This document shows, piece after piece, positions 1-64,000 of a stretch of 64,000 nt of DNA (its first letter is position 1; each line of letters starts with the position of its first letter). Position numbers and translations under genes: made by a program. This stretch comes from Akkermansia sp. Its GTDB lineage: Bacteria > Verrucomicrobiota > Verrucomicrobiia > Verrucomicrobiales > Akkermansiaceae. The stretch lies in assembly GCA_017398765.1 (NCBI GenBank), contig JAFQEY010000055.1, positions 1 to 64,000 on the forward strand, in the 5' to 3' direction. The notes under the pieces are model-generated. The model searched no databases, was not told where the DNA came from, and saw only the letters and a list, made by a program, of their open reading frames with translations.

Positions 1-1
1 C

Positions 2-799
2 GGGCGCAACTTCTGGTTCGGCATTCGTGAGCACGCCATGGGAGCCATCTGCAACGGTATTGCCTACGATGGGCTCTTCCGCGTTTCCGCCGGCACTTTC
101 TGCGTGTTTGTGGACTACATGCGCGCCTCCATCCGCGTGGCTGCCCTCAGCCACCTGCCTGTCACCTATGTGCTGACCCACGACTCCGTGGCCGTGGGCG
201 AGGACGGTCCCACCCACCAGCCCGTGGAAACCGTTACCGGCCTGCGCGTCATCCCGAATCTGGACGTTATCCGCCCCGCAGATGAAGAGGAAACCGCCGG
301 AGCCTGGATGTGCGCCATGCGCCGCCGCCAGGGGCCGACCGCCCTCATGCTCACCCGCCAGAACGTGCCCAGCCTTGCCTCTGTGGCAGACATCCCTGCC
401 GATGTACGCCGTAAGGGTGTGCGCAAGGGGGCCTACATCGCCCTGAAGGAAAAGACGGAGAACCCCGGCCTCATCATCATTGCCTCCGGTTCAGAAGTCA
501 TTCTCGCCCTGCAGGCTGCGCTGCAGCTGGGAGATGATGTGCGCGTGGTTTCCATGCCCTCCATGTTCCGCTTCAACCTGCAGACTCCGGAGTATCAGGA
601 AGAGGTACTGCCCGCAGCCTGCACCTGCCGCATTTCCGTAGAAGCCGGCAAGAGCGACCTCTGGTACCGCTATGTCGGGCCGCAGGGAGCCATCATCAGC
701 ATTGATAACTTTGGCTTCTCCGCTCCCGGCGAGGTGGTGCTGCATGACCTCGGCATGAATGTGGACAACATCGTGAACACCGCCAAATCTCTGCGCTGA
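2..799 (+). CDS. tkt: Transketolase, C-terminal part (5' end outside window)
   Basis: The reading frame is open from the left edge and ends with TGA, giving about 265 residues. It starts inside the pyrimidine-binding domain: [11 protein letters not shown], the phosphate/thiamine-side GIREHAM motif of transketolases, is followed by the conserved [15 protein letters not shown] segment, whose His residues contact substrate. The C-terminal domain (RVVSMPS onwards) completes the protein. Transketolase moves two-carbon ketol units between sugar phosphates in the cytosolic non-oxidative pentose phosphate pathway, using thiamine diphosphate. The thiamine-binding N-terminal domain must lie to the left of the window. 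An internal ATG at 38 should not be taken as the start because the conserved motif begins upstream of it. No terminator is obvious before the next gene. Confidence 0.93.
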
Positions 800-862
800 A
801 GAATATTGTGAAATTTATTTCATGCTAATCATTTTAACATTCAATTTCTTAAAAATACATAT

Positions 863-2884
863 ATGAACTCATTTATGAAGCATCTTGCAGGCTTGCGCGG
901 CTTCGCAATATTGTTAATCGTTTTATTTCACCTGAATGAAGATGTTTTTTCTGAAGGGTATCTCGGTGTTGATGTATTTTTAGTCATTAGCGGCTACTTG
1001 TTGATTGCCGGATGGCTTAACAAAGGATACGTACCTTTTTGGAACTTCGTCAGCAAGAAGGTTATACGAATCATCCCCCCGCTGGCTGTGTTGGTGTTAC
1101 CGGTACTGGCATCTGCAGCATATATTGTTAATTCTGAGGAGGCAATCTATTCAGCAGGTGAAACGGCATTGATGGCATTGCTGGGAGTCTCTAACATATA
1201 CTTAGAAGCTACTACAACGGATTACTTTGCAGCTGCTGCAAATCTAAATCCTTTTTTGCACACCTGGTATTTGAGCGTTACGCTACAGGTTTATGTGCTG
1301 TGGATTGTGTGTTGCTTGGTTTTTCGGCATCTGTCGAGAAAGTGGATGATAAGTTTTCTTGTTGCCGCAGGAGTGGTGTCACTGATTTATACACACTCTT
1401 ACCAGCTGCAAGATGCAGCAGCTTGGTTGGGCCTGCCGACATGGGGGCAGCTCAATGACATTTCTTACTTCCGGACGGGCGGTCGTATATGGGAGTTTCT
1501 TGCCGGGGGGCTTGTGTTTGTGTTGCCTGCCGCAGTATCCGTGAGAGCCCGATGGACAGGGTGCGCTTTTGGTGGGGTATTGTTGCTGGGGGCATTATTG
1601 TTCGGGGCAGATATGGGCGGGAGGCTTGCTGTGTTGTCTACCGTCATTGCCACGGTACTTTTGCTGAAATATGTGCCGGGTACGCTTGTAGACGCTTTGC
1701 TGGGGAATCGGTTAATCCAAGGGGTGAGTAAGGTTTCCTTTTCCTGGTATTTGGTACATTTTCCGTTGTTTGTATTATTTAAGATAGCATGGGGCGGAAC
1801 TTTGGGTGCGGGGTTATCGTGTGCCGTATTCGTGCTCTCTCTAATGTTGGCTTGTGTGATGTGGTGGGGCGTTGAGAAACGGCGGCTTCCCATGTGGGGT
1901 GCGTTAGGTATCTGGGGGGTGTCCGGAGCTGTGGCTTATACGGTGGGCTGCACTCCCGCTGTAGTGCGCGTGGCTTTTGGTGATGAGGAGCCGCAGTATC
2001 CGGTATATCGCTGTGAAATTCAAAAGGTATCGGAACATCTCTTCAAAGGGTTTAACCGTGAGCAATTGGTGCCAAGTCGCGGAATCCTTGCCTGTATGGG
2101 TGATACACATACGGCTAGTCCGGATTTGATGCCTATAGGCGATGCCAGTAAACCTGCAACCTTTGTTGTTATTGGGGATTCAAATGCTCAGCATCTGTGG
2201 TCAGGTTTGAATGAACTGGCATATTCGATTGGCTGCAGCGGGGTACAACTTCCCTCCATTATTATACCTCTGTGGGATAGGTATATTCAAGTTAATGGTG
2301 ATAATTACTTGTATGATCGTGAAAAAGCGGAAGCTTTGCTGCATTGGCTAGGTTCGCATCCTGAGTTAAAAACTGTGTTCATCGGCCAATTGTGGGATTC
2401 GAGATTGAGATGGACTAGAACCGATTGGGATAAAAAGAATTTTAAACCGTCCTATGAGGCTAATGAGGCAGCGTTACGGGAGTTTTGTAAGCGCGTCCAA
2501 TCTCTAGGGAAAAAATTGGTGCTGATAGCCCCCACGCCTCGCATGAGTTACGATCCGAAAAAGTTTGAGAGCGGTTTGGCATATATGCGGTGGCGTTGCA
2601 AACAGTCACGTTCACATGTGGATGCGCCTGAGTTTATATTGACAGAAGAACAGTATAAGGAAAATAACAAAATGGTATTTGAGATATTTTCCCGTTTGGA
2701 AAAAGAGGGGCTTTGTCGAGTATTGCACATAGAGAAAGGCATGTTCCCGGATGGAGAATTCAGGGTATGCAGAGGTAAAGTGCTGTATGTGAGGGATCCG
2801 ACTCATGTAACACCGATAGCCGCAATAGCATTTCTAAAAGAAGTCAAGAAGGAATTTATTGAATTGCTTCAGGCGGAGAAATAG
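863..2884 (+). CDS. Acyltransferase-3 membrane enzyme with C-terminal SGNH domain (OafA-like)
   Basis: 673 residues. The N-terminal half is a multi-helix acyltransferase-3 domain starting with the family signature HLAGLRGFAILLIVLFH, whose His is the expected active-site residue. The C-terminal part (about 410-673) looks like an extracytoplasmic SGNH hydrolase: GDSN at about 438-441 carries the nucleophile Ser and DPTH at about 645-648 would be the Asp-His pair. Proteins of this build O-acetylate surface polysaccharides or peptidoglycan: the membrane domain passes acetyl groups across the membrane and the SGNH domain places them on sugar. The start is an ATG in an A/T-rich leader without Shine-Dalgarno. 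The gene is visibly more AT-rich than the flanking transketolase, which hints at exchange of a surface-glycan gene. The specific glycan is unknown. Confidence 0.88.
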   Translation: MNSFMKHLAGLRGFAILLIVLFHLNEDVFSEGYLGVDVFLVISGYLLIAGWLNKGYVPFWNFVSKKVIRIIPPLAVLVLPVLASAAYIVNSEEAIYSAGETALMALLGVSNIYLEATTTDYFAAAANLNPFLHTWYLSVTLQVYVLWIVCCLVFRHLSRKWMISFLVAAGVVSLIYTHSYQLQDAAAWLGLPTWGQLNDISYFRTGGRIWEFLAGGLVFVLPAAVSVRARWTGCAFGGVLLLGALLFGADMGGRLAVLSTVIATVLLLKYVPGTLVDALLGNRLIQGVSKVSFSWYLVHFPLFVLFKIAWGGTLGAGLSCAVFVLSLMLACVMWWGVEKRRLPMWGALGIWGVSGAVAYTVGCTPAVVRVAFGDEEPQYPVYRCEIQKVSEHLFKGFNREQLVPSRGILACMGDTHTASPDLMPIGDASKPATFVVIGDSNAQHLWSGLNELAYSIGCSGVQLPSIIIPLWDRYIQVNGDNYLYDREKAEALLHWLGSHPELKTVFIGQLWDSRLRWTRTDWDKKNFKPSYEANEAALREFCKRVQSLGKKLVLIAPTPRMSYDPKKFESGLAYMRWRCKQSRSHVDAPEFILTEEQYKENNKMVFEIFSRLEKEGLCRVLHIEKGMFPDGEFRVCRGKVLYVRDPTHVTPIAAIAFLKEVKKEFIELLQAEK

Positions 2885-2913
2885 GGTTATAGACAGAGAA
2901 CTTGGAAGGGAGA

Positions 2914-2945
2914 GGCTGCATACAACGCCGCTTTGCAGCCTTTTT
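2914..2945 (+). terminator. Rho-independent terminator after the acyltransferase gene
   Basis: A perfect 7-bp stem GGCTGCA (2914-2920) / TGCAGCC (2934-2940) with a 13-nt loop is followed directly by TTTTT. It lies 29 nt after the acyltransferase stop and before the 3' end of a convergent gene. Confidence 0.8.
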
Positions 2946-2989
2946 CTTCTGTTCTGAGAGCTGTGTGGTGTAAATTGGTGCGTTTGGCT

Positions 2990-3865
2990 TCAGGATAACT
3001 CCGTTTCCTTGGCTCGCCATACCGGAATTTTACAGATTTTGATGATGGTGTAGCCCTTTCGGGTACGCTTTTTCTGGTAGCAGAAACGCAGGAGCTTGTA
3101 AAGGGGGTATAGGGCAGCTGTTTTTAACCAAAAGGCCAGTTTGGCGGGAGACGGTGTATAGGCATCACGTATGTCGCATCCGGCGGCAGTGACAACATGC
3201 CCCAGAAGCCGCTCTGCGGCGTGAGAGATGGTAGAGGGGGCTTCGCGGGAGGGAATCTCGAATTCTTTATCTGCTAGTATATTGCGGTATTCCTCCATGA
3301 GTTGTGCGCGACAGATGAACATACTTCCCGCGATAAACTTGGGAGTATGCGGGAAAGGGGACGGGGAGTGCATTTGTATCCAGCGCTGACTTTGTACCCA
3401 AGCCTCGCGATCTTCCGGCTCTTTTTTACAGATAAGCGCATGGTGCCCCACCATCCCCAGCTTTTCATCGTGCTCAAAGGCTTGCAGTGTGCGCGCAAGG
3501 TTATCCTTTTTCAGGAACGAGAGCATGTAGTTTCTCCATTTGTTGCCGCTGACGTCAACGATACCAAGGTGAGCCGGATAAGGCATGTCTCTCTTGGTAT
3601 GTAGTTTGATGCAGTAGCGGAATTGTGATAAATCTACTCTTTTCAGCACTTCGACAAAGGGAGCAATATCGTATCCTCTATTTCCTACACAGAGAATTTT
3701 TGCATGAGGATAATTCTGTAATATTTGTGTTTTCAATCCAATATCCTTTTCCTGCAATGTAATCCATAACTCTGATGAGTAATCGGATAATGGGGTGATA
3801 TACTCTATTATCTCCGACCATATTTCCGCGTAAAACAGGTGAATATGAACAAGGAAATCTTTCAT
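2990..3865 (-). CDS. RgpF-like rhamnan/O-antigen synthesis family protein
   Basis: 291 residues. The order of motifs fits the RgpF family (rhamnan synthesis protein F and related LPS biosynthesis proteins): NRGYDIAPFV around 60, YCIKLHTKRD around 85-95, then a segment with KFIAGSMFICR, the equivalent of the family's AGTMF motif. Members are found in gene clusters for rhamnose-rich cell-wall polysaccharides and O-antigens and are thought to be glycosyltransferase-like. The C-terminus has a short hydrophobic stretch and a basic tail. It stands alone and convergent with the acyltransferase at 863-2884, so the two may serve the same surface glycan, but no other glycan genes are next to it. Exact donor and acceptor cannot be inferred. 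Confidence 0.75.
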   Translation of the reverse strand: MKDFLVHIHLFYAEIWSEIIEYITPLSDYSSELWITLQEKDIGLKTQILQNYPHAKILCVGNRGYDIAPFVEVLKRVDLSQFRYCIKLHTKRDMPYPAHLGIVDVSGNKWRNYMLSFLKKDNLARTLQAFEHDEKLGMVGHHALICKKEPEDREAWVQSQRWIQMHSPSPFPHTPKFIAGSMFICRAQLMEEYRNILADKEFEIPSREAPSTISHAAERLLGHVVTAAGCDIRDAYTPSPAKLAFWLKTAALYPLYKLLRFCYQKKRTRKGYTIIKICKIPVWRAKETELS

Positions 3866-4042
3866 GGCTTGAAATGATTTAAGAGAATCCGGTGGAGTGG
3901 GGCAGTTATGCGCTGCTTGAAAAGTCCCCAGACGATAGTAGCAGATAGAATTTTTTCGTCAATTATTTTATCATACTTTAAGCAGGCTCATGACTGTAGA
4001 GAATGGCGGGAGCTGTGTTTGATCGCGCGACTCAAAGAGAGC

Positions 4043-4071
4043 TTGCCATGGGGACTTGTTAGTGATATGAT
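4043..4071 (+). promoter_or_regulatory. Sigma70-type promoter for the prepilin peptidase gene
   Basis: TTGCCA (4043-4048), 17-bp spacer, TATGAT (4066-4071). Transcription is predicted to begin near 4078, three bases before the ATG at 4081, so the mRNA would be leaderless or nearly so. This argues for the ATG at 4081 over the in-frame GTG at 4075. Confidence 0.6.
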
Positions 4072-4080
4072 GCGGTGCGT

Positions 4081-5205
4081 ATGATGGAGCTGATTTATCT
4101 GCAGACGCAGGCAATTACGGCAGAGACACCGTGGTTGCTGCCGTTGGCTTTTGCCCTGTTCGGTGCCTGTATCGGGTCTTTCCTTAATGTGGTGGTGTAT
4201 CGTCTGCCGCGTGGGTTGAGTGTGAATGAGCCTTCTCGTTCATTTTGCCCACATTGTAAAAAAGAGATACCCTGGTATCTGAATTTGCCCGTTATCAGCT
4301 GGCTGTTGCTGCGGGGTAAAAGTGCTTGTTGCGGACAGCGTATTCCTGTGCGCTACTGGTTGGTGGAGACGGTGTGTTCTGCCTTGTTCGCGCTGATTGC
4401 CTGGTATTTTTGTCTGGATGATATTTTCACGCAGATTCTGCTGTGTGTCTGGGTGGCGTTGATGCTGGCGTGTTTCTGCATTGACTGGGAGCAGATGGTG
4501 GTGTTGCCTTCTCTTACGGTTGCTGCGGCGGTGGCGGGGTTGTTGCTGAGCGGTCTTGCTCCCTGGATGGTGGAGCCTACGGCTCTGGAACCGACGGATG
4601 GTTTGTTGTGGAGTGTTGTGGGGGCGGTTGGTGGTTTTATTTTGTTCCGCTTTATCGGGTGGATTGGTTCGCTGTTTTTCGGGCGGCGGTCTGTGCGGTT
4701 TGATAAAGCCACTGCGTGGTCGCTGAAACAAGCTGCCGATGGTGAGGATATTGTGCTGATGCTGGGAGATGAGACGATGCTGTGGAGTGATTTGTTCATG
4801 GAACCTTCCAACCGCTTTACGCTTCGGAATGCCACGCTGGATTCCCGCTGTGATGAGCCGGGTAACCTGGAGTTTCGGGTAGATGCTCTCTTGTTGCCGG
4901 GGGGGGGGCGTGTGGAACTGGAGAGTGTGGAGTGCCTTTCCGGGCTGGCCGGGGGCTATGTTTCCCGCCGTGCGGCTATGGGCAGTGGTGATGCGTGGAT
5001 TGCCTTGTCTATCGGTGCCATCGGTGGGTGGCAGGGGGTGTTGTTTGCTCTTTCTGCCGGTAGTATTATCGGGTTGCTCTGGGCTGCTGTTGCCCGCATT
5101 GGTTTCGGAAAGCCTATGCCGTTTGGCCCTGCGCTGATTCTTGCTGCTCTTGTGTGGCTTTTCTTCGGGTTGGAGATTCAGGATTTGCTGGCTCTTTGGT
5201 ATTGA
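4081..5205 (+). CDS. Prepilin peptidase (A24 family aspartic protease)
   Basis: 374 residues. A polytopic inner-membrane enzyme that cleaves, and in the classical enzymes N-methylates, type IV prepilins and type II pseudopilins. The N-terminal GACIGSFLNVVVYRLPRG and the cytoplasmic loop with CPHC (56-59) are typical. The second cysteine pair is CC (83-84) rather than the usual CxxC, so the zinc site may be altered. The first catalytic Asp sits in CIDWEQ and the second in MGSGDAWIA, followed by GAIGGW. A non-family segment of about 90 residues lies between the two catalytic regions. Usual length is 220-290 residues, so this is long. No pilus or secretion genes are adjacent. Start chosen from the promoter at 4043-4071. 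Confidence 0.88.
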   Translation: MMELIYLQTQAITAETPWLLPLAFALFGACIGSFLNVVVYRLPRGLSVNEPSRSFCPHCKKEIPWYLNLPVISWLLLRGKSACCGQRIPVRYWLVETVCSALFALIAWYFCLDDIFTQILLCVWVALMLACFCIDWEQMVVLPSLTVAAAVAGLLLSGLAPWMVEPTALEPTDGLLWSVVGAVGGFILFRFIGWIGSLFFGRRSVRFDKATAWSLKQAADGEDIVLMLGDETMLWSDLFMEPSNRFTLRNATLDSRCDEPGNLEFRVDALLLPGGGRVELESVECLSGLAGGYVSRRAAMGSGDAWIALSIGAIGGWQGVLFALSAGSIIGLLWAAVARIGFGKPMPFGPALILAALVWLFFGLEIQDLLALWY

Positions 5206-5260
5206 GCGGTGAGCAAGCCGTTGATGCGGTGAGGTTATATAGCTGAATTCCATATTACTG

Positions 5261-5288
5261 TTTTTCTCTGTTTTTGGGTGGAGAAAAA
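5261..5288. other. AT-rich inverted repeat downstream of prepilin peptidase
   Basis: TTTTTCTC (5261-5268) and GAGAAAAA (5281-5288) can pair around a 12-nt loop. It lies 55 nt after the prepilin peptidase stop and could be a weak transcription-termination or mRNA-end structure. It has no G/C-rich stem, so this is tentative. Confidence 0.3.
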
Positions 5289-5418
5289 CACTCTGAGGCG
5301 CGTTTTTTTGTTTCGCGGCAAAAGTTCCGTTGTCTGCCACCCGTTTTTCAGAAACTCCTTTTGACCGCAGGTGGTTGTATTTTTGGGGAAGCTATCCTGC
5401 TGCTGTGTGTTGTAATGA

Positions 5419-5451
5419 AAAAACGCTCAGGAGTGACTCCTGAGCGTTTTT
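5419..5451 (-). terminator. Bidirectional terminator after tRNA-Leu
   Basis: A long perfect stem AAAACGCTCAGGA / TCCTGAGCGTTTT around GTGAC, flanked by A and T runs so that it could act on either strand. It begins immediately beyond the 3' end of the tRNA-Leu on the minus strand. Confidence 0.85.
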
Positions 5452-5452
5452 A

Positions 5453-5534
5453 TGCTCGATGGGGGACTCGAACCCCCACGGCTCTCACCATTAGATCCTT
5501 AGTCTAACGCGTCTACCAATTCCGCCAACCGAGC
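5453..5534 (-). tRNA. tRNA-Leu, anticodon AAG
   Basis: An 82-nt class II tRNA. The acceptor stem GCTCGGT/ATCGAGC closes with discriminator A; the D arm GCGGAATTGGTAGACGC, a short variable arm and the T arm GGGGGTTCGAGTCCCCC match bacterial tRNA-Leu. The anticodon stem TTAGA/TCTAA frames the 7-nt loop CTAAGGA, which places AAG at positions 34-36. CCA is not encoded. Bacteria usually read CUU/CUC with GAG; A34 would need deamination to inosine by a TadA-type enzyme, as in tRNA-Arg(ACG). Confidence 0.93.
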
Positions 5535-5561
5535 ATCGGTTGCCACAATGGGCACGGCCAG

Positions 5562-5590
5562 ATTCTACATCAATTTTGCGCTGATTGCAA
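5562..5590 (-). promoter_or_regulatory. Promoter of tRNA-Leu(AAG)
   Basis: Read on the minus strand: TTGCAA (5585-5590), 17-bp spacer, TAGAAT (5562-5567). Predicted start of transcription near 5555, about 20 nt before the tRNA 5' end. Confidence 0.65.
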
Positions 5591-5638
5591 GTCTTTTTTT
5601 TAGTTTTGTGAATTTTTTTCGTTTTTTGGGGGGGCTAA

Positions 5639-6157
5639 TCAAAAAATAAGGTAGATGAGCAGCATGAAACCGGCGATGATGAGTTTGGCAATCACGCCTG
5701 CCAGGTAGCCCAGTGTGGCTCCCAGTCCGGAGGCGGCGGAGGCTCGGGCGTTTTTGCGCGCAAAAAGTATTTCTGCCAGGAATGCACCGGCAAAGGGACC
5801 AATAATAAGGCCGAAAGGCGGGAAAAAAGCACCGATGATGATACCGGGGAGAGTTCCCCACATGGCTGCTTTGCTGCTGCCGAAGCGGCGAGCTCCCATC
5901 ATGGTGGTAATGTTATCTACGATGGAGCCGAAAACCATGAGCAGTGTCAGTAGCCCCCAGACCCACCAAGCGGGGTAGGGGGCACCGTTTGCGAATGCTG
6001 CGGAGATGCACGCTCCCAGTATCAGCAGGTGCCCTGGGTAGGGAAGAATGCAGCCGACCATGCCCGCCGCTGCCAGTATGATGGATAATCCGTACAGTAG
6101 CATGGAAATGGTGCTACCCATATCCGGAATCATTTGTGTGAACCAGCTCCAGTCCAT
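5639..6157 (-). CDS. DUF456 family membrane protein
   Basis: 172 residues with about five hydrophobic helices. The family pattern is clear: VGCILPYPGHLLILGA near the N-terminus, GSIVDNITTMMGARRFGSSKAAMWG in the middle (a soluble loop), then PGIIIGAFFPPFGLIIGPFAGAFLAE, the glycine-rich paired helices of DUF456. No biochemical function is established for the family. It starts 37 bp after the stop of typA on the same strand and is probably cotranscribed with it. No Shine-Dalgarno is visible. Confidence 0.85.
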   Translation of the reverse strand: MDWSWFTQMIPDMGSTISMLLYGLSIILAAAGMVGCILPYPGHLLILGACISAAFANGAPYPAWWVWGLLTLLMVFGSIVDNITTMMGARRFGSSKAAMWGTLPGIIIGAFFPPFGLIIGPFAGAFLAEILFARKNARASAASGLGATLGYLAGVIAKLIIAGFMLLIYLIF

Positions 6158-6194
6158 GGTGTGTGTGGCGGGGGTGTGGGGGCTATGTGGGTGG

Positions 6195-8030
6195 TTAGCC
6201 CAGATTCTGTTCTGCTATGCCGGCGCGTTTGCGGGCTGTGGCATCCAAAATGCGCTTGCGCATGCGGATGAAATGAGGTGTTGCTTCTACCAGCTCATCC
6301 GGTTCGATGTATTCTATGGCTCGCTCCAGGGTGAACACGCGCGGTGGTGTCAGCTGAATGGAGTCATTCTTGGTGGCTGAGCGGTGGTTGGTGAGGTGTT
6401 TCTCTCGTGTTGGGTTGACCGGGATATCGATGGGTTTGGGGTTTTCTCCCACAATCATGCCTTCGTACACTTCATCACCGGGGGCGATAAAGAGCGTTCC
6501 TCGTTCTTCGATTGATTGCAGTGCATAGGGGCGGGCAATGCCGTTTTCCATGGAAACGAGCGTGCTGCTTTGTCTGGTGATGATTTCTCCGGCATAGGGG
6601 GCATATTCCTTGAAGAGGTGGGAGAAGATGCCGTGTCCGCTGGTGAGATTTACCAGCTCAAATTCAAAGCCGATGAGTCCGCGGGTGGGCATGGTGGCGC
6701 GGATGGATGTGCGCCCGCTGCCGGTCACTTCCATGTTTTCCAGAATGCCGCGGCGGTTGCCGAGTATGCGCACTGTGCCGTTGGCGCAGTCATCCGGCAC
6801 TTCGATGAAGACCGTTTCAAAGGGCTCGCACATGATCCCATCGCGCTCCTGTACTATTACTTTCGGGCGGGAGACGAGTACCTCATACCCCTCTCGGCGC
6901 ATTTGTTCTACCAGGATGGCAATTTGCATTGTCCCGCGAGCGGAAACCATGAATACACCCGCTAAATCCGTATCTTCTACTTTAATAGAGATATTGGTGC
7001 GCATTTCTCGCATGAGCCTGTCGCGGATAACGCGGCTGGTAACATTTTTGCCGTCTCGTCCGCCCAGTGGCCCGTCGTTTATGCTGAATTCCATCTGTAC
7101 GGTGGGTGGTTCAATATCGACAAAGGGCAGGGCTTCTCCTTCCGGAGCCTCGGTCAGGGTTTCACCGATGTCAACGTCTTCAAAGCCGGAGATGCCGATG
7201 ATGTTTCCTGCTTCTCCCACGGTGGAATCTGTGGTTTGCAGGCCGCTGTATTCAAATAGTTTGGTGACTTTGCCCTGTACGCGGCTGCCGTCCGGGCGCA
7301 GGAGATAGACGGTATCACCTTTCTGCACGCGCCCGCTGGTGATACGCCCGACTGCCACTCGCCCCACATAGTCATCCCAATCAATATTGGAGATGAGCAT
7401 GAGGAACGGTTTTTCCGGGTCGGCATCCTTGGGGGCAGGGATGTGTTTGATGATTTGGTGGAGCAGGGGGCTGCAATCCACGGGTGGCTCTCCCTCGGGG
7501 GCGTTCATAAAGTAGCCGTCTCGCGCGGAGCCGTATACAAAGGGGGCTTCGAACTGTTCTTCCGTGGCATCCAGCTCCAGCAGTAGTTCCAGTACCTCGT
7601 CATGCACTTTCATCGGGTCGGCATGCGGGCGGTCAATTTTGTTGATGACAACAATGGGTTGCAGACCTTCCTGCAAGGCTTTGCGCAGGACAAAACGCGT
7701 CTGCGCCTGGGGGCCTTCATAGGCATCCACCACCAGAATCACGCCGTCCACCATTTTCATGACTCGCTCTACTTCTGCGCCGAAATCTGCGTGACCGGGA
7801 GTATCTACAATGTTGATGGTGTAGTCATTCCAATGAATGGAAGTGTTCTTGGCTTTGATGGTGATACCCTTTTCTTTTTCCAAATCCATGGAGTCCATGG
7901 CGCGTTCCTGCACTTCCTGATTTTCTCGGTAGGTGCCGCCGGCTTTCAGCAATTGATCCACCAGGGTGGTTTTGCCGTGGTCAACGTGGGCGATAATGGC
8001 CAGATTTCTGAACTTGGAGGAATCACTCAT
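6195..8030 (-). CDS. typA: Translational GTPase TypA/BipA
   Basis: 611 residues from the ATG at 8030 (an ATG 63 nt further upstream overlaps the likely -10 box TACAAT at 8084-8089, so it is not used). GTP-binding motifs are intact: AHVDHGKTT (G1), DTPGHADFG (G3), NKIDR (G4). Domain II, the EF-G-like III and V domains and the BipA-specific C-terminal domain follow, and the length matches typical TypA (about 600). TypA is a ribosome-binding GTPase of the elongation-factor family that helps ribosome assembly and growth under stress such as cold. It is the first gene of a likely two-gene unit with the DUF456 gene. Confidence 0.96.
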   Translation of the reverse strand: MSDSSKFRNLAIIAHVDHGKTTLVDQLLKAGGTYRENQEVQERAMDSMDLEKEKGITIKAKNTSIHWNDYTINIVDTPGHADFGAEVERVMKMVDGVILVVDAYEGPQAQTRFVLRKALQEGLQPIVVINKIDRPHADPMKVHDEVLELLLELDATEEQFEAPFVYGSARDGYFMNAPEGEPPVDCSPLLHQIIKHIPAPKDADPEKPFLMLISNIDWDDYVGRVAVGRITSGRVQKGDTVYLLRPDGSRVQGKVTKLFEYSGLQTTDSTVGEAGNIIGISGFEDVDIGETLTEAPEGEALPFVDIEPPTVQMEFSINDGPLGGRDGKNVTSRVIRDRLMREMRTNISIKVEDTDLAGVFMVSARGTMQIAILVEQMRREGYEVLVSRPKVIVQERDGIMCEPFETVFIEVPDDCANGTVRILGNRRGILENMEVTGSGRTSIRATMPTRGLIGFEFELVNLTSGHGIFSHLFKEYAPYAGEIITRQSSTLVSMENGIARPYALQSIEERGTLFIAPGDEVYEGMIVGENPKPIDIPVNPTREKHLTNHRSATKNDSIQLTPPRVFTLERAIEYIEPDELVEATPHFIRMRKRILDATARKRAGIAEQNLG

Positions 8031-8187
8031 AAGTCTATGTGAGAATGGAGATTGCAAGAGGCTTTTCCAAGCACTCGGCGCGCATTGTAGCACATTTCGT
8101 TACAAGATAAAAGACTAAACACCGCCATGTGGTCCGAGTTTCTCGGAAAAATGTTAAGGTTGGAGGGGGGAATGTGGTTCTTTGTAT

Positions 8188-8216
8188 TTGACAATCGTTT
8201 GTAGAATGGTTAGTAT
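8188..8216 (+). promoter_or_regulatory. Strong sigma70-type promoter for the secreted protein gene at 8275
   Basis: TTGACA (8188-8193), exactly 17 bp, TAGTAT (8211-8216). Predicted transcription start near 8223, leaving a leader of about 50 nt. It is the closest match to the consensus -35 in this part of the window. Confidence 0.7.
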
Positions 8217-8274
8217 GTCCGCAGACAGACTACCCCTATGGTATGTTTGTTTAATTCAAACCAACATTACAATA

Positions 8275-8715
8275 ATGAAGAAATTAGCATATTTGATGGC
8301 CGCGCTTTTGTGCTGCCCGCTCGTGCAGGCTCAGCAGCCTGCTGCTCCTGCTGCGGCAGAGATTACGGTTGCTGAAGCGGAGGCTGCGGTGGGTGATCTC
8401 ATCGCTGTTATGAACGAAACGTTAGATATTTTGGAGCAGGTAAAGGACAAGGCGAGTGCGGATGCCGCTGCTGAAAAAATTGCAGCAGTAAAACCGCGCA
8501 TGCTTGCTGCACAGACTACATTCGATAAGGTTTCCTCTTTGGATGAAGCGACCCAGGAGAAGCTTGCCATGAAGTTGTTGCCTGCTATGTTCATGCTTGC
8601 TCCCCGCATGGAAAAAGTCACTGAGGCTCTCGAAACTCAGAAATTCTATGGCAGTGATGCTCTCAAAACCGTTCTGGAGGATGAAGGTGAGGGGGTAGAA
8701 GCTACTGAGGACTGA
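8275..8715 (+). CDS. Small secreted protein of unknown function
   Basis: 146 residues from the ATG at 8275; this start gives a clean signal peptide (MKKLAYLMAALLCCPLVQAQ, probable cleavage after AQA/AQ). The upstream in-frame extension runs through the promoter and is rejected. The mature part is helical, alanine- and glutamate-rich, with an acidic C-terminus (EDEGEGVEATED), and has no motif I recognise. It is likely periplasmic. It has its own strong promoter and terminator, so it is a single-gene unit that may be well expressed. Confidence 0.75.
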   Translation: MKKLAYLMAALLCCPLVQAQQPAAPAAAEITVAEAEAAVGDLIAVMNETLDILEQVKDKASADAAAEKIAAVKPRMLAAQTTFDKVSSLDEATQEKLAMKLLPAMFMLAPRMEKVTEALETQKFYGSDALKTVLEDEGEGVEATED

Positions 8716-8749
8716 TTTCCGACGAACAGAAATCTACGTAAACTCTGAT

Positions 8750-8784
8750 ACCCGTTGCGTGTTTTTTGCCGCAACGGGTGTTTT
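8750..8784 (+). terminator. Rho-independent terminator
   Basis: Stem ACCCGTTGCG (8750-8759) / CGCAACGGGT (8770-8779), 10 bp perfect, followed by GTTTT. Ends the unit of the small secreted protein. Confidence 0.8.
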
Positions 8785-8802
8785 ATTCTGAATACGGGGG
8801 GC

Positions 8803-9774
8803 TCAATTATTTCCCTTGGAAGTGTTGTCCTTGTTGCTTTGTTGCATCATGGGCAGAAGCTGTGTCTCTGTGTATTGTATATTTTTTTCGAGCTTTTTAC
8901 CCAGACGAGATTCCGGATTGACGGCGTGTGCCTCCTTCATCCATTTGAGCATGTTGGGGATATCTCGGAGAAAGGCGTAGGTGTCGGATTTGGCGCGGAG
9001 TGCTTCCTGCCGCACGTCCGTATCCAGATCCTCCCGGGCGAGGAATGAGTCCAGCGCGGCGATGTGGCTGCGGATGAGCTGCGGTTCGAACTGCCCGCGG
9101 AAGGAGTCGAGCAGTTCCCGCAGCTCGGCCATTTGCCGGATGCGCGCTTCGCTGACCCGGCAATATCGGCGGTAGCCCAAGGTGTCGTCCGGGTCATGTT
9201 CAGCGATGGATTGCAACAATTCGGGGTATTTATCGCGGCAGGCTTCCGGCAGGAGGTTGAGCGCCTCTGCGAGCGCTCGGGCAGACGCTGCTCCGGTGAG
9301 CGTATGGGCTCGCTTTAGTGCTTCGTTTCGGGCCTTGAGCGTTTCAAATGCCCGATTCAGCAGGGGGAGGTAGTCCGCTGTGGTGCGCGTGGTGCCGGAG
9401 AGCGTGGCAAAAGGATACCCCTGCGCATCCAGCAGAACAGCATAGGGCAACCCCTCCGCCCGATAGGATACCAGCAGTGCCGTGCGTTTGTCCCACTCTT
9501 CCTTCGAGATTTTCTTCACCAGCTCGGGGTTGCGGGGGTAATCCACTTCCACCAGCACCAGCTTATCGTCCATTGCCCTGTTGAATTCCGGCGAATCCAG
9601 TATTTTGGTTCTCAGATGAATACAGGCCGTGCACCAATCCGTACCTGTGAAGTTCAGCATGATGCACCGCCCGTCCTTGCGGGTAACGGACAGGGCTTCT
9701 TCAAGGCCGGTGAATTCGGTCAGGGCGGGCAGCGGAGCGCACAGCAGTGCCCACAGAGCTAGGAGGCGTTTCAT
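8803..9774 (-). CDS. Secreted thioredoxin-fold protein
   Basis: 323 residues from the ATG at 9774, giving the signal peptide MKRLLALWALLCAPLPALT. The thioredoxin-like domain follows: MLNFTGTDWCTACIHL holds a CxxC redox pair (CTAC), and LPYAVLLDAQG supplies the cis-Pro strand. About 190 helical residues follow with no family I recognise. It is expected to act in the periplasm on disulfides or as a thiol-redox partner. The start fits the promoter at 9782-9809, whose -10 box ends 7 bp before this ATG. The C-terminus is Lys/Asn rich. Confidence 0.8.
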   Translation of the reverse strand: MKRLLALWALLCAPLPALTEFTGLEEALSVTRKDGRCIMLNFTGTDWCTACIHLRTKILDSPEFNRAMDDKLVLVEVDYPRNPELVKKISKEEWDKRTALLVSYRAEGLPYAVLLDAQGYPFATLSGTTRTTADYLPLLNRAFETLKARNEALKRAHTLTGAASARALAEALNLLPEACRDKYPELLQSIAEHDPDDTLGYRRYCRVSEARIRQMAELRELLDSFRGQFEPQLIRSHIAALDSFLAREDLDTDVRQEALRAKSDTYAFLRDIPNMLKWMKEAHAVNPESRLGKKLEKNIQYTETQLLPMMQQSNKDNTSKGNN

Positions 9775-9781
9775 CCTCTCC

Positions 9782-9809
9782 ATTGTAGCCAAAGTTGACG
9801 CTACCGCAA
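9782..9809 (-). promoter_or_regulatory. Promoter abutting the thioredoxin-fold gene
   Basis: Minus strand: TTGCGG (9804-9809), 16 bp, TACAAT (9782-9787). Seven bases separate the -10 box from the ATG at 9774, predicting a leaderless transcript. Confidence 0.55.
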
Positions 9810-9888
9810 GAAAAATTTGAAAGGGCGGTGACTCGATATTCGTCCCTCTTGCATGCAGAGAGGATGAACAGCGGGGGCGTATGGGTGC

Positions 9889-10257
9889 CTATCCGGCTGA
9901 TGAAAGGGAGAGCATGGACATCAAATCGCTTTCGCCGATGATGGGGATGCCCAGCTTGACGGCTTTGTCCCGTTTGGAGCCGCCGCCCTCGCCCGCCACC
10001 AGATAATCCGTTTTTTTGGTGACGGAACCGGTGGCTTTGCCTCCGGCGGCGGCTATCATTTTCTCAAACTCCGGGCGCGGGCGGCTCAGGGCCCCGGTCA
10101 GCACGAAAGTCTTGCCGGAAAGCGGGCCTGCCTGAACGGTGAGCAGATTCTCCTCGAATACGGAGGAAATAGGATTGATTCCCAGGTTGCCCAGCGTTTC
10201 CATCACCATTTCACCCGCCGGGGAAAGGAAATACTGCCGGAGTTTATGACAGGACAC
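9889..10257 (-). pseudogene. Displaced 3' end of ligA (HhH4 remnant + BRCT)
   Basis: The open frame from a GTG at 10257 encodes 122 residues matching the last part of NAD-dependent DNA ligase: YFLSPAGEMVMETLGNLGINP, then a BRCT domain with [14 protein letters not shown] and [15 protein letters not shown]. The match continues upstream in the same frame (IGSVSCHKL, a helix-hairpin-helix 4 turn) and past an in-frame TGA at 10327-10329, where a short stretch again resembles HhH3. It has the high-GC look of the first two thirds of ligA, unlike the AT-rich DNA in between. The best reading is the original ligA 3' end left behind after recombination. A small expressed BRCT protein is possible but less likely. 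Confidence 0.7.
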
Positions 10258-10383
10258 AGAGCCGATGGGATGGGTGAATTTGAGCCTGTTCGCGCTGAGT
10301 ATCTTCGGTTGCGCTGTTGTTACTCCTCAGTATAACGGACTAAGTATCTGAAATATAGAGAGCTGAAAAGAAGGTGAGCAGCT

Positions 10384-11232
10384 TCAGGATATGACATTTG
10401 CCCCGTACGACTCTTGAGAGTTCAGTGCTGCAAACAGAGAATCCGGGGTGATTTTCTGAACTCCCCATTTTTCTGCTTCTCTTGTCTTGCTTGTCACCTT
10501 GAATTGATTGTTGAAGCCAACAACCAGATAATCTGCCTCTCTGACCGTTTTGGATATGTATCCACCAGCTTGAATTATTAGTTCCTCAACAGCAGTTTGC
10601 GAGAGCGTTTGATGTGCTTTTCCGGTGATAATAAAATTGAAGCCTTCTACTTCTACATCACACTTATCACCCATTGCATGCCCTTGTTCATCTAGTTTTC
10701 CCGTATATGCAGGCAAATGATTGCTTTTTTTGCTGCGTTTACAGAGAACTTTATATGTTCCGGTACGCTGTTGAACGTAACTTTCCCAATGCTCACATCC
10801 CCAGTTGTCTGCGCGGTGTATTTCTCGCTTGATTATACCGTAAAAGGGATCCAGATGATACTGCCCAATAGGGTTTGGAGCGTTTATGATGGCTGTTACG
10901 GATTCGGCAGAAATATGGCACAACGTGGCTATGTCGTTCCATTCCGGAATGCTGAGAAGTTTTGTGAAGAAAGTGGTTAACTCTTTCGTCTTGATGTTGT
11001 TTTTTGTCAGAAATGTTTTCCCGAAATCTTCAAATGTCCAATCCTGTATATGCTCTTTAATCGGCGTTTCTGTGTGGAATATGGCAATGTTTTTTACCTT
11101 TTTCCCGGTGCGAACATATATTCTGGATGCACAGTTTTCACAGGTCATGCGCTTAAAACCGTATGTGCCGATATCAAATGTGTACGGATGTCCGCAAACC
11201 TGGCAGGTAACTTCTTTATGTGAGAGCGTCAT
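10384..11232 (-). CDS. Zn-ribbon protein with C-terminal BRCT domain
   Basis: 282 residues starting 3 nt after the ligA stop, so probably translationally coupled. Near the N-terminus CQVCGHPY and a second CENC pair form a likely zinc ribbon (Cys at about 10, 13, 32, 35). The middle (50-190) has no recognised family. The C-terminal about 85 residues form a BRCT-like domain: FNFIITGK, EELIIQAGG, DYLVVGF, GVQKITPDSLFAAL. BRCT domains bind DNA ends, poly-ADP-ribose or phosphopeptides; with ligA next door a role in DNA-end handling is a reasonable guess only. Composition is AT-rich like the 3' third of ligA and unlike the rest of the region, suggesting that both arrived together. Confidence 0.75.
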   Translation of the reverse strand: MTLSHKEVTCQVCGHPYTFDIGTYGFKRMTCENCASRIYVRTGKKVKNIAIFHTETPIKEHIQDWTFEDFGKTFLTKNNIKTKELTTFFTKLLSIPEWNDIATLCHISAESVTAIINAPNPIGQYHLDPFYGIIKREIHRADNWGCEHWESYVQQRTGTYKVLCKRSKKSNHLPAYTGKLDEQGHAMGDKCDVEVEGFNFIITGKAHQTLSQTAVEELIIQAGGYISKTVREADYLVVGFNNQFKVTSKTREAEKWGVQKITPDSLFAALNSQESYGANVIS

Positions 11233-11235
11233 GAA

Positions 11236-13890
<2,655 letters not shown>

Positions 13891-13891
13891 C

Positions 13892-13976
13892 TACCACAGA
13901 CGGGACTCGAACCCGTACGCCTGTTGAAGGGCGGGAGATTTTAAGTCTCCTGCGTCTACCATTCCGCCACTGTGGC
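13892..13976 (-). tRNA. tRNA-Leu, anticodon TAA
   Basis: 85-nt class II tRNA: acceptor GCCACAG/CTGTGGT with a G-U first pair and discriminator A; D arm GCGGAATGGTAGACGC; anticodon stem GGAGA/TCTCC around CTTAAAA, giving TAA; a long variable arm (CGCCC...GGCG) and T arm ACGGGTTCGAGTCCCGT. CCA not encoded. It lies 46 bp upstream of ligA on the same strand. Confidence 0.95.
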
Positions 13977-14049
13977 ATGCATTGCTGCAAGCGTATTCAA
14001 GCACGAAGAACCGGTTTTGACAAGGAAAAAGGAAGCCTTTTCTGTCATG

Positions 14050-14616
14050 TCAGCCTTTAATCCCCGGAATGAGCGCGGCCATGCGCAGTACTGCTTCGTC
14101 CGTTTCTTCCCGTCGGGCGGCAAAATCTGCGGCACTCCACCATTCCAGTGCGTCTGATTCATCAGAAATCACAACGTTTTCATGCGGGGCGCGGAGCAGG
14201 TAGCGGATGTCGTAGTGATAGTGCGCTTCTTCGCCCGGTCGGGCAGGGATGAGGTGAATGTCGATGTCGAAGATATCCTCGCTGATGGGGCTAATGCCGC
14301 TGATGCCGCTTTCTTCCTCTGCTTCGCGGAGCGCCACGGAGAGCGTGTCACATTGCCCGTCTGCATGCCCGCCGGGTTGAACCCAGCGTTTGAGTTTGCG
14401 GTGCAGGCTCATCAATGCTTTGTCTCCCGTTGGATTCAGTAGCCACGCAGAACCGGTGATATGACCTGCCGTGTGTGTGCGCTCAAAGCAATTCTCGGTG
14501 CTCTTTACGAAAGCCAGAATTTGGGCGGCAGCGGCTTTTCGCGCATGTTTTTCTCTGCAATATCGCTCTAATTTTTTGACTAAATCGCCTGTTCTGTCAT
14601 ACAATCCACTGCACAT
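14050..14616 (-). CDS. Nudix hydrolase
   Basis: 188 residues. The Nudix box is recognisable as GGHADGQCDTLSVAL followed by REAEEESGI: the metal-binding REAEEESG core is intact, but the first Glu of the GX5E pattern is replaced by Cys. Nudix enzymes hydrolyse nucleoside diphosphate-X compounds; the substrate cannot be assigned. The sequence QPGGHADG resembles a widespread Nudix subfamily with an N-terminal helical segment, here residues 1-45. The start ATG at 14616 lies 6 bp after a good -10 box, fitting a leaderless mRNA. It stands alone between a tRNA and a divergent small gene. Confidence 0.88.
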   Translation of the reverse strand: MCSGLYDRTGDLVKKLERYCREKHARKAAAAQILAFVKSTENCFERTHTAGHITGSAWLLNPTGDKALMSLHRKLKRWVQPGGHADGQCDTLSVALREAEEESGISGISPISEDIFDIDIHLIPARPGEEAHYHYDIRYLLRAPHENVVISDESDALEWWSAADFAARREETDEAVLRMAALIPGIKG

Positions 14617-14622
14617 GTCTTT

Positions 14623-14650
14623 ATTTTACGAATTTTACGACGAAATTCAA
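14623..14650 (-). promoter_or_regulatory. Promoter abutting the Nudix gene
   Basis: Minus strand: TTGAAT (14645-14650), 16 bp, TAAAAT (14623-14628), then 6 bp to the ATG. The predicted transcription start is the A of the start codon. Confidence 0.6.
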
Positions 14651-14690
14651 GTTTTCTTAAAGAAATTAGGTGTTTAGTTTTAATTTAGTA

Positions 14691-14719
14691 TTGTCATGCA
14701 GCTTCGGATGTGGTACCAT
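14691..14719 (+). promoter_or_regulatory. Promoter for the small lipoprotein-like gene at 14776
   Basis: TTGTCA (14691-14696), 17 bp, TACCAT (14714-14719). Predicted start near 14726, about 50 nt before the ATG. It is divergent from the Nudix promoter, with 40 bp between the two. Confidence 0.5.
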
Positions 14720-14775
14720 AGCGAGCGAAGAGAGGGTACAGGGGCTCTCTGCCAAGCAAAGACGAAAACACATAT

Positions 14776-14928
14776 ATGCAAGTTTTTAGAGTAAGCGTCG
14801 CTACCGTTGTTCGCCGTGTCACAGTGTGTGCAGCGTTGCTGTTGTGCAGTTGTTGCCTGACCTCATGTTCCATTATCGGCTCCATCATCGCGTTGCCGTT
14901 CCGCCTGTTGGATGCCATTATCGGATAA
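14776..14928 (+). CDS. Very small lipoprotein-like protein (50 aa)
   Basis: Starts with ATG in the context CACATATATG and encodes 50 residues. An N-terminal basic stretch is followed by a hydrophobic core (ALLLCSCCLTSC) with several cysteines that could serve as a lipobox (LTSC or LCSC), and a short hydrophobic tail SIIGSIIALPFRLLDAIIG. It fits a small exported lipoprotein, perhaps one that sits at the membrane. No family recognised. It lies 30 bp upstream of another lipoprotein gene and shares its strand, so the two may be cotranscribed. Confidence 0.6.
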   Translation: MQVFRVSVATVVRRVTVCAALLLCSCCLTSCSIIGSIIALPFRLLDAIIG

Positions 14929-14958
14929 TACAACATCTTCCACATACCCCAGCCCATT

Positions 14959-15405
14959 ATGCAATCCGTCGTTAAGAAACTTCTCCTGCTGGTGCCGGTC
15001 GTGTTCGGACTGGTATCCTGTCAGTCAGGTGTTGACCTGCGTCAGGCGTATGCCACGTCACCGGACGCCGTAGTCAGCATCAATCAGGTAGACCCCGCTT
15101 ACCGGGCCTACTTCCGTGCGCAGCATGGTTCGAACTTTTCTTTGGCTGACCAGCGGCGGGCTCTTGCGGCGGCCGTGGCAACAGCCCGCACGCCGGTGCC
15201 TCGCTATATGCCTGCATCTGTAGCAAATCCGCCTCGGAAGAAGGCAAGTCGCAGCCGTTATCTTGCCAAGCGTAGTTCCAAGGCTACTCGCCGCTCTGTT
15301 GCAAAGCGCGGGCGGGTTTCGGCATCTCGCCGCTCCGTTGCAAAGCGCGGAAGAGCGGCAACAAACAAGCGTCTTGCCCGCAACACGCGGAAGCGCAGAC
15401 GCTGA
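14959..15405 (+). CDS. Lipoprotein with a strongly basic C-terminal tail
   Basis: 148 residues. Signal peptide with lipobox: MQSVVKKLLLLVPVVFGLVSC, lipid-modified Cys probably at 21. Residues 22-85 look like a small folded domain (DPAYRAYFRAQHGS). From about 90 on the chain is almost entirely Lys, Arg, Ser and Ala and contains two near copies of RRSVAKRGR; such tails can bind nucleic acid or acidic envelope polymers. No family recognised. The start is ATG with no Shine-Dalgarno; it follows the 50-residue gene by 30 bp. Confidence 0.7.
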   Translation: MQSVVKKLLLLVPVVFGLVSCQSGVDLRQAYATSPDAVVSINQVDPAYRAYFRAQHGSNFSLADQRRALAAAVATARTPVPRYMPASVANPPRKKASRSRYLAKRSSKATRRSVAKRGRVSASRRSVAKRGRAATNKRLARNTRKRRR

Positions 15406-15439
15406 TATGGTTTGTGTAACCATTTGTATCGGCTGATGG

Positions 15440-15481
15440 GCGTTTAGCCTGTCAGCTGTTTTTTTTAGGGTGACTAAACGC
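15440..15481. other. Large inverted repeat with T tract in the loop
   Basis: GCGTTTAG (15440-15447) pairs perfectly with CTAAACGC (15474-15481); CCT and AGG extend the stem inward around a loop containing eight T. It lies between the basic-tail lipoprotein and mmdA. It could end the upstream transcript or act as a protein-binding site; the T run is inside rather than after the stem, so it is not a classical terminator. Confidence 0.4.
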
Positions 15482-15590
15482 TTGGCGGACGTAGAAAATC
15501 TTGTTCTCAAAAGGATTTTACTTCCCTTGAAGCTGACTCTATGGTACAATGCAGCAGCGGTGGGGGGCTAGGCTCTCTTTCGTTGCGGGT

Positions 15591-15613
15591 GCACAGTGTT
15601 TTAACAGCTGTGC
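15591..15613 (+). other. Hairpin in the mmdA leader
   Basis: GCACAG (15591-15596) / CTGTGC (15608-15613) with an 11-nt loop, 30 nt before the mmdA start. A -10-like TACAAT is at 15545-15550 but no good -35 accompanies it. Possible control point for the decarboxylase operon. Confidence 0.3.
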
Positions 15614-15642
15614 CGTAATACTTATAGTTAAGATAAACATAT

Positions 15643-17208
15643 ATGGCAATAGATCCTAAACTGCTTGAAGAACTTGAATCCCGGCGTCAGAAAGTCATCA
15701 TTTCCGGCGGTCAGGATAAGATTGACAAGCGCCATGAAAAGGGCGACTGGACCGCCCGTGAACGAATTGATTGCTTGTTTGACAATGGTTCGTTTACGGA
15801 AATAGGCATGCACACCCGCCACCACTGCAGCAATTTTGGCATGCAGGATAAGTATATTCCGGGGGAGGGGATTGTTTCCGGGTTCGGGCTTGTGGCGGGG
15901 CGTCCCGTCGCGGCCGTTTCGGCTGACTTCATGGCTCAGGGCGGCTCGCTGGGTTACATGCATGCTCAGAAAATTTGTGATGCTCAGCAATACGCTCTCA
16001 AGGCCGGCATGCCCATCATTCAGATGAACGACTCCGGTGGTGCCCGATTGCAGGAAGGCGTGGAGGCTCTTACCGGTTTCGGAAACGTATTTTATAACAA
16101 CGTGGCCGCTTCCGGCGTGGTGCCTCAGATTTCGCTTATTCTTGGACCCTGTGCCGGCGGTGCGGCCTACTCCCCGGCGCTGACCGACTTCATCATTATA
16201 CGTCAGGGTGGTGCAGCCGGCATGTATATCACCGGCCCGAAAGTGATTGAGCAGGTGACATACGAGAAGTGCACCATGGAGGAAATTGGCGGTGCTGCCG
16301 TGCATGCATCCGTTTCCGGCAATGCTCATTTCATTGCTCGCACGGATGAGGAGGCTATCTCCATTGCCAAGCGTCTGTTGACCTACCTGCCGTCCAATAA
16401 TGCACAGGAGGCTCCGCATGACCTCTCCACCCCGTTGGATATTGCTGATGATGAGGGGATGAATGACATTATTCCCGGCAACAACAACGAACCGCTGGAC
16501 GTGCAGAAAGTCATAGCCCGCCTGGTGGATGAGGATTCTTTCATGGAGGTACATGCCTCCTTTGCCGGTAACGTGGTGGTAGGCTTTGCCCGCATTTGCG
16601 GTGTAGTGGTCGGTATTATCGCCAACCAGCCTGCTGTAAAGGCCGGCTGCCTGGATATTGATGCATCCGACAAGGCTGCCCGCTTTATCCGCTGCTGTGA
16701 TGCTTTCAACATCCCGCTGGTGAATCTGGTGGACGTGCCCGGCTTCCTGCCCGGCAAGCAGCAGGAACGCGGCGGCATCATCCGCCACGGTGCCAAGATG
16801 ATTTACGCCTACTCCTCCGCCACCGTGCCCAAGGTGACGCTTATTCTCCGCAAGGCATACGGCGGTGCCTACATTGCCATGTGTTCCAAATCATTGGGCG
16901 CGGATGCCGTATATGCCTGGCCCTGCGCGGAAATTGCCGTCATGGGTGCGGCCGGGGCCGTGCCGATTCTCTATGGGCGCAAGCTTGCAGCCATTGAAGA
17001 CCCGGCTGAGCGGGAGGCTGAGCAGAAACGCCTCTATGACGAATATGTGGAGGCTTTCTACAACCCCTACGCCGCTGCTGCGTCCGATCAGGTGACGGAG
17101 ATTATCAACCCGAAGGAATCCCGCGCCCGCATTGCGCTCACGCTGCGTACCCTGCTGGGCAAGCGAGAGGCGGCTCCTGCCCGCAAACACGGCAACATTC
17201 CGCTGTAA
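15643..17208 (+). CDS. mmdA: Methylmalonyl-CoA decarboxylase, carboxyltransferase (alpha) subunit
   Basis: 521 residues, the normal length for MmdA/PccB-type carboxyltransferases. Two crotonase-fold halves are visible: the N half with GYMHAQKICDAQQYALK, NDSGGARLQEGVEAL and GPCAGGAAYSPALTDF, the C half with VDVPGFLPGKQQERGGIIRHGAK and KAYGGAYIAMCSK, the oxyanion-hole glycines. It moves the carboxyl group from methylmalonyl-CoA to biotin on the carrier protein. PccB of propionyl-CoA carboxylase is very similar, but the adjacent membrane beta subunit and gamma subunit favour the sodium-pump decarboxylase. First gene of mmdA-D-C-B. Start ATG follows AAACATAT without Shine-Dalgarno. Confidence 0.93.
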   Translation: MAIDPKLLEELESRRQKVIISGGQDKIDKRHEKGDWTARERIDCLFDNGSFTEIGMHTRHHCSNFGMQDKYIPGEGIVSGFGLVAGRPVAAVSADFMAQGGSLGYMHAQKICDAQQYALKAGMPIIQMNDSGGARLQEGVEALTGFGNVFYNNVAASGVVPQISLILGPCAGGAAYSPALTDFIIIRQGGAAGMYITGPKVIEQVTYEKCTMEEIGGAAVHASVSGNAHFIARTDEEAISIAKRLLTYLPSNNAQEAPHDLSTPLDIADDEGMNDIIPGNNNEPLDVQKVIARLVDEDSFMEVHASFAGNVVVGFARICGVVVGIIANQPAVKAGCLDIDASDKAARFIRCCDAFNIPLVNLVDVPGFLPGKQQERGGIIRHGAKMIYAYSSATVPKVTLILRKAYGGAYIAMCSKSLGADAVYAWPCAEIAVMGAAGAVPILYGRKLAAIEDPAEREAEQKRLYDEYVEAFYNPYAAAASDQVTEIINPKESRARIALTLRTLLGKREAAPARKHGNIPL

Positions 17209-17228
17209 ATTCACCCAAATAAACCAAT

Positions 17229-17669
17229 ATGTTAACCATCCAGACACTCGCTGCGCTAGATATGGATGCCGTGACCTATCAGGTAACCGGCATGTGCGTG
17301 GTGTTCTGCTGCCTCGTTTTGCTGAGCCTCATTCTGACGGTCTCCGGCAATGTGGCACAGCGTCTTGATGCATCTCGCAAGGCCAAGGCAGCTGCCGCTC
17401 AGGCAGCTATGGCCCCGGTGGCAGCCCCTGCACCAGCGGTAGCTGCCCCGGAGCTGCCTCCTGCGGAGGTTGCGGCACTTGCCGCCGGCATCTACGACGC
17501 TGCCCGCAGCAGCATTACACCGGAGGTTGTGGCTGCCATTGCCGCTGCCGTCAAAGTGACGGTGGGCAATGAAGCCCGTATCCTCGACATCCAACCCGTT
17601 GATACTGCCTACGGGCAGAGCGGCCGCACCACGACCATCGTCAACAAAAACTTCCCTGTTAGAGGTTAA
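17229..17669 (+). CDS. Sodium-pump decarboxylase gamma/delta subunit (OadG-like)
   Basis: 146 residues. One N-terminal membrane helix (VTGMCVVFCCLVLLSLILTV) is followed by an Ala/Pro-rich linker and a small C-terminal region (ARSSITPEVVAAIAAAVKVTVG) typical of OadG/MmdD small subunits, which hold the carboxyltransferase and membrane subunits together. It is weakly conserved in all species, so the call rests largely on position between mmdA and the biotin carrier, as in the known order A-D-C-B. The C-terminus NKNFPVRG resembles the end of related subunits. Begins 20 nt after mmdA. Confidence 0.8.
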   Translation: MLTIQTLAALDMDAVTYQVTGMCVVFCCLVLLSLILTVSGNVAQRLDASRKAKAAAAQAAMAPVAAPAPAVAAPELPPAEVAALAAGIYDAARSSITPEVVAAIAAAVKVTVGNEARILDIQPVDTAYGQSGRTTTIVNKNFPVRG

Positions 17670-17726
17670 TTTCCCTCTGCGAACATCTCAAATAATTCAC
17701 TAAACAAAAAACACCAATATATCAAT

Positions 17727-18122
17727 ATGAAACAGCTCCGTATTACCGTTGCCGGTCAGACCTTTGACGTAACCGTTGAAACCGTGAATGGCTCCGCCCC
17801 CGTGGCCGCCGCTCCGGCTCCCGCACCCGTTGCCGCTCCCGTGGTGGCTGCTCCTGTGGTGGCCGCTCCCGTTGCTGCTCCTGCACCCGCCGCTGCTCCT
17901 GCAGGTGCCGGTACTCCCATCTCCAGCCCGCTTGCCGGTAAGGTGGTGTCCCTCGACGTGACGCCCGGCACGGTCGTGAAGGAAGGAGATCAGGTAATGA
18001 CCCTGGAGGCCATGAAGATGAACACCGTTATCTACGCTCCTGCAGCCGGTACGGTTACTTCCTTTGCCGTGAAGCCAGGTGATACCGTGGCTGAGGGTCA
18101 GGCTCTGGCCTATCTCGGTTAA
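17727..18122 (+). CDS. mmdC: Biotin carboxyl carrier protein of the decarboxylase
   Basis: 131 residues: a short N-terminal beta segment (MKQLRITVAGQTFDVTVE), an Ala/Pro/Val linker of about 40 residues, then a biotinyl domain with the signature EAMKM at 94-98, where Lys97 is the biotin attachment site. It carries CO2 from the carboxyltransferase to the membrane beta subunit. The linker is unusually repetitive (VAAPVVAAP units), giving the biotin domain reach. Third gene of the operon, 57 nt after the gamma subunit. Start ATG within a CAATATATCAATATG leader. Confidence 0.93.
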   Translation: MKQLRITVAGQTFDVTVETVNGSAPVAAAPAPAPVAAPVVAAPVVAAPVAAPAPAAAPAGAGTPISSPLAGKVVSLDVTPGTVVKEGDQVMTLEAMKMNTVIYAPAAGTVTSFAVKPGDTVAEGQALAYLG

Positions 18123-18190
18123 TTCCCGTCCGCTACGGCTCCGCTGATTCATTATCGGCGGAGGGTGTATCAACATTATCTATTACAGAT

Positions 18191-19582
18191 ATGCAAGAAC
18201 TTATCCAATCATTTGCTGACTTCATCGGCGGCATGGGGCTTTTCTCCATGACCTGGCAGATGTATGTTATGTGGCTGGTGGCTCTGGTAATGCTGTATCT
18301 GGGTGTGGTGAAGCAGTTTGAACCGCTGCTCATGGTGCCGATTGCCTTTGGTGCCCTCATTGCCAATATCCCGGACAACGGCATGGTTATCACACAGGCT
18401 CAGCGCGAAGTGGTGTCCATGGAGAACGGCAAAATGAACAAGTCCACCATGACTGACGTGGGCTTCCTGCGCCTGACGCTGGCTCGTGTGGAAGAAGCTC
18501 CCGTGACTTGCCCGGATACGAAGGCTGCCCCGGAAGAGCAGGCCAAGTATGTGGAGGCCATGGAACAGGAAATGGTCGTAACCCCCTCCGGTCAGAAGGG
18601 TAAGCTGAACGTTACCGGTCAGAAAACGGAGACCGTCATGGTCATGAAGCCTGAAGGCGGGCTTTTTGACTGGATTGGTCTGGGTATCAAGTGCGAAATC
18701 TTCCCGGCACTCATCTTCATGGGCGTGGGCGCACTGACCGACTTCGGCCCGCTGTTGGCTTCTCCCAAGGCACTACTGCTGGGAGCTGCCGCACAGGGGG
18801 GCGTGGCGTTTACCTTCCTGGCCGCCATGGCTCTTGGCTTCACCAAGGGGCAGGCATCCGCCATTGGTATCATCGGCGGTGCAGACGGTCCCACCTCCAT
18901 CTTCCTGGCCAGTAAACTGGCACCGGAGCTGTTGGGTGCGATTGCCGTGGCAGCCTATACCTACATGGCACTTGTGCCGCTGATTCAGCCGCCCTTCATG
19001 AAGCTCTGCACCACGGAGGCCCAGCGCAAGATTAAGATGAAGAGTCTGCGTCAGGTATCTCAGGGTGAGAAGTTGTTCTTCTGCTTCACCGTGACCGTTA
19101 TCACCATTCTGCTTTGCCCGGATGCGGCACCGCTGCTGGGCATGCTCATGTTCGGTAACTTCCTGCGTGAGTGTAAGGTGACCGAGCGTCTGGTGAACTG
19201 TGCTCAGAACGAGCTGATGAACATCACGACCATCCTGCTGGGTGTGTCCGTGGGTCTCACCATGCAGGGCGTTCGCTTCCTGCAGGTTCAGACCCTGCTC
19301 ATCATCTTCCTTGGTGTGGTAGCATTCGCCATGGCAACCGTCTGCGGTTTGGTGTGTGCTCAGCTCATGAACCTTGTTCCCGGCTGGCGCAAGAATCCCA
19401 TCAACCCGCTTATCGGTTCCGCCGGTGTTTCCGCCGTGCCGATGGCGGCGCGTGTGTCCCACAACGTGGGCCAGCAGGCTGACCGTACCAACTTCCTGCT
19501 CATGCACGCCATGGGCCCGAACGTGGCCGGTGTGATTGGTACTGCCGTTATTGCCGGTTACTACATCACCACGCTGAACTAA
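18191..19582 (+). CDS. mmdB: Sodium-translocating decarboxylase beta subunit
   Basis: 463 residues, a polytopic membrane protein that decarboxylates carboxybiotin and pumps Na+ outward. Family motifs: ALIFMGVGALTDFGPLLASPK, then GIIGGADGPTSIFLASKLAPEL, the region with the Asp thought to bind Na+, and near the end NPLIGSAGVSAVPMAARV. Between the first helices (LIANIPDNG) and the conserved IFPALIF segment about 100 hydrophilic residues are inserted (about 62-160), longer than the short loop of OadB/MmdB. Family length is about 370-430. With mmdA, the gamma subunit and mmdC it forms a complete pump that couples methylmalonyl-CoA to propionyl-CoA conversion with energy storage. Confidence 0.93.
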   Translation: MQELIQSFADFIGGMGLFSMTWQMYVMWLVALVMLYLGVVKQFEPLLMVPIAFGALIANIPDNGMVITQAQREVVSMENGKMNKSTMTDVGFLRLTLARVEEAPVTCPDTKAAPEEQAKYVEAMEQEMVVTPSGQKGKLNVTGQKTETVMVMKPEGGLFDWIGLGIKCEIFPALIFMGVGALTDFGPLLASPKALLLGAAAQGGVAFTFLAAMALGFTKGQASAIGIIGGADGPTSIFLASKLAPELLGAIAVAAYTYMALVPLIQPPFMKLCTTEAQRKIKMKSLRQVSQGEKLFFCFTVTVITILLCPDAAPLLGMLMFGNFLRECKVTERLVNCAQNELMNITTILLGVSVGLTMQGVRFLQVQTLLIIFLGVVAFAMATVCGLVCAQLMNLVPGWRKNPINPLIGSAGVSAVPMAARVSHNVGQQADRTNFLLMHAMGPNVAGVIGTAVIAGYYITTLN

Positions 19583-19607
19583 TCACCTGATAATCGTTAC
19601 AACTTTC

Positions 19608-19644
19608 AGGCGCAATCCCCGGCTCGGGAGATTGCGCCTTTTTT
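19608..19644 (+). terminator. Terminator of the mmd operon
   Basis: Stem AGGCGCAATC / GATTGCGCCT (19608-19617 / 19629-19638) with extra internal pairing, followed by TTTTTT. Confidence 0.88.
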
Positions 19645-19676
19645 ATATCCCCTTGCTTCCGGAGTAGTGAGTCGTG

Positions 19677-20009
19677 TTATGATGCACCACTGTGGCGTCC
19701 GCTCAGACGCGTATCCATGTCGCGGACGGCGGCTTTGCGGGCGGCGCGTCGGCGTTCCAGTCGAGAGTGGCGGAGGGGTTTCAGGTAGGCGGAGCGGACT
19801 TTGATGATATCCTCCCAGGGGTCGGGCGGAAGAAGCCGCTTGCGGATACCGGGAAGCTCAGGTTCGCATTTGCAAGCGGAAGCGGTACGGTGAATCTGTA
19901 TGTAACGAAAGTGAAACTTGTGGAACATGAGGTAGCGGTGGCGATTATTCTTTTCCTCAAGTGTGTAGCTGTAGTGCTTGTGGTTACGGCTTTTCCAGGT
20001 GTGGCTCAT
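19677..20009 (-). CDS. Small basic hypothetical protein
   Basis: 110 residues, rich in Arg, Lys and His, with no signal peptide or membrane helix. It contains PDPWEDIIKVRSAYLKPLRHSRLERRRAARKAAVRD, which reads like a real helical protein segment; the opposite strand also has an open frame here, so coding is uncertain. I prefer the minus strand because its 3' end lies just past the mmd terminator in a convergent arrangement and because the amino-acid composition looks natural. No function can be proposed. Confidence 0.4.
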   Translation of the reverse strand: MSHTWKSRNHKHYSYTLEEKNNRHRYLMFHKFHFRYIQIHRTASACKCEPELPGIRKRLLPPDPWEDIIKVRSAYLKPLRHSRLERRRAARKAAVRDMDTRLSGRHSGAS

Positions 20010-20108
20010 GGTGTGTGGGGTGTTCGTTCGCCTTTACTTTACACACCACGCTCAGATAAACAAGAAAAATACATGATTTAATAATGTATATAATTTCATG
20101 TATTATTA

Positions 20109-22172
20109 CTATTTGATCATGTTTTTGAAATGTAGCCGTTGGGTTTCTACCCATTGCTTTAACACTTGCAGGTGGTGTTCTGTTATTTCTGTATTGCTGT
20201 ACAGAGCGATGCCGTGGCAGCCGATGGAGAGAAAATCATTCAGTCGCGCCGCTAGTTGCTCAACGGGAATATCCGGCAGATGCAGACCGGGTGCCAGGGG
20301 TATGCGGCCTCCGGTTTCCTGTGCAGCCCTGCGGGTTATATCGACAGCCCAGGCGTTATCCTCGTCGTAAAACGAGTGGTAGACCATGGGCAGAGCCAGG
20401 TCGGTGCGAAAGCGCCCCCAGTCCTGGCGCACCATCTCGGCCGACATGGAGGGAGTGGGGAATACGGAGCAGGCAGAGCGGAGATGATGGCCGCGGGTTT
20501 CTTCTGCGAGCATGTTGTAGAAATCTGCGACGGCGGTCAGGCGGAATTCTCGCCACTCCCTGTCCTCTGCGGGAGCGGGGTGGGGAAATCGCCCGTATTG
20601 AGCGCGGAATTTTTCCCGGCAGGTGGTGCAGTAACAGTAGTCGTACGCCGGGGAGGGAACACTCATATCCACACCATAATAGTCCCACAAATGGCGGGGA
20701 AGTGTGATATCCGGCATGCGTATGTAGTCTGCCTGAATGCCGGAAAGTCCCGGAATGGATGCCAAGCGACGCACTTCGCGGAGCAGATGCTGCTGCACTT
20801 CCTCATGATTCGGGCAGAGAAACTGATAATAACTCACAAAGGGGCGGTCCTTCTCCCGGTGACAGGATTTTCCCCGGGCATTCACGGCAAACCAATCGGG
20901 ATGCTGCGGCGGTTCCCTATCCATCGGTCGATTGAGAGTCCAGAGCCAGGCATAGACCTCCATACCGGCTTGTGTGGCGGTCGGGGTGAGGGTGGCTATC
21001 TGTTCCGCCGTTCCGCTGATGATGAGGGTATTGATTCCGGCATCGGCATAGCGTCGGCAGGTGCTTTCCCATGGCTCGCTTCCGGTGGAATCTCCCTGAA
21101 CCCAGAGAAAAATCTTCGGAATCTGCCGATGTGGAGCAGATTGTGTATACCTGCCTTCGCTGTCCACCGTCATCTGAATCCCGCTGTGGGGGCAGGTGGT
21201 GCTCAGCATGAAGAAATCCACCGTCGGGAAAGACATCTGCACACCGGAGGGCAGGGGGTACGAACGTGAAAAGCACCCTTCCTTTGCGCGGATTTCCAAT
21301 TGGTCATTGAGAACGCGGTAAAGTGCCAGACGGGTTCTTTCCTGTGGTTCCGGCGGCACTGATTCCCACTCGGCAGCACTGCGGGGGCTGAAAACGACGC
21401 GCCCCCAATGCTCCGGCAGGTGAATGTTGACCTTGCCTGTAGGAGCCCACACATGATTGCTTTCCGGTAGGAGATTTCCGCATTCGTCCGTCAGTTTGGT
21501 GTAGCCGCAGGGGGAGGCGGTGTCCGGCCTGACTTTCCAGTTGACTCGGGAGAAATTGAAGCGCATGCCGCTGCCCGCCTGCGGGGGGGAAGCCTTACGG
21601 GGCTGGGTGGCGTGGCCTGTGATGCTGCTCCAGGGGATAGCCAGCTCGACGCTCCAACCCTCGTCCGTGTCGGAAGCATCATTGAGCGTACCTCGCAGGT
21701 GAACGGCATGCCGCAGCCCCGGTATCTCCCAGTCATGCAGAATATATGGGCTGTTGAAGCGGTAGGGCCGTGTCAGGAATAAATCCCAGGTGGAGTTCAG
21801 GGCGTTGATTTCCAGTTCGATGTAGTTGAGCCCATCACCATCCGGGTCAATGAACACCTCAAAATCAGGGTCGTGATAAATCACGGAATCGTGCTCGGTC
21901 AACGTGGCCCACAGGTGCTGCTCCTGCATGTCGGCAAAGATGTACAGACAGGTATCATCCCACGCCATTTTGATGCGGCATTCATGAGGAATGGCTGCAC
22001 CCTCAATATCGCGCAGCGGTGAAAGCTCCCTCGCCTGTTGCCAAACGGCATCATTGCCCCGACCGTCTATCATGGGGGCGAGCTCCGCCCTCCCGCAAAC
22101 GTAATTCGGGGGCAGTTCCGCGGCACCGGTGCCGATGACCAGACCGTACAGGCATAAGAGCGCTCTCCTCAT
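20109..22172 (-). CDS. Secreted GH-like protein with N-terminal CBM9-like domain
   Basis: 687 residues. Signal peptide MRRALLCLYGLVIGTGAA. Residues about 25-240 form a CBM9-like sugar-binding domain: APMIDGRGNDAVWQQA, then DDTCLYIFADM, HDPDFEVFIDPDGDGLNYIELEINA and GWSVELAIPW. The C-terminal half is a TIM-barrel of the GH10-like/YngK type: RYADAGINTLIISG, EVYAWLWTLN, FLCPNHEEVQQHLLREVRRL, GIQADYIRMPD, LALPMVYHSFY. A Cys pair (CYCTTC) lies in the barrel. Proteins like this process complex glycans in the periplasm or outside the cell; the substrate is unknown. ATG at 22172 is 7 bp from a -10 box. Confidence 0.8.
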   Translation of the reverse strand: MRRALLCLYGLVIGTGAAELPPNYVCGRAELAPMIDGRGNDAVWQQARELSPLRDIEGAAIPHECRIKMAWDDTCLYIFADMQEQHLWATLTEHDSVIYHDPDFEVFIDPDGDGLNYIELEINALNSTWDLFLTRPYRFNSPYILHDWEIPGLRHAVHLRGTLNDASDTDEGWSVELAIPWSSITGHATQPRKASPPQAGSGMRFNFSRVNWKVRPDTASPCGYTKLTDECGNLLPESNHVWAPTGKVNIHLPEHWGRVVFSPRSAAEWESVPPEPQERTRLALYRVLNDQLEIRAKEGCFSRSYPLPSGVQMSFPTVDFFMLSTTCPHSGIQMTVDSEGRYTQSAPHRQIPKIFLWVQGDSTGSEPWESTCRRYADAGINTLIISGTAEQIATLTPTATQAGMEVYAWLWTLNRPMDREPPQHPDWFAVNARGKSCHREKDRPFVSYYQFLCPNHEEVQQHLLREVRRLASIPGLSGIQADYIRMPDITLPRHLWDYYGVDMSVPSPAYDYCYCTTCREKFRAQYGRFPHPAPAEDREWREFRLTAVADFYNMLAEETRGHHLRSACSVFPTPSMSAEMVRQDWGRFRTDLALPMVYHSFYDEDNAWAVDITRRAAQETGGRIPLAPGLHLPDIPVEQLAARLNDFLSIGCHGIALYSNTEITEHHLQVLKQWVETQRLHFKNMIK

Positions 22173-22475
22173 ACCTGACAGGGTAACGGAAAAGGGGGGC
22201 CTGCGTCAAGCTCGAATCAGATTTTTTGTCTTGAAACACGAGAAGGCGGATGCCGTTACAGTGCTATCATGCGTTACCCTGTGTGCTGTGTTCCCGTTTT
22301 TGCATGCTATTAGTTCTGTGTTTCAACGGCGATTATCCTACAGGTGAGGATTGGCTCCCGGAAAACAGAGAACCTGAGTCCTGTCAAAAACTCTTTCAAA
22401 TATGCTGTTAGCACCATTCTTCTGATTCGGATTCTTTTTTCTTTACCTTATCGGCATTTCTGGCATAATCAAACC
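22173..22475. other. Intergenic region between divergent GH-like and ROK genes
   Basis: About 300 bp. The promoter of the GH-like gene occupies its left end. The right half is AT-rich with TTTTTT tracts before the ROK start. No RNA gene or clear second promoter was recognised. Confidence 0.4.
22180..22209 (-). promoter_or_regulatory. Promoter abutting the GH-like gene
   Basis: Minus strand: TTGACG (22204-22209), 18 bp, TACCCT (22180-22185), then 7 bp to the ATG at 22172; predicts a leaderless mRNA. Confidence 0.5.
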
Positions 22476-23423
22476 ATGTCGTACACAGACGAGTTAGCAA
22501 TAGGCGTGGATATGGGCGGTACATCTGTCAAGATTGCCGTTGTCAAAGGCATAGATATCATTGAGCGTGCTGAACCGGTGCCGACGATGGATTATGGAAC
22601 CCCGGAGGCCGTTTTCGGAGAAGTGGGAAAGCGGATAAAGACTCTGCAGGTGAAGTACCCGGAGCTGCGAGCCGTCGGCATGGGGTTGCCGGGCTTTGTT
22701 GATCACGATGCCGGTATTGCTGACAGCCTGGCCAATGTGCCGGGGTGGTATGATGTCCCCGCCCGGAATCTGCTGGAGGAGCTTTCCGGGTTGCCTGCTG
22801 CTGTGGATAATGATGCCAACTGCATGGCTTATGCAGAGTGGCAGCTGGGTGCGGGCAGGGGAATGAAGGATTTGGTTTGCCTGACGCTCGGAACTGGGGT
22901 GGGTTCCGGTATCATTGTGAACGGACAGATGCTGCACGGGCACATGAGTGCAGCCGGTGAGCTGGGGCAGATGAGTATAGATTATCGCGGTCGTGCGGGA
23001 TATTACAGGAATTACGGTGCGTTGGAGGACTATATCGGGCACCGCAATCTGACGGCAGATGCCATTGCCGCCTATGCCGCAGCCGGTATGACCCGCACGG
23101 AGGAAGACTGCTCCCCCTTAGGATTGGAAAAGGCGGCTGAGGCCGGTTGCCCGGTGGCACTTGCCTGTTGGGATGACTTGGCGCGCAAGCTTGCGTGCTG
23201 TCTGGTGAGCTGCCACTACATCCTGAACCCTGAGGCCTTTATCATCGGCGGTGGCGTTGCCAAGGCGGGAGATTGGCTCTTCAAGCCTCTGCGTCAGTAC
23301 GTCAAGGACCAGGTATACGCTAAGCATTTTGAGAAATTGAAGATACTTCCCGCCATGCTCAGCAATGAAGCCGGCATGGTGGGGGCTGCTGCCATGGCAC
23401 TGCGTGAAGCTGCAAAACATTGA
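22476..23423 (+). CDS. ROK family sugar kinase (glucokinase-like)
   Basis: 315 residues from ATG 22476; longer in-frame starts add an unconserved hydrophobic stretch. The ATP site is GVDMGGTSVK; VGMGLPGFVD and NDANCMAYAEWQ follow, with Asp of NDAN as the catalytic base region; TLGTGVGSGIIVNG is the phosphate-2 motif and GELGQMSID the HxxxE-like sugar site (here GELGQ). The ROK zinc site CxCGxxGCxE is missing: the segment reads YRGRAGYYRNYGALE, with no Cys. It phosphorylates a hexose, probably glucose or an amino sugar. The RNA methyltransferase gene begins directly after it. Confidence 0.88.
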   Translation: MSYTDELAIGVDMGGTSVKIAVVKGIDIIERAEPVPTMDYGTPEAVFGEVGKRIKTLQVKYPELRAVGMGLPGFVDHDAGIADSLANVPGWYDVPARNLLEELSGLPAAVDNDANCMAYAEWQLGAGRGMKDLVCLTLGTGVGSGIIVNGQMLHGHMSAAGELGQMSIDYRGRAGYYRNYGALEDYIGHRNLTADAIAAYAAAGMTRTEEDCSPLGLEKAAEAGCPVALACWDDLARKLACCLVSCHYILNPEAFIIGGGVAKAGDWLFKPLRQYVKDQVYAKHFEKLKILPAMLSNEAGMVGAAAMALREAAKH

Positions 23424-23425
23424 TT

Positions 23426-24331
23426 ATGCAGGAGGCTTCCCACGGTGAGCGGCGGCTCTGCGCGCGCTTGCGTTTGGATGATACCGCAGCAGACGCGCTC
23501 CTGTCTGCCATGCGCGCGGGTGATTCATCCTGCGCGGCAGTGGTGCTGACCCCGCTTGCTCCGCCGGAGTATGTGCCGCCCTTTCCCTGTGAGGATATGA
23601 GTGCGGTTCCCTGGCTGCCACCGCGGGTCCATGTTCCGCAGATGGGGGAGGGTATACAGAAGCCTACCGCGTATGAAGATTACCGCCGTGGGCTGTACTA
23701 TGTGCTGGACCTCTCATCCTGTTGGGAATCCGCCGCGCTTGGCGTGGTACCCCCGCCGATGCGGAGCCTTGACCTCTGTGCTGCCCCGGGCGGAAAATCC
23801 ATGCTCATGGCGGCTCGGTACCTGCCACAGAACCACACCGCCAACGAGGTAAACGCTGCCCGGCGCGGCATTCTGCGGCAGAATTTGGAGCTGAGCGGAA
23901 TGCCGAATGTAACGGTTACTGGCTTGCGACCGGATCAATGGGCAGCCGCCGGGGAGTTGTTTGATTTGCTGCTGGTGGATGCCCCCTGTAGCGGGCAATC
24001 GCTGCTCTGCAAGGGAATTCGCAATCCCGGGTGTCTTGGCTCGGCCATGGTGAACGGTAATGCCAAGCGCCAGAAAGGTATCCTGTTGGCTGCCACCCGG
24101 TGCGCCGCTCCCGGGGCACACCTGCTGTATTCAACCTGCACCTATGATCCGGATGAAAACGAGAAGGTCATGGCATACATTCTCAAGCGTGTTCCCGGTT
24201 GGGAAGCCGTGGAAGTACCCGTTTTGACTCCGTTTTGTTCCGGCCTGGCTGATTTTCCTGCTTACCGGCTGTTGCCGCATCATGGCTTCGGTGCCGGCGG
24301 CTTTTGTTGCTTGCTGAGGAAAAATAATTGA
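23426..24331 (+). CDS. RsmB/NOP2-family RNA m5C methyltransferase
   Basis: 301 residues from ATG 23426 (a TTG six bases earlier would overlap the ROK stop). SAM-binding motif DLCAAPGGKSM, acidic LLLVDAPCSGQSLL with the motif IV Cys, and YSTCTYDPDENE with the motif VI Cys that attacks cytosine C6. KRQKGILLAA lies between them as usual. The enzyme makes 5-methylcytosine in rRNA or tRNA. It is shorter than RsmB (about 430) and lacks the NusB-like N-terminal domain, resembling RsmF/NSUN6-like cores, so the target is uncertain. Cotranscribed with the ROK kinase and followed at once by a secreted-protein gene. Confidence 0.88.
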   Translation: MQEASHGERRLCARLRLDDTAADALLSAMRAGDSSCAAVVLTPLAPPEYVPPFPCEDMSAVPWLPPRVHVPQMGEGIQKPTAYEDYRRGLYYVLDLSSCWESAALGVVPPPMRSLDLCAAPGGKSMLMAARYLPQNHTANEVNAARRGILRQNLELSGMPNVTVTGLRPDQWAAAGELFDLLLVDAPCSGQSLLCKGIRNPGCLGSAMVNGNAKRQKGILLAATRCAAPGAHLLYSTCTYDPDENEKVMAYILKRVPGWEAVEVPVLTPFCSGLADFPAYRLLPHHGFGAGGFCCLLRKNN

Positions 24332-24363
24332 ACACATCCTGCTTAAAATATCTCATAAACTGT

Positions 24364-24876
24364 ATGAAGGGGCGTATATTTCAGCTGTTGGTCACGGTGA
24401 TGGGGTGGCATTGCTTTGCTGTAGCCGCCCCTCTGCCTCAGCATGCAGATTTGCTTGCTTCCAACACGGTGCTGGCAGAATTTCTCGGCATGCGTGCAAT
24501 TCCCTGCATGGGACGCACGGCACTCTGCCCTGACCGGTGCGGGCATGCTGCCTCTGTGGCGGTGTTTCGCGTGCTTTTCAATGAGGCATACTCCAAATAC
24601 GGTAAATATGGTGATGATAAGGCTGAGCCCGGGTGCGAAATCCCGGTGGATGCAAAGGCGGATACTCCCGGGCAGGCTCCTTCTGTACTGAAGACTCTCT
24701 CCGCCCTCATCCCCGGTGACAAAGTTCGCTTGACACAGAAGCACTATTATGCTGAACAGGGGGGCGTGTGCATGCCCATTCGCCCCATTACGGAGTTGAT
24801 TGTGACAGAGAAGGCTGATAAACCCTTGCCTCCCAAGCCGGAAGATGCCCATCCTGTTATGCCCATAGTGCGTTGA
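24364..24876 (+). CDS. Small secreted cysteine-containing protein, unknown function
   Basis: 170 residues from ATG 24364, which gives a signal peptide (MKGRIFQLLVTVMGWHCFAVAA). The mature part has CMGRTALCPDRCGHAASVAVFRVL, with three Cys and a His in a compact pattern that could bind a metal or form disulfides, then a segment YSKYGKYGDDKAEPGCEIPVD and a beta-rich domain (KVRLTQKHYYAEQGGVCMPIRPITELIV). It is followed by a Pro/Lys-rich tail. I do not recognise the family. It starts 32 nt after the methyltransferase stop and is likely in the same transcript. Confidence 0.65.
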   Translation: MKGRIFQLLVTVMGWHCFAVAAPLPQHADLLASNTVLAEFLGMRAIPCMGRTALCPDRCGHAASVAVFRVLFNEAYSKYGKYGDDKAEPGCEIPVDAKADTPGQAPSVLKTLSALIPGDKVRLTQKHYYAEQGGVCMPIRPITELIVTEKADKPLPPKPEDAHPVMPIVR

Positions 24877-24982
24877 TTCGTCCGGTGAGCGCCTTTGTTG
24901 AATCGGCTCTGTTACACCGGTTCTCACGCCTTGCGCCATTCTTCGCGGATGTGTGAATTTCCGTTGCATTAGGCGGATAAAT

Positions 24983-25615
24983 ATGGTAGGTTCACGGGCA
25001 CGGATGGTTATGAATGTGGTGAGTGTGTTAAAATCTTCTTTTTTGTCCGGCATCTGTATAGGCATTGCCGGGTTTGGTTATTTGTCCCGGCCTGATATTG
25101 TGGGGAGCGTGTTATTTACTTTTGCGCTCATAGCAGTAGTCAATTATAAGCTTAAGCTGTATACCGGCACGGCAGGTTTTATTTCCCGCAAGGAAATTGG
25201 TCATTTGCTGTTAGTGTTGTTTGGCAATATTCTGGGCTGTGCTGTTATGGCGGCTCTGAGCCGCTTATCTGTCATGCCGCTGCAGGAGACAGCTCAGGCA
25301 TTATTGGCAGAGAAACGTCTGGCTGCTGGCGTATTCAATGGTGGAATGCTGGCTATCGGGTGCGGCTTTATCATGACCACAGCAGTTACCTTTGCCCGTA
25401 AAGGAAACGTATTGCCCATGTTGTTTGGTGTGCCTCTCTTTATTACCTGCGGTTTTCCTCACTGTGTAGCAGATGCCTTCTTTTATCTCTGTGCCCCCTT
25501 GGAATACTGGGCTGAGAACGGGGGAACAATCCTCGCTTTTTACGGTGTCATTGTGCTAGGCAACTTTGTTGGATGCAATCTTTTCCGGTGGGTTGCCGGC
25601 GGCAATCCTGAGTAA
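24983..25615 (+). CDS. Formate/nitrite transporter (FNT)-like membrane channel
   Basis: 210 residues from ATG 24983, which is preceded by AGGCGG at 24971-24976, one of the few Shine-Dalgarno-like sites in the window. About six membrane helices. FNT features: LKLYTGTAGFISRKE (the loop after the second helix), GNILGCAVMAAL, CGFPHCVADAFFYL with the pore-loop His region, and GVIVLGNFVGCNLFRW. FNT channels pass small monovalent anions such as formate, nitrite, acetate or hydrosulfide with H+. The family usually has 260-290 residues, so this is a short form and the first half-repeat may be trimmed. Substrate cannot be decided. Confidence 0.7.
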   Translation: MVGSRARMVMNVVSVLKSSFLSGICIGIAGFGYLSRPDIVGSVLFTFALIAVVNYKLKLYTGTAGFISRKEIGHLLLVLFGNILGCAVMAALSRLSVMPLQETAQALLAEKRLAAGVFNGGMLAIGCGFIMTTAVTFARKGNVLPMLFGVPLFITCGFPHCVADAFFYLCAPLEYWAENGGTILAFYGVIVLGNFVGCNLFRWVAGGNPE

Positions 25616-25756
25616 TGGTTCACGCCCGGTTCCGGTTCAGAATTGGTATAGAGCTTGTTTTCAATTTTTTGCATGAGCCGTGAAATCCTGCTCATGCCGT
25701 TCACTGCTGTATCCGGCGGACAGGCAGGGTCCTGTATGATATGAGAAAATCCGGTG

Positions 25757-25785
25757 TTGACGCAGGGCGGGGGAACGGCTATACT
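25757..25785 (+). promoter_or_regulatory. Promoter abutting the gamma carbonic anhydrase gene
   Basis: TTGACG (25757-25762), 17 bp, TATACT (25780-25785), then 6 bp to the ATG at 25792. The predicted first base of the mRNA is the A of the start codon, a textbook leaderless layout. Confidence 0.7.
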
Positions 25786-25791
25786 GCGTGC

Positions 25792-26316
25792 ATGGCGATA
25801 GAAGCATTTGAGGGGGCGGAGCCGCAGCTGAATGCCCCGGCGTTTGTGGCGGCAAGTGCGGATTTGATTGGCCGGGTGAAACTGGCACCGGATTCCTCTG
25901 TGTGGTATAACACAACAGTGCGTGCCGATGTGGCGGATATCATCATCGGCCCCGGTTCGAATGTGCAGGATAATTGTTGCCTGCATGTGGATTATGATGT
26001 TCCCTGTGTGCTGGGCAGTCATGTGACAGTGGGGCACAGCGTGACGTTGCATGCCTGTACCATTGAGGATGACTGCCTCATCGGCATGGGAGCGGTGGTG
26101 CTGGATGGCGCGGTGGTGGGCAAGGGCTCGATTGTGGGGGCGCATGCGCTGGTGACCAAAAATACCGTCATCCCGCCTCACAGTCTGGTGCTGGGGTCTC
26201 CCGCCAAGGTGGTGAAGCAGCTGCCGCCTGACTCCGCAGCTGCCAATCATGCTCATGCCGCAGATTACATCCTCCTGGCGCGCCGCTTTGCGAATCGCGG
26301 AGACCCCGCGCATTGA
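25792..26316 (+). CDS. Gamma carbonic anhydrase-like hexapeptide-repeat protein
   Basis: 174 residues from ATG 25792, fixed by the promoter. Left-handed beta-helix repeats: SSVWYNTTVRADVADIIIG, SNVQDNCCLHVDYDVPCVLG, HVTVGHSVTLHACTIEDDCLIGMGAVVLDGAVVG, SLVLGSPAKVVKQL. The three zinc His of gamma carbonic anhydrases correspond to H in CLHVD, H in VGHS and H in LHAC. Members hydrate CO2 or act as acyl-CoA-related enzymes (PaaY); activity is not certain from sequence. The stop codon is embedded in the -35 box of the mfd promoter. Confidence 0.88.
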   Translation: MAIEAFEGAEPQLNAPAFVAASADLIGRVKLAPDSSVWYNTTVRADVADIIIGPGSNVQDNCCLHVDYDVPCVLGSHVTVGHSVTLHACTIEDDCLIGMGAVVLDGAVVGKGSIVGAHALVTKNTVIPPHSLVLGSPAKVVKQLPPDSAAANHAHAADYILLARRFANRGDPAH

Positions 26317-26341
26317 CAAAAACGCCGTCTCCTGATACACT
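26313..26341 (+). promoter_or_regulatory. Promoter of mfd, overlapping the upstream stop codon
   Basis: TTGACA (26313-26318), 17 bp, TACACT (26336-26341). The TGA stop of the carbonic anhydrase gene (26314-26316) is part of the -35 box. The GTG start of mfd is 9 bp after the -10 box, so the mRNA has at most a few leader bases. Confidence 0.65.
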
Positions 26342-26350
26342 TACACCCGC

Positions 26351-29300
26351 GTGGCAAGACCACTCACAGAATATGTTGCCAAGTCTCCTGCTTTTGCCGG
26401 AGAGCTGGCGCGGTTGCGCCGCGGCGGCACGCGCCGTGAGCCTGTGGTGTTTGACCGCGTATGCCCGGCTGCCTTTTCTTTTGTGTCGGCCATGGTGGCG
26501 GCACAGGCGGGTACACCGCGCCGCATCTGGGTGGTGGCAGATGCTCTGCCGGTGCAGGAGCGGGTGGCGGCAGAGTGGGGGCTTTGGGAGAGTGTTCCTG
26601 CTGTCTTTATTCCGGAGCGGGAAACGCATATCAACAATGGCTTGAGCGACCCGGATTTGGCGGCGGAGCGGCTGGAGGCATTGAAGCGGATTTCCGGCGC
26701 ACCCCGTGAGCCTCAGGCGGTGCTGGTGACCGCCGCCGGGCTGAGGCAGGCCGCTCCCGTGTTTGCAGATGATTCAGCCTGCACGCTGATGCTGGCTGTG
26801 GGGCAGGAGTTTCCGCCGGAGCAGGTGACTGCCTTGCTCACCGAGCGGGATTTTGACCGCGTGGAGCAGGTGACTGCGCGCGGAGAGTGGAGTTTGCGTG
26901 GCGGGATTCTGGATGTGTTTCCCCTGCAGTCTCCCTGGCCGCTGCGTGTGGAGTTTTTCGGGGACGAGATTGAGAGTATCCGTGCCTTTGATATTGATTC
27001 TCAGCTCTCATTCCGCAAGCTGGAGGAGGCTGAGCTGGTGCTGGATGAACCGCCCTCCGCCCGCCTGCTGGAGCATTTTATCACGGATGATGACTGGGTT
27101 ATCAGTCTGCCTGGCAGTGGGGTGCCGGGGGATGTGCTGGTGTTTGAACTGCCGCCGGACAGGGATGAGGCTCTGCCGCAGGTGGATGAGCGGGAGGCGT
27201 TGGGGAATACCGCCTTTTTCGGCTCGCCGCTCGGTTCGTTTGAAACCGGTGATTTTGTGATGCAGGAGGCGCGCCGTAATCTGGCGCGTGCCGGCTTGCT
27301 GCAGTGGCGGCGCGATAAGTGGCGTGTGCTCATGTTTTTCCCCCATGAGGGTGAGAAAAGCCGATTTGAGGAAATTTGCGGCGAGGATGAGGCGTGGTCG
27401 GCCGTGCAGAGTCGCGATGGTGATTTGCCGTTCGGCTTCACCATCCCGGGAGCCGGGGTGGCTGTGCTTTCCGCCGCAGAGATATTCGGGCGCTACTCCG
27501 GCCCGCGCACCCGGCGGCAGGATGACCGGGAGGACAGGTTGCGCCGCGAGCGCGCTCAGGCACCTCTGCGTGAGATTGAGGAAGGGGATTTGGTCATTCA
27601 CGCTGCGCATGGGCTGGGTAAGTTCATGGGGATTATCCGCGATGAGAACAGCGGTGAGCAGGAGCTGCATATCAAATACGCCGGCGATGTCATGCTCCGC
27701 ATCCCCCTGCAGCAGAGCCACCTCGTTTCCAAATACGTGGGCCTGGGGGCAAAAACGCCTGAGCTGAGCCGACTGGGGGATGCCCGCTGGAAGCGCGCCT
27801 GCAAGGCAGCAGAGAAAGCGGTGGCCGACTATGCCGCGCAACTGCTGGAGGTGCAGGCAGAGCGTGAGAGCAACCCCGGTTTTGCCCACCCTGCGGATTC
27901 GGCGTGGATGTGGCAGTTTGAGTCCAGTTTCCCTTATCGTGAAACGCCGGATCAGCTCCGCGCCATCAACCAGACCAAGGCGGACATGGAATCCCCGCAG
28001 CCCATGGATCGCCTCATTTGCGGCGATGTGGGATTCGGCAAGACTGAGGTGGCCATTCGTGCTGCCTTCAAATGCGTGACCGGCGGTAAACAGGCGGCCA
28101 TTCTGGCTCCCACCACAGTGTTGGCCGACCAGCACTACCGCACCTTCCGCGCCCGCATGAGCGAGTACCCCGTCCGCATCGAGCAGCTCAGCCGCTTCAC
28201 CCCGCCCAAGCGGGTGCGTGAGATTCTGCAGGGGCTTGCCGCCGGGGAGGTGGATATCGTGGTAGGCACCCACCGCATCATCTCCAAGGACGTGCATTTC
28301 AAGAATCTGGGACTGGCGGTCATTGATGAGGAACAGCGTTTCGGCGTGCGCCACAAGGAGCAGTTCAAGCGCATGTTCCGCATGGTGGACATGCTCACCC
28401 TGTCCGCTACGCCCATCCCCCGTACACTTTATACCGCCCTCATGGGCGCGCGCGCCATGAGCACCATCGAGACTGCGCCCATGAACCGCCTTCCCGTGCA
28501 GACTGCGGTTTGCCCCTACAATGAGCAGCTTATCGCCGCCGCCATTGAGCGCGAGCTGGACCGCAACGGGCAGGTGTTTTTCCTGCACAACCGCGTACAG
28601 AGTATTCACGACATGGAAGCCACGCTCCGCCGCCTCGTTCCCCGCGCTCGCATTGTGGTGGGACACGGGCAGATGGACAAGGCGGATTTGGAGTGCGTGA
28701 TGCGTGATTTTGTGAACGGCAAGGCAGACGTGCTGCTCTCCACCACCATCATTGAGAGCGGTATCGACATCCCCAACGCCAACACCATCATCATCGACCG
28801 TGCAGACAGATTCGGACTGGCAGACCTCTATCAGCTGCGCGGGCGCGTGGGGCGCGGCGGTCACCGAGCCTACGCCTACCTCATGCTGCCGCGGGAGGCT
28901 CTCTGCACGAGCGATGCCCGCAAGCGCGTCTCTGCCATCAAGCAATACACGGAACTGGGCAGCGGCTTCAAGATTGCCATGCGTGATTTAGAGATACGCG
29001 GCGCGGGTAACCTGCTGGGCACGCAGCAGAGCGGTCACATTGCCGCCATCGGCTTTGAGCTGTACTGCCAGTTGTTACGCCAATCCATTGAGCGTTTGCA
29101 GGGCAAAGCCCCCACTATCCGTGCGGAAGCCAACTTCAAGGCTGATTTCATCTGCCTGAGTGAAGCTTCCATGGCAACACGAGCCGATGCGGACAGCCTC
29201 ATCGGTGCCTACGTTCCGGCCTCTTACATGGAGTCCACCCGTATGCGCATGGCTGCCTACACCCAGTTGGCTCAGGCTACCTCCACAGAAGCTATCGATG

Positions 29301-29548
29301 ACTTAGAGCGTGATTGGCACGACCGCTTTGGTCGCCTCCCACGCGAAGCGCGTCATCTGCTGACTGTCCAGAAAATCCGTATCCTTGCCACGCGCCGCAA
29401 TATCTCACAGGTGGAAATCTCCGGCCAGAAGCTCATGCTCACCCGCAACAAAGATTATATATTGGATAACAAGCGTTTCCCCCGCCTCACCAAGCTGCGA
29501 CCCGTGGATAAGCTCACCGAAACGCTCGGCATGCTGCGCGCTTTGTAA
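26351..29548 (+). CDS. mfd: Transcription-repair coupling factor
   Basis: 1065 residues from a GTG start set by the promoter. The N-terminal UvrB-like region (about 1-340) lacks a working Walker A, as usual. IEEGDLVIHAAHGLGKFMGI marks the RNA polymerase-interacting domain. The helicase motor has GDVGFGKTEVA (Walker A), LAVIDEEQRFGV (DEEQ box), LSATPIPRTL and SGIDIPNANT, QLRGRVGRGG (motif VI) and a C-terminal TRG/D7 region. Mfd displaces RNA polymerase stalled at DNA lesions and recruits UvrA. Slightly shorter than the E. coli protein (1148). It stands as its own unit. Confidence 0.96.
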   Translation: MARPLTEYVAKSPAFAGELARLRRGGTRREPVVFDRVCPAAFSFVSAMVAAQAGTPRRIWVVADALPVQERVAAEWGLWESVPAVFIPERETHINNGLSDPDLAAERLEALKRISGAPREPQAVLVTAAGLRQAAPVFADDSACTLMLAVGQEFPPEQVTALLTERDFDRVEQVTARGEWSLRGGILDVFPLQSPWPLRVEFFGDEIESIRAFDIDSQLSFRKLEEAELVLDEPPSARLLEHFITDDDWVISLPGSGVPGDVLVFELPPDRDEALPQVDEREALGNTAFFGSPLGSFETGDFVMQEARRNLARAGLLQWRRDKWRVLMFFPHEGEKSRFEEICGEDEAWSAVQSRDGDLPFGFTIPGAGVAVLSAAEIFGRYSGPRTRRQDDREDRLRRERAQAPLREIEEGDLVIHAAHGLGKFMGIIRDENSGEQELHIKYAGDVMLRIPLQQSHLVSKYVGLGAKTPELSRLGDARWKRACKAAEKAVADYAAQLLEVQAERESNPGFAHPADSAWMWQFESSFPYRETPDQLRAINQTKADMESPQPMDRLICGDVGFGKTEVAIRAAFKCVTGGKQAAILAPTTVLADQHYRTFRARMSEYPVRIEQLSRFTPPKRVREILQGLAAGEVDIVVGTHRIISKDVHFKNLGLAVIDEEQRFGVRHKEQFKRMFRMVDMLTLSATPIPRTLYTALMGARAMSTIETAPMNRLPVQTAVCPYNEQLIAAAIERELDRNGQVFFLHNRVQSIHDMEATLRRLVPRARIVVGHGQMDKADLECVMRDFVNGKADVLLSTTIIESGIDIPNANTIIIDRADRFGLADLYQLRGRVGRGGHRAYAYLMLPREALCTSDARKRVSAIKQYTELGSGFKIAMRDLEIRGAGNLLGTQQSGHIAAIGFELYCQLLRQSIERLQGKAPTIRAEANFKADFICLSEASMATRADADSLIGAYVPASYMESTRMRMAAYTQLAQATSTEAIDDLERDWHDRFGRLPREARHLLTVQKIRILATRRNISQVEISGQKLMLTRNKDYILDNKRFPRLTKLRPVDKLTETLGMLRAL

Positions 29549-29602
29549 GCTGATTTCTTTCACTGTGGTGAGAATTGTTGATGAAGCTACTCTTCTAGTT
29601 GT

Positions 29603-29628
29603 TATCGTTTTGTGTAACGAAAACGATA
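29603..29628. other. Inverted repeat, possible operator or mfd mRNA end
   Basis: TATCGTTTT (29603-29611) and AAAACGATA (29620-29628) pair perfectly around GTGTAACG. No T tract follows, so it is not a standard terminator; it lies 55 bp after mfd and 110 bp before the operon promoter. Confidence 0.45.
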
Positions 29629-29738
29629 CGTAAGTAATAATTTGCTCTTTGGTGTGGCGATGATTAAGAGCTACTAAAGCGGTAGTGTTAATGGTGATAA
29701 AAAACTGTCAGTAACAAGATAAAAATGGAGAAAAAAGC

Positions 29739-29767
29739 TTGCAAAAAGATAGCGGTAACGATATAAA
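29739..29767 (+). promoter_or_regulatory. Promoter of the GYF/GTPase operon
   Basis: TTGCAA (29739-29744), 17 bp, TATAAA (29762-29767). Predicted start near 29774, leaving about 158 nt of untranslated leader, unlike the leaderless genes elsewhere in the window. Confidence 0.5.
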
Positions 29768-29931
29768 AGAGAGGTCGGGTTCGTTGAGTGGATGAACGGA
29801 CGAGATGCAAAAAATCTGCTGACATACATGGTGAAGATAAAAGAGAAGGATAAATATTTATCGGCATTGCTAATGGTAAGCAGTGGCGAGCAGTGACGGT
29901 ATGGTGAATAAGCCTTCAGGGTAAGGATGAT

Positions 29932-30903
29932 ATGTTAGTGTATTACTATTCAGAAGACGGGGGCGTAACGCGTAAGGGCCCCTACACGGCATCTCAGCTG
30001 GATAAGCGGAGACGCCAGGGGTTGGTCGCGACGAATGCTCGCGTGTGGTCTGAAGAATATGAAGCGCAAGCCCCCGGCGATGCTGAGACGAAAAATGAAA
30101 TCCGCAAAACAAGTGTTTGGCGGGTAGTCGGGTGTTTTGTGCTGGTTGGGTTGTTTCTCGGGATATATTTATCCGGCAATGTGGGAGGGGAGATTCAAAC
30201 GGCGGAGAGATTGAGCGCGGAGGGGGGCGCGCCTTTGCCTGGTTTATTTCCTGATGAAGAGGAAGCCGAGTCGGGAATTTCGGAAGAAGTTATGCAGAAT
30301 ATGGAAATCCTTCAGAATCTACGGATTCCTGTTTGCTGTTTTGAGGATACACCCGTTGATGAAGCTCTGATGTTTATTAGTGCTGTGGCGCGAAAGTCCG
30401 GAGTAATGTTGAATCTCATGAGTGAGACCCATGGCGGAGCGGAGCCGGTGATTCCGCATTTGCAACGAGAAGATGTATCTGCTCTGGAATTGCTGGAAGC
30501 CGTCTGCGATGCGAGCGTCTGTTCATTCAGAGTGGAAGCGGTTGGGGTGTTCGTTTATCCCAAGTCTTTGGCTCCTTTGACTAATCGGGAGGAGTACCAA
30601 CCGCAGAATGAAGCAGAGCAGCACTTACTGGATGCGCTGAAAACCATCATGATTCCCCGTTGTTGCTTTGATGGGAATTCCGTGGATGATGCCATGATGT
30701 TTTTATTGGCTGTGACGCGGGATGTTGGTTTCTCCATTAATTATGAGTATGTTGGAGAGCGAGATGTCGTTATCCCGTATCTGAATCTGGAGCAACTCAG
30801 TGCTTATGATTTATTGCGCTGCATTTGCCGCCGCACCGGGTGCGTCTTTTGGCCGGATAACGGCACCGTGGCGGTTGCCCCGGCAGATGAGTTGGAATAC
30901 TGA
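29932..30903 (+). CDS. GYF-domain membrane protein with two secretin-N-like repeats
   Basis: 323 residues. Residues 1-45 are a GYF_2-type adaptor (YYYSEDGGVTRKGPYTASQLD). A single membrane helix follows (VVGCFVLVGLFLGIYLSG, about 65-82). The outer part has two similar units of about 85 residues: LRIPVCCFEDTPVDEALMF and IMIPRCCFDGNSVDDAMMF, each continuing into a strand-rich end with VIPHL/VIPYL. They resemble the short secretin/TonB N-terminal (STN-like) fold, which mediates protein-protein contact in the periplasm. Start ATG is preceded by AAGGATG. First gene of the operon; it may be a membrane scaffold. No enzyme signature. Confidence 0.75.
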   Translation: MLVYYYSEDGGVTRKGPYTASQLDKRRRQGLVATNARVWSEEYEAQAPGDAETKNEIRKTSVWRVVGCFVLVGLFLGIYLSGNVGGEIQTAERLSAEGGAPLPGLFPDEEEAESGISEEVMQNMEILQNLRIPVCCFEDTPVDEALMFISAVARKSGVMLNLMSETHGGAEPVIPHLQREDVSALELLEAVCDASVCSFRVEAVGVFVYPKSLAPLTNREEYQPQNEAEQHLLDALKTIMIPRCCFDGNSVDDAMMFLLAVTRDVGFSINYEYVGERDVVIPYLNLEQLSAYDLLRCICRRTGCVFWPDNGTVAVAPADELEY

Positions 30904-30923
30904 AACAGGAGGAAACGCACACC

Positions 30924-31736
30924 ATGAGACCGTATTACTATTCCATTGATTTCGGAAAAAACTGGGAGGGTCCCTTTAGCCGGGAGGAAATCGATTCTCT
31001 TTGCCGGGTGGGATTGATAGATGCGCGCACCATGGTGAAGGAAGAAGCCGCCAACCCACCGCCGCCTTTCATGTCTCCGGCGTTCTGTGGCGGGCGCGTT
31101 GGCTCTGTCCCTGTCAACAATGCTGTGCAGGAGGACGCCTACATGGTCACGAAAAACGGAATACCGAGCGGTCCTTACCCCGCAAGCTATATCCGTGAGA
31201 TGATGCATCGGGGTGAGGTTCAACCCGGTGATATGGCGTGGAAGAATGGGATGCCCCAGTGGGTGCCCCTTGCTGCGGTTGCGGCATTGGTGCCTCTGGC
31301 TATGCAGACTGATGCCATGAGCGGGCTTGGTCAGGTGCCTTCCGGTGGTTTGTACCCGGGTGGGGATGCAAGCATGGGTACTGCACCTGTCGGGGGGACT
31401 GTCTCTATGGGACCGGATGTTGCGCCTGTTGCGGAGCACTCCGGCCTGGCTGATGTTGTCGGTAAATTGGTAAACAAGGGTATGCGGGAATGGCGCTCCC
31501 ACCAATCTGATGCTGCGTTGAATCCACCACCGCATGCAGAGCCGGGGGCCGTTGTTGCTGATTATGCGGAGTCTGCTGATTATGAAGATTCTGCCGATTA
31601 TGCGGATGCTGCCGATTATGATATCCCGGAGCCGGCAGAGTTGCCTGATATGGAGGGAGCAATGGAAGCCGTGGAGCTGCCGGATGCTGAAACCGGTGCC
31701 GGAATATTTGATTTTCTCAGTGCTTTTTTTGAATAA
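30924..31736 (+). CDS. Double-GYF-domain protein with acidic repeat tail
   Basis: 270 residues. Two GYF_2-type domains: residues 1-42 (YYYSIDFGKNWEGPFSREE) and about 72-115 (YMVTKNGIPSGPYPASY, ending DMAWKNGMPQWVPL). A Gly/Met/Pro linker follows, then an acidic tandem repeat built on SADY/AADY units (about 210-235) and a hydrophobic end GIFDFLSAFFE. GYF domains bind proline-rich peptides; Pro-rich partners are present in this operon. It has a perfect AGGAGG 11 nt before ATG, unusual in this window. No membrane helix, so probably a soluble adaptor. Confidence 0.75.
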   Translation: MRPYYYSIDFGKNWEGPFSREEIDSLCRVGLIDARTMVKEEAANPPPPFMSPAFCGGRVGSVPVNNAVQEDAYMVTKNGIPSGPYPASYIREMMHRGEVQPGDMAWKNGMPQWVPLAAVAALVPLAMQTDAMSGLGQVPSGGLYPGGDASMGTAPVGGTVSMGPDVAPVAEHSGLADVVGKLVNKGMREWRSHQSDAALNPPPHAEPGAVVADYAESADYEDSADYADAADYDIPEPAELPDMEGAMEAVELPDAETGAGIFDFLSAFFE

Positions 31737-31757
31737 TTCATTAACAATAGAAACGGT

Positions 31758-33086
31758 ATGAACTATTATTATTCCATAGACGGAGGGAAAAGTTGGGAAG
31801 GCCCTTTCTCTCAGAGTGAAATTGATAATCTGAAAGCGGTCGGTATTATAGATGCCAAGACCATGATTCGGCAGGACGGCGTGGCGCAGCAGCCCATGCC
31901 GCAGCCTGTGGGCTATTCCAATCAACCCGTTGCACCCCAGATGCCGCCGGCGGAGGAGCAATATATGCTTTTGATCAATGGTGTACCGGCCGGCCCTTAT
32001 CCGGTGAGTACCATTACCCTCATGCTGCAAAATAAAGAAATACGCGTGTCCGATATGGCGTGGAAGGAAGGCATGACCCAGTGGATGCCTCTTTCCTCCA
32101 TACTCAGCACGGATCAGCTTGGGAATTCGCTCCCCTCGCTGCGGGATTTCTCGCTTGGTAAATTTTTCTCCCAGGTGTTTACCCACCATACAAAAGAGGA
32201 AATGCAGGATTGTTTCATAGCCGGTACGCGCCAGGGAACGCCCCCGCTCTCTTCTGTGCAAACAAGCTTCCCGTCGCCCTGGATTTTTGCCAGAATGCTG
32301 GCATTCTGCTTGATTTTGTTCTTTGGATTCGGCTGGGCTTTGGATTATTTCCAAAACGTCTATCTGGTGCCGGGACTTTTATTTGTGGGCAATTTTGCTG
32401 TACCATTCTGTTGCTTTTTCCTGTTCTATGAACTGAATGTACGCCGGGATGTGCTGCTGTATGACGGGCTGAAAGCCTTTGTAGGCGGAGGATTGATATC
32501 ATTGATAGTGGCATTGCTGCTATTCTCTTCTTCCAATTCAACAACTCCTATTTGGGCAGGCCCTGTAGAGGAGCCTGCTAAAGTGTTGGCGGCCGTTTTG
32601 ATTGCCGGTTCAATGAGAAATGGGCGTATCCTGACCGGTTTGGTGTTCGGCGCAGCGGTCGGAGCCGGATTCGCCGCTTTCGAAAGTGCCGGTTATACAT
32701 TTAATACCTTGTGTGTTCTTATTGCTGGGCATTCGGGTGCCGACCCGGACGCAGTGATGCAACTGCGCGCGTTGTTAACACCCTTTGCTCACGTTGTTTG
32801 GACGGCTATTGCCGCGGCGGCTTATTGGATGGTTCTGAATGAAAAAATACGGGAGAAAACCCGCAGCAAAGAGGATTGCTCAATAGATTTCTCTGTTTTT
32901 ACGGATATCCGCTTCCTGCGTATTTTTGCCATTCCGGTTGTGTTGCACATGATTTGGAACAGCTCGTTATTTGCCGAGCATTTCATCATTCGTAATGTTT
33001 CGCTGGGAATTATCGGGTGGATTATCGCCCTGCGCCTGGTGAAGCTCGGGCTGAACCAGATAGCCTATGAAAAATTAAATAGCTAA
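31758..33086 (+). CDS. GYF-GYF-PrsW fusion: intramembrane protease of the PrsW family
   Basis: 442 residues. Two GYF_2 domains (1-42, about 72-115) nearly identical in pattern to those of the preceding gene. From about 175 there are eight or so membrane helices with PrsW motifs: EEPAK (271-275), VGAGFAAFESAGY, HVVW (345-348) and HMIWN (397-401). In PrsW proteases these Glu and His form the metal site that cuts membrane-bound targets (RsiW in Bacillus). The fusion to adaptor domains suggests that substrate or partner choice is made through proline-rich peptides in the same operon. Substrate unknown. Begins 21 nt after the double-GYF gene. Confidence 0.85.
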   Translation: MNYYYSIDGGKSWEGPFSQSEIDNLKAVGIIDAKTMIRQDGVAQQPMPQPVGYSNQPVAPQMPPAEEQYMLLINGVPAGPYPVSTITLMLQNKEIRVSDMAWKEGMTQWMPLSSILSTDQLGNSLPSLRDFSLGKFFSQVFTHHTKEEMQDCFIAGTRQGTPPLSSVQTSFPSPWIFARMLAFCLILFFGFGWALDYFQNVYLVPGLLFVGNFAVPFCCFFLFYELNVRRDVLLYDGLKAFVGGGLISLIVALLLFSSSNSTTPIWAGPVEEPAKVLAAVLIAGSMRNGRILTGLVFGAAVGAGFAAFESAGYTFNTLCVLIAGHSGADPDAVMQLRALLTPFAHVVWTAIAAAAYWMVLNEKIREKTRSKEDCSIDFSVFTDIRFLRIFAIPVVLHMIWNSSLFAEHFIIRNVSLGIIGWIIALRLVKLGLNQIAYEKLNS

Positions 33087-33097
33087 TCAGTAGTTAC

Positions 33098-35083
33098 ATG
33101 AAATTCATATACATATACGATTGCGTATCGGGCAAGCTTCGTGTGGGGCAGACGTGCCCATTGAGCATTGGCAATGCCCCGGAAGCCGGGGCGTTGGTGA
33201 CCATGCTGCCGGGGATTTGTGGTGTGGTCATGAGCCGCGGCTCTGTTAACACTTTCTTCCCCAAGCTGCCCTATGAATGCAATGGCGCAGGCATGGAAGG
33301 CTCTTTCAATCTGGAGGATGGGAAGGGCTATCTGATTGCCTGCAACGGTGGATTGTTCCTGATGCTGTGTTCTCCTGTACCGCCTCAGGCACAGCAGATG
33401 CTTTTTGCCTCATACAACAAGGACGCATGGTACTACTATACGCCGGACCTGGGAGGCTGGCAGGGGCCGCTTACTGCTATGCAGTTGAATGCCATGGCTG
33501 ATCGCCTGAATCCGGCTTCCTGGGTTACCATGACCGGTATGGGGCAGGATAATTATTGCTCTCTGAACGCTTTCCGGGAAATGGCGAGGCGTTTTTATGC
33601 CGTGCAGCCACAGCAGCCCGTCATGCCCGTGCAGCCGCAGCAGCCGGTCATGCCCGTGCAGCCGCAGCAGCCCGTCATGCCCGTGCAGCCGCAACAGCCT
33701 GTCATGCCCGTGCAGCCACAGCAGCCTGTCATGCCCGTGCAGCCGCAACAGCCTGTCATGCCCGTGCAGCCGCAACAGCCTGTCATGCCCGTGCAGCCGC
33801 AGCAAACGAATGCCGCTGTTTATGACGAAGAGGAGGAAGAGGAGTATGAAATGCCTGAAATAGACGAGCACAGCGGGCGTTTTCTCTGCCCGGTGTGTTG
33901 GTTGCGATTTGATGCCGGCGATGTCATGAGCATTGCCAGTCACCCGGATTTGATGGGTGACCCCGTACTGGGGCGTGATGCCATGCTCCGTTTCCAGGCA
34001 ACCCGCTTCAATGCGCGCGGTCAGGCTCTGGATGACAAGGGAATGCCCTGCATGCATTTAGCTTGTCCGCATTGCCGCCATAAATTGCCGCCGCGTTTTC
34101 TGGAAATTGAGGAGATGATTTTCTCTATCATCGGCGCACCCTCCTCCGGAAAATCGTATTATCTTGCTTCCTTTATCCATGAAATGGCCTACAAGGTAGC
34201 CCCGGAGTTTAATCTGGCATGGCGAGATGCGGACCCCGCCGGCAATTCCCAGCTCAACGATGTGAGTAACCGCCTGTTTTCAGCGGCTACGCCTCAGCAG
34301 GCATACCTCTCCAAAACAGACTTGGAAGGTGCTCTCTATGAGGAATTTTACCGCCATGGTCGCATGGTTAAATTGCCTAAGCCATTCGTGTTTAATTTAT
34401 CCAAGATGCAGAGCAAGAAACCGCCGCTGTCTCTGGTGTTCTATGATAATGCCGGGGAGCATTTTGAACCGGGGCGCAATAATGAGGATTCCCCCGGGGC
34501 CATGCATGTGGCGGTGGCCTCCGGCCTTTTCTTCCTGTTTGACCCGACCTCTTGCCCGGCTTTCCGCAAGCTGATTACGCACCGCGAGGACCCCCAGCTG
34601 AATTCCAACGGGATGCAGCTGGACCAGCAGGCCATCATCATGGCTGAAACGGAGTCTCGCATTGCCTCCATTCTCAACACCGGCCCGGGTGAGCAGATAA
34701 GCACACCTTTTGCTGTGCTTATCGGGAAATGCGATTTGTGGGAAGACTACCTCTCCACGCCGGAGGGTGGCGGTAAGCCTCTGTTGCCGGCTGTGGTAAA
34801 CGGTAAGCTGATTCGTGAAAATGTGGAGGCCAATTCTCAGCGTTTGCGTAAACTGATGATGAAGATACAGCCGGCTATTTGTACGACTGCTGAGAGTATC
34901 TCTGACAATGTGCGCTACTTTGCAATCTCCCAGTTGGGCTGTTCCCCGGTAACTTTTGAAGATGAGTTGACTGGGGTTACCCGAATCGGCCCCGACCCCA
35001 ACGGAATTGCCCCGCGTTACATGTGTGATGCAACCTTGTGGATGCTCAGCCTGCTGGCACCTGATTATATACCCTCAGTATAA
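33098..35083 (+). CDS. P-loop GTPase (double-GTPase-like family) with GYF-like segment and zinc ribbon
   Basis: 661 residues. A GYF-like stretch (about 110-135, WYYYTPDLGGWQGPLTA) precedes seven and a half copies of a VQPQQPVMP repeat (169-236). A zinc ribbon is formed by C264/C267 and C323/C326. The GTPase domain follows: GAPSSGKS (346-353, G1), DNAGE (450-454, G3) and GKCD (543-546, G4). This pattern resembles the DO-GTPase (double-GTPase) proteins that accompany GAP1 in predicted NTP-dependent conflict systems. No membrane helix. The proline repeat is a natural ligand for the GYF domains encoded nearby. Starts 11 nt after the PrsW gene. Confidence 0.8.
   Translation: MKFIYIYDCVSGKLRVGQTCPLSIGNAPEAGALVTMLPGICGVVMSRGSVNTFFPKLPYECNGAGMEGSFNLEDGKGYLIACNGGLFLMLCSPVPPQAQQMLFASYNKDAWYYYTPDLGGWQGPLTAMQLNAMADRLNPASWVTMTGMGQDNYCSLNAFREMARRFYAVQPQQPVMPVQPQQPVMPVQPQQPVMPVQPQQPVMPVQPQQPVMPVQPQQPVMPVQPQQPVMPVQPQQTNAAVYDEEEEEEYEMPEIDEHSGRFLCPVCWLRFDAGDVMSIASHPDLMGDPVLGRDAMLRFQATRFNARGQALDDKGMPCMHLACPHCRHKLPPRFLEIEEMIFSIIGAPSSGKSYYLASFIHEMAYKVAPEFNLAWRDADPAGNSQLNDVSNRLFSAATPQQAYLSKTDLEGALYEEFYRHGRMVKLPKPFVFNLSKMQSKKPPLSLVFYDNAGEHFEPGRNNEDSPGAMHVAVASGLFFLFDPTSCPAFRKLITHREDPQLNSNGMQLDQQAIIMAETESRIASILNTGPGEQISTPFAVLIGKCDLWEDYLSTPEGGGKPLLPAVVNGKLIRENVEANSQRLRKLMMKIQPAICTTAESISDNVRYFAISQLGCSPVTFEDELTGVTRIGPDPNGIAPRYMCDATLWMLSLLAPDYIPSV
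33602..33805 (+). repeat. 27-bp in-frame tandem repeat (7.5 copies)
   Basis: Seven full 27-bp units plus a 15-bp partial unit, each coding VQPQQPVMP. Units differ only at third positions (CCA/CCG, CAG/CAA, CCC/CCT/CCG). Copy number could vary between strains. It lies wholly inside the GTPase gene. Confidence 0.92.
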
Positions 35084-35098
35084 AATTAACCCAATCGT

Positions 35099-37249
35099 AT
35101 GCTTCAGCTCGTTTACACCAGTGCCCCCCGCCTGCTGGAAGCAGGGAAAACCGGTTTCGGTACGGTGGCTCGCTCCCGCCGTATCCCCCAGCCTCTTGTA
35201 GCTTATTTGGAACGTATCAGCACCTTTGACCGTGCGGCAGGGGTGACTGAGTTGCAATTTTACAGCGTATTCCGAATGGGGAAGATGCTTTACCACGTCT
35301 TTTCCCGCGTGGCGGATTGCGGTGTGGATTATACCCGCCGCACCAACCACATAGCGCACCATTGGGTCATGGCGGATGATGATGCCGCCGCCCCGGGAAT
35401 GAGTGCCTCTACCCCGGCCGGGGTGTTGCTGGCTCTGCGTGGGCTTTGGCTGAATACCTGGCAGGGAAATCCTGCGTGGCTGGAAGATGAGCCGGAAGTG
35501 TATCCCGAAGTCACGAGCGGAACCGATGTCTGGCAGAGAATTACAGGGCAGGGGGATAATGCCCGCTGGCTTTCTGCCCCGGAGTATGCGATGGGGGGGT
35601 ATGTGACCCTGCCCGCCACCTGCGCTGCGGGAGAAGAGCTTCGCCTGCTTCACGAATCCGCCATGTTGCGGGGGAATCACGGCTGGGGGGAAGGTTTTAC
35701 CACTGCCTCCGTGGAAACGCTCAGCAGCAAGGTGTGTCCGCTGGTGTGTCTCTCTGCTGCGCAACAGTCTGCCGGAGTGCGCCCCCGCAGTGGCGTGCCC
35801 TTGCTGCAGGTGCAGGAGGGGATGGTGCCGCCCCCCCCGGAGGTTCTCCCTGTTGAGCAGTCTGTCCCCTATTCAGCACCGGCAGAGGCCGTTGCACCCG
35901 TTTGTCCGGAGATGCCGACAGCATTGCCTGTTGGCGGTATGCCGGTGATGGCTCCCACGCCGCTCCCCACGTATACTCCCACTGCTCAGCCTGTGTATCA
36001 GGCTCCTCCGCCCTCATATTATCCTGCCGCTGAGCCGCAGTTCCCGGTGCCGAATAACGCCATCGGCAAGGCGAGTAAGACTGTTTCGCGTGACTCTGCA
36101 TCCAAAGGCAACGGCGTTCTTTTCGGTGTCCTTATAGGCTTAGGTATTGCTGCTGTCGGATTCCTGGTTTATACTCAACAGCAGGAAAATAAGAGCTCGA
36201 AACTTACGGATGTTAAACCGCCTGAGCCGACTACAGCGCAAAAGTCAGATATCCCGACAGATGCCCCGTCTGCAGATGCTGACAAGCCTGCAGATGCTGA
36301 CAAGCCTGCGGATGCTAAGAAGCCTGCGGATGCCGACAATACTGCCGCTGCCGACAAACCTGCGGATGCCGGTAAGCCTGTCGCTACTGACAAGCCAGTG
36401 GATGCCGACAACACTCCGGCTGCTGACAAGCCTGCCGCTGCCGACAATCCTGCGGATGTCGGCACGCCTGTCTCTGTTGACAAGCCTGCCGCTGTTGAGA
36501 AGCCTGAGGATGCCCAGAAGCCTGCGGATACCGACAAACCTGCCGCTGCTGCAGAAACCCCGACCTCTCCTGATGCTGATACACTCAAACCCGGAGAGTT
36601 TAAATTAAAGGTTAACTCTGGAGTTAAAGTGGAGATTGATTGGGCGTCTGAAAAGATTAAGGTAAGGTGTACCCCGATGGTGGAGAAAAGTGATGTAATC
36701 AAGAGGGAAGCTACGCTTAGCGGGTCGACTCTGTGGATAGGTAACAAAGAAATGGTTGACCGTACCGAGCTGAAGAAGAAAAACTATGAAGAACCCATTC
36801 CGGAAGCTCTGTTGCAGAAGCAAGCGGAACTTAAAGCTGCCGGCAATATTCTGAAGGAAAAAAAGGAAGCCTTGAAAGATAAGGAGTTCCCTTCGCTTGA
36901 TGGTAAAAAAAGCGGAAAAAGACGTTTTACTCGCAAGGAACTAGATAAACGAATCGCCCAAGAGGAAGAGAAGAAAAACGTAAAGGAGATACAGCGTTTG
37001 CAAGGTGTCAAAGCCGCAGCAAAACCTTTCTTTGAATGGGAAGATGCAAGAGCTCAGGTAAAACAATTAGGGCAAGAAGAAGAAACCCTGAAAAAAGAGC
37101 ATGAAACTGCGTTAACGAAACACTATGGTACATGCGAGATTATCTTTAAAAAAGGTAAAGTAGACGGTATGATTCAGTATTTGGAATACAGAATCATCGA
37201 TAAGGCACCGTTGATTGAGAATCCTCAGCAAGAACAGAAGAAACAATGA
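35099..37249 (+). CDS. GAP1-N2-like protein with membrane helix, repeats and coiled coil
   Basis: 716 residues. The N-terminal about 230 residues match the GTPase-associated protein 1 N-terminal domain type 2: QLVYTSAPRLL, GFGTVARSRRIPQPLVAYLE, FRMGKMLYHVFSR, RTNHIAHHWV. A Pro-rich stretch (about 240-320) leads to one membrane helix (VLFGVLIGLGIAAVGFLVY, about 339-358). Then come about 95 residues of degenerate DKPADA repeats (395-490) and a Lys/Glu-rich coiled-coil end. The enzymatic parts of longer GAP1 proteins are not seen. Its place directly after the GTPase gene supports a GTPase-partner role. The next gene overlaps it by 4 bp (ATGA). Confidence 0.78.
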   Translation: MLQLVYTSAPRLLEAGKTGFGTVARSRRIPQPLVAYLERISTFDRAAGVTELQFYSVFRMGKMLYHVFSRVADCGVDYTRRTNHIAHHWVMADDDAAAPGMSASTPAGVLLALRGLWLNTWQGNPAWLEDEPEVYPEVTSGTDVWQRITGQGDNARWLSAPEYAMGGYVTLPATCAAGEELRLLHESAMLRGNHGWGEGFTTASVETLSSKVCPLVCLSAAQQSAGVRPRSGVPLLQVQEGMVPPPPEVLPVEQSVPYSAPAEAVAPVCPEMPTALPVGGMPVMAPTPLPTYTPTAQPVYQAPPPSYYPAAEPQFPVPNNAIGKASKTVSRDSASKGNGVLFGVLIGLGIAAVGFLVYTQQQENKSSKLTDVKPPEPTTAQKSDIPTDAPSADADKPADADKPADAKKPADADNTAAADKPADAGKPVATDKPVDADNTPAADKPAAADNPADVGTPVSVDKPAAVEKPEDAQKPADTDKPAAAAETPTSPDADTLKPGEFKLKVNSGVKVEIDWASEKIKVRCTPMVEKSDVIKREATLSGSTLWIGNKEMVDRTELKKKNYEEPIPEALLQKQAELKAAGNILKEKKEALKDKEFPSLDGKKSGKRRFTRKELDKRIAQEEEKKNVKEIQRLQGVKAAAKPFFEWEDARAQVKQLGQEEETLKKEHETALTKHYGTCEIIFKKGKVDGMIQYLEYRIIDKAPLIENPQQEQKKQ
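36268..36550 (+). repeat. Degenerate repeats coding DKPADA-type units
   Basis: Successive 18-bp-type units (GCTGACAAGCCTGCAGAT and variants) code Asp-Lys-Pro-Ala motifs in the GAP1-like protein. The array is less regular than the 27-bp array at 33602-33805 and probably forms an extended stalk. Confidence 0.75.
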
Positions 37250-39978
37250 CAACACCCGCTACAAAAGATTTATACAAACAGCTGCGTACGGCTACACTGA
37301 CCAAGGATGAAGCCGCTGCAGTACGTATCCTGAAACGCATACTTGAGGCTGATCCGGGAGATAAGGATGCCGCTAAGCAATTAGCCGCTCTGACTGCCGG
37401 TGGAAAAGGCAGTGCTGCTTCCGGAGAAAAAAAGAAGAAGAAAAAGGAAGCATCTGCCACAAAAATGCTCTATCAGCGTTACCGCTCAGCGTGCATGGCT
37501 CACAATGATGCGGAGGCTTTCGACTTGCTGGAGGAAATCCTGAAACTGGATCCGGAGGATAGTGAGGCTGTCGCGCAAAAGACCGCTGTCGGTAAACGCC
37601 TTGCAAGTAGTTACGCTCCGGAGTTAGCAGAGGCGGTAGCCTCCGGCGAGGTGGAAAAAATTACCCGCATGCTGGAGAAGTTGCAGCGTTATGCGTCGGA
37701 TGAGTATCTGCAAATGCTGCCGGACTATGCCTCTGCAAAGGCTATTTATCGGGCAGAACAAACCAGAGTTACTAAAGAGAAGCTCAAAGCTCTGATAGAT
37801 GAGTTTTCTCAAATACAGGAACCTTTCGCCCGCCATGAAAAGGCCTCTTCCATACAGGATTTTGCAGAGAAAAACGGTTTGGTGCTTGAGCCTGAGACAC
37901 AGGCGGGTATAGCGGGTGCTCATGAGGCGTGGGAACAATTATGCCGCGAATCCGAGCAGTATGAGGAATTCAATACACTGGCGGATGAGTACAAACAACT
38001 GCAACAGAAAGTTTCTTTGCGTGAGGGATTGCAGAATTGCCGCGTTGAGCTGGAGCTGCTTCGGGAAAGAACCCGGCAGCTGACCGAGGTGTCGGAGGCT
38101 GACTATCTGGTGGAGCAGATAGACAAAACCATGAGAAAGGTCATGCGTGCGCAACAGGAGCAGAAGAAAAAGAAGCTGGTGTTGCGTGGCTTTACGTGGG
38201 GGGGCTTGGCCCTGCTTGCCGCCGCTGGCGGTTTGTGTGTTTATGCCCACACCAGCGTGGAAACGCGTTGTCAGGAGCTGGCACAAGTGCTCTCGAACAA
38301 AAATATTCAGGGAACACGGGTTCTGGTGGATAAAGCGTACCCCATGGCTTACATTTACAAGAAAATGGATGCCGGTTACACTGAGCTGCTGAACCGGGCG
38401 AGTGCCTGGCTCAAAGCATACGATGTTCACGCCGACAATGTGGCAGCGTATGAGAAGTGGTTGGATGAGCATCTGGGAAAAAGTTCTTTGTCTCAGTCAG
38501 AAACCTTGCTGGAGAATATCGGCAGGGGTGAAACCTTGCTCTCAGAATTGGCCAATGTGTTCGGGCTTACGCCCTCTGCTGAGTTGATTCGAAAACATAA
38601 GCAGTTTTGCAGTGAAGTCATCAGCTTAAAACAGAAAGCCTTTGACAAGTATAGCAATCCTCCCGGAGATGTCGGATTGGAGGTGTTAGCTAACCAATAT
38701 AAGGAGTATGTTGGCCTGCGGCATATTATGGAGTTCTCCGGGGAAGAAAATACGGTTATTCAGCAGGCTTTCCGCCAACGGGCAGAGAGAGTTTTATTCC
38801 AAAACGTAGAGGATGCAAGGGAGTTGAACAAAGCGATAGAGCAGTGTAAGAAATATATGAGCTCTCTGGAGCTGCCCTCCGAGATGCTTGACCGCCTGAT
38901 TGCTCTGCGTGATGAACTGCAGGAGTACCAAAACCTTGATCAGCAGCTCAAACAGTGCTCTACGCTGGATGAATATATACGAACGCTTCGCAAATGTGAG
39001 AAATATCTGGGGGCTGTTTCCGGGAGTTGTACTCCCGATATGCTGGCATCATTTGCACACCGGCTGCCTGATATCCTGTTCCGCATGCGGGCGGATGCCT
39101 TGAGCCGAAAGTATGCTCGCATGAGTGATAGTGAGCTCAGGTCGAAACTGGAGCGGATTCGGCAGGTATATTCCGGCAAAGCTTCCCTGTTCTCTGATTT
39201 TAACAAAACAAAATACTCCGGAATTGTGGACAAAATGACGCTCCCTGAGTCCGGGGCTCACTGGTCAGACAAATTCCGCCAGATTATTTGTGGCGATAAG
39301 GTCTACATCGGCAAGATATCCAAGGTGAATGACGTCCCTTATGTGCGAGAGGTAACCCCGAATGGCAAACTCTCCGATGAAGCCTTGAAGATTACCGGCG
39401 TGTATAAAAATATACCGTTGGTGATGAAGACGCTGCGAGCCAATGTCGGTATCAGCCGCATGGATTTACAGCGTTGTGTGCTTTTACCCACTAACCTGAT
39501 GAGCAGTTTGGCAAAGGCGAATGATAAAACCTATTCACCCCTGGCGCGGGCTTATCTCTTCGGGCTTTGTGTTCAGATGCTCGATTGTGTGGATGAAGAG
39601 GACTCCGGGGTATTGCTTTCTGCGCAGCTGCGGAAGGACATTGCCGCGTTCAATGAGTTGTCCCAGTGGCTTTCTCGGCATAAAATACCTCTGGCTGAGA
39701 ATTGTTGGACAAAGCGGCACTCTCTGGAAGCAGAGCGAAAAATCAACAGGTTCTTTGAATCTGTTGCCAATAAGGATTATGCGGCGGATATCATGGAATC
39801 TGTTGATCGCATGCGGAGCAAAGAGTGCGAATTGGTTGGATATGTCAATAAGGAAGGAAACTATGTTCCGTTGAAAACGAAAAAATCTGATAAAATGTAT
39901 CAGTTTTCGAATGGAAAGCTGGTGGAGCACATGGATGGAAAAGGTGCTCCCTATGCTCCGGTATTTGTCATTGATTGA
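37246..39978 (+). CDS. Large membrane protein with TPR-like and coiled-coil regions
   Basis: 910 residues. The N-terminus has two TPR-like helical pairs (AVRILKRILEADPGDKDAAKQL; AFDLLEEILKLDPEDSEAV) separated by a run of eight or so Lys. Coiled coils fill about 120-305, then a single membrane helix (TWGGLALLAAAGGLCVYA, about 316-333) and about 570 mostly helical residues, probably outside the cytoplasm. No enzymatic motif is seen. Overlapping start codon (ATGA) with the GAP1-like gene implies translational coupling and similar dosage. A structural membrane-spanning partner of the GTPase/GAP1 pair is the simplest reading. Confidence 0.7.
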   Translation: MTTPATKDLYKQLRTATLTKDEAAAVRILKRILEADPGDKDAAKQLAALTAGGKGSAASGEKKKKKKEASATKMLYQRYRSACMAHNDAEAFDLLEEILKLDPEDSEAVAQKTAVGKRLASSYAPELAEAVASGEVEKITRMLEKLQRYASDEYLQMLPDYASAKAIYRAEQTRVTKEKLKALIDEFSQIQEPFARHEKASSIQDFAEKNGLVLEPETQAGIAGAHEAWEQLCRESEQYEEFNTLADEYKQLQQKVSLREGLQNCRVELELLRERTRQLTEVSEADYLVEQIDKTMRKVMRAQQEQKKKKLVLRGFTWGGLALLAAAGGLCVYAHTSVETRCQELAQVLSNKNIQGTRVLVDKAYPMAYIYKKMDAGYTELLNRASAWLKAYDVHADNVAAYEKWLDEHLGKSSLSQSETLLENIGRGETLLSELANVFGLTPSAELIRKHKQFCSEVISLKQKAFDKYSNPPGDVGLEVLANQYKEYVGLRHIMEFSGEENTVIQQAFRQRAERVLFQNVEDARELNKAIEQCKKYMSSLELPSEMLDRLIALRDELQEYQNLDQQLKQCSTLDEYIRTLRKCEKYLGAVSGSCTPDMLASFAHRLPDILFRMRADALSRKYARMSDSELRSKLERIRQVYSGKASLFSDFNKTKYSGIVDKMTLPESGAHWSDKFRQIICGDKVYIGKISKVNDVPYVREVTPNGKLSDEALKITGVYKNIPLVMKTLRANVGISRMDLQRCVLLPTNLMSSLAKANDKTYSPLARAYLFGLCVQMLDCVDEEDSGVLLSAQLRKDIAAFNELSQWLSRHKIPLAENCWTKRHSLEAERKINRFFESVANKDYAADIMESVDRMRSKECELVGYVNKEGNYVPLKTKKSDKMYQFSNGKLVEHMDGKGAPYAPVFVID

Positions 39979-40000
39979 AAATAGTAACAAACTTGAAGAA

Positions 40001-42154
40001 ATGAACGTTCATCAATTATTTTATCCGTTGTTATTATTGGCTTTGGGCGCGGGTGGACTGTGCAGCACGGTTCAGGCACAGGGCGGAATGCGTGAGCTGG
40101 AATACAGGGCAAGACAACACGATGACCCGGTTGCCATGCGTAAGTTGGGGCTTATTCACTACCGTGGTCTGTACGGATACAAACGTAGCTATAAGTTTGC
40201 CGCAGGATGGTTCGAAAAGGCTGTCAGAGAAGGTGATGCCGAATCCATGCTCTTGCTGGGTGACTGTTACCGCCAGGGGAAGGGGGTCAGTAAGAGTACA
40301 TATAAGGCATTTGATTTGTACAAGGATGCCATGGAGGCGGATAAGGGCAAGCGCAAAGAAGCATTGAAAAAAATCAAACTTTTGCCGCTGTCTGATACGC
40401 TGAGTTGGTGGCAGGAGCAAGTGGAGGAGCGCAAAGACAAAGAAGCCGCTTATTTCCTTGCTACGGTGGATGAAAAATACTGGGATGGCCGTTTCTCTCA
40501 GGAAAAAGCGGATATTTACATGGTTAAGGCTGCCCGGATGGGGCATAAGAAAGCTCAGTCCGCCATTGAGAGTGAGTCGCTTTCCCGTTATTTGCCGGCC
40601 AGAGAAAAAATTGCCCGCGATGGCTCGGATGCTGATTTGGTCAAATTGGCAGAAGAATTGCTGGCCTCTGAAAATTGCACCCCGGAGCACCGTAAAAAAG
40701 CGGTAGAGTATTATGAGGAAGCGGCAGAGGATGGCAATTATGATGCCAGGCGCTGGCTGGAAAAGGAGCAGGATAAGAGCTGGGAGGAATTGGCGGATGC
40801 GCTGGAGAGTAATCAATTCAGCCGCACTGTTGAGCTGCTTCGGCAAATGGAGTCACCCAAGGGGCGGGATTTGTCTGCCGTCTTACTTGTTGCGCTCAAA
40901 AAAAATCGTTTGGATAAAAAGATTGTTGAGCTGATATTGGAGAAAGGTGCAGATAAGAGTTACTCTGATGAGGATAGGATGACACTGCTGATGGCCGCCA
41001 TTTCCGGAGACCAGCCGGAAGAGGTTGTCAATCTCTTCATTCAGGAAAATCACCATCTGAATGCCGCGCTGCGGGATTCCGGGCAAACAGCTCTTATGCT
41101 GGCGGTTCAGGCAGGAAAACCAGAGCTTGTTGAGGCGTTAATAAAGAACGGTGCGAATATCTACGCTGAAGATAATAACAAAAAAACTGCTCTTGATTAT
41201 GCTTCTTCTCCGAAAGTCAGAGAAATAATCAGCCGTGCAGCTGAAGAGAAAAAACAAGCTGAAATCAATGAGATATTCAACCTGGGAACACAGGATCAAT
41301 TTGGAAAACTGGTAGAGCTTATCGCTCGGCAGGATGTGGACACGCTGCGGTATCTCATTCAGAAAGGCATGTCGGTCAAGATGTGTGATGCCGGGTTCAG
41401 AGACACGTTCCGCGAGGCATCCGCCTCCCGGATTGAGGCTCAGGTATGCGGGTCACTATTTGAAAAAGAGATTATGAAAAACAGGTTCACCGCCGGATTC
41501 AACCCCCGCGTGTGGTTCACCTATGGTTCATCTCTCCTGTTTTTTGCCGTAGATGTAGGTAACCCGGAAATAGTGAAGATGTTGATAGCCGCCGGGGCAC
41601 CTGTTAACGCTACGGACAATTTCGGCCTTAACGCATTGGCAAAAGCCGTGCTGCAACAAAAACAGAAAATCGTGAAAATCCTGCTGGAATCCGGCGCGGC
41701 TTCGTCCATAGATGTTGCTATCCATTCAGAATGCTATGATATTGTCTATAACGTTGTCAAGAGCGGTTCGGCTGCGGAATTGAGAGAATTGTACTCAAAT
41801 GTAAACGTTTTGTTGAATCCGCCCGGAGAAACAACCAGTGTGAGAGAATTGGTGTTGGAGTTAGAGCCTTCTGACGGAATACGCAAATTGGTAGAACCCT
41901 ATCTGCAGCAATCATCGCCGGAAAAAGGAGATGCCGCCTCGAACGTTTCCAAGGAAAAAATGCTTTCAACAGATATGTTGGAAGATGAAAGTAGCAATAC
42001 TTCCGGCGAAAAACTATGGAATCTTAGTCAGGAAGAACAGAAAAATGCCGAACTTGGCTGTTATATCGGCGGTTCCGTTATGGTTCTTCTGGGGTTATTT
42101 CTCCTTGGCAAGTCCAGGAGCAATGCGAGGAAAAAAAAGGTCATTGCCGACTAA
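40001..42154 (+). CDS. Secreted Sel1-repeat and ankyrin-repeat protein with C-terminal anchor
   Basis: 717 residues from ATG 40001 (upstream in-frame codons overlap the preceding gene). Signal peptide MNVHQLFYPLLLLALGAGGLCSTVQA. Sel1-like repeats occupy about 25-250 (AMRKLGLIHYRGLYGY; AESMLLLGDCYRQGKGV). Ankyrin repeats follow (about 310-420: ALMLAVQAGKPELVEALIKNGANIYAED; about 500-570: VDVGNPEIVKMLIAAGAPVNATD, KIVKILLESGA). A late membrane helix (GGSVMVLLGLFLLG) and a basic end leave most of the chain outside the cytoplasm. Both repeat types bind proteins. No catalytic motif. Confidence 0.78.
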   Translation: MNVHQLFYPLLLLALGAGGLCSTVQAQGGMRELEYRARQHDDPVAMRKLGLIHYRGLYGYKRSYKFAAGWFEKAVREGDAESMLLLGDCYRQGKGVSKSTYKAFDLYKDAMEADKGKRKEALKKIKLLPLSDTLSWWQEQVEERKDKEAAYFLATVDEKYWDGRFSQEKADIYMVKAARMGHKKAQSAIESESLSRYLPAREKIARDGSDADLVKLAEELLASENCTPEHRKKAVEYYEEAAEDGNYDARRWLEKEQDKSWEELADALESNQFSRTVELLRQMESPKGRDLSAVLLVALKKNRLDKKIVELILEKGADKSYSDEDRMTLLMAAISGDQPEEVVNLFIQENHHLNAALRDSGQTALMLAVQAGKPELVEALIKNGANIYAEDNNKKTALDYASSPKVREIISRAAEEKKQAEINEIFNLGTQDQFGKLVELIARQDVDTLRYLIQKGMSVKMCDAGFRDTFREASASRIEAQVCGSLFEKEIMKNRFTAGFNPRVWFTYGSSLLFFAVDVGNPEIVKMLIAAGAPVNATDNFGLNALAKAVLQQKQKIVKILLESGAASSIDVAIHSECYDIVYNVVKSGSAAELRELYSNVNVLLNPPGETTSVRELVLELEPSDGIRKLVEPYLQQSSPEKGDAASNVSKEKMLSTDMLEDESSNTSGEKLWNLSQEEQKNAELGCYIGGSVMVLLGLFLLGKSRSNARKKKVIAD

Positions 42155-42203
42155 ACACCCATAAAATGAACATTTCTAAATAAACACAAACCTCAGTAGA
42201 AAG

Positions 42204-42659
42204 ATGTCGCAGTACTATGTAGGTAAGCCCGGTGAAAACCCCACGGGCCCGTTTACGGAAGAGACCATTCTTAAGGGCATGGCAGATGGCACTTTCCCGC
42301 CGGATTCAAAGGCCTGGAAAGAGGGTATGGATAGTTGGCTGACTCTGGCAGAGTTGTTTGGCTCAGCTCAGGGGCATTCCGTTCCGGACAAGGCCGCGGA
42401 GCAAACGGTTGTAATTCCTTCGGTGGAGCCTTTGCCTCAAAGCGCGCAGCCGCAGGAAGCTTCTCCGGTGCCTCATCCCGAAAAGAAAAAACGCAAGAAA
42501 AATAAGCTTCGGAAGAATGTTAATATTGATGATGAGCTGCCGCCGCCTCCCGCCACAGGGAACAATCTGTTCATCGTGGTTGGTGGTTTATTGGTTGTCG
42601 CGGGAGTGCTTATTATCTGTATACCGGATGTGCTGAATCAGTATCTTCAGCTTTGGTAA
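42204..42659 (+). CDS. GYF-domain protein with C-terminal membrane helix
   Basis: 151 residues. One GYF_2 domain (1-52: YYVGKPGENPTGPFTEE, then DSKAWKEGMDSWLTLAELF), a Pro/Lys-rich linker and one C-terminal membrane helix (LFIVVGGLLVVAGVLIICI). Its GYF domain faces the cytoplasm in the likely orientation. Last gene of the operon, 49 nt after the Sel1/ankyrin gene and followed by a stable hairpin. Confidence 0.78.
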   Translation: MSQYYVGKPGENPTGPFTEETILKGMADGTFPPDSKAWKEGMDSWLTLAELFGSAQGHSVPDKAAEQTVVIPSVEPLPQSAQPQEASPVPHPEKKKRKKNKLRKNVNIDDELPPPPATGNNLFIVVGGLLVVAGVLIICIPDVLNQYLQLW

Positions 42660-42675
42660 CAATGGCAATATACAA

Positions 42676-42710
42676 AGCACCGAGTCTCGCTTCCCCGGTG
42701 ACTCGGTGCT
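42676..42710 (+). terminator. Hairpin at the end of the GYF/GTPase operon
   Basis: AGCACCGAGT (42676-42685) / ACTCGGTGCT (42701-42710), a perfect 10-bp stem with a 15-nt loop. No T tract follows, so termination may be inefficient or need a factor. Confidence 0.55.
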
Positions 42711-42745
42711 GTGCTGCGTTGCGGGGAGTCCGGTGAGATAATTCC

Positions 42746-42774
42746 TTGACACTCGAGTGGAAGAGGAGTATCAT
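42746..42774 (+). promoter_or_regulatory. Consensus-like promoter of the DUF486 gene
   Basis: TTGACA (42746-42751), 17 bp, TATCAT (42769-42774). Predicted start near 42781, leaving about 11 nt before the ATG at 42792. Confidence 0.7.
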
Positions 42775-42791
42775 TCGCGCGCTTGAGTCTT

Positions 42792-43160
42792 ATGTACAAA
42801 CTGGCATTATCCATCGGCATGCTGTGTATCAGCAATCTGTTCATGACCTTTGCGTGGTATGGTTTCCTGAAGAAACCGGGAGAAGGTGCTGACCATGCGT
42901 GGTGGAAACTGGTTCTGCTGAGCTGGGGACTGGCTTTTTTTGAGTATTGTTTCATGGTGCCTGCCAACCATATAGGGCGTTCAGTGGGGCTTTCTCTGGC
43001 TCAACTCAAGATTATGCAGGAAGCCATTACGCTGTGCATTTTTGTGCCCTTCATGCTTTTTTACATGGGGGAGCAGTGGAAGTGGGATTACCTGTGGGCT
43101 CTGCTCTGTGTCATGGGGGCTGTCTATTTCGTGAATCGTGAGGCCTTGTTAGTCTCGTGA
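42792..43160 (+). CDS. DUF486 family small membrane protein
   Basis: 122 residues, four membrane helices. The sequence follows the DUF486 pattern closely: MYKLALSIGMLCISNLFMTFAWYGFLK, LLSWGLAFFEYCFMVPANHIGR, LSLAQLKIMQEAITL, FMLFYMGEQWKWDYLWALLCVMGAVYFV. The family belongs near the drug/metabolite (DMT) transporters, but no substrate is established. ATG 42792 chosen over an upstream TTG because it aligns with the family start and gives a short leader. It is a single-gene unit with its own promoter. Confidence 0.9.
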   Translation: MYKLALSIGMLCISNLFMTFAWYGFLKKPGEGADHAWWKLVLLSWGLAFFEYCFMVPANHIGRSVGLSLAQLKIMQEAITLCIFVPFMLFYMGEQWKWDYLWALLCVMGAVYFVNREALLVS

Positions 43161-43217
43161 TTTTAATTACGTAGATGGTAAAATGACAGGAAAATGACCA
43201 GTATGTCAAGTTTAGAC

Positions 43218-43247
43218 TTGCATTTTTTCAACATAATCCTATAGAAT
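43218..43247 (+). promoter_or_regulatory. Promoter of the YbjN-like gene
   Basis: TTGCAT (43218-43223), 18 bp, TAGAAT (43242-43247). Predicted start near 43254, about 65 nt before the ATG. Confidence 0.45.
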
Positions 43248-43318
43248 GACGGTGTATCTGTGGCGAGGAATGGCTGCATGATAAACAAAGGTGTGTGTAA
43301 TTAAAGGAAAGATTAAAT

Positions 43319-43762
43319 ATGTCAGATTTACTGAATAATGTAACGGCTTTGTTGGATGCCGCTGAGCTTAAGTATGAGCTGCGTTGTGATGATAATAGAG
43401 AATTGATTGATTTGGGCCGCATGTCAAACAACCCGCCTTATTCACTCCAGATTTATGTGTCTGAAGAAAACTCGCTTGTGAATATGATTGCCGGCGCGGA
43501 GTGTTATATGCCGGAGAATAAACGTGAGGCGGCGTGCGTGTTGCTGAATAAGTCCAATTTTGAATACATGCATAAGTCCTATATCGATCCGAATGACGGT
43601 CAGTTGATGTCTCAAAGGTGTTTGGATGTGGATGGCGGAGCTCTCAATAAAGACGTGTTGTTTGCTGCTATGGGGTCTATTTATGCTGCCCTTAAGAATA
43701 ATTACGATGCATTGATGCGCATGCGCTATGCTGGCAATTTGCCTGATCAGAAAGAGGAATAA
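43319..43762 (+). CDS. YbjN-like small cytosolic protein
   Basis: 147 residues with no signal peptide or membrane helix. The layout (LLDAAELKYELRCDDNRELIDLG, then a strand-rich core SLQIYVSEENSLVNMIAG, and helices near the end) resembles YbjN-domain proteins, which share a fold with type III secretion chaperones and often act in protein-protein regulation. The match is by pattern only. The start is preceded by AAAGGAAAG, a reasonable Shine-Dalgarno, 8 nt from ATG. It is followed by a convergent histidine kinase gene. Confidence 0.6.
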   Translation: MSDLLNNVTALLDAAELKYELRCDDNRELIDLGRMSNNPPYSLQIYVSEENSLVNMIAGAECYMPENKREAACVLLNKSNFEYMHKSYIDPNDGQLMSQRCLDVDGGALNKDVLFAAMGSIYAALKNNYDALMRMRYAGNLPDQKEE

Positions 43763-43912
43763 GTGCTACTGTACCCGGCGGTTAGTGCCTCGCGGTATCG
43801 ATTGACAGGAGCCGTGTGGGGTATCGGAGAAGGTAATCCCGGCGGAGAAGCCCGGCGGGGTGGGGGCGGCTCTTGTCGGGGGATTCACGCACCCCTCTTC
43901 CCAAACTTCCGG

Positions 43913-45490
43913 TCAGCTGACTTTATCGCCTATTGGCAGAGTGAGCAGAAAGGTGGTTCCGGAATCAGAGCTTTTCTCCAGCACGAGGTCACCACCGATG
44001 GAGCGCGCCATATCTCTTGCCAGCGCAAGACCAAGTCCCACGCCGGGTTTGCGCCCCTGCTCAGCCTTGGCTGAGCGGGAGAAAGGGCGGAACAGGCTCT
44101 TCTGCAGCTCTTCGGGGATACCGGGGCCATTGTCCGAAAAGCGTATTCCCAGCATGTTGTGGTTCCGCACCATACTGATGCTGATGGTCGGGCTTGCAGC
44201 GGTGGCAGCGTATTTGACGGCATTGTCCGCCAGATTGGTAAGAATTTGCTCCAGAGAGAGTAAATCGGTGTGTAGCGTTACCATGTCGCAGCGCTTGTCG
44301 TGAGTAACATGTGTTTTGAAGCCGGCCTCATGGAGCTGTTTGGTGATTTTTCTGAAGGCTGTATCCAATAATTCCCGGCAGAGTCCACTGTCTGAGCGGC
44401 CGCGTACTTTTCCCCGACTCAGGCGGGCGAAGCTCAGTACGTTTTCTACCAGGTGCGCCAACCTGCGTGTTTCGTGGTAAAGCGTTTCATGATATTCCTC
44501 AATTTTGTCAGAGGGTATGTTTTTGCGTCGCAGTAAATCTGTGATGAGAGCGAAACTGGTGAGCGGCGTGCGTAGCTCGTGTGTAACGGCGGAAACGAAA
44601 TCGCTGCGTCGGCGTTCCATGCGGGTGTAGAACGCCAGCAGCCCGAAGATGATGCCGATGCTGATGAGCGTTATCAGCCAGGTGGCGGCAACCGTGCCGC
44701 TCATGGCTTGCCGCCTGGCGCTTGAATCCGGTAATTCCACATGGTCTCCGGGGCGGAGCACCAGGGGAAGGGGATTTAGATTGGCCGATTCTCCCGGCCG
44801 GGTGAAATCAATGTGAGCACCTTTCAATCCTTTCTCCACCAGTGGCAACAGATGAGCAATCAGCTTATCCGCATCTATGATGAAGCCTTCTGCTGCGCAC
44901 CCGTGCGTGGTGGGAACACTGCGCATGTAGACGAGGTTTTTGAGATGATGCCACGCAAAAAAAGGCCCGGGTTTCCCGGTCGCTTTCATGGGTTTGCTGA
45001 AGTCCGGGTCATTGACTTCATACACACCGAATACGGGCAGTTGCGTGCGCGGGTCATAGGCAGAGGTCTGATTCGGGTCATAGACCGGAGCAGAGGGATT
45101 GAAAGCTTTGCGGCGCATGGTGTTCATGACGACGGTGGCACTGTTGAGTGCGTTTCTGAACTCATCTTCCCCCGGTGGCACCAGTAAAGCCCCCGGTGTG
45201 TACAGAAAAAAGCCACAGTTGAAATCCGCTTTTCCTCCCTTTGGCATGGGGTAGACCGCCAGCGAAAAGTCAGGCTCGGCAGCTATTTTATCCCGCTCCA
45301 ATGTCAGTAGCCGATTCAGCTCCGCTTGCACACGGGGAATACTCAGTTCCAGCAGCCGGTTGATTTGTGCGCGGCGGTCAATTTCTTCCAGCCTGGAATT
45401 GAGGGTAGCAGCTTCGTATGCCTGCCAGAGAGCCGCACTCAGAGTCAACAGACTGAATAATAACAGAATAATGAGTGGTTTCTTCTTCAT
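43913..45490 (-). CDS. Membrane sensor histidine kinase
   Basis: 525 residues. N-terminal membrane helix (PLIILLLFSLLTLSAALW), a periplasmic sensor region of about 230 residues without a recognised fold, a second helix (VAATWLITLISIGIIFGLLAF), then the kinase core: SAVTHELRTPLTSF with the phosphorylated His, NLADNAVKYA (N box), DNGPGIP (G1) and GVGLGLALAR (G2). Its start overlaps the response-regulator stop by 4 bp, so the two are translated together. The sensed signal is unknown. Confidence 0.93.
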   Translation of the reverse strand: MKKKPLIILLLFSLLTLSAALWQAYEAATLNSRLEEIDRRAQINRLLELSIPRVQAELNRLLTLERDKIAAEPDFSLAVYPMPKGGKADFNCGFFLYTPGALLVPPGEDEFRNALNSATVVMNTMRRKAFNPSAPVYDPNQTSAYDPRTQLPVFGVYEVNDPDFSKPMKATGKPGPFFAWHHLKNLVYMRSVPTTHGCAAEGFIIDADKLIAHLLPLVEKGLKGAHIDFTRPGESANLNPLPLVLRPGDHVELPDSSARRQAMSGTVAATWLITLISIGIIFGLLAFYTRMERRRSDFVSAVTHELRTPLTSFALITDLLRRKNIPSDKIEEYHETLYHETRRLAHLVENVLSFARLSRGKVRGRSDSGLCRELLDTAFRKITKQLHEAGFKTHVTHDKRCDMVTLHTDLLSLEQILTNLADNAVKYAATAASPTISISMVRNHNMLGIRFSDNGPGIPEELQKSLFRPFSRSAKAEQGRKPGVGLGLALARDMARSIGGDLVLEKSSDSGTTFLLTLPIGDKVS

Positions 45491-46179
45491 ACTTCATTCC
45501 AGCGGTATCCGCGTCCGCGGATGTTTTCAAAACGTTGTGCTGCTTCCGGGGGTAATTTGTCCCGCAGTCTGGTGAGCGTGACCGCAATTGTTCGTGAGCG
45601 GCCCAACCCGCCGCGGTTTCCCCAGACTCGCAGCATGAGCTCTTCCTGTGGGAGAATACGGTTCGGGTGGGTGAGAAAATAGCGGAAAAGTTCAAACTCT
45701 TTTTCCGTCAGCGCAATAGTATCACCCCCGTCTGTTGTGATGTTTCGCGTAGCACTATCCATGGAGCCGCCGGGAAACCGCAGTTGCCGGGTAATTGGCA
45801 GTTGCCGCCCGACCGAGCGACGCAATACGGCAGCGATGCGAGCCAGAAGTTCTGCACTGCTGAAAGGTTTGACCACATAGTCATCTGCCCCCAGTTCCAA
45901 ACCCTTGACCCGTTCTTTTTCTTCGCCGTGAGCTGTCAGGATGATGCTGGGTGTGCCCGGGCACTCTCGCGCCATCATTTTCAGCAGGCGGAATCCGTCA
46001 ATCTCCGGCATATTTACATCCAGTAGTGCTAAATCAGGCGGATAACTCAGCAAGCTCTCCAGAGCCGCCCTCCCATCTGCTGCAGTATGTACCGCATACC
46101 CCGCACTCCGCAGCAAATCCGCCAGCAGCTCACGGATAGCTTCGTCATCTTCAGCAATCAGTATTCGCCTTTGCTCCAT
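45487..46179 (-). CDS. OmpR-family response regulator
   Basis: 230 residues. Receiver domain with acidic pair EDDE, phospho-accepting Asp in LALLDVNMPEIDG (about 54) and Lys in YVVKPF. The C-terminal winged helix has the OmpR/PhoB pattern (LTEKEFELFRYFLTHPNRILPQEELMLRVWG, RTIAVTLTRLRDKL, GRGYRW). It would control transcription when phosphorylated by the adjacent kinase. The promoter at 46189-46217 leaves almost no leader. Divergent from the gene at 46310, with 130 bp between them; that region is a natural target for self-control and for control of the neighbour operon. Confidence 0.93.
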   Translation of the reverse strand: MEQRRILIAEDDEAIRELLADLLRSAGYAVHTAADGRAALESLLSYPPDLALLDVNMPEIDGFRLLKMMARECPGTPSIILTAHGEEKERVKGLELGADDYVVKPFSSAELLARIAAVLRRSVGRQLPITRQLRFPGGSMDSATRNITTDGGDTIALTEKEFELFRYFLTHPNRILPQEELMLRVWGNRGGLGRSRTIAVTLTRLRDKLPPEAAQRFENIRGRGYRWNEV

Positions 46180-46188
46180 CTGCCCGTC

Positions 46189-46217
46189 AGTTTAGCATGT
46201 TTTCCCTGACTTTTCAA
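46189..46217 (-). promoter_or_regulatory. Promoter of the two-component operon
   Basis: Minus strand: TTGAAA (46212-46217), 17 bp, TAAACT (46189-46194), then 9 bp to the ATG at 46179; predicted leader of two or three bases. Confidence 0.6.
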
Positions 46218-46275
46218 GGCAAGAACGTTTGGTGTACACGGAAGCCACGGATGCCTCCTTCCGAAATTTCTTGAC

Positions 46276-46303
46276 TTGCAATTTGACGAATTTTTGTTAC
46301 TAT
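46276..46303 (+). promoter_or_regulatory. Promoter abutting the zinc-ribbon gene at 46310
   Basis: TTGCAA (46276-46281), 16 bp, TACTAT (46298-46303), then 6 bp to the ATG. The first mRNA base should be the A of ATG. Nearby TTGACT (46271) and TTGACG (46283) have poor spacing. Confidence 0.55.
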
Positions 46304-46309
46304 GAGCGT

Positions 46310-47830
46310 ATGAGTAACGTTTGCTCCAAATGCGGAAGGGAATTTAATTCGTCTCGCGCCGGTCAGAAGATGTGTCCGTCGTGCCTTAATCAGGAATTTA
46401 CAGTTGCAGCGCGCATGGAGGCTGCGGAGGTTGAGGTTGCTCGTGAAAGACAGCAGGCTGCTGCGAAACGGCAGCATGCCCGCATGGCTAAACTGCTTGA
46501 ATCATACAAGAACGGTACCATGTTCAACATGTCCGGCAAGATTATGTTTTGTGTGGGCCTGTTTATTTATGGGTTCTGTCAATTGATTTTTTTCCTCGAC
46601 AGTAGGGGGATGATATATTGGGGCGTGGAAGGTATGGAACTTTCCGGTAAGCAGACCATATCTCTGCTGTTGAGTTTAGCCAGCGTTTTGCTGCTGATGT
46701 TCTCCACACGCCGCTTCAAAGTTGCCATGCTGCTTGTCTCCGTTATCTTGCTGGGGTTGGGGTGGGCGGCCCCGATGCTTTGGACATCCGGCAGAGGTGA
46801 TTCGGAAGATTCAGAGTTTGCCGCAGTAAAACATATTGAACAGAAGGAAGATAACGATATCGTGCAACCTGTCACAGAGGAAGAGCTGGATGTGTTCTAC
46901 GAGGTGAAAAAGAGAATGCCGAGGGCAACTCATTACGCCTTTTTCATGGATAATCAGGACCCGATTGTCCGGGGCTTGGTGCGCGATGCGCTGACCCGCC
47001 TGCTGGATGCAGAGTATACCAGAGCGTATACTCGCACCAATGGTATTCTGTATGTTGTTGCAAATGCTTCCGTTCGCAATGCAAAGCCTGTGGCGGAGCG
47101 TTTGGGCAGCATTGTTAATTCTGATGCCGCCAAGGGGCTCTATATTGTGAGATTCGATGCCGAGAAAACAAACCTGGTGTGCAAGTTCTCGTCAGAGGTG
47201 CTCAGCTCACCGCTGAACGCATCATTTGTGACGGCCAATATCAGCGAGCTGCAGTGCCTGGATGCCATGCGCATACGCGTGGCTGCACGCTCCCTCAAGA
47301 ATGCGGATGTCCAGATGCTGCGAACGGAGATTCGTGATGCTCTGGTGCGTGTGCTGGGTGACCCCTGGTCTCAGGATCAGGATACCTGGGTGGCTTTGAT
47401 TGACGCGTTGGTAACATACGCCCCTCGCAAGGACTCTCAGGCTATCGCCATTTGTTTCAATTACTTCAATATGCGCTATCAGGCGAAAAAAGAGGTCTTG
47501 CCCAGTGTTGCCAATTATCTTATTGCGGAGCAGCCGGAAAAGATGGTTGACCCCGTTATCACTTATTGGCTGAGCAATCCCATGGCCTGGACTCAACAGA
47601 TTAAGGCATTGTCATGGAGAGTACAGCCCAGACTGCTGAAACTTATGGAGGGAGAAGCCTCTATTAAAGACCTGAATCTCATCCTCCGATATTTGCAGAC
47701 AAACGGAACCAATGATGCTATACCTGCTGTGCAGAAACTGATGGAGCATCAGGACTCCATTATCCGTTACACCGCAAGGACAACTCTTAATGCTCTTGAA
47801 AAAAAGGACAAAGAGGAGGGGAATGAGTGA
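46310..47830 (+). CDS. Zinc-ribbon membrane protein with helical-repeat C-terminus
   Basis: 506 residues from ATG 46310, set by the promoter. The first 25 residues form a zinc ribbon (C5, C8, C22, C25: CSKCG and CPSC). A coiled-coil stretch, two or three membrane helices (MFCVGLFIYGFCQLIFFL; TISLLLSLASVLLLMF; VAMLLVSVILLGLGWAAPML) and a long helical part follow. The end (EHQDSIIRYTARTTLNAL) looks like a HEAT-type repeat. No enzyme motif. First gene of a probable three-gene unit and divergent from the response regulator. Confidence 0.7.
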   Translation: MSNVCSKCGREFNSSRAGQKMCPSCLNQEFTVAARMEAAEVEVARERQQAAAKRQHARMAKLLESYKNGTMFNMSGKIMFCVGLFIYGFCQLIFFLDSRGMIYWGVEGMELSGKQTISLLLSLASVLLLMFSTRRFKVAMLLVSVILLGLGWAAPMLWTSGRGDSEDSEFAAVKHIEQKEDNDIVQPVTEEELDVFYEVKKRMPRATHYAFFMDNQDPIVRGLVRDALTRLLDAEYTRAYTRTNGILYVVANASVRNAKPVAERLGSIVNSDAAKGLYIVRFDAEKTNLVCKFSSEVLSSPLNASFVTANISELQCLDAMRIRVAARSLKNADVQMLRTEIRDALVRVLGDPWSQDQDTWVALIDALVTYAPRKDSQAIAICFNYFNMRYQAKKEVLPSVANYLIAEQPEKMVDPVITYWLSNPMAWTQQIKALSWRVQPRLLKLMEGEASIKDLNLILRYLQTNGTNDAIPAVQKLMEHQDSIIRYTARTTLNALEKKDKEEGNE

Positions 47831-47888
47831 TGCCTGGCCTGCTTGTCTGCATTGAGCGTAATCATGTAAAATTGCCGTAAGATTGCTT

Positions 47889-50441
47889 ATGTCATCAAAT
47901 TCCATCAGGTTATTAGTTGCAACCGGGCTCTTGTTTGCGCTTGGTTTTGTTGCGTATCCCATCATATATAGTATTCGGGTGGAGCGAAACCAGGCGGTTG
48001 TGCAAAATAAACCTGTTGAGACAGATGTCGTCACAAGGGATGAGTGGATTGACAAGGAGGTTGACGATGCTCCGGAAGTCCCCAAGGTGACTACGGTGGA
48101 AAAAACGCCTGAGGATAAGCGCAAGGTGCTCAATGCGCAGAATGATGATGCCTATACAGAGGAGGATGTGCCGGAGGACCCGCGCCAGAAGAAAGTGCCG
48201 GAAACCCGGATTCATGCTCAGTATACCACTTCTCTGGCTCATGTGAGGCGGATTGCCAAAATCCTGGAAAAAGAGGAGAAAAAGCCGTATGTGAGCACAG
48301 ATTTGGTGCCGGGGGTCTGGGATGACCCCGAAGCTCTGTATCAGCTGTTGGCGAAGCGAGTGCTGGATAGACTGGGTAATCTGGATGAAAAAGGAATCCT
48401 GAAGTTCATGGAGCATCCTGTGAACCGGATGGATTTGGCTCGTATCAACCTGATACGCCGCACCGGTTCTGAGGAACTCCGCCGCGTGGCAGCCTTGCCC
48501 GCCGGCCGTACAATGTTGACAGCCATGGCGAATGACCTGCGCTGGATATGTGGTTTCCTCTATTCCGGCCCTTCTGTGGCACTTGAGGAGTCGCTCACCA
48601 ATATGGAGCTGATATACCGCAAGCATGCGGAGGATTTCCGGCACCCGGTTCTGAACAAGGTAGGCACCATCGCTGCGCTTGAATTTGCCCGTGAAAACTG
48701 GAGCCAGGAGGATTTAATGGCTCGTTACCAATACTACAGTACGAGTTACAAGGATGATTTGCTCAATTCTCTCTTCGACACATGGCGCTACTGGGAGATG
48801 CGCTGGATTGTCGGTTGCGCTCAGCCGCAGCAGCGTGTGGGTAACTGGGGGGAACCGCGTAATCTGGCGTGGATGCGGGATAATATCCGGCTTCCCTCCG
48901 CCCAGTATCTCGGTGCGGAAGGTCAGCTGCAATACCGCCTCCGCAACGTGGCCGGTGATTCCGTGTTCTCGTCTGCGTATCTGGCTCCTGTTCTTCCTTA
49001 TGTGAATGGTACCACGGCTTGGGCTTACCGAGAAATCGGCGGCGTATGCGGTGCGCTTTCTCACTATGCCACATTTGCCGCTCTTGCCAATGGGCTTCCC
49101 GCCACCTGCATGGGAGAACCCGGGCACTGCGCGTATGCCATGCGCGTGAATGGTGAATGGAAGCGTGGCAACTCTATCTACTGGCAGCACCAGGTCGGTA
49201 AAACGTTCTTCCGTGAGAGTGAGTGGGACTTCCTGATTCTGACGGAAAATCTGTACAAGGATTATTTCAACACGCTGATTGCCGACCAGCTGGTGGCCAT
49301 GGCTGACTTCCTGGGTGCGCGGCGTAAGATGACCGCTTCATTTAATTGTTATGAGCTGGCAGTCAAGGTGCAACCCCTCAATTGGCCTGCGCTCAATCGC
49401 TATGCAGGATACTTGAAAGTCAAGGCTCCTGAGGATTACGATAAGTGGAAGCGTCTGCATGACTACATTGTGGACGGTCTCGGCAAAAAGCATTACAATG
49501 CGGCATCCAAACTGCTGGTGCGTAAGGTGTATCCCAATCTGGTGCCCATGGTTAAGGACCGCGCCACGCTGAACAAGATGTATTCCGGCTTGTTCAAGAA
49601 TTTTGATGGCTGGGGGGAGAACCGCTGGGATATCAACCCGACCCTGGACGCTCAGATTGCCTTTTACGATAACGATGATGACCGCAAGGTTTATATGCGA
49701 GAGGTAGTCAGGGTGCTCATGGGTAAACCTGAATATGCCGGTGCAGTGCTGACCTGGGGGCTTAATTTCATTTCCCGAGAGTTGAGCGCAGATGAAAAAG
49801 TTCAGGATGAGTTTACTGATATGCTGGTGCGGATGATGGGCAGCCACACCGGAAGAACCAAAAAGGACATGGATGAAACCTGGGCAACACTGGGTGAAGC
49901 AATAAACGCCGCTACGAAGAACAAAGACCGACGCGTGTTTCAGGCCGTGGGCAAACTCGCTTACCGCAAGTGCAAAGCCAAGTTCCCCGGTAAGATGCAA
50001 CAGCGTTTCCGCCCGTTCCCGGGCAGAGTTGTGTCTGAAACCGGCCTTATTGACACCGCGACTACGCTGGGTGCCGGGCAGGTTGCCACCAGTTGTCTCC
50101 ATTGGGGGGTACTTCAGCGCAATGGCGGCATGATGCCCGGTAAGTTTGAGGGTAAGGCCGGTGTCACGCTTATGCTGGAGAAGAAGAGTGAAATTTCCGG
50201 TGTCGTGTGTGTATCTGCGGAAAACCAACTCAAGAATAACCGCCCGTTCTACCTGGAAGTATCTTCTGACGGTCAGAATTGGACGCGAGTCAAAGGCAAC
50301 GGCTCTATTGAGGGGGGCATTATCCGCTTTGATTTGCGCAAGGAAAAGCCCGTGTGCAGCTACATCCGCATGCTGCGTGAGGGGGATAAGTATGAGCCCG
50401 GTATAGTGGGATTCTATGCCTACGGCAAGTTTGAACGTTAA
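47889..50441 (+). CDS. Membrane-anchored transglutaminase-like protein with discoidin-like C-terminus
   Basis: 850 residues from ATG 47889 (a TTG two codons earlier is less likely). One N-terminal helix (LLVATGLLFALGFVAYPIIY) anchors it facing outward. At about 383-430 a transglutaminase-like core is visible: GGVCGALSHYATFAALANG with Cys387, GEPGHCAYAM with His413, then RGNSIYW. The last about 140 residues resemble an F5/8 type C (discoidin) domain (FYLEVSSDGQNWTRVKGNG, SYIRMLREG). Such proteins may cleave or cross-link peptides, or bind glycans, at the cell surface. No protein family with known substrate matches by eye. Confidence 0.68.
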   Translation: MSSNSIRLLVATGLLFALGFVAYPIIYSIRVERNQAVVQNKPVETDVVTRDEWIDKEVDDAPEVPKVTTVEKTPEDKRKVLNAQNDDAYTEEDVPEDPRQKKVPETRIHAQYTTSLAHVRRIAKILEKEEKKPYVSTDLVPGVWDDPEALYQLLAKRVLDRLGNLDEKGILKFMEHPVNRMDLARINLIRRTGSEELRRVAALPAGRTMLTAMANDLRWICGFLYSGPSVALEESLTNMELIYRKHAEDFRHPVLNKVGTIAALEFARENWSQEDLMARYQYYSTSYKDDLLNSLFDTWRYWEMRWIVGCAQPQQRVGNWGEPRNLAWMRDNIRLPSAQYLGAEGQLQYRLRNVAGDSVFSSAYLAPVLPYVNGTTAWAYREIGGVCGALSHYATFAALANGLPATCMGEPGHCAYAMRVNGEWKRGNSIYWQHQVGKTFFRESEWDFLILTENLYKDYFNTLIADQLVAMADFLGARRKMTASFNCYELAVKVQPLNWPALNRYAGYLKVKAPEDYDKWKRLHDYIVDGLGKKHYNAASKLLVRKVYPNLVPMVKDRATLNKMYSGLFKNFDGWGENRWDINPTLDAQIAFYDNDDDRKVYMREVVRVLMGKPEYAGAVLTWGLNFISRELSADEKVQDEFTDMLVRMMGSHTGRTKKDMDETWATLGEAINAATKNKDRRVFQAVGKLAYRKCKAKFPGKMQQRFRPFPGRVVSETGLIDTATTLGAGQVATSCLHWGVLQRNGGMMPGKFEGKAGVTLMLEKKSEISGVVCVSAENQLKNNRPFYLEVSSDGQNWTRVKGNGSIEGGIIRFDLRKEKPVCSYIRMLREGDKYEPGIVGFYAYGKFER

Positions 50442-50455
50442 TCATTCCGTTTGTT

Positions 50456-51541
50456 ATGTTACGTCAGATTTTAATGTGGTCTGCCATGCTGCTGGGGAGC
50501 TGGGCTTCCGTGGCGCAGGGAATTGTTGTTCGCAGCTATGCGGATGCTCTTTCCAAAGCCGGAGAGAAACCCGTGGTTATTTTCGCGTATGGTGCTGATT
50601 ATGATAAATTCAGCACCAGGATTCATGAGGAATACATCAAAAAGAACAAGATTATGCCTGCTGTGCGTAAGTGCGTCTTTCTGGTGGTCCCCATGTACCA
50701 GAATCCCACCCCTGCCCAGCAGAAGGAAGTGGAAAAGATTATGGGTAAGCACAAGTTGCCGGGTGGCATCTGGTCCTACCCCTGCCTTGCGGTCGTGGAT
50801 AAGGATGGCAAACTGCGCGGCATTGTGCAGGGGGCTGCTGACATGAAGAGCGTAGAGGCGGCTTCTGCCAGACTGAATGAGCTTGTGGAGGCTTACATAA
50901 CTCAGGAAAAGTTGCTGTCCAAAGCAGCTTCCGCCTCCGGTTCGCGAAAGGCGGATTTGCTTCTTCAGGCTTCCAATATAAACATTGCCATGCCCGATTT
51001 GGGCGATAACAAGGGCAACATGAAAGACAACATAGGCTTGGGGGCTCGCCTTTCCTTTGACCCTATCGCCATTGTGGAAAAATTGCAGACCATGTCTTTC
51101 GCCGAGGCAGATGCCTATATTCGCCACATGATTGCTGATGGGTGTTACTCTCGCCGGCAGCGTCAGGAGATGATGGCCGCGTATGCAGGGCATTTGCGCC
51201 GAAATAATGCTTCCATTGAGCGACTGAGAGCCCTGTATACTGAGATGCGTAATCTGGATCCGAACTCCATGTACGGCGCGTATGCAGAGGGGGCAATTGC
51301 CTTGTGGGTAAACAAGGAGTCCTTTGACCCCTCTACTGTACCCGTAGAACTTCGCCGTTCGGATGCGGATGTTTCAGCCGTTGCTTCTGTGCCCGGTTCT
51401 GCCTCTGTCGATACCAGTACCAACAGTACCAAAACCGCCCTTGGCAGCTCAAGTCTCGATGATGAGGCCCTGCCGGAGGATGAACCCACAGAGTCCGATT
51501 TTGAGGCAGATTCTGACGTGCCGGAAGATGCGCAGGAGTAA
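50456..51541 (+). CDS. Secreted thioredoxin-fold-like protein without CxxC
   Basis: 361 residues. Signal peptide MLRQILMWSAMLLGSWASVAQG. Residues about 25-145 suggest a thioredoxin-like fold: KPVVIFAYGADYDKFS, VFLVVPMYQN and SYPCLAVVDKDGKLRG, with the cis-Pro position in the last, but the CxxC pair is absent, so it is unlikely to be a redox enzyme. A helical middle follows and a low-complexity acidic Ser/Thr/Glu tail (about 300-361). It begins 14 nt after the transglutaminase-like gene. Confidence 0.65.
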   Translation: MLRQILMWSAMLLGSWASVAQGIVVRSYADALSKAGEKPVVIFAYGADYDKFSTRIHEEYIKKNKIMPAVRKCVFLVVPMYQNPTPAQQKEVEKIMGKHKLPGGIWSYPCLAVVDKDGKLRGIVQGAADMKSVEAASARLNELVEAYITQEKLLSKAASASGSRKADLLLQASNINIAMPDLGDNKGNMKDNIGLGARLSFDPIAIVEKLQTMSFAEADAYIRHMIADGCYSRRQRQEMMAAYAGHLRRNNASIERLRALYTEMRNLDPNSMYGAYAEGAIALWVNKESFDPSTVPVELRRSDADVSAVASVPGSASVDTSTNSTKTALGSSSLDDEALPEDEPTESDFEADSDVPEDAQE

Positions 51542-51598
51542 GCGTTCCCCGCGTTGCGGCGGCCTTGCTCCTATTTTTGCCATGAGGTGGAAATAGGC

Positions 51599-51627
51599 TT
51601 GAGTTATCTGCCGCTTAGGTGTAAGCT
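51599..51627 (+). promoter_or_regulatory. Promoter of the CstA-type gene
   Basis: TTGAGT (51599-51604), 17 bp, TAAGCT (51622-51627), then 11 bp to the ATG at 51639; predicted leader about 5 nt. Confidence 0.5.
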
Positions 51628-51638
51628 GCTGAGGCGTT

Positions 51639-53078
51639 ATGTTTGGTTTGACCGTATTTATCTTGTTCGGGCTGGTTCTGGTGGGCGGCTATTTTCTGTA
51701 TGGGCGTTTTGCAGAGCGGATTTACGGGTTGCCGGAGCAATTTACTATGCCATGTACCAACCGCGCTGACGGGGTGGATTTTGTCCCTTTGCCTACGTGG
51801 AAAATTTTTCTGATTCAGTTGCTGAATATCGCCGGACTTGGTCCGGTTGTGGGCGCGGTGAGCGGCTGTCTGTTTGGTCCTGTTGCGCTGCTGTGGATTG
51901 TTTTAGGCTGTGTTTTTGCCGGAGCTCTGCATGATTTTCTGGCAGCAATGATTTCTGCGGAGCAGGGTGGATGCAATCTCCCGGAAACCATGGGCTCAGT
52001 CATGGGCAAAACGGCGCGCTTGTTCATGAACATCATGTGTGTGTTTCTGCTGCTCATGGTGGGCGTTGTCTTTACTCTCTTACCGGCGGGAATGCTGGAG
52101 GCTCTTTTCCCTGCCGCCTCTCTTTCCGCCGTGTCCTGGGGTGCAATCATTCTCGGCTACTATTTCCTTGCTACCGTATTGCCGATAAATGCCATCATAG
52201 GGAGGATATATCCCGTGTTCGGGGCTTTATTCCTGTTTATGGCACTTGGTTTGTTGATAGGATTGCCGCTGAGCGGTCATGAGATACTGCCGGACTTGGA
52301 TATGTTTCACAACAAACATCCGAAAGGGGTAGGCGTGTGGCCCATGTTGTTTGTTACGATTGCCTGTGGTGCCATTTCCGGGTTCCATGCCACCCAAAGC
52401 CCCATGATGGTGCGGTGCCTGAGAGATTCCGGCCACCTGCGGCGCGTTTTTTACGGAGCCATGATTGTGGAGGGGCTTGTGGCATTGGTTTGGGCTGTTG
52501 TGGGCTTAAGTCTGCGTGAGGTAATTTTCAGCGTGGGTGGAGAGCAAATCAGCCTGGCTGAATTAACGCTTAAGAACCCCTCTCTGGCTATTAACGAGGC
52601 ATCCAAATGTCTTCTGGGCAGTGCCGGGGCCACGGTTGCAGTGTTGGGGGTTATAGTTCTCGCCATTACCAGTGGTGACACAGCTATGCGCAGTTGCCGG
52701 CTGATGCTGGCAGATCTTTTTCACCTTTCTCAGCGCAGCGTCCTGTCCCGTTTGTCGCTTGCCATTCCTCTGTTTGCTGCGGTCATGATTGTTTCCCGCA
52801 TGGATTTTTCCGTAATCTGGCGTTATTTCGGGTGGGCAAATCAGACCTTGGCATGCCTGACGCTCTGGTGCATTACTCTCTATTTGAGGAATAAAAAGAG
52901 GCATTACGTCATAGCATTGCTTCCGGCTCTGTTTATGACCACAGTTTGTACCTGCTATTTACTGCATGCTCCGGAGTGCCGAATTTGTATGGAGATAGAT
53001 ACAGCCACGGTAATTGCTCTGCTTGTTACTTTTGTCTCTTGGTGCATATTTCGGTTCAGAACTAAAATATCTGAATAA
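51639..53078 (+). CDS. CstA-family (carbon starvation/peptide) transporter
   Basis: 479 residues with about 13 membrane helices. CstA motifs: FAERIYGLPEQFTMPCTNRADGVDFVPLPTWKIF, HFLNIAGLGP-like QLLNIAGLGPVVGAV, GCVFAGALHDFLAAM, and GFHATQSPMMVRCL, ITSGDTAMRSCRLML. CstA/BtsT proteins take up pyruvate or peptides, often in carbon-limited cells. It is shorter than E. coli CstA (701) and similar to the compact forms. No regulator is adjacent. Confidence 0.92.
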   Translation: MFGLTVFILFGLVLVGGYFLYGRFAERIYGLPEQFTMPCTNRADGVDFVPLPTWKIFLIQLLNIAGLGPVVGAVSGCLFGPVALLWIVLGCVFAGALHDFLAAMISAEQGGCNLPETMGSVMGKTARLFMNIMCVFLLLMVGVVFTLLPAGMLEALFPAASLSAVSWGAIILGYYFLATVLPINAIIGRIYPVFGALFLFMALGLLIGLPLSGHEILPDLDMFHNKHPKGVGVWPMLFVTIACGAISGFHATQSPMMVRCLRDSGHLRRVFYGAMIVEGLVALVWAVVGLSLREVIFSVGGEQISLAELTLKNPSLAINEASKCLLGSAGATVAVLGVIVLAITSGDTAMRSCRLMLADLFHLSQRSVLSRLSLAIPLFAAVMIVSRMDFSVIWRYFGWANQTLACLTLWCITLYLRNKKRHYVIALLPALFMTTVCTCYLLHAPECRICMEIDTATVIALLVTFVSWCIFRFRTKISE

Positions 53079-53610
53079 TCTTTCGGATTAGCGGACCGAT
53101 ATGTATGAAGCATTCTTTTATTATGCTTTGTAATTCTTTTGTCTGTAAAAAAATGAAAATGCACCATGTTATATGTGCTGACGGTAGCAAGGTCGGTTCG
53201 GCGGGAGTGAGTGATTTTGCGGCAATGCTGTAACGCGGTCAGATAACACATTGGGGGGGGTAATTCAGCGTTTTCTGCTTAGTGCAAACTTTTTACCTAT
53301 TCCGGTCGGGCCTCGGGAGCTGAGTACGGCTATTTTATACTTTCACAAATATGCTTTTTCATATTGCCTGGAGTTGTCAGCTTCCTTTGTCTTGTTCTGC
53401 GGCGTGGGAACGCAGAGGCCTGTGAAGGCGCATTAGCTGAGTTTATTAGGTCTTAACGCAAAATGCAATAATCAGGCATAAACTAATATAAGTTTCGCTT
53501 GCAAAGTGTGATGGCAGATAGTCTGAGGCTCTCGCAATATTGAATCAAAAAAACAGCTGAATCCACATGGGATTTCAGCTGTTTGGTGTATGAAAAAAGA
53601 GGAATAGTAA
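53079..53610. other. 532-bp intergenic region between convergent cstA and 3D-domain genes
   Basis: Contains a weak hairpin AAGCAT/ATGCTT (53108-53128) past cstA and, at its right end, the terminator of the minus-strand gene. Short open frames here have no natural-looking protein. I compared it by eye with tmRNA, SRP and RNase P cores and saw none of them. Confidence 0.4.
53547..53583 (-). terminator. Terminator of the 3D-domain gene
   Basis: Read on the minus strand: AAACAGCTGAAATCCC pairs with GGATTCAGCTGTTT (one bulge) and ends in a run of seven T. Confidence 0.85.
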
Positions 53611-54240
53611 TCAGCCTTTATTCTGTGCAGCCTGCATTTGTCGTTCAAGCGCGGCATACATGCGGCGGCAGTGCTTGTAGCCGCGGCGTCCGGCCAGCTG
53701 CTGCATACTGCGGGTAGGGGAGCCCCACTCCAGCACCTCAATCTCGACAATGCGTGTTGCCCACAGGCGCATGAGTGCTTTGGAGGGGTGGTAAATATCT
53801 ATGGTTGCAGTTCCGACAAGAGCACTCCCGTAGTCATCTACCACATAGATGTAAGGCTCACCTTTGATTTTGAATTTGGTGCCCAGGGGATAAACTGACC
53901 AGTCTGCAGCAGCACTGCGAATCTCGTCCGTGTATTTCAGGTAGGAACCGGAGGCACTCTTGGGCCCGTAAGCCAGGTGATCACTCTCAGAGTGGGTGTA
54001 GGCGGTGGTGCGTACCACTCGCTTCATCTGCTTGGGGTGGTAGAACGGCAGTCCGTGTCTGTCCCGCCCAAGATTGGGTAAATCCTTATCGGGGGCGGCT
54101 TCAGGACTGGGAGCAGCGGGGGGAATAAACCCTTTGCTGGTAGCATGGGGATTAGCCTTGGCAGCATGTGCAGGCACGGCGGTGGCCGTCAGCAGAAGCC
54201 CTACAGCGGCGGTCAGTGCGGTGGTGACTTTTTTGAACAT
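53611..54240 (-). CDS. Secreted 3D-domain protein (cell-wall acting)
   Basis: 209 residues from ATG 54240, giving the signal peptide MFKKVTTALTAAVGLLLTATAVPAHA. The 3D (Asp-Asp-Asp) double-psi barrel found in MltA and in Bacillus YocH/YuiC-type proteins is clear: RTTAYTHSESDH, ADWSVYPLGTKFKI, YVVDDYGSALVGTATIDIYHPS, holding the conserved Asp residues. Such domains cut the glycan strand of peptidoglycan as lytic transglycosylases or related enzymes. The longer in-frame start adds residues that break the signal peptide. It lies just beyond the murCB-ddl-ftsQ operon on the same strand, but is separated by 160 bp. Confidence 0.85.
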   Translation of the reverse strand: MFKKVTTALTAAVGLLLTATAVPAHAAKANPHATSKGFIPPAAPSPEAAPDKDLPNLGRDRHGLPFYHPKQMKRVVRTTAYTHSESDHLAYGPKSASGSYLKYTDEIRSAAADWSVYPLGTKFKIKGEPYIYVVDDYGSALVGTATIDIYHPSKALMRLWATRIVEIEVLEWGSPTRSMQQLAGRRGYKHCRRMYAALERQMQAAQNKG

Positions 54241-54400
54241 GTTGTCGGTCTTGATTTCGGTAAATTTATCACTGTCCCTTATCTGGAGCCGGGACACGCG
54301 CGTCCGCAGAATCTATCATATTTTGCAGATTATGACAAGCAAATTCCTGCCGGTTTACTAAAAAAAAGCAAAATAAACGCAGAATGCTGAAAGAAAGGTA

Positions 54401-55351
54401 TTATCTTCTGCGTAGGCGTTTTTCCTTGTTCTTATCTTTTTCCTTTTCAGCAGATTCTGCTGAATTATCAGGCTGAGTAATAAACGTGGCGGTTGGGTTG
54501 ATGGAGGGGATGACGTTGACCCCGGAAAGTTTTTTCCCGGTTGCACGGGCATGTTCCAGAATCATGTACAAACGGTCAATCTGAGCGTGAATGTCATATA
54601 CCTGCATGATGACACTGATGCCGCCTTCCAGAGTGAGAATGATTTTCCAGGCTTTCGGGCGGAAGATTTCCCGAACAGAGGGGATTTGAGCCAGCTTGTA
54701 GGCATTGAGTGCCGTTACCAGGTCTGTAATGGGGCGGTAGAGTTCTTCCCTGATACGTGAACCGGATTCGAACTTGTCCACATCTGCTGAGTTGAGGTAC
54801 CACACGGGGAGCTCCATGACGCGGCTATGATATTCCGGCATGACCGGGAACAGATACCCTTTCGGATCCATGAAAAGTTTTTGCCGTTGCCCTTTTCCGG
54901 CGGCATTTTCCATTTCAACGTAAACGATGGGGATGCGCTCCTCAATTTCGATGCTGAGTGTATCCGGCAGCTCTGCGCGGATGTGGGCGGACTCAATGCA
55001 GGGATTGTCAGTAAGCGTTTTTTCCATGTGGGAGGCATTAAAGGTAGCCATGTTGATGGCCCCCTCAATGCCCAGCATGTTCATGACATGTTCCTTGTTA
55101 ATGAATCCCCGGGAAGAGGCGAACTCAACGCGCTCAATGCTGAGACTGTATGCTTTTTCAATGGTGTAGGCGATTCCCCTGTAAATGCCGTAGCAGATGG
55201 GAGCAATCAGCAGCAGAAGGAGGAAAATTTTGCGGAGCCGTTTGGCACCGCGGCGCACGGCCAGCCTGCTGAACAGCGCATCCCTGACGGAGAGTGCTTT
55301 CTCCAGCAGTTTGACGTTGCCTTGTCGGCGGTATCTGTTGCCTTTTTTCAT
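54401..55351 (-). CDS. ftsQ: Cell division protein FtsQ (POTRA domain)
   Basis: 316 residues. Basic N-terminus, one membrane helix (IFLLLLLIAPICYGIY), a POTRA domain (SIERVEFASSRGFINKEHVMNMLGIEGAINM, NPCIESAHIRAELPDTLSIEIEERIPIVYV) and a C-terminal FtsQ/DivIB region (IFRPKAWKIILTLEGGISVIM) with a charged tail. FtsQ links early and late divisome proteins and controls septal wall synthesis. Follows ddl by 28 nt, in the typical murC-murB-ddl-ftsQ order. ftsA and ftsZ do not follow. Confidence 0.88.
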   Translation of the reverse strand: MKKGNRYRRQGNVKLLEKALSVRDALFSRLAVRRGAKRLRKIFLLLLLIAPICYGIYRGIAYTIEKAYSLSIERVEFASSRGFINKEHVMNMLGIEGAINMATFNASHMEKTLTDNPCIESAHIRAELPDTLSIEIEERIPIVYVEMENAAGKGQRQKLFMDPKGYLFPVMPEYHSRVMELPVWYLNSADVDKFESGSRIREELYRPITDLVTALNAYKLAQIPSVREIFRPKAWKIILTLEGGISVIMQVYDIHAQIDRLYMILEHARATGKKLSGVNVIPSINPTATFITQPDNSAESAEKEKDKNKEKRLRRR

Positions 55352-55379
55352 GCCGGCCGTGTGCTGCGCAGTGGCTGAA

Positions 55380-56303
55380 TCAGCCGCGCGGCTGATTCAG
55401 GGAAACTTCCGCTATGCGGGTGCAGAGCTCCCCGTAGGAAATGCCCACCGCAGCGGCAGCCTTGGGGAAGAGAGATGCCCCGGTCATGCCGGGAATGGTG
55501 TTAATTTCCAGCACGTAGGGCTTGCCCTCTGCCGTCAGCAGCACATCTACGCGGCCATATACCTCCACCCCCAGAGCATTGTAGGCAGCCAAGGCGGCTT
55601 CCTGCACATCTCTGGTCTCCTGTTCGGAGATGTCAGCCGGGCAGATGTAGTCTGAACCCACGCCGCCGTACATGGAGGGGTATTTGTTGTTCATGTCATA
55701 GAAGCCGGAGCGGGGGCAGATATGGATGACGGGCAGGGCTGTACCATTGAAAATAGCAACGGTGAGCTCTTTGCCGGCAATATATTCTTCTACCAACAGC
55801 TCTTTGCCGTATTTCCCCGCTTCTGCCACGGCTGCGGGCAGCTCTGCCGCATCCTTCACAATCTGCACGCCCACAGAGGACCCTTCACACGGGGGCTTGA
55901 TGACGCAGGGTACGGGAATGGTCGGCATTTGCTCTGACGTGATAGTCTCACTGAGCGGGGTCGGAACACCGGCGGCTACGAAGGCTTTTTTGGTCAGTAC
56001 CTTATCAAAGCAGTTGCGGCTGGTGGCAGAGCCTGCTCCGGTATAGGGTATCCCCAGTTCCTCCAGATAGGATTGCAGCCCCCCGTCCTCACCGTAGGTG
56101 CCGTGGATAATGTTGTAGCACAGTTCCGTACCCTCCGGGATAGCCGGACGTTCGGAGTCTACGATAACCGGGGTCACATGGGTGAATCCTTCACTGCGCA
56201 GGGCTTCCAGTACACCGTTGCCGGAGGCCAGTGAAACATCTCGCTCAGAGCCGGGACCTCCCATGAGCAGGGCGATTCGTGTATCTTTGGTAAGTTTTTT
56301 CAT
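55380..56303 (-). CDS. ddl: D-alanine--D-alanine ligase
   Basis: 307 residues, the usual length of DdlB enzymes. ATP-grasp fold: LMGGPGSERDVSLASG at the N-terminus, YTGAGSATSRNCFDKVLTKKAF, PCVIKPPCEGSSVGVQIV, ELLVEEYIAGKELTVAIFNG, YGRVDVLLTAEGKPYVLEINTIPGMT (metal and substrate-binding ENT region). It joins two D-Ala molecules for the peptidoglycan precursor. 20 bp after murCB and upstream of ftsQ, so in the cell-wall operon. Confidence 0.95.
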   Translation of the reverse strand: MKKLTKDTRIALLMGGPGSERDVSLASGNGVLEALRSEGFTHVTPVIVDSERPAIPEGTELCYNIIHGTYGEDGGLQSYLEELGIPYTGAGSATSRNCFDKVLTKKAFVAAGVPTPLSETITSEQMPTIPVPCVIKPPCEGSSVGVQIVKDAAELPAAVAEAGKYGKELLVEEYIAGKELTVAIFNGTALPVIHICPRSGFYDMNNKYPSMYGGVGSDYICPADISEQETRDVQEAALAAYNALGVEVYGRVDVLLTAEGKPYVLEINTIPGMTGASLFPKAAAAVGISYGELCTRIAEVSLNQPRG

Positions 56304-56323
56304 GGTACTGTGAGTTGTCGAAA

Positions 56324-58624
56324 TCAGAATTCCGTATCGCGGTCACCGATGACCTGAACCTCTGTGCGCAGGGTGATGCCGCGCTCGCTCAGAGCCTTGG
56401 CGCGGATAGCATCTATCAGCTCCGTTACATCTGTGGCTACCGCCTTGCCGGTATTGACGATAAAGTTGGCGTGGATGGAAGAGACTTGAGCCCCGCCAAC
56501 GGAGAAGCCTTTGAGACCAAGTTCATCAATCAGCTTGCCGGCAGGTATTTCCTCCGGGTTCTTGAAGGTGCAGCCTGCACTGGGTTCTACCGGCTGGGTG
56601 GTCTTGCGGCGGTTGCGGAAATCCTCCATGGTGGCTTCAATCTGTTTCTTGTCTGCGGGGGTGCCGGCAAAGGTCGCCTGCATGACCATGTTGTGGCGGA
56701 ATTCCGGGATACAGCGGTAACTGGGGGTTGCCATGCTGTTGCGGTCAAACTCCACCTGTTCTCCGTCTTCATCCAGCGCGATGGCAGATTGGAATACCTG
56801 CCACATATCGCCGCCCAGGCAACCGGCATTCATGCGGAGGCTTCCGCCCACGCAGCCGGGGATTCCGTCCATCCACTCAAAACCGGAAAGTCCGTTGGCA
56901 GCGGCAAAAGCTGCCAGTTTCTTGAGCCGCACACCCGCGCCTGCCACGATATTGTTGCCCTGCAGTTCAATTTTATCGAATTCTCCGCCGTTGGGGTGGA
57001 TGACAGCCCCGCGGATACCGCCGTTGCGGACGATAAGGTTGGAGCCGCGCCCCACGATGTGGACGGGGATGTTGCGGTCTTTGAAGAAGTTGACAACGGA
57101 CTGCATGTCCTCAAAACCGGCAGGTTCAATCCAGTACTGAGCCTCACCGCCCACGCCCATGGTGGTGTGTTTGCTCATGGGTTCGTACAACCGGCAGGGG
57201 ATGTTCTTGCCGCATTCCTGCTGCATTTCCGCCAGCACGCGCAAATCCTGAGCTATCTTGGTGCCGGCTTCATGCACATTGCCCGCACCCAGGGTGATGA
57301 AGAGGTCACCGGGGCGCAGCTGGTTGCCCACAACATGGTGCGCCAGAGCCAGGTTGGGCAGGAACACGGCATCGGCCGGTCCCTGTTCTTTCACGGCATC
57401 TACAATAGTCTGACCGGAAATTCCCGGAATGGGTGTTTCGCTGGCCGGGTACACATCTGCCACAAAGAGCTTATCCACATGTTGCAGCACACGCCCGAAA
57501 TCATCCCTCAGCAGTTGAGTGCGGGTATAACGGTGCGGCTGGAACAGCACCACCAGACGCCCAGGCTTCAGGCTCTGGGCGGTCTGTACCGTGGCACCAA
57601 TTTCCGTGGGGTGGTGGCCGTAGTCATCTACAATGCGGTAGTCGCGTGACAGATACTTGGTCTCAAAACGGCGGCGGGCCCCGGCAAAGCTCACCAACCC
57701 GCGCGCAATGCTGGCGAAATCGCAACCCATTTCCAGAGCGGCGGCAGTGGCAGCCAGAGAATTCAGGACATTGTGGCGACCGGGGATACCCAGTTCCACG
57801 CGTCCGAGCGGTGTGCCGTGGTGGTTGATGGTGTAGAGGGTTCGCCCGCGTTTCACGGTGACATTTGTGGCAGTATAGTCGGCATCCTGCCAGCCGTAGG
57901 AGATGCTGTTGGGGTATTGGGAGCAGACATCCTGCGCGCCGGGGTCGCTCTTGCAGTAGAAAATAGAGCCGCGGGTCTGGCGGCAGAGCGTGTGGAATAC
58001 CTCCTTGATGTGGTCCAAATCACGGTAGAAATCCAGATGCTCCGCCTCAATGTTGAGGATAATGCTGTGCTCCGGCAGGTAATTCACGAGCGTGCCGTCA
58101 CTCTCATCACCTTCGGCAATCAGGTATTCACTGTCCGTGGTCCAGTGCGCATTGGCACCCAGCACGGGGATTTCCGCCCCCACATAGTGGCAGGGGCGCA
58201 TGCGCCCCTCGCGCAGCAGGTGTGCCGTCAGGGAAGAGGTGGTGGTTTTGCCGTGCGTGCCGGCTACGACCACGCCTTTCTTGTTGTTGAGAATGGCTGC
58301 AAGGCATTCCGCGCGGCGCAGACACAGGCAACCGTTCTGTCGAGCGGCATGCAGGGCTACGTTCTCCTCTCGGATAGCGGAGGAGTAGATGACCACTTCC
58401 GCATCGCTCACAGCTGCGGCACTGTGCGGGCTGGAGAATACAAGTCCTGCCTGTTGCAGCTTTTCCGTTTCCGTGCTGGTGACGCGGTCACAGCCGCTGA
58501 CACTGTGGCCCATTTCCAGTAGCATACGAGCCAGTCCGCTCATGCCGGATCCGGCTACTCCGATAAGATGGATGCGAACGGGATGCTCCCGGTCGAGAAG
58601 TCGTTTGCGTAACTGTTCAATCAT
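56324..58624 (-). CDS. MurC-MurB fusion (UDP-MurNAc-Ala ligase + UDP-MurNAc reductase)
   Basis: 766 residues. Residues 1 to about 460 are MurC: IHLIGVAGSGMSGLARMLL, VVVAGTHGKTTTSSL (P-loop), NIEAEHLDFY, DDYGHHPTEI, LFQPHRYTRT. From about 470 MurB follows: MSKHTTMGVGGEAQYW, VHIVGRGSNLIVRNGGIRG (FAD site), GIPGCVGGSLRMNAG, and SAGCTFKNP, where the proton-donor position of MurB (Ser in E. coli) is Cys. The two enzymes make UDP-MurNAc from enolpyruvyl-GlcNAc and add L-Ala. The domain order MurC then MurB is not the biochemical order. Fusions between mur genes occur in the PVC group. First gene of the operon. Confidence 0.94.
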   Translation of the reverse strand: MIEQLRKRLLDREHPVRIHLIGVAGSGMSGLARMLLEMGHSVSGCDRVTSTETEKLQQAGLVFSSPHSAAAVSDAEVVIYSSAIREENVALHAARQNGCLCLRRAECLAAILNNKKGVVVAGTHGKTTTSSLTAHLLREGRMRPCHYVGAEIPVLGANAHWTTDSEYLIAEGDESDGTLVNYLPEHSIILNIEAEHLDFYRDLDHIKEVFHTLCRQTRGSIFYCKSDPGAQDVCSQYPNSISYGWQDADYTATNVTVKRGRTLYTINHHGTPLGRVELGIPGRHNVLNSLAATAAALEMGCDFASIARGLVSFAGARRRFETKYLSRDYRIVDDYGHHPTEIGATVQTAQSLKPGRLVVLFQPHRYTRTQLLRDDFGRVLQHVDKLFVADVYPASETPIPGISGQTIVDAVKEQGPADAVFLPNLALAHHVVGNQLRPGDLFITLGAGNVHEAGTKIAQDLRVLAEMQQECGKNIPCRLYEPMSKHTTMGVGGEAQYWIEPAGFEDMQSVVNFFKDRNIPVHIVGRGSNLIVRNGGIRGAVIHPNGGEFDKIELQGNNIVAGAGVRLKKLAAFAAANGLSGFEWMDGIPGCVGGSLRMNAGCLGGDMWQVFQSAIALDEDGEQVEFDRNSMATPSYRCIPEFRHNMVMQATFAGTPADKKQIEATMEDFRNRRKTTQPVEPSAGCTFKNPEEIPAGKLIDELGLKGFSVGGAQVSSIHANFIVNTGKAVATDVTELIDAIRAKALSERGITLRTEVQVIGDRDTEF

Positions 58625-58651
58625 AAGTGCGCGCTTGTGGATGTGCGCGCT

Positions 58652-58679
58652 ATTATATACTAAAAACGGCTACAGGCAA
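58652..58679 (-). promoter_or_regulatory. Promoter of the murCB-ddl-ftsQ operon
   Basis: Minus strand: TTGCCT (58674-58679), 16 bp, TATAAT (58652-58657), a perfect -10. Predicted start about 21 nt before the ATG; the leader contains two GCGCGC words able to form a hairpin. Confidence 0.65.
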
Positions 58680-58754
58680 GGCTAATGTGTTGGGAACGCT
58701 TTTTTCTTGCCTTTTCAGATGTGTCTTTATTTCAAGAACGCCAATGGCTTATCC

Positions 58755-59936
58755 TTATCTCATGCGCCGCGCGAGGAATCCGGCGGCAACTACCGCCAGC
58801 CCGCCGATGAGGAACACAGCCTGTGGCCCGCCGGTCATCTCCCAGATAATACCGCCGATGATGCCGTAGGCAATGGAAGCCACGTGGTTGATGGCAATGC
58901 CGGTATAGATACAGGGGGTGATTTCGTTTCGCCGCTCACCACAGATGCGGGCAATGTAGGTGGTGCGGGCCATGCCCATGGCAAAGAGCAGGTTGTCCAG
59001 AACAAAGCAGGTGCCCACCACCCCGACCGCCCAGCCCAGCGGCAATAGTCCCGGGGCAAAGGCGTAGGCCAGGCAGAGGACGGAGAGTGCTACGCTGTCA
59101 AAGATGGTGACGCGGCGCTCACCATAGCGTTTGATGCTCCAGCCGATGAGCGGTTGTGTGAAGAGCCCGATGATACCTGCTATCAGCAGGATGAAGCCTA
59201 TGCCGGAGGGTTGCTGCCCCAGGGTGCTGACCATGAGCCAATAGCCAAAGGTGAGGTAGAGCTGCTTTCGGATGCCGTGCAGTATCTCCAGGCCGTAGTA
59301 CACCCCGTATTCGCGGCGGATGATAAAACTTTCTCTCCAGGTGCGGCGTGCCGGGAATTGAGTGCCGCGCACACAGCTCAGCAACACTGCCGCCAGCAGC
59401 ATCATGATTCCCATAATTGCATAATCCACCGCGAAATTATCGTTGAATTTCCACTTGATTCCAATGTAGAGAGCCCCCGTCAGCGTGGCGGCTGTGCCGA
59501 GTGCCCGCATCTGCCCCAGCCGCAGACTGCGGTTTTCCGGGCGCGCCGTGTGCATGACAATGGAATCTACGGTGCCGATGAGGATGTGTGCGCCGAGACT
59601 GGCTGTGATAATCCACAGGCTGAGCGTCACCATGCCGCAATCTGCCTGCAGCTGCATGAATCCGAACGCTCCCACCGCCGCCAGAATGCATGCCAGTATG
59701 GTCTGCTTAATTTCATCCAGAAAGAAAAGGGCACAGATGACCACGAAGCAGAGTATCCCCGGCAGCTCACGCGGCAGCTCCAGAAAACCGCGCTGCCCGG
59801 CATCCAGCCCCTGAACATCTCTCAGATAGTTGCTGAAGAGTAAGTCCCAGATGCCGTGTCCCAACTGAGCCAGAAAAATGGCCGCCAGCAGCAGCACCAT
59901 GACCTTGCGGATGCGGGGGTATGTGTCAGTGCTCAT
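58755..59936 (-). CDS. Major facilitator superfamily transporter
   Basis: 393 residues, about 12 membrane helices. The sequence is helix-rich with short charged loops: KVMVLLLAAIFLAQLGHGIWDLLFSNYLRD, NRSLRLGQMRALGTAA, FGYWLMVSTLGQQPSGIGFILLIAGIIGLFTQPLIGW, and IKRYGERRVTIFD, the MFS loop 8-9-like basic motif. The substrate cannot be inferred. Its ATG lies 8 bp beyond a -10 box and it is divergent from the acyltransferase at 60186. Confidence 0.82.
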   Translation of the reverse strand: MSTDTYPRIRKVMVLLLAAIFLAQLGHGIWDLLFSNYLRDVQGLDAGQRGFLELPRELPGILCFVVICALFFLDEIKQTILACILAAVGAFGFMQLQADCGMVTLSLWIITASLGAHILIGTVDSIVMHTARPENRSLRLGQMRALGTAATLTGALYIGIKWKFNDNFAVDYAIMGIMMLLAAVLLSCVRGTQFPARRTWRESFIIRREYGVYYGLEILHGIRKQLYLTFGYWLMVSTLGQQPSGIGFILLIAGIIGLFTQPLIGWSIKRYGERRVTIFDSVALSVLCLAYAFAPGLLPLGWAVGVVGTCFVLDNLLFAMGMARTTYIARICGERRNEITPCIYTGIAINHVASIAYGIIGGIIWEMTGGPQAVFLIGGLAVVAAGFLARRMR

Positions 59937-59944
59937 GCGCAGCT

Positions 59945-59973
59945 ACCATACCACGGTTTATGCCTTGGTTCAA
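59945..59973 (-). promoter_or_regulatory. Promoter abutting the MFS gene
   Basis: Minus strand: TTGAAC (59968-59973), 17 bp, TATGGT (59945-59950), then 8 bp to ATG 59936; predicted leader of at most two bases. Confidence 0.55.
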
Positions 59974-60023
59974 TGCTGTATTCTGTGTGTGTTGTTTATT
60001 TGCGGATAAGATGGGTGCGTATA

Positions 60024-60044
60024 GCATTTTTAATGCGATGTACA
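60024..60044. promoter_or_regulatory. Palindromic element copy 1 upstream of the acyltransferase
   Basis: GCATTTTTAATGC (60024-60036), a 5-bp palindrome around a T-rich core, followed two bases later by TGTACA. A second copy with the core in inverse orientation is at 60156-60174. Likely a repressor or activator site. Confidence 0.45.
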
Positions 60045-60155
60045 GCAAAAAATGGGTTTTATAGGCTATTAGGCACATGGAACGAAATTTAATCCAGTCA
60101 AAATCAGCAGTCGTTGTTGCATAACATCAATAATATTAAGTCTTAAAAAAATATC

Positions 60156-60174
60156 GCATTAAAAATGCTGTACA
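60156..60174. promoter_or_regulatory. Palindromic element copy 2, adjacent to the acyltransferase start
   Basis: GCATTAAAAATGC (60156-60168) followed at once by TGTACA (60169-60174). It overlaps a -10-like TACAGT 9 bp before ATG 60186, so a bound protein could block that promoter. Confidence 0.45.
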
Positions 60175-60185
60175 GTACCCGAGCC

Positions 60186-61193
60186 ATGGGAAATACGGGA
60201 ACGAAAAGAAATGAGTGGATTGAATCGGTGCGAGTACTGGCTATGTTGCTGATCATTATGATTCACATGCCCGCATCAGAGCTACCTGTCGCAGATGAGC
60301 ATTGCCTGTCATCAGTAATACTATCGTTCTTGTTTCAACCTGCAGCATCCCTTTTCGTCTTTTTCTTCCTTGCCGGTTATTTCACGAAAAAAAACATGAC
60401 TGTCAAGAAATGGCTGTATCGAATTGTAGCACTGCTTGTTCCTTATTTTATATGGAATGGTCTTTTTGCATTCGGACTTAATGACGAAATAACATGGGGA
60501 AGAGTATTTGGTATTGGTGCCGGTTCCTTCATTTGTGCAGATTATCCATTGTGGTTTGTTTTAGCTGTTATATACATGACTGTTTTTTGGCCAATATGGC
60601 GGTTTTCTCCGGAAATTGCTGCGGTTGTTTGTCTCGTTATGTCTTTATGTGGTAACAGCTGGCATTGCGAACTTCTGACGCATTTGCCTATGCCCGGTCC
60701 TGTTGCTTTTTTTATTTTTCTGTGTGGTGTATGTGCCGGGAGGGTTTCCTTAGATGTGTTGCAGAAGATATTTGTATACCTTTTTGTTCCTCTTTTGTTT
60801 ATTGTCATTATAGGTAAGTATTATTATTCAATACCATGTTTGGACATAGTTGCTGCTGCTTTATTGTTGTCATTTATGGCATGTGTTTCAAGAGTATGTC
60901 CTTGCGTTGTCCGTTTTGCGGCAAAATATAGTTATGCCGTCTTTTTGAGCTATGCTACCCATGCCGGCGTAATCCTTTTATTGGGTAAACTTTATCAAGC
61001 ATATTTTACTCAGTATGCAACTTTGGTGCGCGAAATGTATATACCATTAGCCTTTCTGGTTTTTATATTTAACGTATTAGCATTCAGGTTAATGTGCAGA
61101 TTTGTTCCTTGGATTCTTCCGTTTATCGCACATTCCGGAAAATTATTTTGGACGCGCAAACAAAACACAACACGTGTGGCCGGTTCTTGCTGA
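60186..61193 (+). CDS. Acyltransferase-3 family membrane enzyme
   Basis: 335 residues from ATG 60186; an ATG 21 nt upstream lies inside the palindrome/-10 region. About ten membrane helices. It starts with NEWIESVRVLAMLLIIMIHMPA, the acyltransferase-3 signature with the active-site His, and continues with FFFLAGYFTKKNM and FVLAVIYMTVFWPIW. No SGNH domain, unlike the acyltransferase at 863-2884. It probably transfers acetyl or succinyl groups to an extracellular glycan or lipid. It is AT-rich compared with its neighbours and may have been acquired. Confidence 0.85.
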   Translation: MGNTGTKRNEWIESVRVLAMLLIIMIHMPASELPVADEHCLSSVILSFLFQPAASLFVFFFLAGYFTKKNMTVKKWLYRIVALLVPYFIWNGLFAFGLNDEITWGRVFGIGAGSFICADYPLWFVLAVIYMTVFWPIWRFSPEIAAVVCLVMSLCGNSWHCELLTHLPMPGPVAFFIFLCGVCAGRVSLDVLQKIFVYLFVPLLFIVIIGKYYYSIPCLDIVAAALLLSFMACVSRVCPCVVRFAAKYSYAVFLSYATHAGVILLLGKLYQAYFTQYATLVREMYIPLAFLVFIFNVLAFRLMCRFVPWILPFIAHSGKLFWTRKQNTTRVAGSC

Positions 61194-61294
61194 CTAATTA
61201 ACGAGTTCCTGTTTTTGGCTTAGTCTCTTCACAACACAGAAAACGCCCAAAGGTATTTGCTCCGCTTTTTTAATCACTTTTGTCAGGATTTTGC

Positions 61295-61322
61295 TTGACA
61301 TTTCTTAACGAAGGTGTATCAT
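61295..61322 (+). promoter_or_regulatory. Promoter of the bL25 gene
   Basis: TTGACA (61295-61300), 16 bp, TATCAT (61317-61322). Predicted start near 61329, leaving a leader of about 118 nt before the ATG at 61447. Confidence 0.6.
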
Positions 61323-61446
61323 GCGCGTCCACCCTTGCTTTCGCTGGCCTGGGTGAGACAAGCCCGGCGGGTGACAATACAACACGCGCACCGACGTCGG
61401 AAGAACTCCAAACAAACCACAATTTCCAATATATAGAATCATTATC

Positions 61447-62001
61447 ATGACTCAGTATACTCTCAAAGTGACCAAGCGTGAGGCTGTCGGCACCGGCAAG
61501 CTCAACGCTCTTCGTGCTCAGAACATCGTTCCCGGTGTCATCTACGGCTGTGCCGTGGAGGGCAATGTGAACGTGCAGGCTAGCGTGGCAGACGTTCGCA
61601 CGCTGCTCAACGCTGCTTCTTCTGACAATGTTCTGGTGAATCTTGATGTTGACGGCAAGACAGTGCTGGCTCTGGTGAAGGACGTGCAGCGCAACTTCCT
61701 GACGGACGCCGTTTCCCACATCGACTTCTGCGCCGTGACTCCCGATACGGTGGTGAAGACCCGCGTTCCCGTCAAGCTCCAGGGCACGCCCGTTGGTCTG
61801 GCCATGGGTGGTGTGGTGCATCAGATTGTGCACTCCATGCCGGTTAAGTGCGCCGTGAAGGATATCCCCGCCGCCATCGTGGCTGATATCTCCGGTGTCA
61901 AGTATCAGGAATCCCTGCGTCTGAGCCAGGTGGAGATGCCTGCCAATGTTGCCACGCCGTTCAACGGCACGGTAGTGCTGGCCTCCGTTATCAAGCCCTG
62001 A
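61447..62001 (+). CDS. rplY: Ribosomal protein bL25 (general stress protein Ctc form)
   Basis: 184 residues, so the long CTC form rather than the 94-residue E. coli L25. The N-terminal 5S rRNA-binding domain has TLKVTKREAVGTGKLNALRAQNIVPGVIYG and HIDFCAVTPDTVVKTRVPVKLQGTPVGLAMGG; the C-terminal beta domain follows (IPAAIVADISGVKYQESLRLSQVEMP). It binds 5S rRNA in the large subunit. It has a long leader, which in some bacteria serves for self-control; here it is only a possibility. Strong codon bias toward common codons suits a highly expressed gene. A good terminator follows. Confidence 0.94.
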   Translation: MTQYTLKVTKREAVGTGKLNALRAQNIVPGVIYGCAVEGNVNVQASVADVRTLLNAASSDNVLVNLDVDGKTVLALVKDVQRNFLTDAVSHIDFCAVTPDTVVKTRVPVKLQGTPVGLAMGGVVHQIVHSMPVKCAVKDIPAAIVADISGVKYQESLRLSQVEMPANVATPFNGTVVLASVIKP

Positions 62002-62027
62002 TTCGGAAATCCTCAAGTTCTTTCAAG

Positions 62028-62061
62028 ACCGCATCCGCAGTTGCCGGGTGCGGTTTTTTTT
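62028..62061 (+). terminator. Terminator of the bL25 gene
   Basis: Stem ACCGCATCCG / CGGGTGCGGT (62028-62037 / 62045-62054, one G-T pair) followed by eight T. Confidence 0.88.
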
Positions 62062-62062
62062 C

Positions 62063-62091
62063 TTGCAGAAGGATAGTGAATTTGGTACTAT
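62063..62091 (+). promoter_or_regulatory. Promoter of the ABC transporter gene
   Basis: TTGCAG (62063-62068), 17 bp, TACTAT (62086-62091). Predicted start near 62098, leader about 27 nt. It directly follows the bL25 terminator. Confidence 0.6.
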
Positions 62092-62124
62092 GCGCGAAAA
62101 TAACCAACTGTTTACACACACGGT

Positions 62125-63852
62125 ATGCTGGAGGCTCGCAATATATGCCTTGAGGTCGAATCCGGAGGAGAATCGGTGCACTTGCTCAATCAGGTGAGCT
62201 TCTGCGTGCCTCCCGGACATTTTGCGGCAATTGTCGGCCCGTCCGGTTGCGGGAAGACAACACTGCTGAAAGCCATTGCCGGAATAAAGGATACGACAGA
62301 TGGTTCTTTCTACTGGTGCGGGCGAGATTTGGCCGAAGATGGAGATTTTGAACCGGGGGAGATAGGCTATGTACCGCAGTTCAGTATTGCTTATGATGCG
62401 CTGACGGTGGATGAGTGTGTGGAGAATGCTGCGCGCTTGCGCACCGGTTGCAGTGGGGAAGAGCTGGATAGTCTTATCGACGGCGTGCTCTGCGAGACGG
62501 GGCTGGATGGGATATCCGACCGCCCTGTAAGCCTGCTTTCCGGTGGGCAGAAGCGGCGTTTGGCTTTGGCCATGGAGCTGGTGTCACACCCGCATGTGCT
62601 GCTGTGCGATGAAGTAACCAGCGGCCTTGATCCCCGCTCTGAGCAGGAAATTGTGGAACTGCTGCACAGCCTCAGTCGCCGGGAGGGGCGTATCGTTATC
62701 TCCGTGACGCATGATTTATCTCAGGCTGCGTTATATGACAGCATCATGGTGATGAACGGCGGCTATCTCGCTTACCATGGCCCGGCAGCCGTGATGCCGC
62801 ATTATTTCAGCGCAGAACGCATTGAGGATATCTATGGGCGCCTGCCGATGCGGGAACCGGAGAAATGGCATGCCAGCTGGCTCTCCCACCGCGAGGACTA
62901 CTACGAGCGTCTGGAGCAGGAGCATGTGGAAAAATACCGCAGTCTCGGCGTGCCCCCGCCACCAGTCACGCCGCAAGAGGATGCAGCGGTGGCTGCGCCC
63001 GCCCCATTCCTCAGCCAGGTGCTGACCATGCTGCGGCGGCGTTTTACGTTGCTGTACCGAGATCGGGCTCAGTTGCTGCTGCAAGTGACCATGATGCTTG
63101 TATTCCCGATACTTGTGGCACTTTTTTCCGGCAAGGGGCAGGAGCAGCTGCTGACGCTGGCAGATTCCGTGAGCAGTGATATCATGGCAGAGGTGCAGGC
63201 TCAGCAGGAGCAGGCAGAGGTGCGGGCGCGTGTCGGTTCAGCCGTTTCGGGTATCATCATGTTCCAGGTTATTCTGCTGGGGCTGATGGGGGCTAACAAT
63301 GCGGCGCGTGAGGTAGCGGGAAACCGCCTGATTCTGGAAAAGGAGAAGTTTGCCGGAGCCTCCCCCGGTGCATACGTGCTCTCCCGCATTGTTTACCTGA
63401 GCCTGTTGGTTCTGGTGCAGAGCGTGTGGATGTTTGCTTTTGTTCAGTATTGCTGGCCGCTGCGGGGAGATGCCATGAACCACCTGTTGTTTCTGGTACT
63501 GGCCAATGCTGCCATGACCGCCGTTTGTCTCGGTATTTCCGCCAACTGCCGCACACCGGAGCAAGCTTCATTGCTGAGTATTTATCTGGTTGGTTTCCAG
63601 CTGCCGCTTTCCGGGGCTGTTCTGGCATTGCCGGAGACCGTTGAGCGTTTTACCCAGCCTTTTATTTCTGCATACTGGGCATGGAGCGGCAGTGTGCAGG
63701 GTGGGCTGGATTCTGAGGTGCTCAAGGCGGTTAACAGCATTGTTCAGACCTCGTTCTCCCCGGTGCATCTCTGCCTGTCGGTACTGGGAATTCATGTTGT
63801 CGCGGGGCTGTTGCTGGCATACATCGGCGTGCGCCGTACTTTCTGGGATTAA
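62125..63852 (+). CDS. ABC transporter, ATPase fused to membrane domain (ABCG-like)
   Basis: 575 residues. The ATPase comes first: IVGPSGCGKTTLLKAIAG (Walker A), LLSGGQKRRLALAMEL (signature), VLLCDEVTSGLDPRS (Walker B and D loop) and SVTHDLSQAAL (H loop). About 295-575 is an ABC-2-type membrane domain with six helices (RRRFTLLYRDRAQLLLQVTMMLVFPILVALF onwards), and ends VVAGLLLAYIGVRRTFWD. The order ATPase then permease in one chain is that of ABCG transporters and suggests export of a lipid or hydrophobic compound by a homodimer. A soluble loop at about 235-290 is rich in Glu/Pro. The substrate is unknown. Confidence 0.9.
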   Translation: MLEARNICLEVESGGESVHLLNQVSFCVPPGHFAAIVGPSGCGKTTLLKAIAGIKDTTDGSFYWCGRDLAEDGDFEPGEIGYVPQFSIAYDALTVDECVENAARLRTGCSGEELDSLIDGVLCETGLDGISDRPVSLLSGGQKRRLALAMELVSHPHVLLCDEVTSGLDPRSEQEIVELLHSLSRREGRIVISVTHDLSQAALYDSIMVMNGGYLAYHGPAAVMPHYFSAERIEDIYGRLPMREPEKWHASWLSHREDYYERLEQEHVEKYRSLGVPPPPVTPQEDAAVAAPAPFLSQVLTMLRRRFTLLYRDRAQLLLQVTMMLVFPILVALFSGKGQEQLLTLADSVSSDIMAEVQAQQEQAEVRARVGSAVSGIIMFQVILLGLMGANNAAREVAGNRLILEKEKFAGASPGAYVLSRIVYLSLLVLVQSVWMFAFVQYCWPLRGDAMNHLLFLVLANAAMTAVCLGISANCRTPEQASLLSIYLVGFQLPLSGAVLALPETVERFTQPFISAYWAWSGSVQGGLDSEVLKAVNSIVQTSFSPVHLCLSVLGIHVVAGLLLAYIGVRRTFWD

Positions 63853-63872
63853 CAATTTAAGCATGTTATAAT

Positions 63873-64000
63873 ATGGCAAGAAGAAGTAAACGCAGACGCC
63901 GCAGGGGGAATTCCAACCTGCCGATGCTGCTGGGAGGCATAGGTGGGGTGCTGCTGGTAGTGATTGTTGCGGCACTCGCTCTCAAGCCGGCGCGGGAGGG
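63873..64000 (+). CDS. Membrane-anchored protein, N-terminal part (continues past window)
   Basis: Open from ATG 63873 to the right edge, about 42 residues seen. A strongly basic start (MARRSKRRRRRG) precedes one membrane helix (LLGGIGGVLLVVIVAALAL), so the basic end stays in the cytoplasm and the rest is probably outside. A TATAAT lies immediately before the ATG (63867-63872). It begins 20 nt after the ABC transporter stop and may be in the same transcript. Too little is seen to assign a function. Confidence 0.65.
   Translation, partial: MARRSKRRRRRGNSNLPMLLGGIGGVLLVVIVAALALKPARE

Follow-up and report, generated by a model that had tools for sequence, protein, structure and literature searches.

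What would an Akkermansia genome do with an operon that joins a GTPase and an intramembrane protease to GYF-domain, Sel1 and ankyrin proteins? The locus lies in the window analysed here, the first 64,000 nucleotides of contig JAFQEY010000055.1 (assembly GCA_017398765.1). Eight open reading frames, all on the forward strand, span positions 29932-42659 (Table 1), and both their coordinates and their intergenic gaps (20, 21, 11, 15, -4, 22 and 49 nt from g1 to g8) agree exactly with a first-pass annotation of the same DNA. That annotation also placed the genes under one promoter and before one stable hairpin. Both elements could be located, the promoter as a match to consensus; however, the hairpin region folds with z = -1.75 relative to shuffled sequences, which is not exceptional, and it lacks a T-tract, so a terminator role is unproven. 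A search of the window with Rfam returned two tRNAs only. Besides the tandem repeats in Table 1, a third minisatellite (31556-31620) occurs in the tail of g2.

Table 1. Features of the operon, with examples of the motor genes found beside the core in relatives.
Feature	Position	Strand	Description
Promoter-like TTGCAA-N17-TATAAA	29739..29767	+	exact sequence located; consensus match only
g1	29932..30903	+	weak GYF_2, one TM, two ~85-aa repeats
g2	30924..31736	+	two GYF_2 domains, Pro-rich tracts, without TM
g3	31758..33086	+	two GYF_2 fused to PrsW intramembrane protease
g4	33098..35083	+	DO-GTPase-type protein: FHA-like, GYF-like, Pro/Gln repeat, zinc ribbon, GTPase
g5	35099..37249	+	GAP1-N2, Pro-rich linker, one TM, likely periplasmic tail
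g6 (T protein)	37246..39978	+	member of ~1000-aa family; third core gene
g7	40001..42154	+	signal peptide, Sel1 and ankyrin repeats, C-terminal TM
g8	42204..42659	+	GYF_2, PPPP tract, C-terminal TM anchor
27-bp tandem repeat, 7.6 copies	33600..33804	+	codes QPQQPVMPV units, GTPase linker
18-bp tandem repeat, 15.2 copies	36270..36543	+	DKPADA-type low-complexity linker directly after GAP1 TM
Strong hairpin 3' of last gene	42676..42710	+	no T-tract
Motor gene trio beside core in relatives (examples)	L083:16511-19151; L036:1056-3747		MotA/ExbB and two MotB-like

The pairing of a GTPase with a GAP1-N2 protein is borne out by Pfam, which places GAP1-N2 (PF20013) in g5 at 58.5 bits against a cut-off of 24 (E = 1e-15), immediately downstream of the GTPase gene across the 15-nt gap. 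The predicted NTP-dependent conflict systems to which this pair had been linked are those of Kaur et al. (2020, eLife, PMC7159879), who defined a 'GTPase-centric' class, with a predicted conflict role, in which a TRAFAC-type GTPase bearing a zinc ribbon and a conserved glutamate in Walker B is directly followed by GAP1-N2. They describe the systems as membrane-associated, name Verrucomicrobiae, and report, from planctomycetes, pairs of GYF domains fused to trypsin or to a region rich in TM segments (PMC7159879). The earlier statement that no described system has this set was therefore too strong. Judged from sequence, the window pair belongs with these systems, as its GAP1-N2 domain, gene order, zinc ribbon and DxxGE motif all fit. 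Members of the class usually have two GTPase zinc ribbons, GAP1-M and an FNIII protein, although the last is not universal (PMC7159879). In contrast, none of the eight proteins of the window operon matches FNIII, and GAP1-M was found neither in the window GAP1 nor elsewhere in its own genome (it occurs in 1 of 32 relatives). A PADLOC match of g5 to PD-T4-6 (E = 0.002) falls in the linker region and was rejected.

The GTPase, g4, carries FHA-like, GYF-like and zinc-ribbon parts that the first-pass annotation had not mentioned, an omission that extended to the g1 repeats and the MotA/MotB-like partner of relatives. Its architecture comprises an FHA-like domain (residues 2-94), a stretch that looks GYF-like from secondary structure and sequence (107-166), a Pro/Gln repeat (169-250), a zinc ribbon and the GTPase domain (338-660). 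The G-motifs are intact, as claimed: the P-loop, DxxGE (D450-x-x-G453-E454, which includes the Walker B glutamate), KxD and four cysteines are invariant in the alignment, and the cysteines (C264/C267/C323/C326) make up one ribbon, not two. In the AlphaFold model (mean pLDDT 81.5), the predicted beta-sandwich at residues 2-94 matches the FHA structure 3poa (Z 11.2, rmsd 2.1, 90 aligned). The family profile of the GTPase touches FHA chains in the PDB only at E ~0.1, and among the GTPases a Pfam FHA match occurs only in the relative at locus L061; by eye, the usual phospho-binding Arg/Ser/His are present in that relative and apparently missing in g4. The best fold match of the GTPase domain is YcjX (6nz4; Z 14.1, rmsd 4.1, 245 aligned), and MglA also matches (Z 11.9), as do many small GTPases near Z 11-12. 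Pfam DO-GTPase2 matches g4 at E = 9e-4 and relatives at 5e-6, all just under the 27-bit cut-off. The GTPase fold and DxxGE agree, and g4 is probably a DO-GTPase relative.

The two genes that follow encode predicted membrane proteins. GAP1 has a single TM segment (339-357), and T is helical almost throughout, with a single probable TM segment around residues 313-331 (AlphaFold pLDDT 75.6). Scaffolds of TPR, Sel1 and ankyrin type had been proposed for this part of the operon. The Sel1 and ankyrin repeats are indeed present in g7; however, in g6 Pfam found no family above cut-off and TPR only weakly, below threshold, and g6 belongs to the core and is not a loose scaffold. All matches of T in Foldseek and VIA-align were TPR-like or helical, the best reaching Z 8.4 over 52 residues, and are uninformative. 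A profile built from a distant seed recovers g6 at 243.7 bits, and T appears to be an undescribed family, the third member of a GTPase-GAP1-T core in Verrucomicrobiota. No second T gene was found in its own genome. That genome has a second GTPase-GAP1 locus, lacking T, on another contig (L031:6278-11903, contig C51), followed by genes that resemble the metallophosphoesterase and phosphopantetheinyl transferase genes of locus L034.

Around this core, GYF_2 domains exceed the Pfam cut-off in g2 (E = 9.5e-16, two stretches, with PPPP tracts), g3 (two copies) and g8 (E = 3.5e-10; one TM), and fall below it in g1 (residues 4-42, E = 3e-4). GYF domains and Pro-rich tracts thus occur together in the operon, as had been noted. 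The only solved-structure match of the g3 GYF domains is that of AgmX/GltJ (E = 0.04). The intramembrane protease is well supported: PrsW in g3 scores 74.7 bits (E = 9e-21), with about six TM segments, and its motifs EEPAK271, FAAFE305 and HMIWN397 (EExxK/FxxxE/HxxxN) are intact in TM context. In g1, a TM segment (62-80) is followed by two related repeats (alignment z = 12.7) that tentatively resemble secretin/STN short domains; in NCBIfam, the Amuc_1098 secretin family matches weakly (E = 1e-5), far below its cut-off. The Sel1 (E = 1.5e-13) and Ank_2 (E = 1e-26) repeats of g7 lie in a protein with TM segments at 6-24 and 685-703. NCBIfam names such as Legionella Ank-effector and GltJ were rejected, being far below cut-offs and reflecting ankyrin, GYF or Pro-rich stretches, and a PADLOC ankyrin match in g7 likewise reflects its repeats. 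GYF-PrsW fusions are not specific to the operon, because orphan genes of this kind occur away from the core in genome G051 (L194:7724-8986 and L195:7413-8582). Elsewhere in its own genome (L191:6898-10439, contig C93) is a four-ORF run, three of them starting with a GYF domain, that adjoins a miaA-like gene and has no GTPase core near it.

Is the arrangement conserved? Of 387 genomes from the phylum, 72 contain GAP1-N2. We fetched 80 regions around it, 75 with a usable GAP1 call, and found the GTPase and GAP1 adjacent in 68 of the 75 and GTPase-GAP1-T in order on the same strand in 57. A second set, from a separate named collection that yielded 538 relatives (the best 80 of the 538 are all Verrucomicrobiota), has the trio in 55 of 72 loci with the same layout; the two sets overlap in part, drawing partly on the same clades. 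Genomes are unevenly sampled, a simple script supplied the gene calls beyond the window, and chance estimates are rough. Relatives of these genes are thus found together in other genomes, as the first-pass annotation expected, and the gene arrangement is not chance: the GTPase-GAP1-T order repeats across the phylum. By sequence, a GTPase with intact G-motifs, its GAP1-N2 partner and T constitute a conserved core across Verrucomicrobiota. The full g1-g8 set was found in no other locus; the nearest relative (G051) keeps GTPase-GAP1-T-Sel1 and has a truncated PrsW gene beside a transposase (L032:113-1932).

A MotA/MotB-like channel is the partner that most commonly accompanies the core across the phylum. 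A MotA/ExbB gene (a formal Pfam match, E = 5e-11 in relatives) occurs near the core in 29 of 75 loci, 28 of which also have two MotB-like proteins with one TM and mostly an FQDI- or LLDTMCN-type start bearing Asp. Sixteen genomes have 3-20 MotA/ExbB genes each, and by rough estimate a chance neighbour within 10 kb is expected in a few per cent of loci. MotA/MotB-like genes are absent from the window operon, and the three MotA/ExbB genes of its own genome lie elsewhere. In GAP1-N2 genomes, 6 of 21 PrsW matches are within ~10 kb of GAP1-N2, against ~0.1 by rough chance estimate (genomes G000, G048, G205, G118, G287 and G051, to which loci L146 and L148 can be added). PrsW-bearing loci are scattered across the GTPase tree, and all complete-domain copies retain EExxK-FxxxE-HxxxN/D. 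Both motor-type genes beside a GAP1-N2 core and PrsW beside it in several scattered lineages appear to be undescribed; MotA, ExbB, TolQ, PrsW and a conserved T are not mentioned in the main text of Kaur et al. (PMC7159879), and a literature search returned no other study of GAP1-N2. In one relative (L113:14806-16524) a Sel1-trypsin protein directly follows T, the slot held by g7 in the window operon. Another clade (L061:7891-15824 and ~10 similar loci) combines a canonical FHA-GTPase, a short GAP1, T and a PilM_2-like protein.

A strong GTPase match, usually a single copy, was obtained in 52 of the 76 genomes of the genus; the window-type copy, an accessory paralogue, occurs in two of the 76 (G000 and G051). 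Several complete genomes have no real GTPase match, and the near-complete genomes G021, G111, G113 and G024 have none beyond repeat-region noise. Branching in the GTPase tree is for the most part congruent with taxonomy. The Akkermansia sequences group in a single clade (100/99), within which the copies of the window and G051 form the sister lineage of A. glycaniphila (L112) plus the common genus copy, and distant horizontal acquisition is accordingly not favoured. The operon segment, which lies between mfd and a DUF486-like gene, is absent in three sister species, where these flanks are on different contigs; older duplication plus losses nonetheless fits better. A phage or plasmid origin was also set aside: GAP1 has no phage match, and the GTPase has only two distant matches, to Rhodococcus plasmids.

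So, what might the operon do? The first-pass logic, in which the GTPase senses a state, GYF domains join partners and PrsW cuts, is a plausible hypothesis. We tentatively propose, at a probability of roughly 0.45, that the operon's products form an inner-membrane complex switched by the GTPase, as a variant of the GAP1-N2/DO-GTPase systems, with envelope surveillance or remodelling the likely role, phage defence a possible one, and intramembrane proteolysis the output here. GAP1 and T would hold the cytosolic GTPase at the membrane and signal its state across to the periplasmic side, on which their tails, the g1 repeats and the Sel1/ankyrin protein g7 may touch envelope components. From the domain type we infer that the GYF domains, present in five of the eight proteins, would bind the Pro-rich linkers of the GTPase, GAP1, g2 and g8, so that membrane partners cluster. 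The output may be swappable, as a MotA/ExbB channel and two MotB-like proteins accompany the core in many relatives and the window copy has PrsW in their place; for this reason we propose that clustering dependent on the GTP state leads PrsW to cleave a membrane protein.

A bolder extension, which we regard as doubtful, is that GTPase-GAP1-T could act as the switch in a trans-envelope machine that is powered by the proton motive force, has so far gone unrecognised in Verrucomicrobiota and is analogous to Agl-Glt, with the Akkermansia operon a derived form whose motor was replaced by an intramembrane protease. If true, one GTPase switch would drive either force or proteolysis. The relatives' one MotA/TolQ-like and two TolR/MotB-like proteins parallel AglR, AglQ and AglS (PMC3169522; PMC9389320). 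The glt cluster also has an FHA protein, and both FHA and GYF domains occur in the Glt machinery. However, the window operon lacks motor genes, sequence homology of the core is not shown, and MglA is a small single-domain GTPase that ties with many others in the fold comparison. The likeness would concern a possible way of working, not descent. YcjX is a stress GTPase of phage-shock operons; although it is the best fold match, it shares 11% identity with g4, and we know of no GAP1, FHA or GYF partner for it.

Could this instead be a dedicated anti-phage or biological-conflict system, in which GTPase-GAP1 senses invasion and releases an effector, in this case PrsW proteolysis or membrane disruption? 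Such a role follows the view of Kaur et al. on the class to which the operon is assigned, and it would suit a constant core with swappable accessory parts (including the Sel1-trypsin protein), the absence of the segment between mfd and DUF486 in three sister species, and minisatellites inside operon genes. The relatives' MotA-like protein and one MotB-like protein also weakly match the Zorya models ZorA2 and ZorB1 (E = 3e-5 and 3e-4), but these relatives have two MotB-like genes and the GTPase core, other Zorya components were not found, and the window operon has no motor at all. We consider a dedicated conflict role unlikely: the GTPase tree tracks taxonomy for the most part, most GTPase-bearing genomes of the genus hold a single copy, toxin and nuclease domains are absent, PADLOC has no defence match for the GTPase, T or PrsW proteins, and links to phages and plasmids are limited to the two distant plasmid matches noted above.

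That the operon assembles or regulates a secretion or pilus-like machine seems more unlikely still. The resemblance of g1 to Amuc_1098 hints at this, as do the FHA and GYF domains of Glt gliding machinery and the PilM_2 gene (E = 6e-16) that adjoins the FHA-GTPase core in ~10 loci, but the g1 score is far below cut-off, the PilM linkage is limited to one distant clade, and the operon contains no secretin, assembly ATPase or pilin genes. It is very improbable that the eight genes are merely co-located, with only the GTPase and GAP1 forming a unit. While the fetched loci contain no close full-length homologue of g1, g2 or g8, the gaps are short, one pair of genes overlaps, and neighbourhoods are conserved, with T, GYF-membrane, PrsW and Sel1/Ank or Sel1-trypsin proteins recurring in equivalent operons.

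A conflict role for GAP1-N2 systems was put forward in 2020, and we found no experimental test in the literature searched. The Verrucomicrobiota core looks largely inherited, has a third protein without a family name and is often accompanied by a motor-type proton channel, which together suggest a role at the envelope. Relatives that can be cultured, among them Akkermansia glycaniphila and Brevifollis gellanilyticus, would allow a direct test of that role, which would alter how the class as a whole is read.

What the first reader, a model, noticed from the sequence alone, without database searches (positions are those of the whole stretch)
31758..33086. PrsW-type intramembrane protease fused to two GYF domains
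Two adaptor domains precede a PrsW core with all its expected metal-site motifs (EEPAK, HVVW, HMIWN). PrsW proteases normally start sigma-factor release by cutting an anti-sigma factor, but no sigma or anti-sigma gene is in the window. The adaptor fusion suggests recruitment to or by the GTPase/GAP1 complex, so proteolysis may be the output of the system.
Basis: partly seen in the sequence, partly recalled or inferred. Interest (0 to 1): 0.6.

Follow-up and report, generated by a model that had tools for sequence, protein, structure and literature searches.

The report
Adaptor-guided membrane protease beside GTPase switch
An Akkermansia-type gut bacterium carries a membrane-embedded protease with two small peptide-binding adaptor domains in the same gene cluster as a GTPase switch system; it belongs to a widespread but little-noticed family in which the adaptor is repeatedly swapped, and it could be the cutting arm of that switch, which is untested.

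Summary
The 442-aa ORF at 31758-33086 has two GYF domains and a PrsW core with all four published PrsW motifs. It is gene 3 of an eight-gene co-oriented cluster with a DO-GTPase, GAP1-N2 and further GYF proteins.

It is not the sigma-regulating PrsW (15.8 of 225 bits). It belongs to a wide family, distinct from that PrsW, with exchangeable N-terminal adaptors: GYF in 48, zinc ribbon in 23 and FHA alone in 7 of 92 distinct members. The DO-GTPase N-terminus itself is predicted as FHA plus GYF, so switch and protease share adaptor types.

For: a divergent GYF-PrsW lies 0.1-0.2 kb from a DO-GTPase in a planctomycete MAG.

Best reading: a protease docked to the GTPase/GAP1 complex that cuts single-pass membrane proteins, perhaps its operon's own. 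Docking and substrates are inferred.

The parts
31758..33086 (+). GYF-GYF-PrsW gene, 442 aa (the finding)
31767..31889 (+). GYF domain 1 (residues 4-44)
   Evidence: profile rows listed; two GYF_2 stretches; two GYF
31962..32102 (+). GYF domain 2 (residues 69-115)
   Evidence: structural match to GltJ GYF 7z3c, Z 6.4, rmsd 3.9 over 65 residues
32280..33080 (+). PrsW membrane domain, eight predicted helices, N-in/C-in
   Evidence: model pLDDT 87; 13 K/R on predicted inside loops versus 0 outside; best matches APH-1 5a63_C Z 12.2 and other APH-1 / BOS translocon chains
32568..32582 (+). motif 1 EEPAK (E271, E272, K275)
32670..32684 (+). motif 2 FAAFE (E309)
32790..32801 (+). motif 3 HVVW (H345)
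32946..32960 (+). motif 4 HMIWN (H397, N401)
29932..30903 (+). GYF + one hydrophobic segment (60-86) + likely extracytoplasmic domain, 323 aa; candidate partner/substrate
   Evidence: GYF_2 20.9 of 25.8 bits, below cut-off
30924..31736 (+). double-GYF protein, 270 aa; N-terminus 43-45% identical to that of the GYF-PrsW
33098..35083 (+). DO-GTPase, 661 aa, starts 11 bp after the PrsW stop
   Evidence: Pfam DO-GTPase2 19.4 of 27 bits; up to 63% identity to other DO-GTPases
33098..33382 (+). FHA-like fold at DO-GTPase N-terminus (residues 1-95)
   Evidence: EmbR Z 8.5, rmsd 3.3 over 87 residues
33416..33595 (+). GYF-like domain of DO-GTPase (about residues 107-166)
   Evidence: profile E 2.4e-4 for 43 tested; GYF structure 1wh2 in Foldseek list
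33600..33804 (+). proline-rich 27-bp tandem repeat x7.6 in DO-GTPase (9-residue unit)
35099..37249 (+). GAP1-N2 protein, 716 aa, proline-rich linker then one hydrophobic segment 337-360; candidate ligand/substrate
37246..39978 (+). 910-aa partner, related to the protein in the same place in L061
39911..42154 (+). Sel1/ankyrin protein (747 aa; start may be 39935), hydrophobic segments 36-54 and 713-735
42204..42659 (+). GYF + C-terminal hydrophobic segment (117-148), 151 aa; candidate partner/substrate

Best explanation
The gene encodes an intramembrane protease of a PrsW branch distinct from the sigma-regulating PrsW, in which a small cytosolic adaptor (GYF, zinc ribbon or FHA) is fused ahead of the membrane core. 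Here the two GYF domains face the cytosol. They would dock the protease on proline-rich segments of the co-encoded DO-GTPase (tandem repeat) and GAP1-N2 (linker), so that the GTPase/GAP1 state controls access to the substrate. The substrates would be single-pass membrane proteins, most simply those of the same operon (GAP1, the 323-aa and 151-aa GYF proteins, the Sel1/ankyrin protein); their cleavage would free a cytosolic part or dismantle the complex. Shown by sequence or prediction: architecture, active-site residues, gene cluster, predicted topology, adaptor types shared with the GTPase. Inferred: GYF ligand, gating by the GTPase, substrate, conflict or defence role.
For: Eight genes on one strand with gaps of 11-49 bp or overlaps, 29932-42659. 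Complete PrsW active site. Predicted N-in topology. Four of nine GYF_2 hits in the genome lie in this cluster. The DO-GTPase has an FHA-like plus GYF-like N-terminus. Proline-rich stretches: DO-GTPase 0.33 and GAP1 0.30 proline in 60 residues. Related cluster in G039 with a PrsW remnant upstream of a 63%-identical DO-GTPase. Planctomycete MAG: GYF-PrsW divergent from DO-GTPase/GAP1-N2. GYF proteins lie near GAP1-N2 in 6 of 16 planctomycete regions examined, as published for planctomycetes (PMC7159879, passages). Genus co-occurrence 22 both, 4 PrsW only, 18 DO-GTPase only, 15 neither; Fisher p 0.024, not corrected for kinship.
Against: PrsW is present in only 2 of 43 DO-GTPase loci examined in the order (7 of 50 not examined) and in 1 of 16 planctomycete GAP1-N2 regions. 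Of 113 PrsW-centred loci, duplicates included, only four places have a DO-GTPase or GAP1 in the sequence held, one of these with GAP1 alone about 5 kb away. Four genus genomes hold GYF-PrsW without a detected DO-GTPase. Proline-rich GAP1 linkers also occur in loci without GYF genes (L121 0.42) and the G039 DO-GTPase lacks the repeat, so the ligand is not fixed by these data. No PPG-plus-aromatic motif (the classical GYF ligand, recalled) was found in the DO-GTPase or GAP1. The window's genome and most relatives are draft genomes, many of them MAGs.
Confidence: 0.4

Rival explanations
1. An autonomous adaptor-PrsW that acts in trans on envelope or housekeeping membrane proteins; its place in this cluster is a passenger or recent capture.
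For: Standalone GYF-PrsW genes in most relatives, in changing neighbourhoods; wide family in many phyla without a nearby GTPase; present without a detected DO-GTPase in 4 of 26 genus genomes.
Against: 11-bp spacing to the DO-GTPase and GYF paralogues in the same cluster; repeated pairing with DO-GTPase in G039 and a planctomycete MAG.
Confidence: 0.35
2. A classical PrsW that starts sigma-factor release by cutting an anti-sigma factor.
For: Active-site motifs shared with canonical PrsW.
Against: Scores 15.8 of 225 bits against the NCBIfam PrsW equivalog; canonical and adaptor PrsW coexist as separate genes in three Firmicute genomes; no zf-HC2 anti-sigma domain in the genome.
Confidence: 0.07
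3. The membrane core is only an anchor for GYF domains and is not proteolytic.
For: A related subclade (4 of 92 rows) has lost motif-1 and motif-3 residues (KE for EE, E for H); in planctomycete GAP1-N2 regions GYF is fused to other hydrophobic regions without a PrsW hit.
Against: All catalytic positions kept here and in 87 of 92 rows.
Confidence: 0.12

Closest known systems
PrsW of Bacillus subtilis (RsiW site-1 protease; PF13367, NF033739)
   Same: Four active-site motifs and membrane core
   Different: Conserved region before the core (F153, P174, W175), N-terminal adaptor; fails the equivalog model; canonical PrsW is a separate paralogue in Firmicutes that have both
GAP1-N2 / DO-GTPase systems (Kaur et al. 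2020, PMC7159879, passages only)
   Same: DO-GTPase followed by GAP1-N2 and membrane partners; the paper reports planctomycete GYF pairs fused to trypsin or a TM-rich region
   Different: PrsW is not named in the paper's main text (0 hits); FHA is mentioned there only for other systems; here the GTPase itself bears FHA-like and GYF-like folds
LIC_20173 of Leptospira, PrsW-PilZ fusion (PMC12943098, passages only)
   Same: PrsW core joined to a soluble signalling domain
   Different: C-terminal PilZ rather than N-terminal GYF
GltJ GYF domain of Myxococcus (PDB 7z3c)
   Same: Closest solved GYF by sequence and fold
   Different: Gliding motility protein, no protease
APH-1 of gamma-secretase and a BOS translocon subunit
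   Same: Best structural matches of the membrane core, Z about 10-12; kinship of PrsW and APH-1 is published (PMC4602095, passages)
   Different: No adaptor fusion; not the same function

Membership tests
PrsW family (PF13367) | Profile score over the curated cut-off | tested here: met
   74.7 bits versus 23.5
PrsW family (PF13367) | EExxK, FxxxE, H, HxxxD/N motifs | tested here: met
   motif list from PMC12943098
PrsW family (PF13367) | Proteolytic activity | not testable with these tools
   no experiment
Canonical sigma-regulating PrsW (NF033739) | Equivalog cut-off 225 bits | tested here: not met
   15.8 bits; one partial canonical control scored 226.9, another partial control 184.6
Canonical sigma-regulating PrsW (NF033739) | Acts on a membrane anti-sigma factor | tested here: inconclusive
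   no zf-HC2 in the 84%-complete genome; other anti-sigma types not searched
GAP1-N2 / DO-GTPase system | GAP1-N2 next to a DO-GTPase | tested here: met
   GAP1-N2 58.5 bits versus cut-off 24; DO-GTPase2 19.4 of 27 bits, below cut-off in the window protein, but 28.0 (over cut-off) in its 63%-identical relative in L061
GAP1-N2 / DO-GTPase system | FNIII-repeat component | tested here: inconclusive
   no FNIII hit in the eight cluster proteins at E 0.1; the paper calls these repeats rapidly evolving, so a profile may miss them
GYF domain | GYF_2 profile and fold | tested here: met
   53.2 bits versus 25.8; 7z3c match
GYF domain | Binding of proline-rich peptides | not testable with these tools
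   no binding data

The most novel reading that the evidence does not exclude
An intramembrane protease is the GTPase-gated effector of a bacterial DO-GTPase/GAP1-N2 conflict system, recruited through a small set of adaptors (GYF, FHA, zinc ribbon) shared by the GTPase and a bacteria-wide family of adaptor-fused PrsW proteases, so that regulated intramembrane proteolysis takes the place of the trypsin or caspase outputs described for such systems.
Probability: 0.25. Interest if true: 0.75.

Novelty: new variant of a known kind. Interest (0 to 1): 0.5.

Why it matters
PrsW is known almost only as the protease that starts sigma-factor release. A broad branch with exchangeable adaptors, present in many phyla, suggests that PrsW-type cleavage is aimed at other targets by docking. 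If tied to DO-GTPase/GAP1, it would give that untested class of predicted conflict systems a measurable biochemical output, and a way to test how the GTPase is read.

Tried and rejected
Tried and rejected, or weak. (a) Classical sigma/anti-sigma pathway: equivalog model failed, no zf-HC2 in the genome. (b) Known defence models: PADLOC gave no hit for the PrsW; only ankyrin-type hits and a weak PD-T4-6 hit elsewhere in the cluster. PHROGs gave hits only for the Sel1/ankyrin protein. (c) A conserved neighbour of standalone GYF-PrsW: Sel1/ankyrin genes within four genes in 5 of 30 PrsW loci versus 2 of 53 control loci, p 0.09, not significant; a hand-made motif was part of the test. (d) The published TM-rich GYF proteins of planctomycete GAP1-N2 loci as hidden PrsW: no PrsW profile hit in those found here; only the Singulisphaera MAG had one. 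(e) An empty insertion site: the regions after the conserved gene ending at 29548 differ widely in 13 relatives, so no clean site could be read. (f) Classical GYF ligand: no PPG-plus-aromatic motif in DO-GTPase or GAP1. (h) Sigma factors and anti-sigma types other than zf-HC2 were not searched. (i) Paper searches for GltJ with GYF and MglA, and for GYF with PrsW, returned nothing.

The tree is a quick one with long-branch warnings; its counts are rough. The labels ZnR and FHA come from hand-made patterns; Pfam confirmed FHA in 2 of 3 labelled proteins checked, and the one ZnR protein checked scored below the cut-off. Foldseek gave no PDB match at E 0.001 or better for either model.

Full report
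Observation. The ORF at 31758-33086 (+, 442 aa, ATG) is real. Pfam finds PrsW-protease (E 9.2e-21, 74.7 bits against a cut-off of 23.5) and GYF_2 (E 2.5e-14, two stretches). In an alignment of 23 relatives E271, E272, K275, E309, H345, H397 and N401 are invariant. In 92 distinct members of the wider family 87 keep the full set with N or D at the last place, four have KE for EE and E for H, and one is truncated. These positions align with canonical PrsW from Planococcus and Marinococcus and with the published B. subtilis motifs (PMC12943098, passages).

Structure and topology. The AlphaFold2 model has mean pLDDT 87. The membrane part matches APH-1 of gamma-secretase (5a63_C, Z 12.2, rmsd 4.0, 189 residues) and chains of the BOS translocon complex. 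These are middling values for a helical bundle, but they agree with the published PrsW/APH-1 superfamily (PMC4602095, passages). Foldseek alone gave no match at E 0.001 or better. The second GYF matches the GltJ GYF domain 7z3c by sequence (E 2.8e-6 with the family profile) and by fold (Z 6.4). On the predicted helices, lysine and arginine fall only on alternate loops (13 counted inside, 0 outside, four-residue margins included), which puts the GYF domains and the C-terminus in the cytosol.

Genomic setting. Eight genes run on one strand from 29932 to 42659, with gaps of 11-49 bp or overlaps: a GYF protein with a hydrophobic segment, a double-GYF protein, GYF-PrsW, DO-GTPase, GAP1-N2, a 910-aa protein, a Sel1/ankyrin protein and a small GYF protein with a C-terminal hydrophobic segment. 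The genome has nine GYF_2 hits, four of them here. A second DO-GTPase/GAP1-N2 locus without PrsW is on another contig of the same genome.

The DO-GTPase carries adaptors as well. Its first 170 residues were modelled with five relatives (pLDDT 85). Residues 1-95 match FHA domains throughout the result list (best Z 8.5, EmbR). The following part is GYF-like: profile E 2.4e-4 for 43 tested N-termini, 7 of 43 at E 0.01 or less and 0 of 860 shuffles, and a GYF structure (1wh2) appears in the Foldseek list. The Foldseek E-values are 2.6e-3 or worse. Behind it lie a 27-bp proline-rich tandem repeat (7.6 copies) and CxxC pairs.

Distribution. PrsW-domain matches with this query were counted by hand: 26 of 59 genomes of the genus including the window's, and 2 of 38 others in the order. 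A scan of genome contigs found 351 relatives; the best 80 were kept. After removal of 24 duplicate or short rows from 116 ORFs, 92 rows remained: GYF1 40, GYF2 6, GYF+FHA 2, zinc ribbon 23, FHA 7, none of these 14. On a quick tree the GYF label needs 8 changes, at least 4 forced by starred branches (long-branch warnings apply). GYF-PrsW rows come from Verrucomicrobiota, Planctomycetota, Acidobacteriota, Actinomycetota and Bacillota. In three Firmicute genomes adaptor-PrsW and canonical PrsW are separate genes; one partial canonical sequence passed the NCBIfam equivalog (226.9 of 225 bits), a second partial one scored 184.6, and the window protein scored 15.8.

Link to the GTPase system. For: adjacency here; in G039 a PrsW remnant, cut next to a transposase-like ORF near a contig end, lies directly upstream of a 63%-identical DO-GTPase followed by GAP1-N2 and relatives of the further partners; and on a 16-kb contig of a Singulisphaera MAG a GYF-PrsW reading frame (start 13648 at the earliest) runs away from a DO-GTPase that starts at 13530 on the other strand, with GAP1-N2 behind that GTPase, a second DO-GTPase/GAP1-N2 pair and a MotA/ExbB gene on the same contig. 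GYF proteins lie in 6 of 16 planctomycete GAP1-N2 regions examined (two of 17 positive genomes were not fetched), in line with the published GYF pairs of planctomycetes (PMC7159879, passages). Against: a PrsW was found in 2 of 43 DO-GTPase loci examined in the order (7 of 50 not fetched) and in 1 of the 16 planctomycete regions. Of 113 PrsW-centred loci, duplicates included, only the window, L061, L275 and L049/L201 had a DO-GTPase or GAP1 in the sequence held, the last with GAP1 alone about 5 kb away. Co-occurrence in the genus is 22 with both, 4 PrsW only, 18 DO-GTPase only, 15 neither (Fisher p 0.024, kinship not corrected). Among the neighbours of the standalone copies, groups shared by three loci or more reflect common synteny or are Sel1/ankyrin genes, whose excess is not significant.

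Mechanism. Shown by sequence or prediction: an intact protease site, cytosolic GYF domains, tight gene linkage to DO-GTPase and GAP1-N2, proline-rich stretches in both (0.33 and 0.30 proline in 60 residues), and several proteins of the cluster with one or two hydrophobic segments. Inferred: GYF domains dock the protease to these stretches; GTPase state controls access; a membrane protein of the cluster is cut. The weakest step is the ligand, since proline-rich GAP1 linkers also occur where no GYF gene is near.

Comparison with the literature. In the searched library the GAP1-N2/DO-GTPase class of bacteria rests on one computational paper (one further paper of the listing, PMC11237479, holds the term once and was not read). 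PrsW has no hit in that paper's main text and FHA is named there only for other systems; its figures and source data were not seen. No paper in the library holds both GYF and PrsW. The whole is a new variant of known kinds: a PrsW-family protease with adaptor fusion inside a GAP1-N2-type gene cluster.

Noticed in passing
L047:9857-11314, L055:8935-10413, L056:1-1467: Akkermansia GYF-PrsW paralogues that lost motif 1 and motif 3 residues (KE for EE, E for H); in L047 one lies in tandem with an intact copy, suggesting a pseudoprotease partner.
   Followed up: partly
33098-33595: The DO-GTPase N-terminus is predicted as FHA-like plus GYF-like, with similar W...WxGP signatures in many DO-GTPases of the order.
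   Followed up: partly
33600-33804 and 36270-36543: Tandem repeats: 27 bp x7.6 (proline-rich) in the DO-GTPase and 18 bp x15 in GAP1.
   Followed up: no
L061:1-1932: A transposase-like ORF lies against a cut PrsW gene just upstream of a DO-GTPase/GAP1-N2 cluster in G039.
   Followed up: partly
29932-30903: GYF protein with one hydrophobic segment and a weak match to the Amuc_1098 pilus outer-membrane family (E 1.3e-5).
   Followed up: no
L049:4917-7290 and 8033-8876: A GAP1-like protein next to an FHA protein with no DO-GTPase found in the 15 kb held.
   Followed up: no
L275:4781-7411: MotA/ExbB-type gene and two companions inside a planctomycete DO-GTPase/GAP1-N2 locus.
   Followed up: no
30804-32354 (-): 516-aa antisense ORF across the GYF genes; codon usage favours the + strand genes, so it looks spurious.
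   Followed up: partly
after 29548: The gene ending at 29548 is conserved in 59 of 59 genus genomes searched, but what follows it differs in the 13 relatives looked at.
   Followed up: partly
L062 (G000:C93:52000-71900): Three further GYF_2 hits cluster on another contig of the same genome.
   Followed up: no
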